This document shows positions 1 to 64,000 of a stretch of DNA of 64,000 bases, piece after piece. The stretch covers positions 209,110,111 to 209,174,110 of the forward strand of contig BTPG01000005.1 of the NCBI GenBank assembly GCA_036245525.1, given 5' to 3'. The translations under genes and the position numbers were made by a program. Origin of the DNA: Semisulcospira habei. Taxonomy: Eukaryota > Mollusca > Gastropoda > Semisulcospiridae. How positions within the stretch are numbered: the first letter of the stretch is position 1; every line of letters begins with the position of its first letter. Below the pieces are notes generated by a model, which saw only the letters and a program-made list of their open reading frames with translations, had not been told where the DNA came from and searched no databases.

Positions 1-805
1 CCAGGTGTCACGGTCCGCAGCAAGCGAAGACCACTGGCGGTGGTCGATTTGGCAGGCACTAAGCGACTTCTTGAGACCGTCTTTGTATCTCTTCTTTGGT
101 GCCCCTCTGTCTCGGTGTCCAGTGGCGAGCTCGCCGAACAGAGTGATCTTGGGTAGGCGATGATCCTCCATCCTGGAGACGTGCCCCGCCCAGCGAAGCT
201 GTGTCCGCAGCAGCAAAGCCTCGATGCTCACAGTTTCCGCCTGTTCAAGGACCTCGACGTTGGTGACATAGTCACTCCAGTGAATGCTGAGGATGGTACG
301 CAGGCAGCGCTGGTGAAAGCGTTCGAGGAGTCGTAGTTGGCTGCGGTAGAGGGCCCAGGACTCGGAACCGTACAGCAGGGTGGTGAGGACGACAGCTCTG
401 TACACGCTGATCTTGGTGCCTTTTTTCAGCTGTTGATTGTGCCACACCCGCTTGAATAGTCGCCCGAAAGCACTGTTCGCTTTTGCCAGCCTGTTGTCCA
501 GCTCCTTGTCCAGCTTGGCGTCTGACGTGATGATGCAGCCAAGGTAGGTAAACTGGTGTACAGACTTCAGTTCGGACTCGCCGATGGTGATGTGGGGAGG
601 GCGATGCTCTTCCTTGGGTGCCGGCTGATGAAGGACCTCTGTCTTTTTCAGACTGACCTCAAGTCCAAAGAGCTGGGCAGCATCTGCGAAGCAGGACGTA
701 ATGCGCTGCAAGGCTCTCTCTGTGTGTGCAACGAGGGCAGCGTCATCAGCGAAGAGCAGCTCACGAATCAGTTGGTCTAGGGTTTTCGTGTGGGCCTGCA
801 GTCGT
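1..805 (-). pseudogene. LINE-A1 RT palm/thumb and C-terminal region (partial, runs off window)
   Basis: Downstream of the 4-bp slip the frame reads LLFADDAALVAHTERAL, then the thumb (FTYLGCIITSDAKLDKEL), LLYGSESWAL, LLERFHQRCLRTIL, RWAGHVSRMEDHRLPK and GHRDRGAPKKRYKDGLK. This is nearly identical to copy 2 at 24.8-25.7 kb. No stop was noticed by eye up to the window edge. The final zinc finger lies outside the window. Confidence 0.8.
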
Positions 806-2199
806 TCGTCTGAGGTTGAACAGGCTGCCATCGAGACGATACCTGATGTACACTGCGTCGTCATCGTCGAGGTCCACTGTGGCCTGCTTCAACATCATGC
901 TGAAGAAGATGGTGAAGAGGGTCGGTGCCAGCACGCAGCCTTGCTTCACGCCGTTGCGAATGGGGAATGGTTCTGAGAGGCCACTGTTTAGTCTGACCTG
1001 GCCTTGCTGGTCCTCGTGGAGCTGGACGATCATGTTGAGGAACTTTGGGGGACAACCTAGTCGCTCCAGGATCTGCCACATACCTTGCCTGCTCACAGTG
1101 TCAAACGCTTTTGTCAGGTCGACAAACGTTACGTACAGCCCTTTGTTCTGCTCGCGGCACTTCTCCTGAAGCTGTCTCAGCACAAAGACCATGTCGGTGG
1201 TACTCCTGTTGGCTCTGAAGCCACACTGGCCCTCTGGGAGGTGGTCTTCAGCGATGGCAGGTACCAGCCGATTCAGGAGCAACCTTGCGAGAATTTTCCC
1301 GGCAATGGACAGCAGGGTAATTCCACGATAATTAGAGCAGGCAGACTTCTCTCCTTTGTTCTTGTACAGGGTGATGATGACTGCATCACGGAGATCCTTT
1401 GGTAGTGTTCCTTTTTCCCAGCAGCAGAGAAAGAGGTCGTGGAGCTTGTTGTGCAGTGCTGGGCCTCCATGTTTCCAGATCTCTGGCGGGATTCCGTCAA
1501 TGCCTGCTGCTTTGCCACTCTTGAGCTGGTGGATGGCTGTGAGGGTCTCTTCGGCGGTGGGCGGTTCGTCCAATTCAACCTTTAGTGGAAGGTGTGGGAT
1601 TTGGAGGATGACTGTTTCTTGAACAGTGCGCTCAGCGCCGAAGAGGTCCTGAAAGTATTCCGACCAGCGGTTCAAGATGGAGGTATTATCTGTGAGGAGT
1701 GCCTGTCCATCAGCGCTTCGCAGGGGACTTTGTACCAGGTGCCTAGGGCCATACACTGCTTTCAGTGCTTCGTATAAGCCCCTGTAGTCACCGTTGTCAG
1801 CGCAGAGCTGGGTCCTCTGAGCGAGTCTGGACCACCACTCGTTCTGGAGCTCTCTAAGCTTGAGCTGGAGACTGCTGCAGATGAGGCGGAAGGCAGACTT
1901 CTTCACAGGGCAGGAAGGCTGGGCTAGGTGGGCCTGGTGGGCGGCTCTTTTTTTTGCTAGAAGTTCCTGGATCTCTACGTCGTTTTCGTCAAACCAGTCT
2001 TTGTTCCTCTTTCTAGCAAAGCCCAAGACTTCCACAGAGGATTTTACAATAGCAGTTTTCAGTTGTTCCCAGAGTGTTTCAGGAGAGGAGTCTGCTGGAT
2101 CAACTGTGTCTTTGAGCATGCGCTGTAAATCGGCCTGAAGGGCAGCTTTCTTGTCGTCACGCTGAAGGCTGGCAACATCAAGCTTTTTCTTTGGAGGGC
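806..2199 (-). pseudogene. LINE-A1 reverse transcriptase domain
   Basis: Reverse transcriptase of the same element. Motifs in order: GKAAGIDGIPPE, NYRGITLLSIAGKIL, QCGFRANRSTTD, FVDLTKAFDTV (motif A, first catalytic Asp) and NGVKQGCVLAPTLF. The FADD motif (minus strand near 745-755) is in another frame because of a 4-bp tandem duplication. On the plus strand tcgt is doubled at 802-809, a replication-slippage type mutation. Without it the reading frame would continue into FADDAALVAH. Confidence 0.85.
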
Positions 2200-3021
2200 C
2201 CCTTTCTTGGGTTTCAGCTTGAGGCGGAGCCTGAGTTTGCAGCGAACAAGGCGGTGGTCAGTGTGGCACTCTGCGCTGGGCATCACTCTGGTGAGGAGGA
2301 CGTCACTGCGGTCCCTCTGACGCACTAGGACATAGTCGATAAGGTGCCAGTGCTTGGAGCGAGGATGCATCCAGGTGGTCTTTCGACTGTCCTTTTGCTG
2401 GAAAGTAGTGTTGGTGATGACAAGTTGCTGCTCTGCACAGAGCTCCAACAGTAGGCGACCATTGTCATTGCAGTTCCCAACGCCATGCTTGCCGAGGACT
2501 CCTTTCCAGGCTTCAGAGTCTTGGCCCACTCTGGCGTTGAAGTCGCCAAGGATGATGACTTTGTCGTCTGCAGGGGTGCTCTGCAGGAGGCTGCGCAGGT
2601 CAGAGTAGAACTTGTCTTTTTCTGCAGGCTCTGCCAGGAGGGTTGGGGAGTACACACTGAGAAGGGTGACGTATTGCTGGTGTCTCAGTGGGAGGCGCAT
2701 GGACATGATGCGGTCGGAGTGACCCGTTGGTAGTTTTTCCAACTTAGTCGCAATGGGGGTCTTCACCATGAAGGCCACGCCTGAGAGCCGTCTTTCTGAT
2801 GCAGGCCTGCCTGACCAGTAGAGGGTGTAGCCAGCGCCAAGTTCTTGGAGGCTGCCTTCCTCCGGAAGGCGTACTTCGCTGAGCGCGGCGATGTCGATGT
2901 TTAACCTCCGCAATTCATGGGCAATGAGGGCGGAGCGACGTTCAGGGCGTCCGCTGTCTGCTGTGTCGAGCATGGTTCGGATGTTCCAGCATGCTACGTT
3001 GAGTCCGGTCGTGGTCGTCAT
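2199..3021 (-). pseudogene. LINE-A1 endonuclease domain
   Basis: Apurinic/apyrimidinic-type endonuclease that would nick target DNA for target-primed reverse transcription. Visible motifs in order: ACWNIRTM, ALSEVRLPEEG, VYSPT, LGDFNARVG, IDYVLVRQ and TDH. The first in-frame ATG is at 3021; the reading frame stays open upstream to about 3093 without an ATG. The frame ends in a wrong reading frame after KPKKG. Near 2198-2202 (minus-strand GGGG run) adding one base would restore continuity with the reverse-transcriptase frame, so this is probably a one-base deletion, or an assembly error in a homopolymer. Confidence 0.85.
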
Positions 3022-3514
3022 GAGAGTGGATCCATTGTTTTTTTCTTGTTTTCTGACCGCATGAGAAGATGTCCGTTGACCGCGGCTAGCCAACTGGGGT
3101 TACGAGGGGATGAGCTTTGGTTAGGCCACCGTTTCTAGCCCCCTCTCCGTGTGGAGCAAGCAGTGCTGTCCCTAGAGAAGGCTGCTTGGTCGTTCAGGGT
3201 GTGCCGAGTGACGTTGTCATGCCCAGGTCAACATCAGGCGACCAATATCCTGAACCGCCTGCATGCAGGTTTGAGACTGCGGCTTCCAGTGACATTTTTC
3301 ACCTGCCGTTTTGCCCCTTGCCCATCGCTACAGGACTTGGAAAGTTCAGTGTCATAGTCCGTGGGCGTTTCCTAAAGCCTGCGCGGTGGAGCTTTATGGT
3401 GGAGTGCAGTGTGCGCAGTACTGGCCCCACCCTTTAAACCCTTGGTTCGTTTGCCATGGCCTAGCAAGCTGGGACGGTGGCATCGAGGTCCTCGGGTCGT
3501 ACTTGTTCAATAGG
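3022..3514 (-). other. LINE-A1 5' untranslated region
   Basis: No coding signal. About 155 bp of it (roughly 3358-3512) match, as reverse complement, 49633-49791, which shows it belongs to the repeat. The plus-strand ORFs across it are shadows. Confidence 0.6.
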
Positions 3515-5740
3515 TTGGCAATTAAGACTGAGTGTTAGTGAAGGGGGGTGAAGTTGATGTTTTTGTCGTGAGGTGATTAACATGCTCTTCGTCTTATCAG
3601 GATGTAGTACCATGTGGTTTTTACAGCACCAATCAGAAACTTCGTCAAGACTGGATTGTAAATGACGACTAATATCATGACTGTTCTTACCAGGAACGTG
3701 AAGGCTTGTGTCGTCCGCAAAGAGATTACAATTAACGTTAGGGTCGGAAATATGTAAAGGAAGGTCATTTATGAAAAGTGAAAATAGGAGGGGTCCTAGA
3801 ATTGATCCTTGAGGAACTCCAAATTTAACATGGCCTTGCCTAGAGTATTGACCATGGACGTATACTTTTTGCTTTCGGTCTTCCAAATAGGATCTGAGAA
3901 AAGTTATTGTAGTTTCGTCCATGTGGTATATTGTAAGCTTATGTAAGAGAATGTCATGGTCCACAAGATCAAAAGCTTTTTTAAGATCTAGGAAAACTGC
4001 TCCCGACATTAAATTTTTATTAATTGACTCTAGCCAGCAATCTACAATATGTGTGAGTGCTGACTGGCATGAATGGGTCGGGCGAAAACCGGACTGATGA
4101 ATGTTTAGTAAATTACCCTTCTCAAGGAAAGTAAGAAGATGCTTGTGAATGTGCCGCTCTAATGGCTTTGACAAGGCTGAGAGCAAAGAGATCGGTCGGT
4201 AATTATGAATATCTTCAAGGTTTTTAGTTTTGGGGATCGGAACTACCTTTGCTTGCTTCAGGACTGTAGGAAAATAACTTTTATTTATACACAGATTAAA
4301 AATGTATGTAAGGGATTGTATTGTGTAAGGCAACGACAATTTTAGTGATTGGTTATCAATATCATCAATCCCTCTACTTTTCTTATTCGGCATGTCAGAA
4401 ATATACTTACCGATTTCTGCTATTGATATATTAGGAATTACGAATTTTTGTGTTATATTTGTTGCTTCGCTGAAAGATCTCAGAAGACTTGAGATACTAT
4501 ATTGCGTACTGATATTTGATGTCGATTGGGCTAGATTTTCAGCGGCTGAAAGAAAATATTTGTTAAATTTGTCTGAAGTTAAATGAGATGGTATTTCTGG
4601 GGCTGCTTTTCCTTTAGTAATAGCATTTAGTGCTCTCCAAATGGATGCTGTGTCACGGTTTTCTGAGATCATTTGATTGAAGAATGCTTTTTTTGCAGCC
4701 CTTACCAGATATTTTACTTGATTACGTTGTTTTTTGTAGTCATCAAAGCGTTTTTCTTTTCTAAGTTTGTCTCTGAGCGACATAGCATTTTTAATGTCCA
4801 ATGTTAACCAGGGCGGCATGGTAGTATGTTTAACGCGTTTTACCCTGAGGGGCGCGTGCTTGTTAAGGACTCCGAGGAACAGACTCATCCAGCAAGACAA
4901 GGCATTGTTAGGGCAAGTGTGGCAGTATACATCATCAAAGGGTGTATTGTGCAAATCGTGCATGAATTTATCCCTATCAAATTTTTTATAAGAACGATAC
5001 ATTATAGTTGTGTGTTTGTTTTTCTTTGGCCTATCAAGCTTCAGAGCAATTGTACAACATACCGGGTTATGATCACTAATGGCTAAGGTCGGGACATTCG
5101 CACTAGTTATTCTGTCCTTGTTGGTAACATAAATATGATCAATGAGCGTTGATGATGTAGATGTGATTCTAGTTTGTGCTTTAATTATTTGTGTCAAACC
5201 AAATAGCGATGTGGTCATGGTCCATGCTGCATTTGATCCCTTAGGTCTAGATAGGTCGATGTTGAAATCACCTAGGAGAAATATGTCACATTTGCTCCGA
5301 CTTGCCTTGTCCATCAAAGCTGTAAACTCATCAAACCAATCCCAGCCGGCTGCCGGATTTCTATAGACAAAGCCGATTAGTATAGGTGATGACTGTGGTG
5401 TTTTTAACTCGAGCCACATACACTCCACTTTGGTAAATTCGAGGTCTAGACGCCGCTTGGCGTAGCTAGATACAGACGTATGCATGTAAATCGCTAGCCC
5501 TGTGTGTTGAGGCAAATCGGCATCTTTACGAAATATTTTATAGTTAGGAGTAGAGATGGAAGCATTTCTGATTTTGTTCTTAAGTCTTGATTCAGAAACA
5601 CCAAAAATGTGGAAGTGTTCGGGCTGGTTCAAAAACACACAGAGATCTGGCACTTTATTGACAAGATGATAGATATTCAGGTGACCTATTTTAAGTCCAC
5701 CACCACAAAATAAATCATTTTTTGTACCACCGTCAGGCAT
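3515..5740 (-). pseudogene. LINE-B1 ORF2: endonuclease plus reverse transcriptase, C-terminus displaced
   Basis: ATG at 5740. N-terminal endonuclease: IGHLNIYHL, VSESRL, GFVYRNPAA, LGDFNIDL, LIDHIYVTN, ISDHNPVCC (catalytic SDH present). Reverse transcriptase: KKSRGIDDIDNQ, NYRPISLLSALSKPLERHI, HQSGFRPTHSCQSAL, VFLDLKKAFDLVDHDIL, FGVPQGSILGPLLF and NLFADDTSLHV (catalytic FADD present). The frame is open for about 740 codons and then runs a short way into the LINE-A 5' UTR. The thumb and C-terminal domain, seen in LINE-B2 and B3, are missing from this side of the insertion. Confidence 0.9.
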
Positions 5741-6287
5741 ACTATCACTATGAACGTCAAAGTATATAAAAGTACAAAAATTGTCTTATTTAAAGAGGTA
5801 TATAATTATAAAATAAAAAGGAAGCTTTGTGACAAGGAGGGTTTCGTACACAAATAAAACTACAAGAAGAGACAGTATTCACTTAGTGTATGAAGTGTCA
5901 ATAAGAGATAATGAACAAAACCGGTTGGAAGTGAAATTGGTCGATACACACACGGGCACTCAAAGGTTCTCACAGTACATACACACACGTGTCCACGTCG
6001 GTGCCACTGTCTCACAAAAAGAACAAGTTACGTGTCACAGTTTTCACTTGTTGATAAATGCAAAGTACAAGATAATTGATTATGACATAAAGGTAATTGA
6101 AAAAAGGTGAATAAATGTTATGACTACACACTATTCTATTGCAAAGAAGATACAAAAAAATTAAAAGAAAGAAATATCAACTTCGTCAAAATTGTTATTC
6201 CAAATAAGCAGTTAACCGATCGCACACTAGAAATCTGTCAATAAACCCTGGGCAAGAAATTACACCAGACGCCTAGAATCGCACTAT
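5741..6287 (-). other. LINE-B1 ORF1-ORF2 spacer
   Basis: AT-rich stretch between the ORF1 stop (6288-6290) and the ORF2 ATG. I see no coding signal on either strand; the ORF at 5829-6110 has no recognisable composition. It is long for an inter-ORF spacer and could hold decayed ORF1 sequence. Confidence 0.45.
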
Positions 6288-7520
6288 CTACTGTCCGGCA
6301 CGTGGCCTGATCCTGTCAAGCAGATTAAACAACACTGCAAAGTCACTGTCACTAAGCTGCCCACGTGAGGCTGAGGGCTGGCACTGGAGGGGGTGGGGGT
6401 AAAAGTAAGAAGGATACGGGTACATGGGCCGACCAGCTGGGACAAAAGGCGGGGGGCCAATAGGCTGTGGAGCAAAGCCGTAGAGGGGTTGCTGTTGCTT
6501 CGGGTCAGTGGTCGGTACATCCTTTGATCTATCGACCGGCTGGATGGGATTACCCGACATTATCGGGGTAGCTTTTTCACAGGGGTTTGGATCCCTCTGA
6601 TCAGGCGAAGTTTTCAGCTGTGGCAGCCCTCGGTGCAGTCCACGTACTTGTCGCGAGTTTCTGTCCTCGCTATCATGCTTGTCTTGCTGCGTGTGTTGGC
6701 GGGGGTGTTGTTGCCCATCTTTGTTACGCGACATTACGCTAGAATATGTCCGCTTGATATTGATGGCAAGGGCGCTGGTACCCCGCCTGTTGGGATGAAT
6801 TGTATCTGTGTACCATCCAGTTTTCAGTTCGCCTGTCCTAGTATAGAAGGCACAGTCATTGTCAACGAGGTTTAACTTTAGCGACTCGCACACTTCTCTC
6901 AGGCACATGTTGGTGTCGGCGATGCACGGGTCTACTTGCTGGCGTTCGTTATTTACTGGCAAGACGGAGGACATGTAGATCTTCGCTTTAGGGAAGGCGT
7001 GTTTGGCAGCAGAGATCACATCCCTCCAGCCCTTCCTGCCGATGACGAACCCACTCTTACAGTCGTTTATGCCAACATGTACAACGACTGTGGTGACTGT
7101 ATTCGTGGGCTCGGAATCGTGAAGGCGCTGAAGGATATCGGCTCTGCTGAGGCCCGACACTGACACAACTTGCGCCTTGTCTGTGTCAGTGACAGACATC
7201 AGATTACCGTGCAGGCCGCGCAGTACCGAGTCGCCAAGAAGTAGAGTCTGAGTGTTAGGCCTCAGTTCTGGTATCCCGGGACGGAGAGTGGGATTGACGG
7301 CGGCTGGAGGGGGTCGCGCATTAGGTACTTGGTCTTTTTGCTGGAGGGTCGACGAAGTAGTGGTGTCGTCATGAGCTGCGCTCCGGGGGTCAGCCGTTGT
7401 CTTGCTGGTGGGTGCATTATCCACCACTTGCTTGTGCTGGGCGTTGGAGGGGGGATAGGAGGTGTTTTTGCTGCATTTCTTGCCGCTTCTTTGACTCTCC
7501 TTCTCCCCCTCTAGTTTGGT
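6288..7520 (-). CDS. LINE-B1 ORF1: SGNH/GDSL-esterase-like ORF1 protein
   Basis: The ORF reads out of the (CT)n tract with no convincing ATG; upstream codons only translate microsatellites, so the true N-terminus is unknown or 5' truncated. A low-complexity Ser/Thr/Pro-rich N-terminal part is followed by an SGNH hydrolase core: block I LLLGDSVLRGL, block III VVVHVGINDC and block V DTIHPNRRG (Asp and His). The C-terminal tail is Pro/Gln/Tyr-rich. Esterase-type ORF1 proteins are known from CR1/L2-group LINEs; their exact role in retrotransposition is unsettled. The GDS Ser, GxND Asn and DxxH residues are all visible, so the fold could be intact. Confidence 0.75.
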   Translation of the reverse strand, partial: TKLEGEKESQRSGKKCSKNTSYPPSNAQHKQVVDNAPTSKTTADPRSAAHDDTTTSSTLQQKDQVPNARPPPAAVNPTLRPGIPELRPNTQTLLLGDSVLRGLHGNLMSVTDTDKAQVVSVSGLSRADILQRLHDSEPTNTVTTVVVHVGINDCKSGFVIGRKGWRDVISAAKHAFPKAKIYMSSVLPVNNERQQVDPCIADTNMCLREVCESLKLNLVDNDCAFYTRTGELKTGWYTDTIHPNRRGTSALAINIKRTYSSVMSRNKDGQQHPRQHTQQDKHDSEDRNSRQVRGLHRGLPQLKTSPDQRDPNPCEKATPIMSGNPIQPVDRSKDVPTTDPKQQQPLYGFAPQPIGPPPFVPAGRPMYPYPSYFYPHPLQCQPSASRGQLSDSDFAVLFNLLDRIRPRAGQ

Positions 7521-7528
7521 GAGAGTTT

Positions 7529-7532
<4 letters not shown>

Positions 7533-7608
<76 letters not shown>
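7533..7608. repeat. (GA)n microsatellite at LINE-B1 5' junction
   Basis: Pure (GA)n on plus, (CT)n on minus. It separates the LINE-B1 5' end from the 3' tail of another minus-strand element. Confidence 0.98.
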
Positions 7609-7611
<3 letters not shown>

Positions 7612-7841
7612 GAAATGAAATGAAACTTTATTTTCCAAGGATAAAAGAATAGGTGCGCAGACCTTTTTTCATTTTTGTCCTTGCTACAAACTACATGAAA
7701 ACACACACGCACGCACACGCACACACACACACACACGCACGCCGGCACGCACACGCGCTTGCGCACACACACACACATACACCCTCGCACGCGCGCACGC
7801 ACACACACGGAATTACGTAAATCAGAGTTAGGTCAGACCCA
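7609..7841 (-). mobile_element. 5'-truncated LINE 3'-tail fragment
   Basis: Minus-strand tail with GTAGCAAGGA, a loop, TCCTTGGAAAATAAAG and (TTTCA)n, preceded by a TG/CG-rich tract. Stem CAAGGA/TCCTTG corresponds to CAACGG/CCGTTG in the LINE-B tails. It ends in the (CT)n above. A near-duplicate follows at 7958. Confidence 0.7.
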
Positions 7842-8220
<379 letters not shown>

Positions 8221-8239
8221 GGCCTGGACAAACGTGACA

Positions 8240-9448
<1,209 letters not shown>

Positions 9449-9526
<78 letters not shown>
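9449..9526. repeat. (CT)n microsatellite between LINE-B tail and LINE-C 5' end
   Basis: Pure (CT)n; LINE-C begins immediately after it. Confidence 0.98.
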
Positions 9527-9530
<4 letters not shown>

Positions 9531-9646
9531 TGAACTGAGTACGACAATCGTCGGTGTGACTGTTAGTACAACACTGCCAGCTACGTGCACTGTGTAGTAC
9601 TGTGTATTACTGTGTAGCACTGTTGTGTCAATCGAACTGTGCTAAG

Positions 9647-10648
9647 ATGGCAGACAAAGAAGCTCTATCCGCATATCCACTCGAGGTCTCTGGAACTACA
9701 CCACCTTTAGTTACTGTCAGTGACATTCAGCGTATAATCGACAAGCAGACACAGGTGATTGACGAGAAACTGGGGTCTCTTCGTGCTGACCTTTGTGATG
9801 TGCTGACCTCTATACAGGCGATTGGCACCGACATTGCTGACTTGAAGCAACGCGCTCGCAGCCTGGAGGACACCTGCAAGGAACTGACTGAGAAGCAGGA
9901 GGAGGTTTCCGAGTCTGTAGAAGACTTGCAGGAGGACATGGAAGATCTGCGGAAACGCTACGAGGAAGAACTAGACAAGCTAGAGGCGTTCTCACGTAGG
10001 GACAATCTGCGACTCTTTGGAATCGTGGAAACGCCAGGCGAGACCTTCGATTCCTGTGCCACCAAAGTACTGGAATGTCTGCAGGGCACAGTGCCAAATA
10101 AAACCTGGACTGAGGACGATTTGGTACGCGCACACCGGGTGGGGAACAAACCGGACTTTGCATCTGTAGCAGCCAACCGTGCCAGAGCCAACAACAAGCC
10201 CCGCCCCATGATCGTGAAGTTCGCGAGATGGAGGGACAAGATGGACGTCCTGACCAAGGGTCGTGCTGCACTCAAGCAAAAGGGGGTTAATGTTGCTGGT
10301 GACTTAACCAACCGGCAACATGAACAGATCAGGCTACACCGGGAGAAAGGAATGCGGGCGTACTACAAGGGAAACAAGCTGGTCGTCGCTGGACCCCTAG
10401 TTCAACGGAACCACGACTCCGACAACTTCGGCCGCCGTCATGCGACAGACAACAGCGTCGACAGAAGACCGGACAACCGTATCCAAGGACTCGGTGCCGC
10501 CGCAGCTACTGGTCAGCAGGTCAACGCAACACCGGCACGTGCGCCACACTTGGTGTCCCCGTTACAGCCTTCACCTAAACCAGCGAAACGGCGCCGGCCA
10601 CACAGTTCCCCTACAATTGAGGTCGGGGACGAATCCAGTGACCCGTGA
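9647..10648 (+). CDS. LINE-C ORF1: L1-ORF1p-like RNA-binding protein
   Basis: 333 aa from the ATG at 9647 (context AAGATGG); upstream in-frame codons lack an ATG. A long heptad-rich coiled coil (about residues 40-120) is followed by FSRRDNLRLFGI and an RRM-like segment, then VRAHRVGNK, IVKFARWRDK and the C-terminal NRQHEQIRLHREKG region typical of L1-type ORF1p. The tail is basic and Pro-rich with PAKRRRPHSS. Such proteins trimerise and coat the element RNA. The stop is at 10646-10648 and ORF2 begins 51 nt later. Confidence 0.88.
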   Translation: MADKEALSAYPLEVSGTTPPLVTVSDIQRIIDKQTQVIDEKLGSLRADLCDVLTSIQAIGTDIADLKQRARSLEDTCKELTEKQEEVSESVEDLQEDMEDLRKRYEEELDKLEAFSRRDNLRLFGIVETPGETFDSCATKVLECLQGTVPNKTWTEDDLVRAHRVGNKPDFASVAANRARANNKPRPMIVKFARWRDKMDVLTKGRAALKQKGVNVAGDLTNRQHEQIRLHREKGMRAYYKGNKLVVAGPLVQRNHDSDNFGRRHATDNSVDRRPDNRIQGLGAAAATGQQVNATPARAPHLVSPLQPSPKPAKRRRPHSSPTIEVGDESSDP

Positions 10649-10699
10649 TATGTCGGCCAAGCCGCGTCTCCCACCTCAATTGCACGGGATGTGTCACCG

Positions 10700-13600
10700 A
10701 TGCGCGCGTGTGTTGTAGAGCAGCCAGTAGATAATGTGTTGCATACACTTACCTTTCTGTCATGGAATGTTGATGGACTGTGGAGCAAGCTATCTGACCC
10801 AGACTTTCTACAATATGTAAGTAATTATGACATTGTGTGTTTGTTTGAAACATTTTTAGACAATGCTTTCGTCCCGCCTGACTGCTGGTCTGATTTCACG
10901 TGTTTTTCCTTACCTGCAGTCAAACTGTCACGTCAAGGAAGAAGCTCGGGAGGTGTTGTTGTGTTAGTAAAAAATGTGTATGCCAAGTTTGTTTTCCAAG
11001 TGAACATGACATGCGCTCAAAGTGTCTTTCTCAAACTTGACAGATCATTGTTTGGTACTGAATGCGATGTGCTTTTGGTCGCGTGCTATGTTCCGCCCAA
11101 GGATTCACCATTTTATAGACAATTACCGTACGACTGCCTTTTGGAAGAATTAGAACAGTGTCTTGCTAGTGCCCTCGAGCAATTTGGAGACATTCATTTC
11201 CTAATGTGTGGTGATTTTAATGGTAGAACTGGGGATTTGCAGCCTAATCCATATTTGTTTCAGCTTGATCCTGATGAAACACTACTAACTAATACCGCTC
11301 TACTTGAACCTTCACGATTTACTGAAGATATGACTGTAAATACATTTGGAAGAAAACTATTAGATTTGTGTGCATGTTTTGAACTGATGATTCTGAATGG
11401 GTTCTGTAGCCCTGATCTGTCAAAGCACCTGACATTTATTTCTCCCACTGGTTGTAGTATTAATGATTATTTTGTTGCATCTCCTGACTTTATTTGTTTG
11501 TGTGACAAACTTGAAGTTGGCGAGAGGATAGAGTCTGTACACATGCCACTGGTCCTTACTGTGTCTTGTGTACGTGTATCACCCCACAACGATGTTTCTG
11601 ATGATGATACGCAGTGTTTTTCATTTGATAAGATTATCTGGGAACCTGCTAAGGCCCAAACGCTCAGCGACAGTTTAACTACTCCTGCATTCCAGGATGC
11701 TCTAGTAGCTGCTACTGCTGAGATCGATGATGATATTAATAGTGCATTAGACATTTTCACATGTGCTATCAAAGACGCTGCTAGTTGCATGACAAAACAA
11801 TTTCATTCCTCCACAAGCAATACACACAAAACAAACACCGCTAGTCACCCCTGGTTTGACCAGGAATGCAGAAATGCAAAAATGCGAACGCGTAAAGCCT
11901 TACGTACATACACAAAAAATAAAACCACGGAAAATAAAGCATCGTTTGTTAATGAGAGAAAACAATACAAGAGATTACTTAGAGCTAAAGAAGTCAATTT
12001 TAAGAGGGAAGCTGTTGACAAAATTCTTGAGTATAGACATAACTCTCAGGCATTTTGGAAGGAAATAAAGAAGTGGAAAAGAAAACGTCGTTTAATAAAC
12101 AATATAACAAAGAAGCAGTGGTTTGATCACTTCTCTAGCATTCTAAATGAAAACATAGCACAGCAAGAGAATAATGATGATGTATATTTTTCAGAAGACT
12201 CTGAGTCTGATGAAGCCTTATTTCATGACCTAGATATCAACATAGAAGAAGCAGAAGTTATTGCTGCTATAAAACATGCCAAAGCAGGAAAGGCCCCCGG
12301 GCCTGATGGAATTATAAATGAAGTTCTTAAAGTCTCCAACCCAGCTATCATCTCCTTTCTCACTAAGTATTTTAATGCTCTATTCAACAAAGGGTTGTTC
12401 CCCAGCGAATGGTCTAAAGCTATTATTTTCCCACTCCACAAGAAAGGAGATGTAAATAATCCAGATAATTATCGTGGTATTGCTCTCATTAGCTGTGTTA
12501 GTAAACTGTATACCTACATTTTGAACAGAAGGTTAACAGACTGGGCTGAGGAACATAATATTCTGTCTGAAACACAAGCCGGGTTTAGGAAATCCTACTC
12601 TACTGTGGACCATATATTTACACTTTATGCTATTGTTCAAAAACAACTTCTACAAAATAAGAAAGTTTATGTGGCTTTTGTTGACTTCCGCAAAGCTTTC
12701 GATACTGTTAAAAGAGGTGTGCTTTGGAATATTTTATTGAAGGCTGGAGTGCGCGGCAAAATGCTTTCAGCTATGAAGGCAATGTATGACTCGGTGAAAT
12801 TTTGTGTTAGAGACAGCCTGAATTGTACAGCGTTTTTTGAGTGTTTCCAAGGTTTAAAACAAGGATGTTTAGCATCGCCGACATTGTTCTCCTTTTTGAT
12901 TAACGAACTTGCTGTGTACATTATTGAAAATGGTAAACATGGTTTCCAACTAAAAGCCGATGCAGCAGAACTGTTTTTGTTGATGTTTGCAGATGACATT
13001 GCTTTGTTTTCATCAACCCCCAATGGCCTTCAGACTCAGCTGAACAATTTATACAAAGAAGCATCTAAGCTTGGTTTGTCTGTTAACCTAGACAAGACAA
13101 AAATAATTGTGTTTCGAAATGGTGGGTATTTGTCAAAATATGAAAAATGGATTTACGGGGGAACGAGGGTAGAAGTTGTCAATATGTATAAGTACCTTGG
13201 GTTAAACTTTACCACACGTTTGAGTTTAAACACATCCGTTGATGACTTAGTGACTAAGGCAAAAAAATGTGTAATCGATATTTTCTGTATGTTGAAGAAA
13301 ATTAACTGCGCTAGTCCTGATGTTTTTTTCAAGCTGTTTGATGCGCAGGTTGTCCCAATTTTGTTGTATGCCTCAGAAATTTGGGGTATAAACGAGTGTG
13401 CCGAAATTGAAAGAGTCCATACATTTGCATGTAAACGTTTTCTTAATGTCAACTTCCGCACACCGAACCTGATGGTTTATGGTGAACTTGGTCGATATCC
13501 CCTGTCAGTATTAACGTCAGTAAGATGTGTTTCCTACTGGCTTCGACTCTGCGCTTTACCTGTTACTAGATTTGCAAATATGGCTTATCATATGCTTAAG

Positions 13601-14173
13601 GATTTAGACGATAAAGGGAAAGAAACATGGGTGTCAAAGATAAAGAATTTGCTTTTCCGAAATGGGTTTGGTCATGTATGGATTTCACAAGGTGTTGGAA
13701 ACAGGAATGCTTTTATAAACAAGTTTAAACAAAGGATGGTTGATTGTGCCAAACAAAACTGGTCATCAAAGCTTTCTGAGAGTGAACGTTTTACTGTGTA
13801 TCGTAGTTTTAAACATACACTTGTCCAAGAAAATTATTTTGAACTGGTTAAGCCAACCTATGTCAAAAATCTATACATTAAATTTAGACTTGGCATAACC
13901 GAATTGCAAAGTAACAAACAAAGATATAGTACTCCCAATGCTGTAACGAAAGTGTGTCCATTGTGTGCCAAGGCTGTGGAAGATGAAGTTCACTTTATGT
14001 TTTATTGTCCATTCTATGATGAACTGCGAGCCAAATACCTATGTAAGTTTGACCTTGTGGAACTCAGAAAGAAAGAATTGTGTATCCTAGACACTACCAA
14101 CCCGCAGTCTATTGCCGATTTAGCAAGATTTGTATGTCATGCTTTTAAACTCCGTAGCAGCATGCTTGTATGA
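10700..14173 (+). CDS. LINE-C ORF2: endonuclease-reverse transcriptase, 1157 aa
   Basis: First ATG at 10700 (GTG at 10691 also in frame). Endonuclease: FLSWNVDGL, LFETFLD, CGDFNGRTGD, NDYFVASPD; the last catalytic motif reads SVHMP instead of SDHxP. Reverse transcriptase: GKAPGPDGI, NYRGIALISCVSKL, QAGFRKSYSTVDHIF, AFVDFRKAFDTV, GLKQGCLASPTLF and LLMFADDIALF (catalytic residues present). C-terminal CPLCAKAVEDEVHFMFYC is a Cys2-His-Cys motif. Uninterrupted throughout. If the SDH change is real the endonuclease may be weak or dead, although the reading frame is preserved. Probably translated by reinitiation after ORF1. Confidence 0.92.
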   Translation: MRACVVEQPVDNVLHTLTFLSWNVDGLWSKLSDPDFLQYVSNYDIVCLFETFLDNAFVPPDCWSDFTCFSLPAVKLSRQGRSSGGVVVLVKNVYAKFVFQVNMTCAQSVFLKLDRSLFGTECDVLLVACYVPPKDSPFYRQLPYDCLLEELEQCLASALEQFGDIHFLMCGDFNGRTGDLQPNPYLFQLDPDETLLTNTALLEPSRFTEDMTVNTFGRKLLDLCACFELMILNGFCSPDLSKHLTFISPTGCSINDYFVASPDFICLCDKLEVGERIESVHMPLVLTVSCVRVSPHNDVSDDDTQCFSFDKIIWEPAKAQTLSDSLTTPAFQDALVAATAEIDDDINSALDIFTCAIKDAASCMTKQFHSSTSNTHKTNTASHPWFDQECRNAKMRTRKALRTYTKNKTTENKASFVNERKQYKRLLRAKEVNFKREAVDKILEYRHNSQAFWKEIKKWKRKRRLINNITKKQWFDHFSSILNENIAQQENNDDVYFSEDSESDEALFHDLDINIEEAEVIAAIKHAKAGKAPGPDGIINEVLKVSNPAIISFLTKYFNALFNKGLFPSEWSKAIIFPLHKKGDVNNPDNYRGIALISCVSKLYTYILNRRLTDWAEEHNILSETQAGFRKSYSTVDHIFTLYAIVQKQLLQNKKVYVAFVDFRKAFDTVKRGVLWNILLKAGVRGKMLSAMKAMYDSVKFCVRDSLNCTAFFECFQGLKQGCLASPTLFSFLINELAVYIIENGKHGFQLKADAAELFLLMFADDIALFSSTPNGLQTQLNNLYKEASKLGLSVNLDKTKIIVFRNGGYLSKYEKWIYGGTRVEVVNMYKYLGLNFTTRLSLNTSVDDLVTKAKKCVIDIFCMLKKINCASPDVFFKLFDAQVVPILLYASEIWGINECAEIERVHTFACKRFLNVNFRTPNLMVYGELGRYPLSVLTSVRCVSYWLRLCALPVTRFANMAYHMLKDLDDKGKETWVSKIKNLLFRNGFGHVWISQGVGNRNAFINKFKQRMVDCAKQNWSSKLSESERFTVYRSFKHTLVQENYFELVKPTYVKNLYIKFRLGITELQSNKQRYSTPNAVTKVCPLCAKAVEDEVHFMFYCPFYDELRAKYLCKFDLVELRKKELCILDTTNPQSIADLARFVCHAFKLRSSMLV

Positions 14174-14303
14174 TTCCACGTGCAAACTGTGGTTCTTACT
14201 CCGACCTGGTCTGTGTAGTACACGGCTGTGGCCTGGATTTGGATACCGCATTTTACATGTAGGTCAAAAGTGGCTATTATGTGCTGGCGTAGATCGAATG
14301 GAA

Positions 14304-14388
<85 letters not shown>

Positions 14389-14496
14389 GATATAAACATC
14401 GCCTTATGGCCTTTATATACACCTGAATTATAAATTATGTAATGTCTCACTCCATTGTATGGACAATTTGTCTGAACAATAAACTGTCTGAGTCTG

Positions 14497-14498
<2 letters not shown>
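14174..14498 (+). other. LINE-C 3' UTR with (TG)n and terminal repeat
   Basis: (TG)n at about 14307-14387, then GGACAATTTGTCTG (small hairpin), ACAATAAACTGTCTGAGTC and a short GTCTGA tail that passes into (CT)n. Confidence 0.7.

Positions 14499-14538
<40 letters not shown>
14499..14538. repeat. (CT)n microsatellite between LINE-C and LINE-B2
   Basis: About 40 bp of pure (CT)n; LINE-B2 begins directly after it. Confidence 0.97.
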
Positions 14539-14540
<2 letters not shown>

Positions 14541-15103
14541 GTCAGTACAGGGTGAGACAGGTATAGCGGTATATATCCATCAATCCATTCTACACATAAC
14601 CCGCAGGCGACAAGACCTAGAAACTGGTGATGTAGAATGTATTTGGGTAGAAATCAAAAACTCTAAATCCCCGCCCTTACTTTTTGGGTTTCTGTATCGA
14701 AACCCCGCAGCCACCTTTGAGTGGTACGATAGCTTTTTACACATGATTGATAAAACAGACATTCACAACAAAGATGTTCTCCTTCTTGGAGATTTTAATA
14801 TTGACTTTCTTAAACCCCATCCATCATGGGAATGTACTACTACCCTAGTCGGTCTCCACCAATTGGTAACATCGCCCACCAGAATTACGCCATCATCAGC
14901 CACTATTATAGACCATATTTATACCAACAAACCTCAAGCAGTTAATAGCACTCAAGTTAATAGTCAGTGTAAGCGACCACTACCCGGTTAGCTGCAAATG
15001 GCTGTCAAGACTTCCAAAGCTAAAAAAGCAAGTCCACACTTGCATAACTTACAGATCGTTAAAAACTTTAATGAAAGTGTATTCTTGGCTGATTTAGCCA
15101 CAA

Positions 15104-15160
15104 TCCGCCGTGAGATGGCCTTAGTCGCCTGCTCGGCGTTAAACCCAAATAACTAACTAA
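15104..15160 (+). mobile_element. Micro-retroposon copy 1 (57 bp) with 15-bp target-site duplication
   Basis: Inserted in LINE-B2. Perfect duplication CTGATTTAGCCACAA at 15089-15103 and 15161-15175. The insert starts TCCGCCGTGAGATGG, contains CGCCTGCTCGGCG and GGCGTTAAACCC, and ends in an (AACT)n tail. Other copies: 18461-18518, 39321-39378 and 57507-57561. Confidence 0.88.
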
Positions 15161-16326
15161 CTGATTTAGCCACAACACGGTTCATCGACGTGTATAACGA
15201 TAGTGACCCAAATAAAGCATTAGATACCTGGTACCGGATTTTTCTTGGTGTGCTGAACAAACACGCGCCTCTGAGACAAAAAAGAGTGAAATACGCTACC
15301 ATTCCACCATGGCTGACTGCGGATCTGATTGAGGCAATGGAACATAGAGGCCAGCTGAGAAGAGAGAAGCGGTTTACTGAATACAAAACACAGCGTAATC
15401 GTGTTAAATATATGGTTTTAAATGCAAAGAGATCTCTTTTCGATAAAGTAGTTAAACAAAGCAAAGACTCATCTACTGTATTGCGTGCCATTAATTTAGT
15501 GACTAGAGGTACAAGTAAAAATAGTGCGCCTTTATCACCCCACCTCACTGCAAATAGGCTTAACGACCACTTTATCTCTATAGTGGAATCGTTATTCCCA
15601 ACAGGAAATAACTCGTGTGATTATGTTTGTCCAAACACGCTAGTACACCACTGTAACCGGGAAAATACGGACAAAGAACCATTCACGATACCGCCTATAG
15701 CAGTCCACGAAGTGGGTAAATTAATTTTCTTGATGGAAAATAAAAAGTCATCCGGGCCTGATGAGATCAGCTCAAAAATACTCAAGATATCTCTTCCATA
15801 TATTGTCGAAAGTATTACATATATTTACAATCTCTGTATTAACCAAAACTGTTTTCCGGACGCATTTAAAGACGCAAAAGTGTACCCCTACCAAAATCAA
15901 AAGATCTGAGTGAAATCAACAACCTTGGCCCCATATCACTATTACCTGTTTTGTCGAAGCCTTTAGAGCGGCACATCCATAAGCATCTATCTGAATACTT
16001 AGAAACCGAAATCTGATCCATTCACTGCAGTCAGGCTTCAGACCGAACCATTCCTGTCACCCTGCCTTGATAAGGATGGTAGATACCTGGTTATCATCTA
16101 TTAATGATTCCAAACTAACAGGTGTAGTGTTCTTAGACTTCCATAAAGCCTTTGACATGGTGAACCACGACATACTTATTAAGAAAATATCCTTATATAC
16201 TAAAAGCGCGGCCGTGTTTTTCAAATCCTACATAGAAAACAGAAGACAAAAAGTTATCCTTAATGGTACATACTCTAGTCACTGCAAAGTCAAGCATGGA
16301 GTGCCCCAGGGCTCAATTTTAGGCCC

Positions 16327-17098
16327 CCACCCGGGTCTGCCCTGGGGGACTTAGGTGGGGTTAACTACTTTTTAGTTCTCAGGGTCACCCTGGTCAGCCC
16401 CACAGGGTGCGTTTTCTTTCCGATTCTGGGGCATGTGTTTCTGTCTACCCTTGGTCCATTCACCTGTATTTGCCTTTTTTAAATTCTCCCTACTGTCTGC
16501 GCTGCCTGTAGCTCTTGATATTGGATGCGTGTTGCTAAATGGTCTTAGCTTTATTTAGGTCCCATGTCGTAGGTTTATTTAACGTATTGGACCGGCTGGC
16601 GACATACATTCAATATTCCGTTTAGACCCCACCCGGGTCTGCCCTGGGGGACTTGGGTGGGGTTAGGTACTTTTTAGTTCCCAGGGTCACCCTGGTCAGC
16701 CCCACAGGGTGGGTTTTTCTCTCTATTCTGGGGCATGTGTTTCTGTCTACCCGAGGTCCATTCACCTGTATTTGCCTTTTTTAAACTCTCCCTACTGTCT
16801 GCACTGCCTGTAGCTCTTGATATTGGATGTGTGTTGCTAAATGGTCTTAGCTTTATTTAACCCCATGTGTTAGGTTTATTTAACGTATTTGACCGGCTGG
16901 TGACATACATTCAATGTTCTGTTTTTTTTTTTTTTTTCAGAAGCAGTGCAGGCACGTCCTGAGAAAGCCTTGTTGCTGTCGGGACGTTAAGCAATGTACA
17001 ATCAATCAATATTCCGTTTAGGTTTGTTTCACAAGCAGTGCAGGCACGTCCTGAGAAAGCCTTGTTGCTGTCGGGACGTTAAGCAATGTACAATCCAT
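16327..17098 (+). mobile_element. SINE-1 outer copy in LINE-B2, itself split by another SINE-1
   Basis: Starts CCCACCCGGGTCTGCC and ends with TCGGGACGTTAAGCAATG plus an ATC-rich tail. The outer copy is 16327-16625 plus 17022-17098. Flanking LINE codons read SILGP before and SILYP after, consistent with a decayed 14-bp target-site duplication (three mismatches). Confidence 0.85.
16626..17006 (+). mobile_element. SINE-1 inner copy, nested, with 15-bp target-site duplication
   Basis: Perfect duplication CAATATTCCGTTTAG at 16611-16625 and 17007-17021 inside the outer SINE-1. The 381-bp insert has the complete head, a T-run near 16922-16938 and the 3' tail (ATCA)n. No obvious tRNA A/B boxes; origin unclear. 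Confidence 0.92.
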
Positions 17099-18104
17099 AA
17101 ATCAATCTATTTTATACCCTCTTTTATTCTGTTTGTTTATTAACGACCGTCCACTCACAATTAGTGATGATAGTGTTGCATGCGATATGTTCGCTTATGA
17201 TGCTGTGATACACACTCCCGATAAGGATTTGTCAGTAATTGACACGCGCCTACATTACAGGACATTAACAGCTGGTGCAGTAACAATTCCATGATCTTAA
17301 ACCATGCAAAGACTGAATGTATGGTTGTAAGTACCCGCCAAAAGCACCAGCTCGGCTCTCTCTCACTCAGCTTGTCCCTTCAAGGCAAATCTATCAGCCA
17401 GGTAACGGAACATCGTCTTCTCGGCGTTACTGTAGATAACCAGTTTAAATGGCAATGCCATCTTAGTAATATATGTAAGACAATATCAAAGAAACTGTTT
17501 ATTTTATCCAAGTTAAAACATATAACTAATGTAGAAACACGAAAACTGTTCTTCAACGCCCACATCAGGTCACATATAGATTATGCTTCTACGGTGTGAG
17601 ATGGTGCAAGCGAGGTCCAGTTAAAGAGGCTGAACTCTCATCATCGTAGAGCTGCGAAGCATATCCTTTCAGACCCTAACTCAACAACGGATAATAAACT
17701 GAAAACCTTAGAAATTCTCCCCTTGAAAAACCATTTATTATACAATAAGGGAATAACGATGTTCAAAGTATTGAATAACAGACTCCCCGAGTATATTAAA
17801 AAAATGTTTTCCCTCCCGGCATCAACATACTCCAGATCAAGGCAGTCCATTACTGTGCCATGACCTAGAATCGATCTTTATAAGACAAGTTTAGCGTTCT
17901 CGGGTGCTAGCATGTGGAAAACATTGCCCCAAAATGTTTCAACATCAACAACGCTTTCGTCTTTTAAAACCGGTCTCTTCAAGTACCTCACCTCATCATC
18001 GTAAGATTTTCACAACAACCTGCACTTGCAGTGTACGAATTTTCCCTTTCTAACTCTTCAATTCAGTTATGTCTTCAGTTCATACAAGATGCTAATGCTG
18101 CACT

Positions 18105-18167
<63 letters not shown>

Positions 18168-18460
18168 GCGTGTGTGTGTGCTTGTGTCTATGAATGTATG
18201 TATGGATATGTACACCTTTACAACTCTGTGTATGTGTGAAATTTTGTTTTATTCCACTTCTTCAATGATTTTTTTTTTAAACTTTATATTTCAATTTTTT
18301 GTGCGTTTTATATTTTGTTTTTCACAATTTAAAGATAGTATTTTGTGATTTGTGCACTAAATGTAAAGTAGATTAGCAACGGCAAGTTCGAAAAATGGTT
18401 CACCAAAACTTTCACCGTTGTAAAATAAAGAATCATTGTCATTGTCATTCTCTCTCTCTC

Positions 18461-18518
18461 CCGCCGTGAGTTGGCCTTAGTCGCCTATGCTCGGCGTTAA
18501 ACCCAGATAACTAACTAA
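18461..18518 (+). mobile_element. Micro-retroposon copy 2, inside (CT)n
   Basis: 58-bp insert starting CCGCCGTGAGTTGG with GGCGTTAAACCC and an AACT tail, flanked on both sides by (CT)n, so its target duplication cannot be resolved. Confidence 0.8.
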
Positions 18519-18544
18519 CTCTCTCTCTCTCTCTCTGCAACACG

Positions 18545-19606
18545 CCAAAAGCATCAGTTGAAACCATTAAAGCTTAATCTATCACTCGGCGACGACATCA
18601 TAGAACAGGTAGCCGAACATCGTCTATTGGGGGTCACAATTGATAATCAGCTCAGGTGGCAGATGCACATTGACAATGTATGTAAAATGGTTTCTAGAAA
18701 TGTATTTATGTTATCGAAATTAAAGTATTTCACAGATAGTGAAACCAGAAAATTGTTCAGTAATGCACACATCATGTCACATATAAACTACGCATCGACG
18801 GTGTGGGATTGTTGCAGTGATGTCCACTTAAAAAGATTAAATTCTCTACATAGCCCCCACCCGGGTCTGCCCTGGGGGACTTGGGTGGGGTTAGGTACTT
18901 TTTAGTTCCCAGGGTCACCCTGGTCAGCCCCACAGGGTGAGTTTTTCTCTCTATTCTGGGGCATGTGTTTCTGTCTACCCTTGGTCCATTCACCTGTATT
19001 TGCCTTTTTAAAACTCTCCCTACTGTCTGCACTGCCTGTAGCTCTTGATATTGGATGTGTGTTGCTAAATGGTCTTAGCTTTATTTAGGCCCCATGTGTT
19101 AGGTTTATTTAATGTATTTGACCGGCTGGCGACATACATTCAATGTTCTGTTTATTTTTTTTTTCAGAAGCAGTGCAGGCACGTCCTGAGAAAGCCTTGT
19201 TGCTGTCGGGACGTTAAGCAATGTACAATCAATCAGTCTCTACATAGGAAAATGGCAAAATTAATTCTTTCCGACCCGCACTTGACAACCGAGGAAAAAC
19301 TAAAAAAACCCTGGATTCCTACCCCTTCAAAATCACTTTAAATTTAACAAAGGGGTACTGATGTTTAAAGTGTGGAACCATATCGCTCCAGAATATTTAA
19401 TAGATCTGTTTAAAAAATCAGATTCCTGCTATGGGAATATGAGGGGTCTTTATATTGTTCCAAAACCCCGAATAGATTTATTTAAATCCACTTTGTCATT
19501 TGCGGGTTCCACACTGTGGAACTCACTCCCACATGACGTTAAAGCCACGCCGACATTATCTCGTTTCAAGACAAGTCTTTATAGATACCTGACTTCACTT
19601 AAATAA
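18545..19606 (+). pseudogene. LINE-B3 ORF2 C-terminal domain remnant
   Basis: Reads KHQLKPLKLNLSLGDD, VAEHRLLGVTIDNQLRW, SHINYASTVWDCC and KRLNSLH, then SINE-1. After it HRKMAKLILSDPHLTTEEKL, MFKVWNHIAPEYL, PRIDLFKSTLSFAGSTLW and a stop at 19604-19606. One frameshift follows KPWIPTPSK. It corresponds to the part of LINE-B1 that LINE-A displaced. Confidence 0.88.
18854..19236 (+). mobile_element. SINE-1 copy in LINE-B3, 11-bp target-site duplication
   Basis: Perfect duplication TCTCTACATAG at 18843-18853 and 19237-19247. Removing the 383-bp insert and one duplicate restores the LINE reading frame (NSLHRKMAK). Confidence 0.93.
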
Positions 19607-19943
19607 CAATATCTAGCTAAACGTAGACACACGAACGTACGTGTATATTCTAACTATCATGTGTATGTGCGCGTGTATGTATGTGTGTGTATGCATGTGT
19701 GTGTGTGTGTGTGTGTGCGCGCACGCGCACGCGTGTGTGCGTTTGTGCGTGCATGCGTGTGTTTGTATTTAGTGGACTGTATATTTTTGTATCACTGTGC
19801 TTTGATGTCCCTGTTTTATGTATATTTTGTACTTAGTTAGTCGTAGTTTTAGCAACGGCAGGTACGAAAAATGATATAGTCACTGACTGTGTTAATATCT
19901 TCACCGTTGTAAAATAAAGATTCATTGATTCATTGATTCATTG

Positions 19944-19945
<2 letters not shown>

Positions 19946-20019
<74 letters not shown>

Positions 20020-20229
20020 ACACACACACACACACACACACATTCAAGCACACGCGCGCACACCCCCCCCCCACACACACACACACATTCAAGCACACGC
20101 GCGCACACACCCACCCACACACACACACACCCACACCCACACACACCCACACACACACCCACACACACCCACCCACACACACCCACACCCACACACCCAC
20201 ACCCGCACACATACACCCACACCCACCCA

Positions 20230-20317
<88 letters not shown>

Positions 20318-20320
20318 GAC
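19946..20320. repeat. (CT)n followed by (CA)n / CCCA-rich microsatellite
   Basis: (CT)n to about 20018, then CA tracts with interspersed CCCA. Translations of this block are not genes. A short TG/CG-rich microsatellite also lies in the LINE-B3 3' UTR at 19670-19760. Confidence 0.97.
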
Positions 20321-21214
20321 GAGCTGTCAGACGTGTACAGTAGAATATCATGCATGTAGTTAAAGTCAACCTTAACTTCACACAAATTATGGCAAGACTG
20401 AAATTGTACCATGAAATTCTAGTTTTGTCATATTTTTCAAGTCTAGAAGGCAAAGTCAAACTCATGTCAGGTAGAATAAAATATTACGAAAAAACTAAAA
20501 TCACGTCATGACAAATGACGCGTGTACACTGTACCCTTTATAGAACGCTCTGACGCATTGGCAAATCTGCCAGGCTTTTTCAATAGGCGATATTTCAACA
20601 TCAGAATCAGGTCAAAGACAACAGGTAGAGACCCTTGACTGCGAGGACAGCTCGCACATAGAAGGGACTTTGTGAGTTATGGTTCTCATATAGAAGAGAC
20701 TTGGTAAGTTATGGTTCATCCCATCTTGTTCATTACAATTGTGTGCTGGAATAATGTGAACCTTGGCTGGCACCAGCATTCAAGATGTTTTTCTCTTGTC
20801 AGTCTCATCCATCTATGTTTGATACATGTTTACTTTTATTTCTGAAAATCAAAACAAAACAAAACGAGATGGGACCCTAGCCCAAAGTTGTTCCTATTTT
20901 CAAGCGTATCCTTCTGATCCATCTCCTTTTACTCTAACCCACCCTTTGATCCACATAGAAATAAAAACGGACACACGGCGATTTCCGCCATTCGTAAGCT
21001 CTGTGGTCTGGCATAGCGATAGCTATTCTGACGAAGAATAATATTACGAGCAGCGAAATGACGTCAATTCAAGCTTTACGTCATGGCATCATTAGTCCCA
21101 TGACGCTGTGTTCATAGAGACGAGTCGATGTTATACGTCACTCATCGCAGTACTAAGATTTTACGTATTATAGTTTCAAACTTGGCAATTTTCTTGCTCA
21201 TTTTCACATATATC

Positions 21215-21600
21215 GGGCTTACAGGTCATAATTTGACCTAATCCTACCCCAGAGCAGGGATAAACAGCAGGCTTATGCAAACACTGTTTATGAAAAATCA
21301 TGCGGGTATTAATGAGAAGATAGTTTCTTTCGTAAAAGAAAAATCAAGGTTATGTTAGCTGTTGTCAAAAATAACTCCGAAAATGTGGAGCAGAAAATTA
21401 TCTGATTATTACACCTATGGCACACAGGTCACAATTGACCTAATCGTGCCCGACAGACGAGACAAACTGTAAGCTTATGTAAATAACTTATATGGAAAAT
21501 CGTGCGATCATTAATGAGAACAATGTTGTTTTTTTCGTTAAAAAGATTCAGTTGTTTTAAGATTAAGCCCAAATAACTTGTAAAATTAATCCAAAAAACG
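21215..21600. repeat. Diverged tandem duplication carrying paired AGGTCA/TGACCT sites
   Basis: Two units of about 205 bp. Each has AGGTCA and TGACCT in inverted orientation (21223-21239, spacer 5; 21426-21441, spacer 4), then an AAGCTTATG-like part and ATTAATGAGAA. No coding potential. Confidence 0.6.
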
Positions 21601-22124
21601 TGAAAATATTTTTTTTCCAAAAATATTTAATTATCATTCTAACCGTTTGTTAACGTGGTGGAGTTGTAGTCGTAGTATGATAAACACACCAGACGCACGC
21701 ACGTAAGGTTTTTTTTAAAATAAACCTCATTCAGCTGCAATCCGTCAAACGTGGCTTAAGGAATAGACAATACTGGAGTAACAGTTCCAACAATAATTTA
21801 ATTCAGCGATGCGATCAACACACAATACATTTCCAAATGCACTAACACTGATACAAAGTCTCTTCTGCAAATGTCCACACTGCCGACACAAAGTTTCTCT
21901 ACAACGTACACCACACCATTACGCGAGTCTCTCACAATGTACACCCAAAACGGGCCACGTACCTACGATAACTGTGTGTCTCTACAACTGACAAATGTAA
22001 GACAATGTATGAACGTGCTTTCCAAGCGCCCTCTTTATATATACTACCAATTTCCAGAATCATCTACGAAAATCATACAACGCAACCAATCGGAACGAAA
22101 CACGCAACCCAAACTCATAAATAA

Positions 22125-22400
22125 GAAATTTCTGGAATCACTAAAATAGGCTACAAAAACTCGGCTGCTCATTTCAGCTCTAAATCCTAATGTATAATGG
22201 AGTCACATAAAAGTATGGTAGCCCTATCACGACCTTGCATATCCCCTCTAGAAAATTCTCGACCTTTCACAAAACAAAACAAAAGGCTGCTCAATTCACG
22301 CGCACAGAAAAACAAAATGTTGCGAACTGTCGCCAACCACCTGACGTCGCACATACGAGATCACTAGACAGTGCGACCTTTCTAGAACGTTCTGGACTAA
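22125..22400. promoter_or_regulatory. Heat-shock-element-like motifs
   Basis: TTTCTAGAACGTTCTGG near 22380-22396 is a three-unit alternating TTC/GAA array. Two-unit sites occur near 22130 (TTTCTGGAATC) and 22250 (AGAAAATTCT). Motif match only; no adjacent gene is visible. Confidence 0.35.
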
Positions 22401-22589
22401 ACTTAGCGTATCATAACGAAATGAATTCCGCTCTGCGCGACTGAAAGAAAATGTTACTTAAAAAGATACGTGAATCATAACCATGATAGCTCAAATAAAT
22501 ATCGGATCGTTTCCTACGATTAACACATGTATGCTCTCACAGGACAACACAACCACAATCGTAACACCGTTCTAGAGCTACAATGCTGG

Positions 22590-23090
<501 letters not shown>

Positions 23091-23689
23091 ACTTCTTTGC
23101 CAGAATTTCTGCCTCGCACGCCAGATACGTCATATGCATGCTCCGGAATGCGGATCCACGATCCATATTTCTAAGTTGTTCCTGTTTTTAAATAGGAACA
23201 AATAAAAACAACAACAACAACAACAACAACAACAAAAACAAAAAAAGCAAGATGGGATGAACCATAACCCACAAAGTCCCTTCTATATGAGAGCTGTCCT
23301 TGCTGTCAATGGTCTCTACCTTTTGTCTTTGACATGATTCTGATGTCGAATTATCTCCTATTGAAAAGGTCTCGCAGATCTGCCAATGCGTCAGTGAGTT
23401 CTATAAAGGCCGCAGGACATACGCGTCATTGTTTTGTCAAACGTCATTTGTCATGACGTAAGGTTTAGTGTTTACGTAATTTTATATTTTTCGTGATATG
23501 AGTTTCACTTTCGCTTCATACGCATGAGAAAATGGTGACAAAACTAGAACTTCACAGTACAATTTCAGTCTTGCTATAATTTGTGTGAAAGCAGGCTGAC
23601 TTTACCTAGCTACATGATATATTAAGTACACGGGTCACTTGCATGGTCTTCTGAAAGCGCGTCGATGTGTGTGTGCGTGCATGCGCACG

Positions 23690-23875
<186 letters not shown>

Positions 23876-24026
23876 GTCATATTTAGAGTATTATGTCAGT
23901 GTCTGCGTGGTGACGGAGTTGCCTCTTTTACGTCACGGCCACTGTCTTTCTCTAGAAGTGAAGGTTTTTTTTACTGTTTTATTTTTTTCTGAAAAGAATT
24001 AATTTTTACTAAAGAAGTTGAAAGGA

Positions 24027-24500
24027 TACAAAGTTGGCTAACGAACTCATCCAATGTCTTTCTTCAAACTAGCTATATGCAAAGGTTCAAGTAAATATTG
24101 CAAAAATTACGGTCTCTAATCTGTGTCAACCGACTTCCTATAAACGGTTGTTTATGTCTTCAATGAGACATTCAATTACAGTATGCTCGGAGTATCTCTT
24201 AGACACCCACTTAAGAAAGTATTTCGCCAAGTTTCAAGCTGGTGTGTACAGAAATATCGGAGATTCTCTTGTTTACATACATACGCACACACATACGTAC
24301 ATACATACATACGCAGATACGGCGCTTCGCGCCAAATATACGTTCATCTGCGAGGTTAGCGTAACTAGACATGACGTAATTTTTACTTGTTACTTTAATT
24401 GTTAGAGGTTTAGCCTGCCCGCCTTTGACACATGGACATGCTATTAAATTCGCCCTACCGCAACCCGTTCCAAAAAGTCCCTTCTATAAATAGACTTAAA
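24027..24500 (+). repeat. Repeat block R5 copy b
   Basis: Second copy of the block at 22590-23090, with (ACAT)n instead of the long (CA)n; it then continues into AAAAGTCCCTTCTATA, also found near 23270. No coding signal. Confidence 0.5.
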
Positions 24501-24688
24501 AACAAGTCAGAGGTTCACCCAGTTGTGAACCATTAAAGCTGTTAACCGAGGGTTCACGGGGATTGTTTTCACCCTACCTGATTTAACACCAGCTGGAGCG
24601 TGGGCCACATAGTCACTCTTGTATAATTAGGGATAGCCTTTATGACGTTTAGTCTCTTGGCTTGACTTCGCGAACGAAGATTCTATAG

Positions 24689-24836
24689 AAAAGAAGTACC
24701 CAACGGAGAAAGAAACACGCTTAGAAAAGACGGGTACAACACAATTTATTAATATTTCGGGTAAATACCCTTTGTCAAAATAGACAAACAAACAAACATA
24801 GAGATTAGCCGCTACTTATCTTTAATTGTCTGGATT
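24689..24836. mobile_element. 148-bp short retroposon-like insert in LINE-A2, 13-bp duplication
   Basis: Duplication GAAGATTCTATAG at 24676-24688 and 24837-24849. The LINE-A derivative at 49.8 kb shows the empty site. The insert contains CCCAACGGAGAAAGAAACAC, shared with the hairpin at 35252, plus GGGTAAATACCC and an (ACAA)n stretch. Family unknown. Confidence 0.85.
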
Positions 24837-24843
24837 GAAGATT

Positions 24844-25678
24844 CTATAGGGCTTGCCCACGTCGTCTGCAGGCATTTTCGTGGCTGCGGAGGCCAATCCG
24901 GGACAGGCAGGTTCGACCGCAGTGGCTGCAGGGGAAGGTCTGGTCAGGGTTCCGAGTAACGACAACTCTGTTTTTTCTTCTGAGCCGCTTGTCCTTAAGG
25001 TTAGCTCTGCGAGAGTCCTCAAAGGAGACGGCTGCCTTGTGAATGGTGGAGCGCCAGGTGTCACGGTCCGCAGCAAGCGAAGACCACTGGCGGTGGTCGA
25101 TTTGGCAGGCACTACGTGACTTCTTGAGACCGTCTTTGTATCTCTTCTTTGGTGCCCCTCTGTCTCGGTGTCCAGTGGCGAGCTCGCCGAACAGAGTGAT
25201 CTTAGGTAGGCGATGATCCTCCATCCTGGAGACGTGCTCCGCCCAGCGAAGCTGTGTCCGCAGCAGCAAAGCCTCGATGCTCACAGTTTCCGCCTGTTCA
25301 AGGACCTCGACGTTGGTGACATAGTCACTCCAGTGAATGCCCAGGATGGTACGCAGGCAGCGCTGGTGAAAGCGTTCGAGGAGTCGTAGTTGGCTGCGGG
25401 AGAGGGCCCAGGACTCGGAACCGTACAGCAGGGTGGTGAGGACGACAGCTCTGTACACGCTGATCTTGGTGCCTTTTTTCAGCTGTTGATTGTGCCACAC
25501 CCGCTTGAATAGTCGCCCGAAAGCACTGTTCGCTTTTGCCACCCTGTTGTCCAGCTCCTTGTCCAGCTTGGCGTCTGACGTGATGATGCAGCCAAGGTAG
25601 GTAAACTGGTGTACAGACTTCAGTTCGGACTCGCCGATGGTGATGTGGGGAGGGCGATGCTCTTCCTTGGGTGCCGGC
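24844..25678 (-). pseudogene. LINE-A2 C-terminal coding region with C2HC zinc finger
   Basis: Open from PAPKEEHRPPHITIG through LLYGSESWALSRSQ, RWAEHVSRMEDHRLPK and RDRGAPKKRYKDGLK to a terminal FPCSHCGRTCLSRIGLRSHE, followed by a stop. The zinc finger has Cys-x2-Cys, His and Cys. The frame continues upstream to 26118, but that part is unrelated poly-Phe and AT-rich DNA, so the apparent 424-aa ORF is chimeric. Confidence 0.85.
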
Positions 25679-25692
25679 ATATGACGTTTAGT

Positions 25693-26160
25693 GCACGCTA
25701 TCGAACTGGGGGCTGACGAAGAAATCCGTTTCTTTAGAGCAAGCATATCTCTCTCACAGATAAAACATTGTGTCGACACAACTCTTATTCCATTTGACCC
25801 CCCCCCAAAAAAAAAAAAAAAAAACAAAAAAAAACAAAAACAAAAAAAAAACGAAACAAAAAAAAACCAAAGTATTGCTTTATTATTCTTGCTGTCCGAA
25901 ATCAATTCTCGCCGTGTTGGCATGTTTTGTTTCGAAGTGGGTAGAGCTGCATGGTATTTAATTTGTATGAACAGATGCGCCTTGTTTTGCTTGTTTGCGA
26001 ATAATATGACGCCACAGGGAAGAACTACTGTATAATCGCTTGTTTGTCTCGCGGTGAATGATCTCCATTGTAATTGTTGGTAGAATTGCACTTTGTGTGA
26101 TTTTTTTCTGGCCGACAAATTTTATGTATGTTGTATTTATATTGTATGTTGTCATTACAG
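25693..26160. other. AT-rich non-coding DNA upstream of the orphan exon
   Basis: Contains C- and A-rich runs at 25799-25868 and a T-rich stretch before the acceptor TTGTCATTACAG at 26149-26160. No coding signal. Confidence 0.6.
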
Positions 26161-26420
26161 TGAGAGGGACACGTAACGGTGACGTGTGTTTCTTCATGTC
26201 TCCGACGTACAAACGCGAGGTGCTGGTGGTGGCAAACAGCGACTTAAACACGCTGATCCTGCTGGACCACATTCGTGGTTGTCGCACTTTGAGTCGAGTC
26301 CAACTGCCGTCTAAACATCCAGTGCGACTGGCTAAAGACCACCTGGGCAGACTGTTGGTGGCGTGTGGTGGATCCAGGGGCAGCGCTACAATGACAGAGG
26401 TCTTCTTTTTCCCGCACTGA
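26161..26420 (+). CDS. Orphan 3'-terminal exon of a TRIM-like beta-propeller gene (paralogue of the 48.2-kb exon)
   Basis: Acceptor TTGTCATTACAG is followed by two bases completing a codon, then RGTRNGDVCFFMSPTYKREV, LILLDHIRGC, LPSKHPVRLAKDHLGRLLV and TEVFFFPH with a stop at 26418-26420. The 48197-48441 exon has the same phase, similar length and the same order (GDVCFYASPTYRREV, FLDHTHGC, HPARLAKDELFRLWV, TEVLLYT). No upstream exons are recognisable to its left, where transposons fill 26 kb. It is either the last exon of a gene reaching beyond the window or a partial duplicate. The splice signal and frame look intact. Confidence 0.7.
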
Positions 26421-26507
26421 TTTCACCAGAACTATATCGGGCGCGGGTCTGTCAAGGCTCCGATCCACTGACATGCAATGCCGTAGGGTATCAGATGTAA
26501 CCAATGT

Positions 26508-26925
26508 CCACGCCCAGGTCTGCCCAGGGGACTTGGGTGGGGTTAACTACTTTTTGGTTTCCAAGGTCACCCTGGTCATCCCCACAGGGTGGGGTTTTCT
26601 CCTTTATTCGGGGGCATATGTTTCTTGGTCAATTCACTTGTATTTTACAATTTATTTTAGCTCTCCCTAAAGTGTGCGTTGTCTGCAGTCCTCATACTTG
26701 ATGTGGTTGCTAAATGGTCTGATGCACCTAAGCGATGATAAAGTGTGTCTTTACGGTGTGTTGTTTATATATGATTTCCATGTACATATTTTATAATTGT
26801 GTTGTGTTTTTCTAATCATTTATTTGTAAACTAGGTTCGATAAATTAGGATGAAAGTGCAGCGTCTCTAGCATATGTTACGTTTATTTATCATATTAGAC
26901 CAGCTGGAGACAGTATTATTTGTAT
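26508..26925 (+). mobile_element. SINE-1 copy, old and diverged
   Basis: Starts CCCAGGTCTGCCCAGGGG and retains GGTCACCCTGGTCA and CCCCACAGGGTG. The 3' half is broken by about 150 bp of other sequence before TTAGACCAGCTGGAGACA. No target duplication seen. Confidence 0.7.
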
Positions 26926-26929
26926 TACG

Positions 26930-29300
26930 AGTAAGTCGTTGGGTGCGCATTTTGACACCTCCGTGTCGTCGGCGTATTTGTGGAAGTCACACTAATGAGC
27001 AGAAATAACGTCTGACAGAGGCTGGGAGTTTAATGCAAATAAGACAGGTCCCAGGACGGAACCCTGAGGAATTCCGTAAACAAGGGGGCTTGGAGGTGAT
27101 GCTGATACAGTACCATCAAGAATTACAGACTGACACCGATCACTGACATATGATTTAAACCATTCAAGAACAGTTCCTTTCACTCCATATGTAACCTCAA
27201 GCCTTTTGAGGAGAATAGAATGATCAAGCGTGTCGAATGCTGCACTGAGGTCCAAGAGAGGCGAATCTCTCATCTGCCTTTACCAACAAGCCATCAAGGA
27301 CACTCAGTACAGCAGTCTCTGTGCTATGATCCTTCCTGTAGGCAGACTGGTACACTTCTAGAAGACCATTACAAGACAAGTGTTTCTGAAGCTGTCCCAG
27401 GACGACTTTCTCAAGAATCTTTGAAATGAAGGGGAGATTGGAAACTGGTCTATAATTCTTCAGGTTATTTGTATCGAGACCTGGCTTCTTCAAGACAGGC
27501 GTAACTACAGCTTGTTTAAACTGGCCAGGGACTAAACCTGTGGAAAGAGGTGTGTTGACAATGGCAGTTATCACTGGGACAAGTTTAGAAAGACACTGTT
27601 TTGTGAGGGAGGTTGGGATGCAACACTTGGAAGGTGATATAACAATTAGCTAAAAAAATCTCCTTCTCTGTGAGAGGATCAAAATGTGAAAGCATGGGAC
27701 CGTCGTACACAGCAAAAGTAGCTTGTGTGCATGAACGAGAGTCCAGTTCATTACGCAGAAGGCTAATTTTCCGTGAGAAGAAATCAGAAAAACGCTGTGG
27801 CAGTTCCTAACGGAGGATGTCAGATGGGAAGGAAGTGGATTTTGATTTGCCTAAGAGTTCGTTAGTGACTGAGAACAACTGTTTGCTGAAAGACACTGCA
27901 GAGTAAATAATGTCACAGTAAAACTGTCAGCCCTCTCCTTAACGAAGATCTCTTTGAACACAGTGAGTCGGGTCTTCCTCCATCGTCGTTCAGCTCGCCT
28001 CCTCTACCGTCTCGCTTCCCTGACCCCCATCAGACACCCAGGGGGCAGAAGGACGGTCTCTAACACGTTTAGTCACAGCTGGGGCATGTTTGTCAAGGAC
28101 CCGTAGAAGCCCGCTGTTGTAGTCGTTTACGAGACCCTCAAGATCTTGGTCAGGACACTGTTTATTCATGGAGTCTGCCACGGCCTTCACATCAGTCTGA
28201 AGGTCAGTAAGACACACCGCTCTGAGGTTCCTGGAGTTAACAAGCCGTGTAGGAGGTGGAGGCATGGTGAAAGAAAGGCCACAGGTGACAAAAAAGTGGT
28301 CAGACAAATAGGGCACAGTCCTGCGCTCTCTCCAAGAACAGCAGACTGCCCTCACTATGAACCACAACCCAATCTTAGATGTGGCCAGAACGACGAGTGG
28401 GAACATCAACAAGCTGGCGAAGGCCGGTCACCCAGTATAGTTTTCACCTGAGGGCCAGAGTAGTCGTCGCAGTGAAAATTAAAGTCTCCCAGGAAGGAGA
28501 CATCTCATCGGCGATCTGTATAACTTGACAACAGTTCCGGGAATTCCCGAAGGAATGCAAAATTTATCAGTCCAGTTGTTCGTTTTGCTCGTTGGAGACC
28601 TGTACAAGGACACTCACAGAAGTACTGTTCGCTGTCAGTCGCATCTCTACACATTCGAAAGACGTGTAATCCAGGACCCTGAATGACGCAGAACCGGAAA
28701 GGCTGGCCCGTGTAATGAAGGCGATCTCACCACCTCTCGATCCGGTATGGGGAAATAAATGACATTTATAGCTATCGGGGGCCATAGCAACAACGCTAGC
28801 TTCGTCACATTGAGAGTATAGCCACGTTTTCGTCAGCATAAGGACATCAGCATCATTGTCTAAGATCATGACTTTTTGTCATGTATGTCAATAATCTTAG
28901 GACGACATGAGCGAGCATTAAAACACAGCACTTTCAGATCACCATGTTTACGTTGTTTAATCTTTTGTCGATACCGTTTGCGGGGCAAACCAACACCGAT
29001 CTCAAGCATGCGAAGGCGTGAGGTTAAATCTGGGATCAAGCGGGTCGGTGACACTGCGAAGAGTTGAGCGCGCTCGTAATGTAAACGTATATGCGCACTG
29101 CGCTCACCTTGCATCAACTGCTGGTCTCCGCACGATCGGTCATGCTGCACGGGCGTGACGCACGAACGCAATGGCGAAATGTGACTGCTCAGAACTGTCG
29201 ACAACACGGCGCACAGAACCAGCAAACAGAGAGGTGGATACGCACAAAGTGCCCACCAAACGAAAGCGTCCCACATCGTAGAGCAGTAGTCCAAAAATCA
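26930..29300 (-). mobile_element. LINE-D, decayed CR1-like non-LTR retrotransposon
   Basis: Minus strand. Its remnants run from a basic N-terminal linker (29.0 kb) through endonuclease and RT to a YADD motif at about 26970, where a SINE-1 copy adjoins. Several frameshifts. Confidence 0.85.
26940..29070 (-). pseudogene. LINE-D EN-RT remnant
   Basis: Pieces: VLCFNARSCRPK (start of endonuclease), DNDADVLMLTKTWL (Lys where Glu of ETWL is expected), LSDHFFVTC, the linker LDKHAPAVTKRVRDRPSAPW, then RT pieces [68 protein letters not shown] and, in another frame, KYADDTEVS. Order and motifs are CR1-like. Frameshifts between 28567 and 28412, 27990 and 27574, and near 27000 make it dead. Confidence 0.85.
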
Positions 29301-29663
29301 CATCGAAACAAACACAGGAACTTCACAAACAGACGCCGGATAGAGATCAGAGCGTGAGATCACTTCAGCCTAGGCGGCGAACGACTCTTGACCCTACGAT
29401 CAGATAGTATGCAACATAGCGACAAATGCGATCATTCAATGCTGCTTTATTTTTTTTTTTCAGAACAAAAGATCAAAGACGAAGAGGAACGACGTGTTAA
29501 ATGTACATGGACGGTAACAGTTCGTCTGTCTGACAATTATGAGACCGATGTTGAGAAGGATTTTTTTGTTTGCGTTGTTACATCTGTACAGGTGCAGAAA
29601 ATAGACAAAATCGTACCCTTTTCTTTTGTCATCTCATGCAGCCATTTGCTCACCCCCCCCCCA

Positions 29664-29666
<3 letters not shown>

Positions 29667-29751
<85 letters not shown>
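29667..29751. repeat. (CA)n microsatellite
   Basis: About 80 bp of pure (CA)n after a C-run. Confidence 0.97.
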
Positions 29752-29752
<1 letters not shown>

Positions 29753-29934
29753 ACGCAAAATTCTGCACTGTGCAACAAAGTATTCTTTCAACATTGCATG
29801 CTTAAAACATTACATGACGTTTACATGCCAATACGGCATAAGACGAACATTTTATTACGTATGTCTGTGTATTTAGCTCGTGCCGTTCATTTTACTCACA
29901 AACCAGATAGGTCAGGCTAGCGCTGGTAGAACAG

Positions 29935-30030
29935 TACACATACCAAGGGGAATTACTCAGCGCTGGACATACACAAAGTTAGATCCCCTGCCTCCTCCTA
30001 TCGGGCACCCAATCGCAAGCCCACAAAAAA
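29935..30030. repeat. Half copy of the AAGGGGAATT / CACCCAATCG palindromic repeat
   Basis: ATACCAAGGGGAATTACTCA, GCACCCAATCGCAAGCCCAC and AAATACAC match the left half of 34175-34336; the right half is absent. Confidence 0.5.
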
Positions 30031-30796
30031 ATACACAGGTGAAGAAGAAGACGATCATATACATCCCTAAAAAGGATGCATCAGGTCATGCCTTTCACCC
30101 ATGTCTTTTTCTGGAACTTAGGAAGTAGGCAAGGGAAACACACATACACAAACAAGAAGGTGCACTACTATATGTGGTCGAGTAAATACCCTGACTGCCC
30201 ACAGTAGATGCACGAGACAATACACAAAAATGTAACCATACAAATTTTGCCTCGAGTTATAGAATTACCATTGTGCTCTCGACACCATGTCTTAAAATAG
30301 ACACTTGGGAAATACCTGTTTTTCAACTTGCGCATCGCCCGCGACCTTTCCGATAGGCGTTGCACACTTACAGTAATTGGCTTATGGGTGCGTCGATACG
30401 TATTATTGAAAACGGGCTGACTAATTTTTGCTTGATTTTACTGGATATGGAGGGTTTGTCCGAGCGATTATTCTTTTATTTTTTTTTAATAAACTTTTAT
30501 GCGATTTTTTTAAGATTCGGTTTTTGTAGTTATATTACTGACTTGTAAAAAACTGTCATTGTTATATTAATGTTATTAATAATGGTATTAGTACAGGTAC
30601 CATTGTAAGAATAATGGTATTAGTACAGGTACCATTGTAAGTCTTTGTATTGATTATCAGCATCATCAAGATTGACCTAACCTTGTTCAAAATTATAATG
30701 GTTTAGAAATAATGATAACGCACTTTGCACGGAAATTAACGTCGACCAGGATAAAGTCAACGTTTTAATGATTATATCCTGGGGAGCCCAAAAAAA
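30031..30796. other. Non-coding AT-rich DNA
   Basis: No gene seen. Contains a short tandem duplication (about 33 bp, ATGGTATTAGTACAGGTACC, near 30580-30640). Confidence 0.6.
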
Positions 30797-30856
30797 GCGA
30801 GATTTTTGGAATCATCGGAAACACTTGTGTTTCCGATGATTTAAAAAAATCTCGCA
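30797..30856. repeat. Perfect-arm hairpin, 60 bp
   Basis: GCGAGATTTTT...ATCATCGGAAACAC faces its complement around TTGTG. Confidence 0.85.
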
Positions 30857-30929
30857 TTTATTTTGCTCCTCGGTATATATAATTTTATGTACACGTACTA
30901 AACACTTTCATAACTGTATCGTTTGTAAC

Positions 30930-31287
30930 CCCCCACCCGGGTTTGCCCTGGGGGACTTGGGTGTGGTTGCCTACTTTTTAGTTCCCAGGGTCACCCTGGT
31001 CAGCCCAACAGGGTGGGTTTTCCCCTCTATTCTGGGGCATGTGTTTCTGTCTACCCTTGGTTCATTCACCAGTATTTTCCTTTTTTAAACTCTCCCTGCT
31101 GTCTGCGCTGCCTGTAGCTCTTGATATTGGATGTGTGTTACTAAATGGTCTTAGGTTTATTTAGCCTATTAGACCGGCTGGCGACATACATTCAAAATTC
31201 TGTTTAGTTGGTTTTTTTTTGACAAGCAGTGCAGGCACGTCCTGAGAAAGTCTTGTTGCTGTCGGGACGTTAAGCAATGTACAACCA
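30930..31287 (+). mobile_element. SINE-1 copy with 12-bp target-site duplication
   Basis: Duplication ATCGTTTGTAAC at 30918-30929 and 31288-31299. The 358-bp insert begins CCCCCACCCGGGTTTGCC and ends GGACGTTAAGCAATG plus ACAACCA. Confidence 0.92.
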
Positions 31288-31299
31288 ATCGTTTGTAAC

Positions 31300-31795
31300 A
31301 AATTATTGAAAGTTAGCTATGGTGTTTCCGTGTTGACTTATACGAGTGAAACACCGTTTTGTAACTTTGTATTTTTTGAATGGTGCATTTGTTCTGATCA
31401 TGAATCACGTGTCTTGCAAATATTTTAAAAAGTATCAGTAGTACCTGACAAATCTTTCATATTAAAAGTTTACAGGAGCTCCACTGCTTCTCCTACAGCA
31501 CGATAGGGAGCTTAAAAAAAGAAAGAAACAAGGATGGAAATCTACTGCGGTGGCTCATGAGGATATGGCTCTTGCTGACACCACTTTTGTATCCCTGTTT
31601 CGTGTTCTGCTGCTGCCCCCAGTTGCAGAAAACGTTTTCAGACAGTTACTGCCAACCAACTGTCCCTGTGCATTGTAGCGCGTTTTTTTTGCGTGGGACT
31701 AAAAATCGCTGAAAACAAGACATGTAGGACTATGACGGGTGGACTGACTAATGAAAATTACGTGCAACTCGACCCTAGCAGTCTTTGACGTTTAA
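31300..31795. other. Non-coding DNA with a half copy of hairpin family F2
   Basis: GGTGGCTCATGAGGATATGG and CTTGCTGACACCACTTTTG near 31550-31590 are an F2 right half. Nothing else recognised. Confidence 0.5.
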
Positions 31796-31875
31796 TTAAC
31801 TCATTCCAGACGTACCGAATAGGGATACGCGGCTAAAGCCGCGTATCCATATGCCGTACGTCTGGAATGAGTTAA
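31796..31875. mobile_element. T3 palindromic element, TTAA-flanked, 80 bp
   Basis: TTAA, ACTCATTCCAGACGTACCG, GGATACGCGGC facing GCCGCGTATCC, then CGGTACGTCTGGAATGAG-like arm and TTAA. Confidence 0.85.
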
Positions 31876-32549
31876 CAACAACAACACGAAGATATTTTAG
31901 AAATGCAATCTACTAACGCTGGTACCAGTGGCACAGTCTTTTCATGTATGAACTGGGAAAATGTTGTAACTTTTGTTTTTGTTTTATTATGTTATGGATT
32001 TCCAAAGCAGGTAAAAAATACACGTGTTTCGACGAAAACAGTGGGTTAAAAACTCAGGCAAACTTATGATATCGCATGTTTTTTCGGGCTTTTAATCCAC
32101 CGTTCTCGTAGAAATAAGTACAGTTTTGACCACTTCTGATTTCCGAACACCTTTTTAATGCACATTTTTTTATTTGACACATGACAATTTTGGAAATTAC
32201 TTTTTCTGTAGACGTGAGTGATTAGATTAGATGTATATCATGAACGACTTTAAAACGCGAATTTTTCAATGTTGCATTTAATTGTTTTTGTTTTCACAAA
32301 GCAAATACGTCTCGTTACGCTCGTTTTGGTGTTTCATGTTAGGGGATGTTAAAATGACTAAATTATGTCTTAAACATTCCACAGCGATTACCTTTGACGT
32401 CATCAATATCCGTACAACTGTTCTGTGGAGCATTTGTACATAAGACAGCTGAAGGTAGTGTATTATCACTGGAGTTAGTATGAATAACAGTCCGCTCTGA
32501 TTGGCCTTGGTCTACTGTTATGTTGTCAGAAGCACAGGCGCGGGATGGC
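31876..32549. other. Non-coding AT-rich DNA
   Basis: No gene or repeat recognised on either strand. Confidence 0.5.
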
Positions 32550-32631
32550 CGTTGCGTCATTACTCGTAACACGGGTAGTATTAAATGGTACTATTTACTA
32601 CTACCGGTGTTATGAGCAATGACGCAACGAT
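32550..32631. repeat. Hairpin with about 30-bp arms
   Basis: GTTGCGTCATTACTCGTAAC faces GTTATGAGCAATGACGCAAC; the inner arms contain TAGTA/TACTA. Confidence 0.8.
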
Positions 32632-32786
32632 CATGTTAGAGGCATGAAAAGCATAAGATTGGTAATTTTCAGTGTAGCGGTCACTTTTTGAATGCATCAG
32701 ATGAACAAACTCTTTGTCTCTGTCAGTCAATTATTAAGCATGAACAAAATGGTTTGAGAGTGATCCATATTGCAGAAATCTGATTA

Positions 32787-32961
32787 TTAACCCCTTGCCT
32801 GCCAGTGAACGTACTGAAATCTGATCATTCAAAAACCAGACGCACAACCTGTCCAAGGAACATGGATACAAATTGGTCTCAGCAATTGCGGGGGCTCATG
32901 AGGATCTATACCTCTTGCATTTGGGTTGTGTTTACCTTTTCTCGGCAGTGAAGGGGTTTAA
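32787..32961. mobile_element. F2 element (TTAA ends), half hairpin
   Basis: TTAACCCCTTGCCTGCCAGTG at the left, GCAGTGAAGGGGTTTAAA at the right. Inside only the right hairpin arm, GCGGGGGCTCATGAGGATC, remains. Confidence 0.75.
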
Positions 32962-33808
32962 AAAATAATCAAAACCGGAAGTACTGCTCATTGAGTTTTC
33001 TGGATTCGGATTTTATTTCAATCCAGTCAGAACACTTGCTCAGCCCAGGTTTGATCGTCATGTATGAAAGGTAGTCCCCCCCCCCCCCCCTCCCTTAATA
33101 AAGTTGGTAAATTTCAGTGTACATGAAGGCCATATTGAGCGGGTCAAATAAATATTTATGGGCTTCCTTATATGCCTGTTAGGCATTTAGGCTTGGCAGA
33201 AACGATACTACTGACAATGAGAACTGGAAGTTTTGGTTTTAGTGAATTATCTGTATTTAATTGTGGATCATATAAACGTGAAGGAATTAGTTAAAATTTA
33301 GAAACAATTTAAAAATATTATTATTATTATTATTTTTTTAACAGAGATTCTTGTTTAGTTCATGTTTCCTACTAGTTCAAAATCCCGTGTCCTCTGAAAT
33401 CCAAGGGCGATGACCATGACACTTTAATAACTTAAGTGAGTGACAAACTATTTATAAACATTATACGATTTTAAGGTCGTTCAGTGCACGTAATAACGCG
33501 TATATCTTTCAGAATAGCTTCTGGTATCATTCACCGTACGTTATCTAACACATGCACAGTCAGACTTATCTGTTGTATAAGCAGACATTATATTCAGATT
33601 AGCCTATTATATTAGCATATTTTACCTATTACTTTTTGGATTACTATTCGGATTGCGCTAGCGACTAGTACATACTGTCCAGCAGACGATATAATGAAGC
33701 CATCTGGCTTCGCAAATGACGAGAATGTACGCCTTAACCAAGGTCTTCCCTTTAGAAATAAATTGTTCAGAAACATTCTGAGTACTGTGCATATGAAGGT
33801 GAACAATA
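32962..33808. other. Non-coding DNA
   Basis: C-run at 33077-33090, a short ATT repeat at 33320. No coding signal; the ORF at 33612-33872 has no recognisable features. Confidence 0.5.
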
Positions 33809-33888
33809 TTAACGCATTCGAGACGTGCCGCCTCCGGATACGCGGCTTATGCCGCTTATCCGGATGCGGCACGCCTCGAATGAGTTAA
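33809..33888. mobile_element. T3 palindromic element, 80 bp
   Basis: TTAACGCATTCGAGACGTGC, GGATACGCGGCTTATGCCGC, then the complementary arm ending CTCGAATGAGTTAA. Confidence 0.88.
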
Positions 33889-33956
33889 TCGTTTAGATCC
33901 GCGAAAAATTATGGCTTTTGGTCACATCGAACCGTCGCTAAAACACGCGCGGTTTC

Positions 33957-34150
33957 AGGCCTGACGCACTACAGCAGGAGATAGGTCGACCATGATAATT
34001 CAAGGGTACTGCCAGATTAGCTTGGCGCCAAGCTAATCTGGCACTACCCTTGAATTACCATGGTCGATCCATCTCCTGCAACTGGTGCATAGTCATTAGA
34101 TGACGCCTTCAACATTTTGTTAAATATGGCCGTCGGGCTGAATGAGTTAA
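33957..34150. mobile_element. T1 palindromic element (left end decayed)
   Basis: TGACGCACTACAGCAGGAGA, arms GATAATTCAAGGGTA...TTAGCTTGGCGCC meeting head to head with no loop, right end GGGCTGAATGAGTTAA. Confidence 0.88.
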
Positions 34151-34229
34151 GCTATTCTGACACTATACTTAATACACATATCAAGGGGAATTTCTCGGCG
34201 CTGGGCAGACAGACGGTTAGCCCAATCCT

Positions 34230-34336
34230 ATCAGACACCCAATCGCCAGCCCACAGACACATACGCAGATAAATTCCAAGAGGGTCATGGTCGTCTGTGC
34301 GTATTTTTCTGTGGGCTGGTGACTAGATACCTGACA
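34230..34336. repeat. Palindromic repeat with CAGCCCACAGA arms
   Basis: TCAGACACCCAATCGCCAGC...ATACGCAGA faces TCTGTGCGTAT...GGGCTGGTGACTAG; a half copy is at 29935. Confidence 0.75.
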
Positions 34337-34504
34337 AGCCGAACACCCGGATCTTTTTACACTGTGAACTTGCAATTATTTGCACTCGAGGATTTAATTA
34401 ACACAGTCACAGTACATTTACATGTTTTCTGAAAGCTGTTAGAAAATAAATATGTGGTGTGAATGGATCTTTCCTGTGTTTGCTTCTTTTGTGCACGTCA
34501 TGCG

Positions 34505-34615
34505 TGAGTGAATTTAATCCTGCGCCAGCCATTACGCAAGGTGCTCCTCTATAGCTAAGCACATGGCTTATTGGCTTGTGCAGGACTAAGTTAGCTCATG
34601 CAAACTGAGCCCAAG
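34505..34615. repeat. Palindromic repeat, TTAATCCTGYGC family, diverged
   Basis: AATCCTGCGCCAGCC...GGCTTGTGCAGGACTAAG. A better-preserved copy is at 35962-36070. Confidence 0.65.
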
Positions 34616-34689
34616 TGAATATTTGGTTGCTGTGTGGGTGTGATACAGTTAGAGCATTACGATAAATTAGCATAAAAGGTGCATCCTCC

Positions 34690-34880
34690 CTAGCATGTCT
34701 TAGGTTTATTTATCAAAGTAGACCGGCTGGTGACATACATTCATTTTTTTTCTCCTTGGAGTCGGCCTTTCGACACAACATTACGGTTCAAAATACAAAT
34801 ACACCATGCTAGTTTAAGGGTAGCACCAGAATGGTCTGGCTCGTAGAGGCGCCAAGGCATTTGATCCATTTTCCTGGAGC
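34690..34880. repeat. SINE-1 3' fragment and decayed T1 half
   Basis: TCTTAGGTTTATTTATC, GACCGGCTGGTGACATAC (SINE-1), then TTTAAGGGTAGCACCAGAAT and GGCGCC (T1-like). Confidence 0.5.
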
Positions 34881-35130
34881 GCATCGGGGCTCAGTGGGTG
34901 AAAACATTTGAAGCAATCTATGTTTCTTGTTGTGCAGATGATTGTCTAGTTGTCTCCCCAGTATCTCAGTTGGTACAGTTGTCTAGTACAGTGACAACAG
35001 TATAAATCCATAGATAGGCCTATATAGTTTTTGCGTAGATTCAAACTAAAGTTTGCTGTAGTTTAAAAATCAAATTGCAAAATATAGGAAAAAATGAAAC
35101 ATTAAACATAAAGAACGAATGCTAACAGTT

Positions 35131-35136
35131 TATTAA
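35131..35136 (-). terminator. Candidate ADI1 polyadenylation signal
   Basis: AATAAA on minus, about 460 nt after the ADI1 stop. Weaker alternatives cannot be excluded. Confidence 0.35.
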
Positions 35137-35251
35137 AACTAAAAAAAAAATGTTTATCGTACATTTTCGTCTGTTCTTGTCATTGTCTTCTGTTTACTGA
35201 ATAATCCAGACCAAAGAGGTGACTGCCAAGCGTGCAAAATGCAGAGAGGAA

Positions 35252-35339
35252 CCCAACGGAGAAAGAAACACGCTTAGAAAAGTCAGTGACAACACTTGTT
35301 GCAACTGTCTTTTCTAAGCGTGTTTTTTTCTCCGTTGGG
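35252..35339. repeat. Hairpin sharing its arm with the insert in LINE-A2
   Basis: 31-bp arms with one mismatch, starting CCCAACGGAGAAAGAAACAC. The same arm occurs once in 24689-24836. It would lie in the ADI1 3' UTR. Confidence 0.85.
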
Positions 35340-35356
35340 ATCTTCTCTTCTGATTG

Positions 35357-35570
35357 TTAACCCATTCAGCACTGACGCACTACAGCAGGAGATGGATCGG
35401 CCATGATAATTCAAGGGTAGTGCCAGATTAGCTTGGCGCCTATCGGCGCCAAGCTAATCTGACACTGCCCTTGAATTATCATGGTCGATCCATCTCATGC
35501 AACAGGTGCATAGTCGTTAGATGACGCCTCCAAAATTTGGGAAATAAGTGCGTCAGGCTGAATGAGTTAG
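35357..35570. mobile_element. T1 palindromic element in ADI1 3' UTR
   Basis: TTAACCCATTCAGC left end; about 60-bp arms around GGCGCCTATCGGCGCC; right end CAGGCTGAATGAGTTAG. It ends 25 bp downstream of the ADI1 stop. Confidence 0.92.
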
Positions 35571-35595
35571 TTTCAATCAATTTTCCGGCGCTGAA

Positions 35596-35727
35596 CTAGT
35601 TGGCGGCAATTTGGGTGGGCATGGCGTTGAGATACTTTTGTCTGGCCGGGTGGGTGTCCCCCTCGGGTCTGTTGACCGCCACCCACTGGGGGACTTCCGA
35701 GTACAAGCGCAGCATCTTGACGTATTG
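35596..35727 (-). CDS. ADI1: ADI1 coding exon 4 and stop
   Basis: 43 codons plus TAG (35596-35598): QYVKMLRLYS to NAMPTQIAAN. Acceptor GTGTGTGACAG. Confidence 0.95.
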   Translation of the reverse strand, partial: QYVKMLRLYSEVPQWVAVNRPEGDTHPARQKYLNAMPTQIAAN

Positions 35728-38700
35728 CTGTCACACACAGAAGTCAACATGCGTGTGTTAGCAAACTGCGTACACCCTATCCCGCCCCACCTCCTTCATC
35801 CTCTCCACCCTCACCCATATAAATCCCCCCTCTCCCTGCCTAATCCCCCTCCCCCTCTCTCCCAAATGTAAAATGCTGTAAGCTCACCTCTTGGTCCTAG
35901 GTAAGCTCAGATGCTGATAATTATTTGTTCACCCGAGCAAATTACTTGGAGTCCTGGCCTCAGTTGCATTAGCAAGCCTAAATCCTGTGCAAGCCATGAA
36001 GCAAGACGCTCCGCTGTAGCGGAAGGCCTTGTTTATTGGCTTGCACAGGATTAAGCTCACTTATGCAACTTTCCCTGGTCTTTGCTTAAGGACCTCAGCC
36101 GTGAGACACTGTGTGTGATGCGGGGCGGGCAGTTTTTAGCTCCCTTTCCCCTCCCCTCAGATAAGAGTATTCAATATACTGTAAACACCTTTGAGAGTGC
36201 GGACACACCACCTCCTCCCATTGTTTAATTTTTTTTTTTTGCTGATGGAAAGGTCCTCAAACGCCTCTTCCATCATCCCGGTTGTTTGATTTTTCGGCCA
36301 GCGCTGGAAGGTCTTCACACGCCTCTACCCCCCTCCCCCCCCCCCAACCCCCTCCCTACCCTCATCCTCCTATGTCCTTCGATTATATGCTAGTGGTGAA
36401 TAGAGGAATTGCTAACATTACCCGTGGAAGCAGTCACAAAGAGTTTAAACCATTCAGACCTGCAACTCTACAACAAAATATGGATCGACTATAATATTTC
36501 AAGGGTGGTGCCAGAATAGCTTTGGCGCCTATCATAACAGTTCAAGGGTGGTGCCAGAATAGTTTGGCGCCTATCGGCGCCAAACTGTTCTGGCACCACC
36601 CTTGAACTATCATTGTCCAATTATCTGGTTGAGTCTTCAATATACACGCCCCAAATGTGAGAATTTCGACAATAGTGCTCATTGTGGCAATAGAGGGATG
36701 GATGTAATTTTCGCAGTACCTGAGAATCCAGCGTCATCCTGTGGTAAACCCCCGGGGGTAGGTTGATCAGGTCGCCCTTCCGCAGGTGGAGCCGGACCCA
36801 GTGGTCACTGTAGTCACGCACCTCAAAGTAAGCACTACCCGCAGTGAACAGCCGGATCTCCTCGTCCTTGTGAAGGTGCTCAGCGTAAAACGATTTCAGC
36901 TGCAAAGAGACGCAGTAACTAATCAATAACACATATTGTTTTCATCCCTACGACACACGACCAATCTCTTTAGCGCAAACCGTACCACATGACCAAGCTA
37001 CAAAAACCCTTGTAGCGACTAATGGCGGACTTTTTATAGCCCTATTTCTGACGCGTGTAGGATGCCAGTTTTGTTGTATAAAAGATCACCAAACGTTCTA
37101 AAGTACAAAGTTACTTGGTTTTGTTGGAAATAATAATGATAATGAATAATAATGATTAAGCCAATAACATAAGTCATAACGCTAACGCAGCGAAAAGACA
37201 CCAAATTTATATATGTAGGTATACTTGTTTCCCCAGAGGTTCATTGTTAATTATAGAGCTGTTTGCATGAAATAAATGCCCTCTACCTAAACGGCACATA
37301 CATCTGAGGATATTTCATGGTTGGAAAATTTGTCAAGCATTTGTAAACAGAATGCACATGAAAACTGCCCTCCATTACAGACAGTAGACGGTAGACGGTA
37401 GACATATTTGCTTTGTGACCCGGATGTACGCAAAAACTACCCTCCCTCATAGACATATTTGCTTTGCGAACTGGATGTACACAAAAACTATCCTCCATCA
37501 CAGACGGTAGACATATTTGCCTTGACCTTGGTATAGTAGATCAGACGCTTCTTACTTTCTCGTCGTAGTTCGGCAGCGTGTCACGTGTCACGTCCAGCCA
37601 ATCGAAATGCTTGTAGCCGCCCTCCTGCCTCAGTTTCGCTTGCTCAGCCTCGTCTTCACACTGCTCCACCTGCCAAATAGGATAGGGATTACACAATATT
37701 CCCCCAGCTCAGTCCCGAATCACAGCACACGGGTACTGACTGGCCACAATAGATAAGGGTAGATACAAAATAACCTGGCTCTTCCACGCGCCAAGCTATT
37801 CTGGCACTATATCTTACCTGTCTTAGTCAGTCTATTCAAAACATGTATGAATGTGATCTCAGTTCAGAAGATAATTCACAAATTTGAGAATTTCGTTGTA
37901 CGGTCTCAGCGTATAAGAACATCACAATTTACTATAAACGACAGAATGAAGACGTCGACTACAACGATTAAGACTGCAGATGCAGTAGGACAATAGGATG
38001 GATACGGAGAATATTGTTTTTTCTTCTCTTAACTCATTCACCCCCGCAGCACCACAGCAAGACATGGATCGAGCATGATAGTTCAAGGGTGGTGCCAGAA
38101 TAGCTTGGCGCCCATAGGCGCCAAGCTATTCCGGCACCACCCTTGAACTATCATGCTCGATCTGTCTCTAGAATTGTAATGCGACAGTCCTTCTGAGGGC
38201 AACTTCAAAATCTGAGGATTTCGGCTCTGAGGCAGAGTGTGTTAACCCGTTCAGCGCTGAGAAACTCTGAACAGCACCCAACTGCAAGAGGTATAGATCC
38301 TCATGAGCCCCAGCAGTTGCGGGGGCTCATGAGGATCTATGCCTCTTGCTGACACCACTTTGACTCCATGTTCCTGGCACATCCAGAGAATTTTGCTGTT
38401 GAATTAACACTAAAAGATTGCAGAAACACGGTCTGCGTCAACTGGCACTGAAGGGGTTAAACTGCAGACGGTCCCACCGGGTGGAAGGCGAAGAACCCGT
38501 CGGTTTTGAGTGTCAATTTTGTCGAAATAGTGATGCGGATTAGTAACATGGCACATGTGCGCATTGTAACAAAAGGGACACTGAAAAATCTATATATCTG
38601 CTGCTGTATAACCCTTTCTCTGCCGTTGTACGTACGCATAATATATTGTATTTCTAAAATGTTTGTTCTTTTAACGCCCCCCCCAAAAAAAAAAAAATAA

Positions 38701-39872
38701 AAAAAAATAAACTAAATAAAATTAAAAAAAAAATTAAATTAAAAAAATTAAAAAAGAAGCCAGGACCGTTCAATGAACGTCAGGGGCGGTTCCGTTATCT
38801 TGACAGCGGGGGCGGGGGGGGGGGGGGAGGGGGGCTAGGGGTTGAGGGGTTCCAACGTTTTGTTTGGGACCTTCAACCTGACACAACAGGCCTCCCCCGA
38901 CACAAAACCTTCTTCCTTCTTCCAGTAGCCCCAAAATCAAACGGGGGAGGTGGGGGTGGGAGGGTGGGGGGGGGAGGGGTGTAGAAAAAAGGAGAAGGCG
39001 CGTGTGTGTCAACACTCTCCGACACCACTCGCAAAAAAATATCAAAGGGGGAGTGGGGGGGGGGGGAGGTGTGTGGGGTGGGGTGGGGTGTTCCAACATC
39101 CCCAAAAGAGACTTCTTTGTTATAGCATTTTAAACAATTTTGGGTCTGGAGGGTGAGTCCCGGAACACCTAGGAGTCCCCCCCCCCCCTCCTGAACATGA
39201 AAACAAATTAGTCTCAGCAAGAGACATAAATCCTCATGAGCCCCCGCAAATGCGGAGGCTCATGAGGATCTATGCCTCTTGCAGTTGGAGCGTCAGGTTC
39301 ACTTTTTCTCGACAGTCAAATTTGGTTTGGTTATTTGGGTTTAACGCCGAGCAGGCGACTAAGGCCATCTCACGGCGGTCGACAGTCAAAGGGTAAAAGT
39401 ATCAAAGCAGAGCTTACGACAGTACGCACACTGACCACAAACTATGGCGGCATTAATATCGACCGTGATCATGATACTGAGCTCAAGGGGAGTTCCTGAT
39501 TAGCTTGGCGTGGCCTTACAAGGCGCCAAGCTAATCAGGCACTACCCTTGAGATATCGTGGTGGTTCCATTTCGCATGCATGGCGCCTTCCTTCGCCCGT
39601 ATGGCGGAAACGAACTAACCGCGTGACTAAGCAAATTTCAGCGGTAAACAGCCGTTTTCTGATAAACCTCCTCCATTCATGGTGAGAAGCTAGTGTCTGT
39701 CTGTTTACGAATCACGACAGTGAAAGAGGCCAGCAACACTCACCCTGCTGTAGCGAAGCCCTGTTTTCTGGAAAACCTCCTCCGCGGTGAGAATCTGGGG
39801 CGGGTCAGTCTGGTGCAGATCCTGGAGGTTTTCCTCCGAGTCGTCACGGTACCAGGCGCGTATAGTCTCCAT
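35596..39872 (-). CDS. ADI1: Acireductone dioxygenase (four coding exons)
   Basis: Metal-dependent cupin enzyme of the methionine salvage pathway: oxidises acireductone to formate and 4-methylthio-2-oxobutanoate (Fe form). Exons on minus: 39872-39744, 37669-37556, 36899-36720 and 35727-35596, all phase 0 with GT-AG borders, giving 184 aa (human 179). Residues: METIRAWYRDDSEENLQDLH, RDTLPNYDEKLKSFYAEHLH, FEVRDYSDHWVRLHLRKGD, LPPGVYHRMTL, QYVKMLRLYSEVPQW. Metal ligands His89, His91, Glu95 and His134 are present. ATG at 39872; an acceptor-like TTCAG 21 nt upstream suggests a separate 5' UTR exon. No lesion is seen, so the gene is probably functional; introns and 3' UTR carry hairpin elements. 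Confidence 0.95.
35962..36070. repeat. Palindromic repeat in ADI1 intron 3
   Basis: AGTTGCATTAGCAAGCCTAA, AATCCTGTGCAAGCC arm and its complement GGCTTGCACAGGATTAAG...TTATGCAACT. Confidence 0.8.
36071..36444. other. ADI1 intron 3, C-rich low complexity
   Basis: Two imperfect copies of a GGAAGGTCNTCANACGCCTCT-like stretch (36248, 36307) and C-runs. No coding signal. Confidence 0.5.
36445..36632. mobile_element. T1/T2-like palindromic element with partly duplicated left arm
   Basis: The left arm part TTCAAGGGTGGTGCCAGAAT occurs twice before the single right arm; centre GGCGCCTATCGGCGCC. Right end decayed. Lies about 90 bp from ADI1 exon 3. Confidence 0.8.
36720..36899 (-). CDS. ADI1: ADI1 coding exon 3 (metal-binding cupin core)
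   Basis: 60 codons, LKSFYAEHLH to MTLDSQ, containing HxHx3E and the distal His. Acceptor CTCTTTGCAG, donor CAG|GTACTG. Confidence 0.96.
37336..37525. repeat. About 65-bp tandem repeat, three units, ADI1 intron 2
   Basis: Units carry AGACATATTTGCTTTG and ACAAAAACTATCCTCC; a small GTAGACG repetition is in the first. Confidence 0.7.
37556..37669 (-). CDS. ADI1: ADI1 coding exon 2
   Basis: 38 codons, VEQCEDEAEQ to TLPNYDEK. Acceptor TTTGGCAG, donor AAA|GTAAGAAG. Confidence 0.95.
37760..37830. repeat. Decayed T-type half element
   Basis: CGCGCCAAGCTATTCTGGCA resembles a right arm; the left arm is barely recognisable. Confidence 0.4.
38029..38245. mobile_element. T2 palindromic element, shares its TTAA with the next element
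   Basis: TTAACTCATTCACCCCC left end, about 60-bp arms around GGCGCCCATAGGCGCC, right end GCAGAGTGTGTTAA. The TTAA at 38242-38245 also begins the F2 element. Confidence 0.9.
38242..38460. mobile_element. F2 palindromic element, uninterrupted reference copy
   Basis: Ends TTAACCCGTTCAGCGCTG and GGCACTGAAGGGGTTAA. Hairpin CAAGAGGTATAGATCCTC...GAGGATCTATGCCTCTTG. It preserves the internal TTAA (38404-38407) that is occupied in the 49-kb copy. Confidence 0.9.
38680..39190. repeat. A-rich tract and G-rich repeat, related to 47580-47900
   Basis: Shared landmarks AGGGGCGG, TTTGTTTGGGACCTTC, ACCTGACA, AGGCCTCCCC, TTTTAAACAATTTTGGGTCT. Many G-runs; no coding. Confidence 0.65.
39205..39300. mobile_element. 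F2 hairpin, partial
   Basis: GCAAGAGACATAAATCCTCA...GGCTCATGAGGATCTATGCC around CCGCAAATGCGG. Terminal parts decayed; its right part was split by the micro-retroposon at 39321. Confidence 0.75.
39321..39378 (-). mobile_element. Micro-retroposon copy 3 (58 bp), 12-bp target-site duplication
   Basis: Duplication TCGACAGTCAAA at 39309-39320 and 39379-39390. On minus the insert reads CCGCCGTGAGATGGCC...GGCGTTAAACCC then a short A-rich tail. Confidence 0.88.
39440..39575. mobile_element. T1-like palindrome, diverged
   Basis: TGATTAGCTTGGCGTGGCC and AAGGCGCCAAGCTAATCAGG around the centre; flanking arms CTCAAGGGGAG / CTACCCTTGAG. Confidence 0.65.
39744..39872 (-). CDS. ADI1: ADI1 coding exon 1
   Basis: 43 codons, METIRAWYRD to TGLRYSR. 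Donor AGG|GTGAGTG. The sequence upstream of the ATG stays open to a TTCAG at 39894-39898, so the exon may begin at 39893 with a 5' UTR part. Confidence 0.92.
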
Positions 39873-39898
39873 CTCCTTCTGTTCTGTGTAGATCTGAA

Positions 39899-40995
39899 TA
39901 CATACAATACTCGCTGCCAATCAGCCTTCGGTAAACTGGGTCTGCTGCCACTGTGGCATATCAGTTTTGACCCCTTGACTTAATGTCGACACCGCTCGGC
40001 GGAATAGGCGCGTACTTACACTACGAGCAGCATGTCGATTGTCATTAGCAGTTAAGGGGGTTAAATTGAAGACCAAAAGGGTGACTGTTACGGGGGGTGT
40101 AAAATGCAAGAAAATAACCAACCGAAAGATTGACACACGTTCGCTGCCGTCCGCATTAATTGCAGATGTAACTTGATTTCTCAGTAAAATATTCTTTACT
40201 TCAACATCTAACAGCAACAGCCTTCCAAACAACTTCATAGGTCGGTGCACATTGTTGTCAGCAAGAGGTATAGATCCTCATGAGCCCCCGCAATTGCGGG
40301 AGCTCATGAGGATCTATACCTCTTGTAGTTGGATTCTGTCAAGTTTTCTGTCAGTGAAGTCAGTGGTTAAGGATGCACAAAACCTCGCTGTTTTAAAGCG
40401 CGTTTCCAGTTCCTCGTTGGGCTATTTTCTTCTCAGTGGTTTCGTCAGTTTAATTTCAAGTGTAAGCTGCCACAAAGACAACACCACAATTCAAAGTCGC
40501 TGTGTAAAATCATTTCAGATTCTAGACGGCTGAACCGTACTGACATCCTCACCTCTACATCAAACTGTTTACCGCGTTACCCGGCCTCTAAACACCGCCA
40601 GGTTGTATGGGTTTGGAAATGAGCCAGTCTCGTCTCGCGGCTACTCGTGAGTCACTGATCATGGTCGATCCGCCGGCCATCATCTGATTTCTGCATAGAG
40701 CTTTGTCAAACCAATGCGAGTCAACCTAATGGAGGTAAAATGCTCCTTTTCAACAACGAGTAAGAGTGGGACAATACATTGTGTTACCCATAGCAGTACA
40801 TGTACCTTGAATGTGGCGCAGCTTCAGTGAAAACACGGCCGTCAGCAAGGCGGATACACTGACACACAGTGAGCTAGCCTGACATGTCCTTTTGTACGCG
40901 TTACGTACACAGCCGTTAGTTTTATACGCCTGTTACACTCGTGTTTACTCTGTAACCCCCGAGCCCCCCACTGCCGGAGCAACACAGACGTAGAT
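39899..40995. other. ADI1: Upstream region of ADI1
   Basis: No exon recognised, though a 5' UTR exon of ADI1 may lie here. Contains an F2-type hairpin at 40256-40328 (GCAAGAGGTATAGATCCTC and complement; element end TTAA at 40367-40370). Confidence 0.45.
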
Positions 40996-41080
40996 AAAGT
41001 CGACAAGAAGCATAGAACCTCATGGGCCGCATCTACCCCCGGGGGCTCATGAGAATCTATGCTCATTGCTTATACTAGTA
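40996..41080. mobile_element. F2 hairpin, diverged
   Basis: GAAGCATAGAACCTCATGGG faces GGGGGCTCATGAGAATCTATGC. Confidence 0.6.
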
Positions 41081-41169
41081 ACGCTAGGCTGTTGTTTTTC
41101 ACATCTTGCATTCTTGGATAAAAAGTACATCGTCGGTATTATTTGGAAAGAGAGTCGTGCGTGTGTGGG

Positions 41170-41180
41170 AGGGGGGGGGG

Positions 41181-41261
<81 letters not shown>

Positions 41262-41262
41262 A
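41170..41262. repeat. G-run and (GA)n microsatellite
   Basis: G9-type runs flank a pure (GA)n of about 65 bp. Confidence 0.95.
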
Positions 41263-41453
41263 TGATACTCCGACACATTAGCCGGTCTATATGTGACATA
41301 GATCAACATGCGCCTCCGTAGCCTTCTTGCAGTACCTGTTTTTTTTTTTTTTTCAAAGACCAGAGACAATCCCATATGAAGTGCGAGACTGTATTGTTGG
41401 CTCATGAGGATCTGAACCTTTTGTGGATGAGTAACGAGTATAACTGAGTTTAA

Positions 41454-41762
41454 TTAACCCACTCAGCCCCGATTCTCTACAGCAGGAAATAGACCGACCA
41501 TGATAATTCAAGGGTAGTGCCAGATTAACTTGGCGCCTGATGGCGCCAAGCTAATCTGGCACTACCCTTGAATTATCATGGTCGGTCTATCTCCTGCAAC
41601 TAATACATAGGTGACACAGTGCCAGGTGAGCTTGGCTCCATCAGGCGCCAAGCGAATCTGGCACTACCCTTGAATTATCATGTTCGGTCTATCTCCTGCA
41701 ACTCATACCAAGGTGACACCTCCAAAAGTTAGGAAAAACAGCCTTGGGGTTTAACGGGTTAA
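41454..41762. mobile_element. T1 element with a repeated right half
   Basis: TTAACCCACTCAGCC left end; full hairpin with centre GGCGCCTGATGGCGCC; then the right part (GCCAAGC...CTCCTGCAACT) occurs a second time; right end TTAACGGGTTAA. Confidence 0.85.
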
Positions 41763-41839
41763 CCGATATCATACTGAGGCTAAAAGCTTCCAATGTGTAC
41801 ACTGCCATATGCAAGCTACTTTATAGTATTTACAGATAA

Positions 41840-41945
41840 GGATATAGACCAATGGCATTAGTTCAAGGGTGGTGCCACAATAGCTTGACTCCTAGAGGCG
41901 CCACGCTAATCTGGCACTACCCTTGAACTATTTTAGTCACACTTA
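41840..41945. mobile_element. T-type palindrome, diverged
   Basis: AGTTCAAGGGTGGTGCCAC...GCACTACCCTTGAACTA around CTAGAGGCGCC. Confidence 0.7.
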
Positions 41946-42056
41946 TTTCACACACTGGTGTAATCCGAATGATGAGGGTTAAAATCCAGGACGCCATATT
42001 CATTATGAGGTCTCTGAAGAGAATCGATGCCTCTTTCCAAACGGTCAGTGACTCAG

Positions 42057-43740
42057 GAGATTGTGCGTCCTGTAGCTGTTATGACTACGTAATCAACAGA
42101 GACAGTGTGCGTCCTGTAGCTGTTATGACTACGTAATCAACAGAGACAGTGTGCGTCCTGTAGCTGTTATGACTGACTACGTATTGATCAGAGACAGTGT
42201 GCGTCCTGTAGCTGTTATGACTACGTAATGAACAGAGACAGTGTGCGTCCTGTAGCTGTTATGACTACGTAATGAACAGAGACAGTGTGCGTCCTGTAGC
42301 TGTTATGACTACGTAATGAACAGAGACAGTGTGCGTCCTGTAGCTGTTATGACTACGTAATGAACAGAGACAGTGTGCGTCCTGTAGCTGTTATGACTAC
42401 GTAATGAACAGAGACAGTGTGCGTCCTGTAGCTGTTATGACTACGTAATCAACAGAGACAGTGTGCGTCCTGTAGCTGTTATGACTGACAACGTATTGAT
42501 CAGAGACAGTGTGCGTCTTGTAGCTGTTATGACTACGTAATCAACAGAGACAGTGTGCGTCCTGTAGCTGTTATGACTGACTACGTATTGATCAGAGACA
42601 GTTTGCGTCTTGTAGCTGTTATGACTACGTAATGAACAGAGACAATGTGCGTCCTGTAGATGTTATGACTGACTACGTATTGATCAGAGACAGTTTGCGT
42701 CTTGTAGCTGTTATGACTACGTAATCAACAGAGACAGTGTGCGTCCTGTAGATGTTATGATTATGTAATGAACAGAGACAGTGTGCGTCCTGTAGCTGTT
42801 ATGACTACGTAATGAACAGAGACAGTGTGCGTCCTGTAGCTGTTATGACTACGTAATCAACAGAGACAGTGTGCGTCCTGTAGCTGTTATGACTGACAAC
42901 GTATTGATCAGAGACAGTGTGCGTCTTGTAGCTGTTATGACTACGTAATCAACAGAGACAGTGTGCGTCCTGTAGCTGTTATGACTGACTACGTATTGAT
43001 CAGATACAGTTTGCGTCTTGTAGCTGTTATGACTACGTAATGAACAGAGACAATGTTATGACTGACTACGTATTGATCAGAGACAGTTTGCGTCTTGTAG
43101 CTGTTATGACTACGTAATCAACAGAGACAGTGTGCGTCCTGTAGCTGTTATGACTGACTACGTATTGATCAGAGACAGTTTGCGTCTTGTAACTGTTATG
43201 ACTACGTAATAAACAGAGACAATGTGCTTCCTGTAGCTGTTATGACTGACTACGTATTGAACCGAGACAGTGTGCGTCCTGTAGCTGTTATGACTGTTTA
43301 CGTAATGAACAGCGACAGTGTGCGTCCTGTTGCTGTTATTACTGACTACGTAATGAACAGAGACAGTGTGTGTCCTGTAGCTGTTATGACTGACTACGTA
43401 ATGAACAGAGACAGTGTGTGTCCTGTAGCTGTTATGACTGACTACGCAATGAACAAAGACAGTGTGCGTCCTGTAGCTGTTATGACTGACCTCATAATGA
43501 ATAGAGACAGTGTGCGTCCTGTAGCTGTTATGACTGACTACGTAATAAACAGAGACAGTGTGCGTCCTGTAGCTGTTATGACTGACGACGTAATGAACAG
43601 AGACAGTGTGCGTCCTGTAGCTGTTATGACTACAGTGTGCGTCCTGTAGCTGTTATGACTGACGACGTAATGAACAGAGACAGTGTGCGTCCTGTAGCTG
43701 TTATGACTGGTTACGTATTGAACAGATGCGGTGGCGCGCA
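42057..43740 (+). repeat. About 43-47-bp minisatellite, some 36 units
   Basis: Unit GTGCGTCCTGTAGCTGTTAT plus GACTACGTAATGAACAGAGACA. Two unit types (with and without GACT expansion) alternate. The ORFs (VRPVAVMTDYVMNRDS repeats) follow from the period and are not evidence of a gene. Confidence 0.93.
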
Positions 43741-44276
43741 CCCGGTGGAGCAGAGAATTTGCACTTTAGTCAAAGCACCACTCGTCAGTCAGGCCCCTGT
43801 GATGCCGCTACCAGTTTGTAATTGTAAGTTAGGGTATGCCGCTGAACGGCCGAGCAGCTGCAAACCGATCCAAGGCGTCAAAACTGCCGGATAGTCATCT
43901 GAGTATGTGAATAATTGTTTCTCTCGCAATATCATCAGTACACACGTATGTATCTACATCTAAAATCCCGGGCAGTGCCTGTGACACCTTCGCCTCACTC
44001 TACCAACGAAAGCCCCTCATCCGCAAGACTGAGACCTCGTACGCCCAGCGAAGGAGGCTCAGTGACGACAGCCGAATGCCCCAGTGCGCTGACAGGCGGT
44101 GTATGTCCACGCGTCGGCCCTCACTATAACAGGGTCTTATTGTCATACTCCGCTATCCGACCTGTGCAAATGCCCCAGTCATCAGAATACGTCGGGCCGG
44201 ACTGAGACGGACAGCTTGCCCGAGCACAGCTGAATTTATATTTTACTTAAGATACTAGGTCCGACTCAGTGAACAG
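43741..44276. other. Unassigned DNA after the minisatellite
   Basis: Open frames at 43741-43894 (ending VCNCKLGYAAERPSSCKPIQ) and 43915-44205 have no recognisable family or splice context. Nothing else seen. Confidence 0.4.
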
Positions 44277-44279
44277 ATT

Positions 44280-44455
44280 TGACGCATTCGAGACGTGCCG
44301 CCTCCGGATACGCGGCTTAAGCCGCGTATCCGGAGGCGTCACGTCTCGAATGAGTGAAGGAAAGGCGACCGGTTTATCCACACGCCGTCACGTCTCGAAT
44401 GAGTGAAGGAAAGGCGACCGGTTTATCCACACGCCGTCACGTCTCGAATGAGATA
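44280..44455. mobile_element. T3 palindrome plus two tandem extra right ends
   Basis: GACGCATTCGAGACGTGCC, GGATACGCGGCTTAAGCCGC, complementary arm, then a 49-bp unit (GGAAAGGCGACCGGTTTATC plus the element end) repeated twice. Confidence 0.75.
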
Positions 44456-44930
44456 ACTTGAGTTCGGTCCGCGCCCTCTGTATATATCTCAGTGTGCAAA
44501 GGCCTCGGGCCGACCGATCAGACTTAGTGTGCCCGCACTGACACTCTCTGTAATAAAAATACTTCAGCGAGTACTGAAAGAGCCTCTGGCCGATTGATGA
44601 GACTTACTTTGCCCGCACACTCTTTGTAAATATTCCATCCTGCACAAGACGCTCAAGGCCGACGAAGCACGAAGATAGACCTCGCACGACTGCCAGTGTA
44701 TGCCGCGGGCCAACTTTATATTACGTCGGCCCGAGTCATTCACTTAACTCAATGGTGTACCGTTTTCTTCCATATCAGCCTGACCCACTTTGTGAAGTAG
44801 TTAGGCCTTGGAAGCACTAAAAAAAAAAAAGAAAAAGAAAAAAAGACGTTTGGCGCAGTTACAGTAGATCCGGCTCGCTGTTTTCTCTTTTATCATTTAG
44901 TTCTTAGAATGCACTGTCACTGTGACTGGA
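44456..44930. other. Non-coding DNA
   Basis: A diverged duplicate (GCCTCGGGCCGACCGATCAG / GCCTCTGGCCGATTGATGAG) and an A-rich run at 44818-44845. No gene seen. Confidence 0.45.
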
Positions 44931-44935
<5 letters not shown>

Positions 44936-44971
<36 letters not shown>

Positions 44972-45296
44972 CGGCATTTGTGTGTGTGCTTGCGAATATG
45001 TGTTTGCGTGTGTGTGTGCGCGCGTGTTTGTGCACGTGTATGTGTGTGTGTGTTTGTGTGTGTGCATTTGTGTGTTTGCTTGCGAATATGTGTTTGCGTG
45101 TGTTTGTGTGTGCGCGCGCGTGTTTGTGAGCGTGTATGTGTATGTGTGTGTGTGTGAGTGTGTGTCGTGTGATTGTGTGTGTGTGTTTGTGTGTGTGTAT
45201 GTGTGTATGTGTGTGTGTGTGTGTGCATTTGTGCGTGAGTGCTTGCGAATATATGTGTATGCGTGTGTGCACGGTTGTTTGTGTACGCGCGCGCGC

Positions 45297-45334
<38 letters not shown>
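44936..45334. repeat. (TG)n-rich microsatellite
   Basis: 400 bp of TG with CG, TTTG and TATG interruptions; two near-duplicate halves (44970-45020, 45065-45125). Its ORFs are artefacts. Confidence 0.96.
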
Positions 45335-45336
<2 letters not shown>

Positions 45337-45369
45337 TCGAAATCACAATATTTACATACTACATAGTAA

Positions 45370-45490
45370 TGAAGGAGACAGATCGACCATGCTAGTTGAC
45401 TACTAGAGTAAGAATAGCTTGGCGCCCACGGGCTCCAAACTATTCTGGCACTACCCTTGCACTCTCATGGCTGATCCATATCATATTATA
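45370..45490. mobile_element. T-type palindrome, diverged
   Basis: AGACAGATCGACCATGCTAG, AGCTTGGCGCCCACGGGC, GGCACTACCCTTGCA, CATGGCTGATCC. Confidence 0.65.
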
Positions 45491-45515
45491 TATGTATACA
45501 TAAGGACTGGATAGT

Positions 45516-45715
45516 TTAATCCCTGGTCTGCCGGTGCACTGCAAGCGAACACCGCCCAGATGCAAGAGACATAAATCCTCATGAGCCCCCGCAGTCGCCA
45601 CTAACTTACCGCAGTCGCCACTAACTTACCGCAGTCGCCACTAACGTACCGCAGTCGCCACTAACGTACCGCAGTCGCGGGGGGCTCATGAAAATTTATG
45701 GCTCTTGCTATTCGT
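45516..45715. mobile_element. F2 element with a 20-bp tandem repeat in the hairpin centre
   Basis: GCAAGAGACATAAATCCTCA arm, then GCAGTCGCCACTAACTTACC four times, then the other arm GGGGGGCTCATGAAAATTTA. Confidence 0.85.
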
Positions 45716-46129
45716 GTGTTCTGTACTTAAATGTTCAGATCCGTGTTGATCACTCAGTGACGCGAGTGTCAGTCAGAGTGTTGTGGTTTCAGACGCGCTG
45801 GGCTAAAAGTGCACACAATGTCCGGTTATATTGCCTTTATTCACCTTGCTGTACACAATGTGTAATACGTTTCTGGGACTGAAACAGACGCGATCAAGGG
45901 GAGAAGAGCGACTAGTCGCTTCCAAAGCCAAACAGTGCAGTAAGGGTAATCACACAGAGAAAACTAGCGGCAACAGTAGACACTGTGTATAAAGCTTGTT
46001 CACTGACACCTCACTAACACATGGCCAGGTTTCGCCCAAAAAGTAACGCAGCCTTTGTTTTGTCAATATGTAAATGGAATCATTGAATACGCCAATACAA
46101 GAAGCTAATCTGAGTTTATAGAAATGTTA
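45716..46129. other. Non-coding DNA; first copy of a local duplication
   Basis: 45950-46070 resembles 46495-46610 (ACACTGTGTAT, CTTGTTCACTGA, CACC/ACCTCA, AAAGTAA). No coding. Confidence 0.5.
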
Positions 46130-46490
46130 CAGTTTTACCCAAGCATAGAATTATATTGCGTTACATGTCAAATGTTTGTCAAAATTGTACAGGTCACGCA
46201 CAACATCATATCATCTCAACATTTTCGATATATCTATCTTGTCAGCTAAATCTCAAAGTTACAATTTCACAGCACATTGAAGCCTCTTCTTTTCTACGTC
46301 ATATAAAGTTATGAATTTGTTTTCTTCAAACATATTAGACGGGTGGGGTTTGTGTATGTGTGTTGTGTAGCGGGTTGGGGGTGGGGGTGTATGAGGCCGG
46401 GTGGGGTGAGGGGGAGTGCGGGTGAAGGGAGGAGAGCGGGCTCCCGTCCCTGATCCCGGTTCCACCGCCACTGACCGCCAAGAAAGACTG
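46130..46490. repeat. Duplicate of the 3' UTR region of the RING/B-box gene
   Basis: Matches 47890-48150 in the same orientation (GTTTTACC-AAGCATA, TGTCAAAATTGTACAGGTCAC, CTCAAAGTTACAA, CATATAAAGTTA, GGCCAAGAAAGA-type), with a G-rich insertion between. Confidence 0.7.
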
Positions 46491-47038
46491 CAGAGAGAAC
46501 ACAGAGAGAACTAACTGCAACAGCAGACACTGTGTATGAAACTTGTTCACTGATACCTCAGTAACACAGGTTTTGCCCCAAAAGTAATGTAGCCGTTGTA
46601 TTGTAAAACGTGACATCACACATTACAGGTGAAATGGACAGTTTACAATATAACTCATTTGAAAAGTCTTGACGAGACAAATTTAGATATATTATTATGT
46701 TTCAATTGTATTTGGTATGATTTAATGGTACACCTCTAAATGTTTCACAAGTCTGGTAAAACATTGCAAAAATAGGGGAAACACAAATTCCAGTTTTACG
46801 ATTTCACAATTTCACTACATTAAAGTCATGTCCACACGGCAAGCAAACATCAAGCCAAAAATATTCACACTCGCAATAGTCCACGCGAAAGCGGCGCGGT
46901 TTACAGGTGTGAGAGATGAAAGAAGTTATTTAGTAGGTCGGCAATATAAACAATCAAGCAAAAATGCGAGAAGCTAATCCGAACATTCTCTCCCTTGTGC
47001 ATGGTGGCGCCTGTACTATAAACAGTTTTTAATATATG
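46491..47038. other. Non-coding DNA
   Basis: Second half of the local duplication (46495-46610), then AT-rich sequence without features. Confidence 0.5.
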
Positions 47039-47115
47039 TTAACCCCTTCACGGCCGAGAGAAAGCGAACATGATGCATCAACAAGAGACATAGATCATCA
47101 TTACCCCCCCCCCCC

Positions 47116-47171
<56 letters not shown>

Positions 47172-47520
47172 GCAGTTGCATGGGGATCTATGCTTCTTGC
47201 TGAAACTACTTTATATCCATGTTCCGTTGACAGCTTGTGATCAAATTTAACTCATTCTACCCCAACACCGAATTCCCCAAATTTTTCCCTTGTCCTCTGA
47301 AGACTGCATTGCAGTGCAGGACACAGATCGACCATGATAGTTCAAGGGTGATGCCAGAATGGCTTGGCGCCCATAGGCGCCAAGCGATTCTGGCGTCACC
47401 CTTGAGCTATCATGGTCGATCCTTATCTTGCTGTGGCGTGTCTGGGGTAGAATGAGTTAACGTTGAATTCACAATCATTTCTACAAGACAATCTCCGTCC
47501 TCTGGCAGAGAAGGGGTTAA
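47039..47520. mobile_element. F2 element hosting a nested T2 element and a (CA)n centre
   Basis: Ends TTAACCCCTTCACGGC and CAGAGAAGGGGTTAA. The hairpin centre has grown into C-run plus (CA)n (47105-47170). T2 lies at 47247-47460. Confidence 0.88.
47247..47460. mobile_element. T2 palindromic element nested in F2
   Basis: TTAACTCATTCTACCCC and GGGGTAGAATGAGTTAA ends; arms CATGATAGTTCAAGGGTG around GGCGCCCATAGGCGCC. Confidence 0.92.
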
Positions 47521-47579
47521 TATCTTCAACACGCTAATGCAGTCGGCTAATCTGAATACGCTAACACAAGAAGCTAATC

Positions 47580-47900
47580 TGAGTACAGAAATGTTACCAG
47601 GGGCGGATCAGTTACCTGGAAGGTGTGTGTGTGTGTGTGTGGGGAGGGGAGGGGGGGGGGGCGGGGGCGTTCCCACTTTTTGTTTGGGACCTTCTACCTG
47701 ACAAAAAGGCCTCCCCGACGCTAGAACTTCTTCTTCCAGTGGCCAAAATATCAAACAACTAAGGGTGAGGGGGGGGGGAGGGGGGATATTGTTATAGCAC
47801 TTTAAACAATTTTGGGTCTCGGTGGTGGGGGTGTAGTGGGGGGGGGGGACGAAACCCCTAGGACCCCCCCCCCCCCCTCCCTGATCTGCCCCTGGTTACA
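47580..47900. repeat. G-rich repeat, second copy
   Basis: See 38680-39190. Long G-runs around 47640-47670, 47770 and 47840. Confidence 0.65.
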
Positions 47901-48196
47901 GTTTTACCTAAGCATATAATTATATCGCGTTAAAAGTCACTTGTCAAAATTGTACAGGTCACACACACCATCATATTATCTCAACATTTTTATTGTCGAC
48001 ATCTATATTGTCAGTTAAATCTCAAAGTTACAACTTCATAGCACATTGATGCCTCTTCTCGATGTCATATAAAGTTAGGGAGGAGAGAAGAGGGGGTGGC
48101 CTCCCGTCCCCGCCTCCCTGTTTCAACGCCAGTGATGGCCAAGAAAGATTACATTTTTTTTGCGTAGACTGCTCCAAACAATTAAAACAAAACGCT
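47890..48196 (-). other. 3' UTR region of the RING/B-box gene
   Basis: Non-coding; duplicated at 46130-46490. No strong AATAAA was identified close to the stop. Confidence 0.5.
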
Positions 48197-48441
48197 TTAC
48201 GTGTAGAGCAAGACCTCGGTTTCTTTTGCCCCGTGACACACCACCCACAGCCTGAATAATTCGTCTTTGGCCAGTCGTGCCGGGTGGAGGAGGTCGAAGG
48301 TCACTTTTCCGAGGGTGACGCAGCCGTGGGTATGATCTAGAAAGGTGATACACCTGCCGGCCCGGTCCGCAACTGCTAGCACCTCACGTCTGTAGGTCGG
48401 GGATGCGTAGAAACACACGTCACCGTCACCGTCCCCCATCC
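48197..48441 (-). CDS. Terminal propeller exon (exon 7) and stop
   Basis: MGDGDGDVCFYASPTYRREV, CITFLDHTHGCVTLGKV, HPARLAKDELFRLWVVCHG, TEVLLYT, TAA at 48197-48199. Acceptor GTCGGCCACAG. Confidence 0.85.
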
Positions 48442-51400
48442 CTGTGGCCGACACATGCGGCGTTTAACTACGACGGTGCATTACTTTGAAACTCATCATA
48501 AAACGCCACAGTCAGTGAGTCAATCAGTGAGTCAATCAGTGAATGAGTCAGTCAGTGAGTCAGTGAGTCAATCAGTCTATCAGTTAGTCTATCAGTGAGT
48601 CCGTCAGTGAGTCAGTTTGTGAGTCAGTCAGTGAGCCAGTCAGTGAGTCAATCAGTGAGTCTATCAGTGAGTCAGTCAGTGAGACAGTGAATCAATCAGT
48701 TAAACAGACAGTAAGTCAGTCAGTGAGTCCGTCAGTGAGTTTGTCAATCATTATGTGGATGTGGCAGACATGCCACAGCATAGGCGAAATATGACTAATA
48801 AATGTTGCTGACAGATTCAGTACTAAAGGTGGGCAAATTAGATTGGCCAGAAACGATGTTTAACCCGTTCAGTGCCAGAAACAATGTGAACACCATCCGC
48901 CTGCAAGAGCTATAGATCCTCAAGAGCCCCCGCAGCTGTGAATCCGTGTTGCTGGGGCATCTAGGGGTTTTGGTGTTGAATTAACTCATTCTACCCCAAC
49001 ACCAAAATCCTTAAATTTTGCCCCTGTCCTCTCAAGACTGCATTGCAGTGCAGGACACAGATCGACCATGATAGTTAAAGGGTGATGCCATCACCCTTGA
49101 ACTATCATGGTGGATCCTTATCCTGCTGTGGTGTGTCTGGGGTAGAATGAGTTAACGAAAATTGCAGAAGCACAGTGTGCGTCAGCTGACACTTGACGTG
49201 TTAAACAAAGGAAGTTACTAATGATAAAGAACTGCTCGCCTTCAAAACCGGAAACATGACATCCAAATCCTTTGTTGCCCCGACGGTTATACACGTCCAC
49301 TGTCGGCCCCCTGTCTCTGCTGGCCACGGCAAAGTACTCGCCATCACTGGACACGTCGAAGGCGTCAGCACGGTTGGATTTCAGTTTTATTTGTAGCAGC
49401 GCTGGTGTGTTACGGTCCTTAATCTGCTGGACCTCGTGCGCGCCTGGACACAAACATAGCATAGGGTGTTGAGTATACTTAGGGTGTTGAGTATGTTTAG
49501 GGTGTTGTGTATGCTTCCTTGCAGGCCTGGCCGCTTGGCTGCGGAAAGGCTAAGGGAGGAAACCCCTGACATCAAAGCCCCCGTGTCTCCGGGGAAGGCT
49601 TTTGAGCCAGAGACTAAGACAAGGACAGTCTGATATAAAACCTACGACCTGAGGACCTCGATGCCATCGTCCCAGCCTGCTAGGCCATGGCAAACGAACC
49701 AAGGGTTTAAAGGGTGGGGCCAGTACTGCGCACACTGCACTCCACCAAAAAGCTCCACCGCGCAGGCTTTAGGTTAACGCCCACGGACTATTCCTGCAGA
49801 CGACGTGGGCAAGCCCTATAGAATCTTCGTTCGCGAAGTCAAGCCATGAAAAAAAAAAAGAAAAAAAAAGGGTGTTGAGAATGTTTAGGGTGTTGTGTAG
49901 GCTATATTTAGGGTGTTGAATATGTTTAGGGTGTTGAGTATGTTTAGGGTGTTGTGTATANNNNNNNNNNNNNNNNNNNNNNNNNNNNNNNNNNNNNNNN
50001 NNNNNNNNNNNNNNNNNNNNNNNNNNNNNNNNNNNNNNNNNNNNNNNNNNNNNNNNNNNNNNNNNNNNNNNNNNNNNNNNNNNNNNNNNNNNNNNNNNNN
50101 NNNNNNNNNNNNNNNNNNNNNNNNNNNNNNNNNNNNNNNNNNNNNNNNNNNNNNNNNNNNNNNNNNNNNNNNNNNNNNNNNNNNNNNNNNNNNNNNNNNN
50201 NNNNNNNNNNNNNNNNNNNNNNNNNNNNNNNNNNNNNNNNNNNNNNNNNNNNNNNNNNNNNNNNNNNNNNNNNNNNNNNNNNNNNNNNNNNNNNNNNNNN
50301 NNNNNNNNNNNNNNNNNNNNNNNNNNNNNNNNNNNNNNNNNNNNNNNNNNNNNNNNNNNNNNNNNNNNNNNNNNNNNNNNNNNNNNNNNNNNNNNNNNNN
50401 NNNNNNNNNNNNNNNNNNNNNNNNNNNNNNNNNNNNNNNNNNNNNNNNNNNNNNNNNNNNNNNNNNNNNNNNNNNNNNNNNNNNNNNNNNNNNNNNNNNN
50501 NNNNNNNNNNNNNNNNNNNNNNNNNNNNNNNNNNNNNNNNNNNNNNNNNNNNTTTAGGGTGTTGAATATGTTTAGGGTGTTGAGTATGTTTAGGGTGTTG
50601 AGTATGTTTAGGGTGTTGTGTATATTTAGGGTTGTTGTGTATGTTTAGGGTATTGTGTAGGTTATATTTAGGGTGTTGAATATCTTTAGGGTGTTGAGTA
50701 TGTTTAGGGTGTTGTGTATATTTAGGGTGTTGAGTATGTTTAGGGTGTTGTGTATATTTAGGGTGTTGAATATGTTTAGGGTGTTGAGTATGTTTAGGGT
50801 GTTGAGTATGTTTAGGGTTGTTGAGTATGTTTAGGGTTGTTGTGTATGTTTAGGGTATTGTGTAGGCTATATTTAGGGTGTTGAATATCTTTAGGGTGTT
50901 GAGTATGTTTAGGGTGTTGTGTATATTTAGGGTGTTGAATATGTTTAGGGTGTTGAGTATGTTTAGGGTGTTGAGTATGTTTAGGGTTGTTGAGTATGTT
51001 TAGGGTGTTGAGTATGTTTAGGGTATTGTGTAGGCTATATTTAGGGTGTTGAATATCTTTAGGGTGTTGAGTATGTTTAGGGTGTTGTGTATATTTAGGG
51101 TGTTGAGTATGTTTAGGGTGTTGTGTATATTTAGGGTGTTGAATATGTTTAGGGTGTTGAGTATGTTTAGGGTGTTGAGTATGTTTAGGGTTGTTGAGTA
51201 TGTTTAGGGTTGTTGTGTATGTTTAGGGTATTGTGTAGGCTATATTTAGGGTGTTGAATATCTTTAGGGTGTTGAGTATGTTTAGGGTGTTGTGTATATT
51301 TAGGGTGTTGAATATGTTTAAGGTGTTGTGTATGTTTAGGGTGTTGAATATGTTTAGGGTGTTGAGTATGTTTAGGGTGTTGAGTATGTTTAGGGTGTTG

Positions 51401-54400
51401 TGTATATTTAGGGTTGTTGTGTATGCTTAGGGTGTTGAGTATGTTTAGGGTGTTGAGTATGTTTAGGGTTGTTGAGTATGTTTAGGGTTGTTGTGTATGT
51501 TTAGGGTATTGTGTAGGCTATATTTAGGGTGTTGAATATCTTTAGGGTGTTGAGTATGTTTAGGGTGTTGTGTATATTTAGGGTGTTGAATATGTTTAAG
51601 GTGTTGTGTATGTTTAGGGTGTTGAATATGTTTAGGGTGTTGAGTATGTTTAGGGTGTTGTGTATATTTAGGGTGTTGAATATGTTTAAGGTGTTGTGTA
51701 TGTTTAGGGTGTTGAATATGTTTAGGGTGTTGAGTATGTTTAGGGTGTTGAGTATGTTTAGGGTGTTGTGTATATTTAGGGTTGTTGTGTATGTTTAGGG
51801 TATTGTGTAGGCTATATTTAGGGTGTTGAATATCTTTAGGGTGTTGAGTATGTTTAGGGTGTTGTGTATATTTAGGGTGTTGAGTATGTTTAGGGTGTTG
51901 TGTATATTTAGGGTGTTGAATATGTTTAGGGTGTTGAGTATGTTTAGGGTGTTGAGTATGTTTAGGGTTGTTGAGTATGTTTAGGGTTGTTGTGTTTGTT
52001 TAGGGTATTGTGTAGGCTATATTTAGGGTGTTGAATATCTTTAGGGTGTTGAGTATGTTTAGGGTGTTGTGTATATTTAGGGTGTTGGATATGTTTAAGG
52101 TGTTGTGTATGTTTAGGGTGTTGAGTATGTTTAGGGTGTTGAGTATGTTTAGGGTGTTGAGTATGTTTAGGGTTGTTGAGTATGTTTAGGGTTGTTGTGT
52201 ATGTTTAGGGTATTGTGTAGGCTATATTTAGGGTGTTGAATATCTTTAGGGTGTTGAGTATGTTTAGGGTGTTGTGTATATTTAGGGTGTTGAATATGTT
52301 TAAGGTGTTGTGTATGTTTAGGGTGTTGAGTATGTTTAGGGTGTTGAGTATGTTTAGGGTGTTGAGTATGTTTAGGGTATTTAGGGTGTTGAGTATGTTT
52401 AGGGTGTTGAGTATGTTTAGGGTTGTTGAGTATGTTTAGGGTTGTTGTGTATGTTTAGGGTATTGTGTAGGCTATATTTAGGGTGTTGAATATCTTTAGG
52501 GTGTTGAGTATGTTTAGGGTGTTGTGTATATTTAGGGTGTTGAATATGTTTAAAGGTGTTGTGTATGTTTAGGGTGTTGAGTATGTTTAGGGTGTTGAGT
52601 ATGTTTAGGGTGTTGAGTATGTTTAGGGTTGTTGAGTATGTTTAGGGTTGTTGTGTATGTTTAGGGTATTGTGTAGGCTATATTTAGGGTGTTGAGTATG
52701 TTTAGGGTGTTGTGTATATTTAGGGTGTTGAATATGTTTAAGGTGTTGTGTATGTTTAGGGTGTTGAGTATGTTTAGGGTGTTGAGTATGTTTAGGGTGT
52801 TGAGTATGTTTAGGGTTGTTGAGTATGTTTAGGGTGTTGAGTATGTTTAGGGTTGTTGAGTATGTTTAGGGTTGTTGTGTATGTTTAGGGTTGTTGTGTA
52901 TGTTTAGGGTGTTGAGTATGTTTAGGGTGTTGAGTATGTTTAGGGTGTTGTGTGTGTTTAGGGTGTTGAGTATGCTTAGGGTGTTGAGTATGTTTAGGGT
53001 GTTGAGTATGCTTAGGGTGTTGAGTATGTTTAGGGTGTTGAGTATGCTTAGGGTGTTGAGTATGTTTAGGGTGTTGAGTATGTTTAGGGTGTTGTGTATG
53101 TTTAGGGTGTTGAGTATGTTTAGGGTGTTGAGTATGTTGAGTATGCTTAGGGTGTTGAGTATGCTTAGGGTGTTGAGTATGTTTAGGGTGTTGAGTATGT
53201 TTAGGGTGTTGTGTATGTTTAGGGTGTTGTGTATGTTTAGGGTGTTGAGTATGCTTAGGGTGTTGAGTATGTTTAGGGTGTTGAGTATGTTTAGGGTGTT
53301 GTGTTTGTTTAGGGTGTTGTGTATGTTTAGGGTGTTGAGTATGCTTAGGGTGTTGAGTATGTTTAGGGTGTTGAGTATGTTTAGGGTGTTGAGTATGTTG
53401 AGATTGTTGAGTATGTTTAGGGTGTTGAGTATGTTTAGGGTGTTGAGTATGTTGAGAGTGTTGAGTATGTTTAGGGTGTTGAGTATGTTTAGGGTGTTGA
53501 GTATGTTTAGAGTGTTGAGTATGTTTAGGGTGTTGAATATGTTTAGGGTGTTGTGTATGTTTAGGGTGTTGAGTATGTTTAGGGTACAAGCTGGTTATCC
53601 ATCGTGATTTCACTCTCGTCCGTCGTCGGTACGCAATGCGCATAAGGCCATCTGGCCAATGTGGGCCGCCGTAAGGTGTCCGACGTCGGCACGACGGCCT
53701 TTTGCTCATTGGGTAGTCGTTCGTTCAATCGAAGCCTCACAAGTACCTTCTCCTTTGCTGCCGATGGCGTAGACCGCTGTGCGTTCGGGAACTGGTTTGG
53801 ACAGAACGGGCTGTGCCAGCGTCAGGTACGGGATCTCGCTCAGCTCCTTACTGAAACACGTCAGCAGTAACAGCTCAGTAAGCAAACGATCGTCGGGCCG
53901 ACGTGCGCGGACTCACTGCAGCCGACATCGGCCCGATGACCCGTATGCTTACTGAGAGGCTGGTTACAATTCAAAGATCCAAATAGCGGAACTTGGGTCC
54001 AAAACAGGCTTGCCTTGAAACTAATCTGGCACTACCGTTGAATTATCATGGTCGACCCATCTCCTGCTGTTGTGCGTCAGGGCTGAATGGGTTAACCAGA
54101 CCAACATGGATGCGAACCCAATGCGCAAAACGCTATCGGGCCGACGTCGACCGCCGCTGGCCTGCGAACAGCCATTGCGATCCCGTCCTGACCGAACTGA
54201 ACTGAACCCTATGAAGGCCGGGTAAGACGACGTCCTGATGAAAGCTGTCTATGGGTGATCAGCCACACGTTTAAGCTGTCAGATAGGCCGAGCAGTTAAA
54301 CTTATAAACCACTCAATCGTTTTAAGTACTAGAACTGGAATATTCTATGACTCATAACGGTAGTAGGGGAGCTGGTTAGCTGAGGTGGTAGTGTGTTCGA

Positions 54401-54795
54401 CTTTCGTCCGAAAGGTCGTGGGATCAAACACAGCTGAGGTCAAAACTTGTTAAGACTGTTTTCGGTGCCCCGTCTTTGAAATCACCTTCATGGTGGACAA
54501 AAGACGTACGTTAAACCCTAAACGTTTAACCTTTTTCTCTTTGCGGAATGGACGGTCTAGAATTGGATTACCCGTACACATTTAATCTCTAGAAGAGAGA
54601 AGATGTACATAATTGTCAACTGACCTAAGGAAACGCTTCTTATACACTTTGGAGTCCTCCATGTTGGCCAGAACGATCTCCTGGCTGTCGAGCCAGGCCA
54701 GGGTCACCAGGTGTCGATCAGTGGGGGTATCGAACTGCTTCCGGCCGTTGGCATCAAATACTTGAAGCCTGCTCGAAGCCGTGCCAAGTTTCTGT

Positions 54796-54890
<95 letters not shown>

Positions 54891-57800
54891 CGATGGTCGT
54901 AGTTTCTATGTGACCAAAAACATTTTCTCAACTGTGGTTTTGATGAATGGCAAACGTCTGTAGGCTGATACTGACCACCTTTTTGAGGCACATGGTTATA
55001 TTCCATTTTGTTGACAAAGTACGGTATACAATAATAAAATATGGATTAAAATCACTCAAACCATTTAGTATTATAACCAGTATCAAGTCTGCATATCTCG
55101 TTAGATCGCCCCTACCAGTACTGCTGACGGGCACAAAACATGGTCAACACAAAGCGACACTGATACAGATCCTCAGAAACCCTTATTGCACGTTCGCGTT
55201 TTCAGCTGCAAAATTTTAAAGTGGTCCTCTGTGTGTGTGGAATATTTCGTAAAGTTCGCTTCCTCACCCAAGTAACACCCTCCACGGCTCCTTCTCTCCC
55301 CCCCCCCACCCCCGCTCGCCACACCATCCCAATGCACAATTGACCGTAAGGCCAACGTCGGCCATATGGCCTTTTGCGCATTTGGCTCTTACCTTGATCC
55401 TTTTGCTCATAGAGCTCTTACCTTGATCCTTTTGCTCATAGAGCTCTTACCTTGATCCTTTTGCTCATAGAGCTCTTACCTTGATCCTTTTGCTCATAGA
55501 GCTCTTACCTTGATCCTTTTGCTCATAGAGCTCTTACCTTGATCCTTTTGCTCATAGAGCTCTTACCTTGATCCTTTTGCTCATAGAGCTCTTACCTTGA
55601 TCCTTTTGCTCATAGAGCTCTTACCTTGATCCTTTTGCTCATAGAGCTCTTACCTTGATCCTTTTGCTCATAGAGCTCTTACCTTGATCCTTTTGCTCAT
55701 AGAGCTCTTACCTTGATCCTTTTGCTGACCATGACCACTACGCCACCATGATTAACACAGATGGACTGGACCTCGCGAAGGGAACACTTGAACTTCAGCT
55801 GCAGTCTGGCGGTGCCTCCCTGTACTGCTCGTGTATCGTATCTTTGTTCGGGCACGTCATAATGTGGTTCGGGACTCTGTATAGCTCTGTGTGTCGTGCC
55901 TGTCAGACAGGGCATGGACTGCGCATGCACCATGGGTTTAGAAGGGATGGGTACATAAATGTCGTCATACGTGTCTTCATATGTGTGGGTCATGTAAGGG
56001 GGGTCATTTTGTGGGGTTGTGGAATACACGTGAACTGGTCTGATGGCGTACGGAGTGGCGCTTTGTGTAGGGCGCGCGGCGGCATATTGGTTAGTGCCGT
56101 AGTATGGGGAGCTTTTAGATGAACCGCGTGGCCTGGGTGGAAGAGGCGGGGGGCGGGATCTTGGGTTAAGTAAAAGTGTGTCGCCCCCACAGTCACTTCC
56201 ATCACTGTCTTCCCCAGCGTCCTGGCCTGCAATGTTGGCGTACGGGTGAGAGCTGGACACAGACTCTTGTTCCTGCTTACCGCTTGTGGATGGTGGGGCG
56301 GAAGGACCGGGTTTGGAATGAGCGAGCAAGACAACGTTTACTTCCGGGTCCGTGTTGGGCTTGGAACGTGTCATTGGCTCATACAGGTCCAGTCCCGTCT
56401 TCCCGGCTGGTGGTTTCTCTTCTATCGATTTAGAAGTGGTGGTAGCATCCATGCGTGTTGAGAGTTTAGCCACGGTACTGCCTTTGCTGTCGATGTGGTC
56501 GTACGTTTCGTCTGTCGTTTCCAGTTCTGTTCAGAATGTTGAAACAGATTTTTAGATGATATTAACTCATTCTGCCCGCGACATACCACAGCAAGATATA
56601 GCTCGACCATGATAATTCAAGGGTAGTTGCAGAATAGCTTGGTGCCTATAGGCGCCAAGCTACTCTGCCACCAGCCTTGAACTATCATGGTCGATCTGTC
56701 TCCTGAATTTAATGCAGTCCTCAGAGGATAACTCCAAAATGTGGGTATTTCGTACCTCAAGGAAAATGAGTTTTAAAAAAGTCACAAGAGCATATTATAG
56801 CCCTGGCGTTGAAACGCCATTACAACTTCTACCTACTAGCAACAACGCTTATCGTTTACAAACCAAGAATGCCAAGAACGTGTCATCACCACTTCTACCT
56901 ACTAGCAACAACGCTTATCGTTTACAAACCAAAAATGCCAAGAACGTGTCAAAGACCACAACAGTCAACACAAACTCCGTCACTACTTCTACCTAATAGC
57001 AAGGTTTCGTTTGCGACGAACGACTTAAAACAACAAACGAGAGAAGAATCAAGGCGGATAATCAGTTACCATAAGCACAGACAACACTTCAACATCTCCA
57101 AGAGGCATAAACGTATGTCTCTTGGAGATGTCTGGATGTCCCTCCGTGATTTTGCATGGCGTTTGACGTTGAGAGTCGATCGTCTCAAACGGAACTTTAG
57201 TCAGTAATGGCACGACAGCGACGGATATTATCAACACACCAAGAAATGACAAGAACGTGACAAGGACCATAACAGTCAACACATAACGCTCACTTTGAGT
57301 TATCTCCGTCACAGTGTGGTTTTCAGCAGCGGTCATTCTGGAGTGCATCTTTCGGCAGGACTCGCAGTACATCTGTTTGCAGTCTCTGCACAGTACGGTC
57401 ACCCCCCTTGAGTACATGTCCTCGTCACAGTTCAGGCAGCAGATGAGCCGGACTTCACCAGTGCCGGACTCGCCCTTAATGTACTCATTGTCCTTGGAAA
57501 CAGACATAGTTAGTTATTGGTGTTTAACGCCCAGCAGGCGACTCAGGCCGTCTTACGGCGGCTTGGAAACAGACAGTTGGTTAATTAGTCAGTTAGTTAT
57601 TAGTCAGTTAGTTATTAGTCAGTTAGTTATTAGTCAGTTAGTTATTAGGGATTACCACAGTAGCGAAACGTCTTCGGGCCCACGAAGGCCGTAGTAGTCT
57701 CGCGCACTGCAGTGGGCGCGCCCAATGCTGCCGTCGTTGGCCCGAGGCCGAGCAGATCACAAAGGCCACCTGACGGCGGAAAGGGGTCAAGCTCTCGCTA

Positions 57801-60800
57801 GCCAGACCAAAGGAGCGTTTGTACCAGTCTATCTTTGGATACATGTCTACAGAAGGTACTAAAACCCATCCTCCGCCAAGTTCCACAAAGAGTTCACTGT
57901 GGGTTTTTTTCAAGCCTTTTAACTCATTGTGCCCGAGGTACGAAATACCCACATTTTGGAGTTGTCCTCTGAGAACTGCATTACAATTCAGGAGACAGAC
58001 CGACCATGATAGTTCAAGGGTGGCGGCAGAATAGCTTGGCGCCTATAGGCGCCAAGCTATTCTGCCATATAGGCGCCAAGCTATTCTGCCACCACCCTTG
58101 AACTATCATGGTCGAGCCCTATCTTGTTGTGGTGTGTCGCGGGCAGAATGAGTTAAAAGACATATTGAAGTCAGCAGTTTGTATTTGCTTTAAAAATAGT
58201 TTCTTTAATATCATGTCTAAAAAATAAGCGACTGTCGTCTGACCTTTAGTTTTGATAAAACTTAGTGGTACCGCCAAGCCCCGATATGCCGCAAATATAA
58301 AGTCATGATGTCGTTTCAAGCATGTTTCTGGTGTAGCAAATGAACTTCGCTATGCCGATTGTATTTGCTTTCTTTACCTGCAACCTACTTTCTTTCTTTG
58401 TTCCTTTTTCATATAAAGAAGCAATGAAAGAAAGAAAAAAGAAAAAGAAAAAAAGAAACAAGAAATGAAACTAAGAAACAAACATGCACATACGAACAAG
58501 CCCTTGCGGCATTATATTAAAGTATTCAATAGGTGCAAACACGCTACGAAGATTGTACTCTAACGTCCACCTTCGCTGGTTTCTAAATAATGTCCCTCAA
58601 AGGTTTCAAACGATTACCACCCCCTCCACGAATTGAAAAAAAAATATCTCCTGATAAGAGAGAACATTTTGTCTACTATGGCCTCTGCAGTATTGTCAGG
58701 AGTGTCACACGGCAGATGTTTAACCCATTCAGCCCTGACGCACTACAGCAGGAGATGGGTCGACCATGATAATTCAAGGGTAGTGCCAGATTAGCTTGGC
58801 GCCTGTCGGCGCCAAGCTAATCTGGCACTGCCCTTGAATTATCATGGTCGATCCATCTCCTGCAACAGGTGCATAGTCGTTAGATGACGCCTCCAAAATT
58901 TGGGAAATACGTGCGTCGAGCTGAATGAGTTAAACACCTTATCTACGGTACATGTGTTATATTGCGAGTGGCACTGAAGTTTACGGACTGCGGGTGCCGC
59001 ACGCCGGGTTTGAAGGCAATCAGTGAGTAGCGTCACCAACTGAAATAATTGAAATCGACGGCTATAAAATTTAGGAATGGCCTAACTATCCAAAAAACAA
59101 GATGAGGATTTCATCCCAAAGTCTACCGTATTGTTTGCAGCTCACGTGCGTTTTTCTTTTAGGAACATTCAGAGTTGTTCATATTTTTAGGCTTATTATG
59201 CTGATCCATTTCCCTCCTCTCTAAGCCAACCTCTGATCAACACACACGTCGGCGCACACAAATAAAGACGGACACACGGCGCTTCCCGCCATTAGTACGC
59301 TCTGTGGGCTCGTGTTGCGATAGGAATTCTGAATAAGAATAGCACGAGAAGCAAAATGACGTCACTATAAGCTTGACGTCATGGCTTTGCTAGTCTCAGG
59401 ACGCCGTGTACACAGTGACGAAATTGATGTTTCACGTCACTCATCCGAAAGGCTTTAAGCCCTAACAGTTCAACTTGTTTTGCACAGGTTAACCCATTCC
59501 GCCCCGACACACCACAGCAGGATATGGATCGAGCATGATAGTTCAATGGTGGTGACAGAATAGCTTGGCGCCCTTAGGCGCCATGCTATTATAGCACCAC
59601 GCTTGAACTATCAAGCTCAATCTGTCTCTAGGACAACTTAAAAATTGGGAGATTTCGGTCCTGGGGCAGAATGTGTTAAATGGAAAGGCAAGTCCGACCA
59701 GCAATGGAGCTAACTCCACGGGTCTTATCACGAACGCGAAGTAAATCTGAAGCGTACATGATCCAACCCAGGTTGATGAGAGCTAAAACCTTACCTGTCA
59801 AATCTCCCGGCTTAACAAACCGTCTCCCGCTTTCATCCGACCTCAGATCTAGCAAATTATCGTCATGCGTAACATGAATGCCACAATATTATGTTTGCAA
59901 ATAAGAGGTGCATACATTCGAGAAAATAAATGATCGGGGCCACTCGCATCCTTAAGCCCGGCGGCTTTTCTAAAAGCTCCCACAAAGAACTTCTTTGTCG
60001 ATGCTTTTCCATTCTGGTTCAATATCTTTGATAAGTGGCTAATCCGCTTATAAACTAAAATAGAGCACGCTTTGTGGCTACGAATATACTAAGAACTTAG
60101 CTTAAATCACGAGATGTTAGTCTATACAAACAAATTAGCTTACATCACGAGCTGTTAGTCTATACAAACAACTTAGCTAACATCAAGGGATGTTAGTCTA
60201 TACAAACAACTTAGCTTACATCAAGAGCTGTTAGTCTATACAAACAACTTAGCTTACATCAAGAGCTATTAGTCTATACAAACAACTTAGCTTACATCAA
60301 GGGCTGTTAGTCTATACAAACAACTTAGCTTACATCAAGAGCTGTTAGTCTATACAAACAACTTAGCTTACATCACGATGTGTTAGTCTAAACAAACAAC
60401 TTAGCTTACGTCAAGAGCTGTTAGACTATACAAACAACTTAGCTTACATCAAGAGCTGTTAGTCTATACAAACAACTTAGCTTACATCACGATCTGTTAG
60501 TCTAATCAAACAACTGAGCTTACATCACGATGTGTTAGTCTATACAACTTAGCTTACATCACGATGTGTTAGTCTAAACAAACAACATAGCTTACATCAA
60601 GAGCTGTTAGTCCTTTCTTCGGAATGGCGAACTCTTTCCTGCATCTGGGACACGGTATGGAAGTTACTGGCTCCTCCACCTCCCCCTCCTTCCAGAAGCC
60701 GACGACAGTCTCCAGACACGGCAGACAGAAACTGTGTTTACAGTCCAGTAGTTTGGCAATGACGTAACCATGGCGACACAGTGGACATTGGTCCTGCCAG

Positions 60801-60820
60801 CGTCTCTTCGACTCCGCCAT
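48197..60820 (-). CDS. RING / B-box / transmembrane / beta-propeller protein (TRIM-like), seven exons
   Basis: Predicted E3 ubiquitin ligase-like protein of 691 aa. Exons (minus): 60820-60596, 57492-57168, 56526-55712, 54791-54625, 53850-53747, 49443-49249, 48441-48197; the phases join without a break. Order: RING (residues about 12-60), B-box (about 92-135), one hydrophobic segment (about 145-172), a long Pro/Tyr-rich region with YDHI, YEPM, YANI, YDVP and PPPLPPRPR (SH2/SH3-type sites), then propeller-like repeats to the stop. The donors of exons 2 and 6 are weak and chosen by phase. A transmembrane span between RING and tyrosine motifs would place them on opposite sides, so the topology or the segment needs doubt. 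A related last exon is at 26161-26420. Confidence 0.75.
48500..48760. repeat. GTCAGTGAGTCA-type short tandem repeat in intron 6
   Basis: Degenerate (GTGAGTCAGTCA)n of about 250 bp, after exon 7's acceptor side. Confidence 0.88.
48860..49204. mobile_element. F2 element hosting a nested T2 element (intron 6)
   Basis: Ends TTAACCCGTTCAGTGCC and ACACTTGACGTGTTAA. One hairpin arm is lost. T2 occupies the internal TTAA. Confidence 0.85.
48981..49155. mobile_element. T2 palindromic element nested in F2
   Basis: TTAACTCATTCTACCCC / GGGGTAGAATGAGTTAA; its hairpin centre is deleted (GGGTGATGCCATCACCC). Confidence 0.92.
49249..49443 (-). CDS. Propeller exon (exon 6)
   Basis: GAHEVQQIKDRNTPALLQIK, AFDVSSDGEYFAVASRDRGP, VDVYNRRGNKGFGCHVS. 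Acceptor TTTGTGTCCAG. The donor G|GTTTTG is weak but is the one compatible with exon 7. Confidence 0.75.
49514..49870 (+). mobile_element. Internally deleted LINE-A derivative (5' UTR joined to 3' end)
   Basis: 49633-49791 matches the LINE-A1 5' UTR (reverse of 3358-3512). At CACGGACTAT it jumps to CCTGCAGACGACGTGGGC, the LINE-A 3' end, and finishes GCGAAGTCAAGCCATG plus poly(A). The whole EN-RT body is missing. 49514-49632 is probably more 5' UTR, absent from copy 1. Confidence 0.85.
49961..50552. other. Assembly gap (592 N)
   Basis: Run of N inside the minisatellite; the true array length is unknown. Confidence 0.99.
53590..53735. repeat. GC-rich palindromic repeat (GTCGGGCCGAC type)
   Basis: CGTCGTCGGTACGCAATGCG, GGCCATCTGGCC and GACGTCGG; similar pieces at 53885-53945, 54115-54175, 55325-55380 and 57660-57775. 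Confidence 0.55.
53747..53850 (-). CDS. Propeller exon (exon 5)
   Basis: KELSEIPYLTLAQPVLSKPV, PERTAVYAIGSKGEG. Acceptor GTGTTTCAG, donor GAAG|GTACTT. Phases match exons 4 and 6. Confidence 0.8.
54015..54095. mobile_element. T1 right half
   Basis: AACTAATCTGGCACTACCG, TTATCATGGTCGACCCATC, right end GGGCTGAATGGGTTAA. The left half is missing. Confidence 0.8.
54366..54530 (+). mobile_element. tRNA-derived SINE
   Basis: TTAGCTGAGGTGGTAG matches a Pol III box A and GGTCGTGGGATCAAACAC a near box B about 35 nt later. The 3' end GACGTACGTTAAACCCTAAA resembles the micro-retroposon 3' end (GGCGTTAAACCC). Confidence 0.7.
54625..54791 (-). CDS. Propeller exon (exon 4)
   Basis: KLGTASSRLQVFDANGRKQF, HLVTLAWLDSQEIVLANMED, KVYKKRFL. 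Acceptor GAGACAG directly after a (TG)n tract; donor AG|GTCAGT. Confidence 0.82.
54798..54888. repeat. (CA)n microsatellite next to the exon 4 acceptor
   Basis: About 45 CA units on plus, (TG)n on the gene strand, ending 5-6 nt before the acceptor AG. Confidence 0.97.
54892..55325. other. Intron 3 sequence
   Basis: AT-rich, no coding signal; C-run at 55301-55315. Confidence 0.5.
55384..55724 (-). repeat. 29-bp minisatellite made of the exon 3 donor junction, 12 identical copies
   Basis: On the gene strand each unit contains AGCAAAAGGATCAAG|GTAAGAGCTC, that is the last 15 nt of exon 3 plus the donor. Twelve copies, no mismatch noticed. Confidence 0.95.
55712..56526 (-). CDS. Tyrosine/proline-motif exon (exon 3)
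   Basis: 815 nt, acceptor ATTCTGAACAG. LETTDETYDHID, GLDLYEPMTRSK, HPYANIAGQD, PRSRPPPLPPRPRGSSK, YEDTYDDIYVPIP and HYDVPEQRYD; YxxM, YDVP and PxxPxR resemble PI3K, Crk and SH3 docking sites. It ends with the first propeller strand, GGVVVMVSKRIK, and donor AAG|GTAAGAGC, which is copied 12 times downstream. Confidence 0.82.
56562..56776. mobile_element. T2 palindromic element in intron 2
   Basis: TTAACTCATTCTGCCC left end, centre GGTGCCTATAGGCGCC, right end AAAATGAGTTTTAA. It ends 36 bp upstream of the exon 3 acceptor. Confidence 0.9.
56812..57005 (-). pseudogene. Degenerate tandem copies of the transmembrane-coding segment
   Basis: On minus reads EFVLTVVVFDTFLAFLVCKR then a stop, similar to YVLTVMVLVTFLSFLG in exon 2. 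A 68-bp part is itself repeated (TTCTACCTACTAGCAACAAC units). Confidence 0.65.
57011..57191. mobile_element. MITE-F4 copy overlapping the 3' end of exon 2
   Basis: The left arm (ACGACTTAAAACAACAAACG...AACATCTCCAAGAGGCATA) and its diverged complement face each other around ACGTATG. Same family as 60862-61090. Confidence 0.78.
57168..57492 (-). CDS. B-box and transmembrane exon (exon 2)
   Basis: Acceptor TGTCTGTTTCCAAG directly before DNEYIKGESG. B-box zinc ligands in CCLNC, LCRDC, MYCESC, MH and ENH. Then SERYVLTVMVLVTFLSFLGV and a further hydrophobic run. The frame stays open to 57049; the 3' end is set at 57168 (C|GTCAAA) because it gives the phase needed by exon 3. That donor is weak and lies inside a MITE arm; GTAACT at 57069 is a better donor but out of phase. 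Confidence 0.7.
57507..57561 (-). mobile_element. Micro-retroposon copy 4 (55 bp) at the exon 2 acceptor
   Basis: Duplication CTTGGAAACAGACA at 57493-57506 and 57562-57575. On minus it starts CCGCCGTAAGACGGCC and ends with TAACTAACTA. Confidence 0.9.
57585..57650 (-). repeat. 15-bp tandem repeat upstream of exon 2
   Basis: (TAACTGACTAATAAC)n on the gene strand, about 4.5 units; each has CTGAC and CTAAT, which match the CTRAY branch-point consensus. Confidence 0.85.
57651..57918. other. Intron 1 sequence with GTCGGGCCGAC-type repeat
   Basis: CGGGCCCACGAAGGCC, GGCGCGCCCAATGCTG and TTGGCCCGAGGCCGAG; no exon recognised. Confidence 0.5.
57919..58156. mobile_element. T2 palindromic element with duplicated centre
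   Basis: TTAACTCATTGTGCCCG and CGGGCAGAATGAGTTAA ends; ATAGGCGCCAAGCTATTCTG occurs twice at the centre. Confidence 0.92.
58157..58719. other. Intron 1 sequence
   Basis: Polypurine stretch (58420-58475). No coding signal. Confidence 0.5.
58720..58933. mobile_element. T1 palindromic element, well preserved
   Basis: TTAACCCATTCAGCCCTGAC left end; arms of about 60 bp around GGCGCCTGTCGGCGCC; right end GAGCTGAATGAGTTAA. Nearly identical to 62697-62910. Confidence 0.94.
59140..59460 (+). repeat. Fragment of the 3.3-kb inverted-arm element
   Basis: Matches 20885-21155 (GACGGACACACGGCG, CCGCCATT, CTCTGTGG, AAATGACGTCA, CATGACGC/AGGACGCCGTG, CACGTCACTCATC). Confidence 0.7.
59489..59679. mobile_element. 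T2 palindromic element
   Basis: TTAACCCATTCCGCCCC and GGGGCAGAATGTGTTAA ends; arms GAGCATGATAGTTCAA around GGCGCCCTTAGGCGCC. Confidence 0.9.
59680..60094. other. Intron 1 sequence
   Basis: An open minus stretch ending in ACAG|GTAAGG at 59793-59797 looks exon-like but no acceptor gives the right phase. Nothing else. Confidence 0.45.
60095..60605 (-). repeat. 38-bp minisatellite containing the exon 1 donor junction, about 13-14 units
   Basis: On the gene strand each unit has GACTAACAGCTCTTGAT|GTAAGCTAA or a variant, followed by GTTGTTTGTATA. Units are diverged (CACGATG, CAAGGGC variants), so older than the exon 3 array. Confidence 0.93.
60596..60820 (-). CDS. RING exon (exon 1)
   Basis: ATG at 60820 in AAGATGG context. 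CPLC, DCKHSFCLPC and CPRC form a RING-HC pattern (Cys-x2-Cys, Cys-x-His, Cys-x2-Cys, Cys-x2-Cys), then EFAIPKKGLTALD. Donor GAT|GTAAGC at the edge of a minisatellite that repeats this junction. Confidence 0.88.
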
Positions 60821-60861
60821 CTTCACTACGGTGTCTGGTATCGATATATCCCGTCAACAAA

Positions 60862-61090
60862 CGACTCACAACAACGAACGAGTGCAAAGTAACGGCGGAT
60901 AAACAGCACCTTTATAAGCACAGACAACACACACACAAAACACCCAAGTGGCATAGATCCTCATGGGCCATCTGAGCTTAAGAGGATCTATGTCTCTTGG
61001 AGATGTTTGGAGTGTCTATGCTCATGGAATAAGTTGGTGATCCGCTGTGATTTCCGCAGTCGGTCGTTGCTGGGAGTCGGTCGTTGTAAA
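60862..61090. mobile_element. MITE-F4 with about 100-bp inverted arms, just upstream of the RING exon
   Basis: ACGACTCACAACAACGAACG...GGCATAGATCCTC faces GAGGATCTATGTCTCTTGG...GTCGGTCGTTGT. It starts 42 bp upstream of the ATG, so it probably forms part of the 5' UTR or promoter. Confidence 0.85.
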
Positions 61091-62040
61091 AAACAATCGT
61101 CACTATTCTCTGAGGCAGCCAGTAACGTATCTGAAACCACAGCAGAATAGAACCTTGCAGGACCACTTATACATAGCAATTAACCCAACATCATATTTCA
61201 TAATCTTACCGCGCGGTGCTTTCTGGAAACTATAGTTCGCCTGGCGGCAAAAACAGCCACGGCTCACTCTACACTAGAATCAATGGCATCGCGCTAATCA
61301 CAATAGCGATACAAAATCTGAAAGTGAAACAGAGAGACCTTTACGATTCATCGTCAATTCTGAGTTTTACATTGTTTGCTCTACAAAGCAGCGAAACTGA
61401 ACAGAAACAGCGATTAGCGGCTCAAACTGGCGCAGCTGACAAACAGGCTAAAGCGAAACTGTCGAATGCATTGGCTGATTTTTGGCTTTGCTCTCGGTGG
61501 CAATGAATCAAACAGTTTAACTCATTCGCGGCCGGATGCGGCTGGCCGCAAATAAGGTAAGAATGGAAATCGCGATGTCTGTCTAAAAATGACACGAACA
61601 CTCAACTTCCATGCTACAACTGATGGCTGTCGGATGATCTGACCAAGGCAGGATGATATGCCTGGAGGCAGCAACAGGACTCTGCGAGTAATGACGACCT
61701 GCACGTGTGGCTTGTGCTTCTGGTCGTCGTTCGCTGTACGTGTCCCGGCGGTGAAGAGGCTGGGTGGAGTGGAGAATTCGTCAGCAAAACGGAACGTACT
61801 AAAACGAATGTCGTTCTACGGGCATGCACACTGTCACTTTTGATGTATTATCTAGTCATGAGCAGAGTGTTTACCGGCGGGTTTCATTCGATGTGTATTT
61901 CAATAGTCCTACGGGGATTTTGTCCTACACTGTGAGAGAAAAATAATGTGTGTTGCATCGGAGGTCCAGTTCACAAGCCTCAAGCGGAAGTATGTGTTTA
62001 ATCGCGAGAACATTGTTATTTCCACTTTGGACTCTTCAAA
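61091..62040. other. Upstream region of the RING/B-box gene
   Basis: TTTAACTCATTCGCGGCCGG at 61517 is an isolated T-type end with GGCCGGATGCGGCTGGCCG. The ORF at 61216-61506 has no recognisable family. No promoter could be assigned. Confidence 0.45.
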
Positions 62041-62065
62041 TTCATGAATCGAACGCTTTCCAACA

Positions 62066-62110
62066 CCCTCCCCCCCCCCACCACCCCCCCCCGGCCCCCC
62101 AAAAAAAAAT
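62066..62110. repeat. C-run and A-run low complexity
   Basis: Long C tracts followed by A9. Confidence 0.9.
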
Positions 62111-62274
62111 GGAAACAAAAAGAAGAAAAAGAAAACAGCATCCCAAACATTATTACCAGAAGTATGGTATATCGCTGACAACAAATCACCCAGGGCCGTC
62201 TCGGAAACGTCAGAATTTTGAGCTCAAAGTCGTCTCATATATCACTTTCGAACCCCATGGCCTTTTGCTCATTT

Positions 62275-62402
<128 letters not shown>

Positions 62403-62696
62403 CAATAGGAAACGTAGGACAACTGAAGCTTTGGACAAGTGGGGCTTTCCCGTGTCTTCCAAACTACGCCCAAACCTGTTTTTTTTTTTTTAAGAAATCG
62501 AGCCCCTGAGGCCTTATCTCAAAGGAGATGGTATGCATCTTATTGCATTGCTGTTTTTAACGACGATAACTCGATCTTTCAAGTCCAGGGGTAAATGACC
62601 AAAAGTTACAATAAACTAATAAAGTATGGACTATGCGCAGGAGACGAATGAACCATTCTAGTTCAGTGGTAGTGTTTGACTAGCTTGGCAAATACA

Positions 62697-62910
62697 TTAA
62701 CCCATTCAGCCCGGACGCCCTACAGCAGGAGATGGGTCGACCATGATAATTCAAGGGTAGTGCCAGATTAGCTTGGCGCCTGTCGGCGCCAAGCTAATCT
62801 GGCACTGCCCTTGAATTATCATGGTCAATCCATCTCCTGCCACTGGTGCATAGTCGTTAGATGACGCCTCCAAAATTTGGGAAACACGGCCGTCGGGCTG
62901 AATGAGTTAA
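62697..62910. mobile_element. T1 palindromic element, well preserved
   Basis: TTAACCCATTCAGCCC and GTCGGGCTGAATGAGTTAA ends; arms around GGCGCCTGTCGGCGCC. Confidence 0.94.
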
Positions 62911-63059
62911 ACTAACCGAGCTATCCGAGAACTATGGTTGTCGAACCATATTCCCAATTCACGCCTAAAGTGAACATGACAAGAACGTTTCTCCCAGTTG
63001 AGAGGTGCGTGGCATTATCAAGTGACATGATCAAAATGCGAGTGATAGAATTGCATTTC

Positions 63060-63267
63060 CCATCTCACCGCCAGTGAACGCAGACTTGGCCTCTGAAATC
63101 ATTGTCAATTTAGCATCCGAGATCCCCGGCCGTGAAAGGAACAAGGGTAAGGACTTTTAGTAAGAAGAATAGATCCTAATGAGCCCCCGCAGTTGCGGGG
63201 GCTCATGAGGATCTATACCTCTTGCAATTGTTCGGTGTTCAGTGTTTTGCGGCATTGAACGTGTTAA
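63060..63267. mobile_element. F2 palindromic element
   Basis: CGCCAGTGAACGCAGAC left part; hairpin AATAGATCCTAATGAGCCCC / GGGGCTCATGAGGATCTATA; right end GGCATTGAACGTGTTAA. Confidence 0.8.
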
Positions 63268-63474
63268 TCCACTTGACAGCCCAACCTGATTTGTTAGGAG
63301 CCGTAGGTATGCCCTGATTTACTTCCATTTTAGTGAAAAGCTATCTGCTTATTGTAATACAATTAAAATGTCGCTGTTTACACAAAATGGACTTCCTGGA
63401 TGGCGCGAAAAACTTCTGAGTCACAAGGTTACTGATTTTTGGCAGAACTTTACTAAGTCTCAGTTGACTTACTT

Positions 63475-63790
63475 ATTTAGGCCCGTTGCCCCTCTCGGAG
63501 CGTAGTCTATCCACAACTTTTCTCCAGCGTCCACGGTCCTGGGCAATTTTCTCCAGCTCTTTCCATGTGTGCCCCATTTGTTGGGTGTCGGTCTCCGAGT
63601 CTCTTCTCTAGGTGTTTCTGGGCCTCCCCCTTTTCCTTTTGCCTTGTGGATTCCACGACAGGGCCTGTCTGGTGATGTGTGTGGTTGTTGTTCGCAAAGT
63701 GTGCCCTGTCCATCTCCAATTCCTCTTTCTGGTTTCTTGTTTTGCGGGAAGCTGGTTCGTCCTCTGCCATAGGTCGCAATTGCTGAAAGT
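63475..63790 (-). pseudogene. LINE-E 3'-terminal coding fragment
   Basis: On minus: [37 protein letters not shown], then in another frame QMGHTWKELEKIAQDRGRW and LRSERGNGPK, stop and a TAAGTAAG tail. This C-terminal region is typical of a different LINE family from A to D. 5'-truncated with one frameshift. Confidence 0.8.
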
Positions 63791-64000
63791 CAAAGTTTAA
63801 TTTAGTCAAGGCAATTGACAATGATAACCCGTTTGTCAACGAATTCTAGCAATCGAAGAAAATTTGACGGAGATACTATGAACTATTAAACCTCTATTGC
63901 CTAGCAAAGATCGCATTAAGAAACTATTTCAAGCAGTGGGATAACAAATTAGTAGACACAGTCTCGGCGTGACGTTGTGGAAATCTGTGTCAGTAACATA

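Follow-up and report, generated by a model that had tools for sequence, protein, structure and literature searches.

Micro copies of a LINE tail with one preferred 5′ start

Truncation of LINEs at the 5′ end is described in PMC3747384 as normally occurring at various positions and yielding copies of ∼100–1,000 bp. The same source assigns SINEs with a LINE tail to the stringent recognition type, and PMC6740152 introduces SIDEs as short, internally deleted LINEs. The micro copies analyzed here resemble 5′-truncated LINE copies in that they are a 3′-anchored part of a LINE with the parent's tail and target-site duplications (TSDs), and the LINE machinery presumably makes both. In contrast to truncated copies, micro copies are 57 bp long, and 35 of 42 sampled copies that lack LINE sequence upstream begin within 2 nt of one base, variable ends being confined to a minority. 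With SINEs they share small size, high number, the tail of a partner LINE at the end, and TSDs, but no head derived from a small RNA and no promoter was found in them, and the whole unit is LINE tail. The LINE-derived 3′ part and the TSDs of a SINE are present, and no tRNA, 7SL, or 5S head with a Pol III promoter was found. Like SIDEs, micro copies are short LINE derivatives; unlike SIDEs, they hold none of the LINE 5′ part. LINE 5′ sequence is absent between the TSD and the first base of the unit (C1), and in most TSD-bearing copies the TSD lies at C1 or a few nucleotides off. A full-text search of PMC, a scope outside which most subscription papers lie, returned no earlier description of tail-only LINE copies with a fixed end.

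The window, the whole 64-kb stretch of DNA analyzed, contains four micro copies of 55–59 bp, which the first-pass annotation had located beforehand. Its claims of a fixed start at CCGCCGT and of three perfect TSDs of 15, 12, and 14 bp were borne out, and these TSDs belong to copies 1, 3, and 4, respectively. Copy 1 (15104–15160, plus strand) has the same sequence as the LINE 3′ end, with C1 at 15105 and one additional T at 15104, and is flanked by perfect 15-bp duplications (CTGATTTAGCCACAA) at 15089–15103 and 15161–15175. Copy 2 (18461–18519, plus strand) matches the LINE tail at 93% and carries a 2-nt insertion. Its flanks at 18449–18460 and 18520–18531 are (CT)n on the plus strand and may be a 12-bp TSD of ambiguous register, which cannot be placed because it lies inside a (CT)n run. 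Copy 3 (39321–39378, minus strand, C1 at 39378) lies between perfect 12-bp duplications at 39309–39320 and 39379–39390 (TCGACAGTCAAA on the plus strand). Copy 4 (57507–57561, minus strand, C1 at 57561) matches the LINE tail at 89%, is of the AAACACC tail type, and has perfect 14-bp duplications at 57493–57506 and 57562–57575 (CTTGGAAACAGACA on the plus strand). With at most one mismatch, GGCGTTAAACCC is found at four places in the window, whereas the expected number is 0.21, and none of 100 shuffles reached four. On its 5′ side, copy 4 adjoins a ∼15-bp tandem repeat (TTAGTCAGTTAGTTA, 57576–57650), which, read on the opposite strand, is similar in sequence to the (TAAC)n tail. Two weak, diverged matches to the unit were found with nhmmer, at 57747–57779 of the window (minus strand, E 0.074) and at L017:4561–4600 (E 0.012, start within ∼1 nt of C1); both are perhaps very old copies.

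The unit corresponds exactly to the 3′ end of a ∼6-kb LINE and is not an independent element. In three of the first eight places (L006–L008), ∼1.5 kb of upstream sequence is common at 96–99% and ends in the exact 57-mer. The proposal that the 57-mer is a unit holds for its fixed 5′ end but not for its separateness, as it is the complete LINE 3′ end; the proposed LINE mobilization was supported. Two copies are full length (L009 and L010, ∼6 kb), carry 14-bp TSDs (CTGATTCAGTTGTG and CTGATTGCCTCATG, respectively), and both begin with CCTACCCGGCACC directly 3′ of the TSD. Others are 5′-truncated LINE copies with TSDs (L016, ∼1.27 kb; L022, ∼0.74 kb). The open ORF2 of L023 (1233 amino acids) contains endonuclease (PF14529, PF03372), reverse transcriptase (RT; PF00078), and RNase H (PF00075) domains, and a 481-amino acid ORF upstream of ORF2 in L010 has no Pfam match above the cut-off. 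The 3′ UTR of long copies typically reads TTTTTACCCATC directly followed by CCGCCGT, the boundary being C1, where the micro copies start, and the tail is (TAAC)n, a non-poly(A) tandem repeat.

I-superfamily-like LINEs are marked by an ORF2 that encodes an AP-type endonuclease, an RT, and an RNase H and by a non-poly(A) tandem tail. Judged by its ORF2 domains and tail, the parent LINE has these features, and it is apparently young. Where their source is named, ORF2 relatives come, among others, from a sea slug, a sea spider, and spiders and from assemblies of bivalve symbionts. One relative with a LINE-type tail lies in a 537-kb scaffold labeled as a bacterial symbiont (L116, NZ_JRAA01000003.1) and may be host sequence that was wrongly joined during assembly. 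At G000:C1:4863324-4877201, three LINE 3′ ends (L130–L132) are spaced ∼6,927 bp apart and their flanks resemble one another, two of them being nearly identical; this is probably a tandem duplication that takes in the LINE.

The same genome (1.98 Gb in 507 contigs, contigs C1–C8 having 178–344 Mb each) was searched for further copies. The exact 23-nt tail motif GGCGTTAAACCCAAATAACTAAC occurs 11,809 times and the exact 53-mer from CCGCCGT onward 3,579 times, LINE tails included in both counts; the reversed-pattern controls gave 0 each. The 57-base insertions are present by the thousand.

A first census, by similarity, comprised 40 places in a first set, 39 non-self places found with copy 4 as query, and 32 further places. 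After removal of duplicates it held 117 copies, those of the window counted in; LINE sequence precedes 30 of them and is missing upstream of 87. The 87 became 84 micro copies when the match at 57747–57779, the L017 match, and L073 were dropped. Anything shorter than the unit would have escaped its queries. For the two later query sets, in which the query carried at most one upstream base, a TSD was scored in 40 of the 49 micro copies, compared with 1.2% when flanks were exchanged between copies; it lay directly at C1 in 29 of the 40, 1 nt off in 6, and further off in 5. Some LINE copies end a short way upstream of C1 (L072 at 47 nt, L089 at 66 nt, and L051 at 98 nt). An AT preference before CCGCCG in the first 40 matches was discarded as ascertainment, as that query carried AT and the set obtained with copy 4 is without it. 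L073 is a LINE fragment, from the ORF2 interior, joined at C1. It was rejected as a decisive template-jump chimera, the join overlapping by ∼5 nt; no repeat of at least 10 nt connects its 3′ flank with upstream sequence.

A second census took 60 of the 11,809 places, picked by the 3′ motif GGCGTTAAACCCAAATAACTAAC alone and therefore blind to the 5′ end; all lie at 0.06–13.0 Mb of contig C1, that is, in one chromosome region and not a random draw. LINE sequence is found upstream in 18 of the 60 (one, L179, with an internal deletion) and is missing in 42. Among these 42, manual reading placed the start within 2 nt of C1 in 35, including two placed by alignment alone (L168 and L178) and two with internal deletions (L135 and L169). 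The latter begin with CCGCC and lack ∼8 and 13 internal nt, respectively, as if the polymerase had skipped part of a hairpin. Two further copies start a few bases inside or at an uncertain position (L123 and L153), and five are shorter (∼27–46 bp), start at positions 12–31, and each have a TSD (L137, L141, L148, L154, and L158). Automatic calling at a score of at least 8 assigned a TSD to 29 of the 42 (swapped control, 3.9%); the starts of these 29 fall at −2 to +4 in 22, at CCGCC shifted by internal deletions in 2, and at 12–31 in 5. When 100 nt upstream were read, 2 of the 18 LINE copies were seen to end 45–67 nt upstream of C1: L166 at ∼45 nt, a ∼0.1-kb copy with an 11-bp TSD, and L161 at ∼67 nt, in which no TSD was found. 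Exact 53-mers are present at 15 of the 60 places, 5 on LINEs and 10 not. If the share of 35 in 60 (58%) holds beyond this one region, extrapolation gives ∼7,000 micro copies starting at C1 genome-wide for one tail variant.

Copy length therefore shows a sharp peak at 57 bp on a low background of truncation, plus longer LINE copies. Ordinary truncation also happens, because 5 of the 42 copies end inside the unit and 2 of the 18 LINEs end near C1. That random 5′ truncation made all of the copies and the fixed start only looks fixed by chance is extremely improbable. Such a process would account for the other ends (L016 at 1.27 kb, L022 at 0.74 kb, L166 at ∼0.1 kb, and the five at 12–31), but the length distribution already contradicts it: in the census drawn without regard to the 5′ end, 35 of 42 starts fall at a single place, and in the first census 29 of 40 TSDs abut C1 exactly. 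This upholds the argument of the first-pass annotation that random truncation would not yield a fixed start. Neither of the two outcomes it had named against itself was encountered: we found no continuum of longer parents with random 5′ ends, and most sampled copies are not of LINE length, as they would be with a longer master of which most copies are full length. The LINE tail copies have TSDs mostly of 10–15 bp, as the LINE does, one sharply preferred 5′ end, and several tail types, and they are almost certainly tail-only LINE copies with a preferred start.

The tail types bear on the source of the copies. Micro and LINE members number 33 and 9 in CGGC/CCCAA, 11 and 10 in CGGC/CACCA, 16 and 4 in GGGC/CCCAA, and 6 and 3 in GGGC/CCCCA. 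The four commonest types thus have members of both kinds, and the micro copies therefore follow the evolution of the LINE. A further type, CGGC/CCCCA, has five micro copies and no LINE member. The T variant (AGTTGCC) comprises 9 LINE and 12 other copies among the 60 places of the second census. A micro-only GCTGGGCG subfamily was considered and dropped when 9 of 32 newly read loci proved to be LINEs. The simplest reading is that LINE RNA kept producing these copies across several subfamilies and that no single micro master lies behind them.

A true mini-SINE, with certain micro loci that have a transcription start of their own at C1 and multiply in trans, would fit the exact and constant start as well as the five CGGC/CCCCA copies. 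We nevertheless regard it as improbable, since the unit lacks a separate head, all four of the commonest tail types are also found on LINEs, which LINE RNA as the source would predict, and no Pol III RNA family was matched by the LINE 3′ end (tRNA, 7SL, 5S, and others, at E up to 10) or by the whole window, which has no Rfam match at gathering scores. ARAGORN found no tRNA, a weak negative, because it also found none at the SINE-like sequence at 54366. A resemblance to Pol III A and B boxes, judged by eye, was weak, with spacing too short. Six sub-threshold matches to ribozymes or known RNAs at 4700–5120 of L023 were likewise set aside, none reaching the gathering score; five lie upstream of the unit, and one, to an lncRNA, covers its first 9 nt by chance.

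The SINE-like sequence itself (54366–54530, plus strand), used for comparison only, has a different stem, with the plan of a stem followed by TTAAACCC at its 3′ end. The first-pass annotation had reported a 3′ motif common to this SINE and the micro copies and had suggested a common LINE partner; the sharing amounts to CGTTAAACCC and a similar plan, and a common partner is conjectural. Another SINE-like family ends in GTCCA..TGGAC followed by GTTAAACCC (L020:2060–3340 and L024:6802–6827), with three copies close together in L020.

In the main variant, the predicted minimum-energy fold (−12.9 kcal/mol) contains a stem of C2–G6 with C30–G34 directly before TTAAACCC. C1 lies 1–2 nt outside this predicted, weakly supported stem: the 57-mer folds with a z score of −1.53 against shuffles, 14 of 200 shuffles being at least as good. 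The two hairpins proposed earlier are the minimum-energy fold of copy 4 but suboptimal in the main variant, and the proposed G-U to G-C change in copy 4 is real but is not accompanied by two-sided compensation. A pairing test covered 38 distinct haplotypes other than the reference, indel-bearing copies being left out. Pairing was kept in 186 of 190 cells for the first hairpin, 297 of 304 for the second, and 164 of 190 for the long stem, with changes on both sides in 0, 0, and 1 case, respectively. Many of the long-stem losses fall at position 30, and one pair is lost in the GCTGGGCG type. An HDV-like fold was rejected by eye, as the topology does not fit.

That most copies begin at the same base suggests a discrete piece of LINE RNA that the LINE machinery pasted back. 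For such a fragment as template, we consider the chances to be about even. A discrete 3′ RNA fragment that is bound by the RT and serves as template is probably the best explanation; the tail-only origin is directly observed, and the mechanism is what we infer from it. The RT would bind the stem-loop that starts 1–2 nt inside C1 and abuts TTAAACCC. LINE RNA 5′ of the bound structure would then be removed, for instance by a 5′-to-3′ exonuclease that halts at the structured, protein-bound part. The left-over fragment of ∼57 nt would be the template for ordinary target-primed reverse transcription and be copied to its 5′ end.

Exonuclease-resistant viral RNAs (sfRNA) have a constant RNA 5′ end at the foot of a stem. 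The likeness is an analogy for the proposed mechanism only, as nothing in the micro copies is viral; among viral contigs, two patterns of the unit had no exact match, and no ORF2 relative was found.

The same start could also arise if the RT began on intact LINE RNA and left it at C1, its own binding site not being cleared as the protein would keep hold of the RNA directly 5′ of the recognition element, so that micro copies are abortive products. We consider this unlikely. It would fit the same sharp start in several tail types and the excess of copies without LINE upstream over those with it (42 against 18), but it needs an anchor 5′ of C1, and in the minimum-energy fold the 11 nt directly before C1 form no pairs. 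No conserved protein-binding element 5′ of C1 was identified, and the 60-place sample is without ends 1–44 nt upstream, though L044, from the first census, has 10 additional LINE-like nt at its 5′ side. The end of a template would explain C1 better than a roadblock, because a 3′-to-5′ polymerase should meet the structure before C1.

Alternatively, the LINE RNase H could free a longer cDNA, the 3′ end of which a host 3′-to-5′ exonuclease trims to the foot of the same stem, here formed in DNA. The RNase H domain in ORF2 and the position of C1 just outside the predicted stem are compatible with such trimming, but it would also hit full-length cDNA, yet full-length copies exist; we hold it to be very improbable.

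With an RNA fragment as the preferred template, we more tentatively propose, with somewhat more doubt than confidence, that the RT-bound 3′ structure survives as a ∼57-nt RNA and is a heavily used substrate of retroposition. This substrate would be promoterless, would come from RNA processing and not from transcription, and would have given rise to thousands of copies in one genome, recurring through successive LINE subfamilies.

A stem followed by (T)TAAACC may be a plan that extends across families. Two ORF2 relatives with 43–47% identity come from Solemya gill symbiont assemblies (presumably host DNA), and in the tails of these LINEs a stem lies directly before ATTAAACCC or TAAACC, followed by a short tandem repeat. 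Two SINE-like tails of this genome also have a stem before TTAAACCC, with 4 nt between in one of them. The stem letters differ among the Solemya-assembly relatives and the SINE-like tails, and (T)TAAACC follows. The plan is suggestive only, because the stretches were picked by eye; two of the five cross-family tails fold no better than a z score of −0.86.

Many independent natural insertions suggest that a LINE RT needs no more than ∼57 nt of RNA for an insertion, and they raise the testable question of why the copy ends at one base. Should the template be a processed RNA, the decay of LINE RNA would make its own parasite-like product, and short interspersed repeats could form with no promoter. 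Units of 57 bp would probably be overlooked or mislabeled in standard repeat annotation.

Several micro copies (L014, L018, L059, L069, and L093) lie, as judged by eye, in or beside what seems to be a single other repeat, which contains CCCTTGAATTA. This repeat may be a favored target of micro copies or may simply be abundant.
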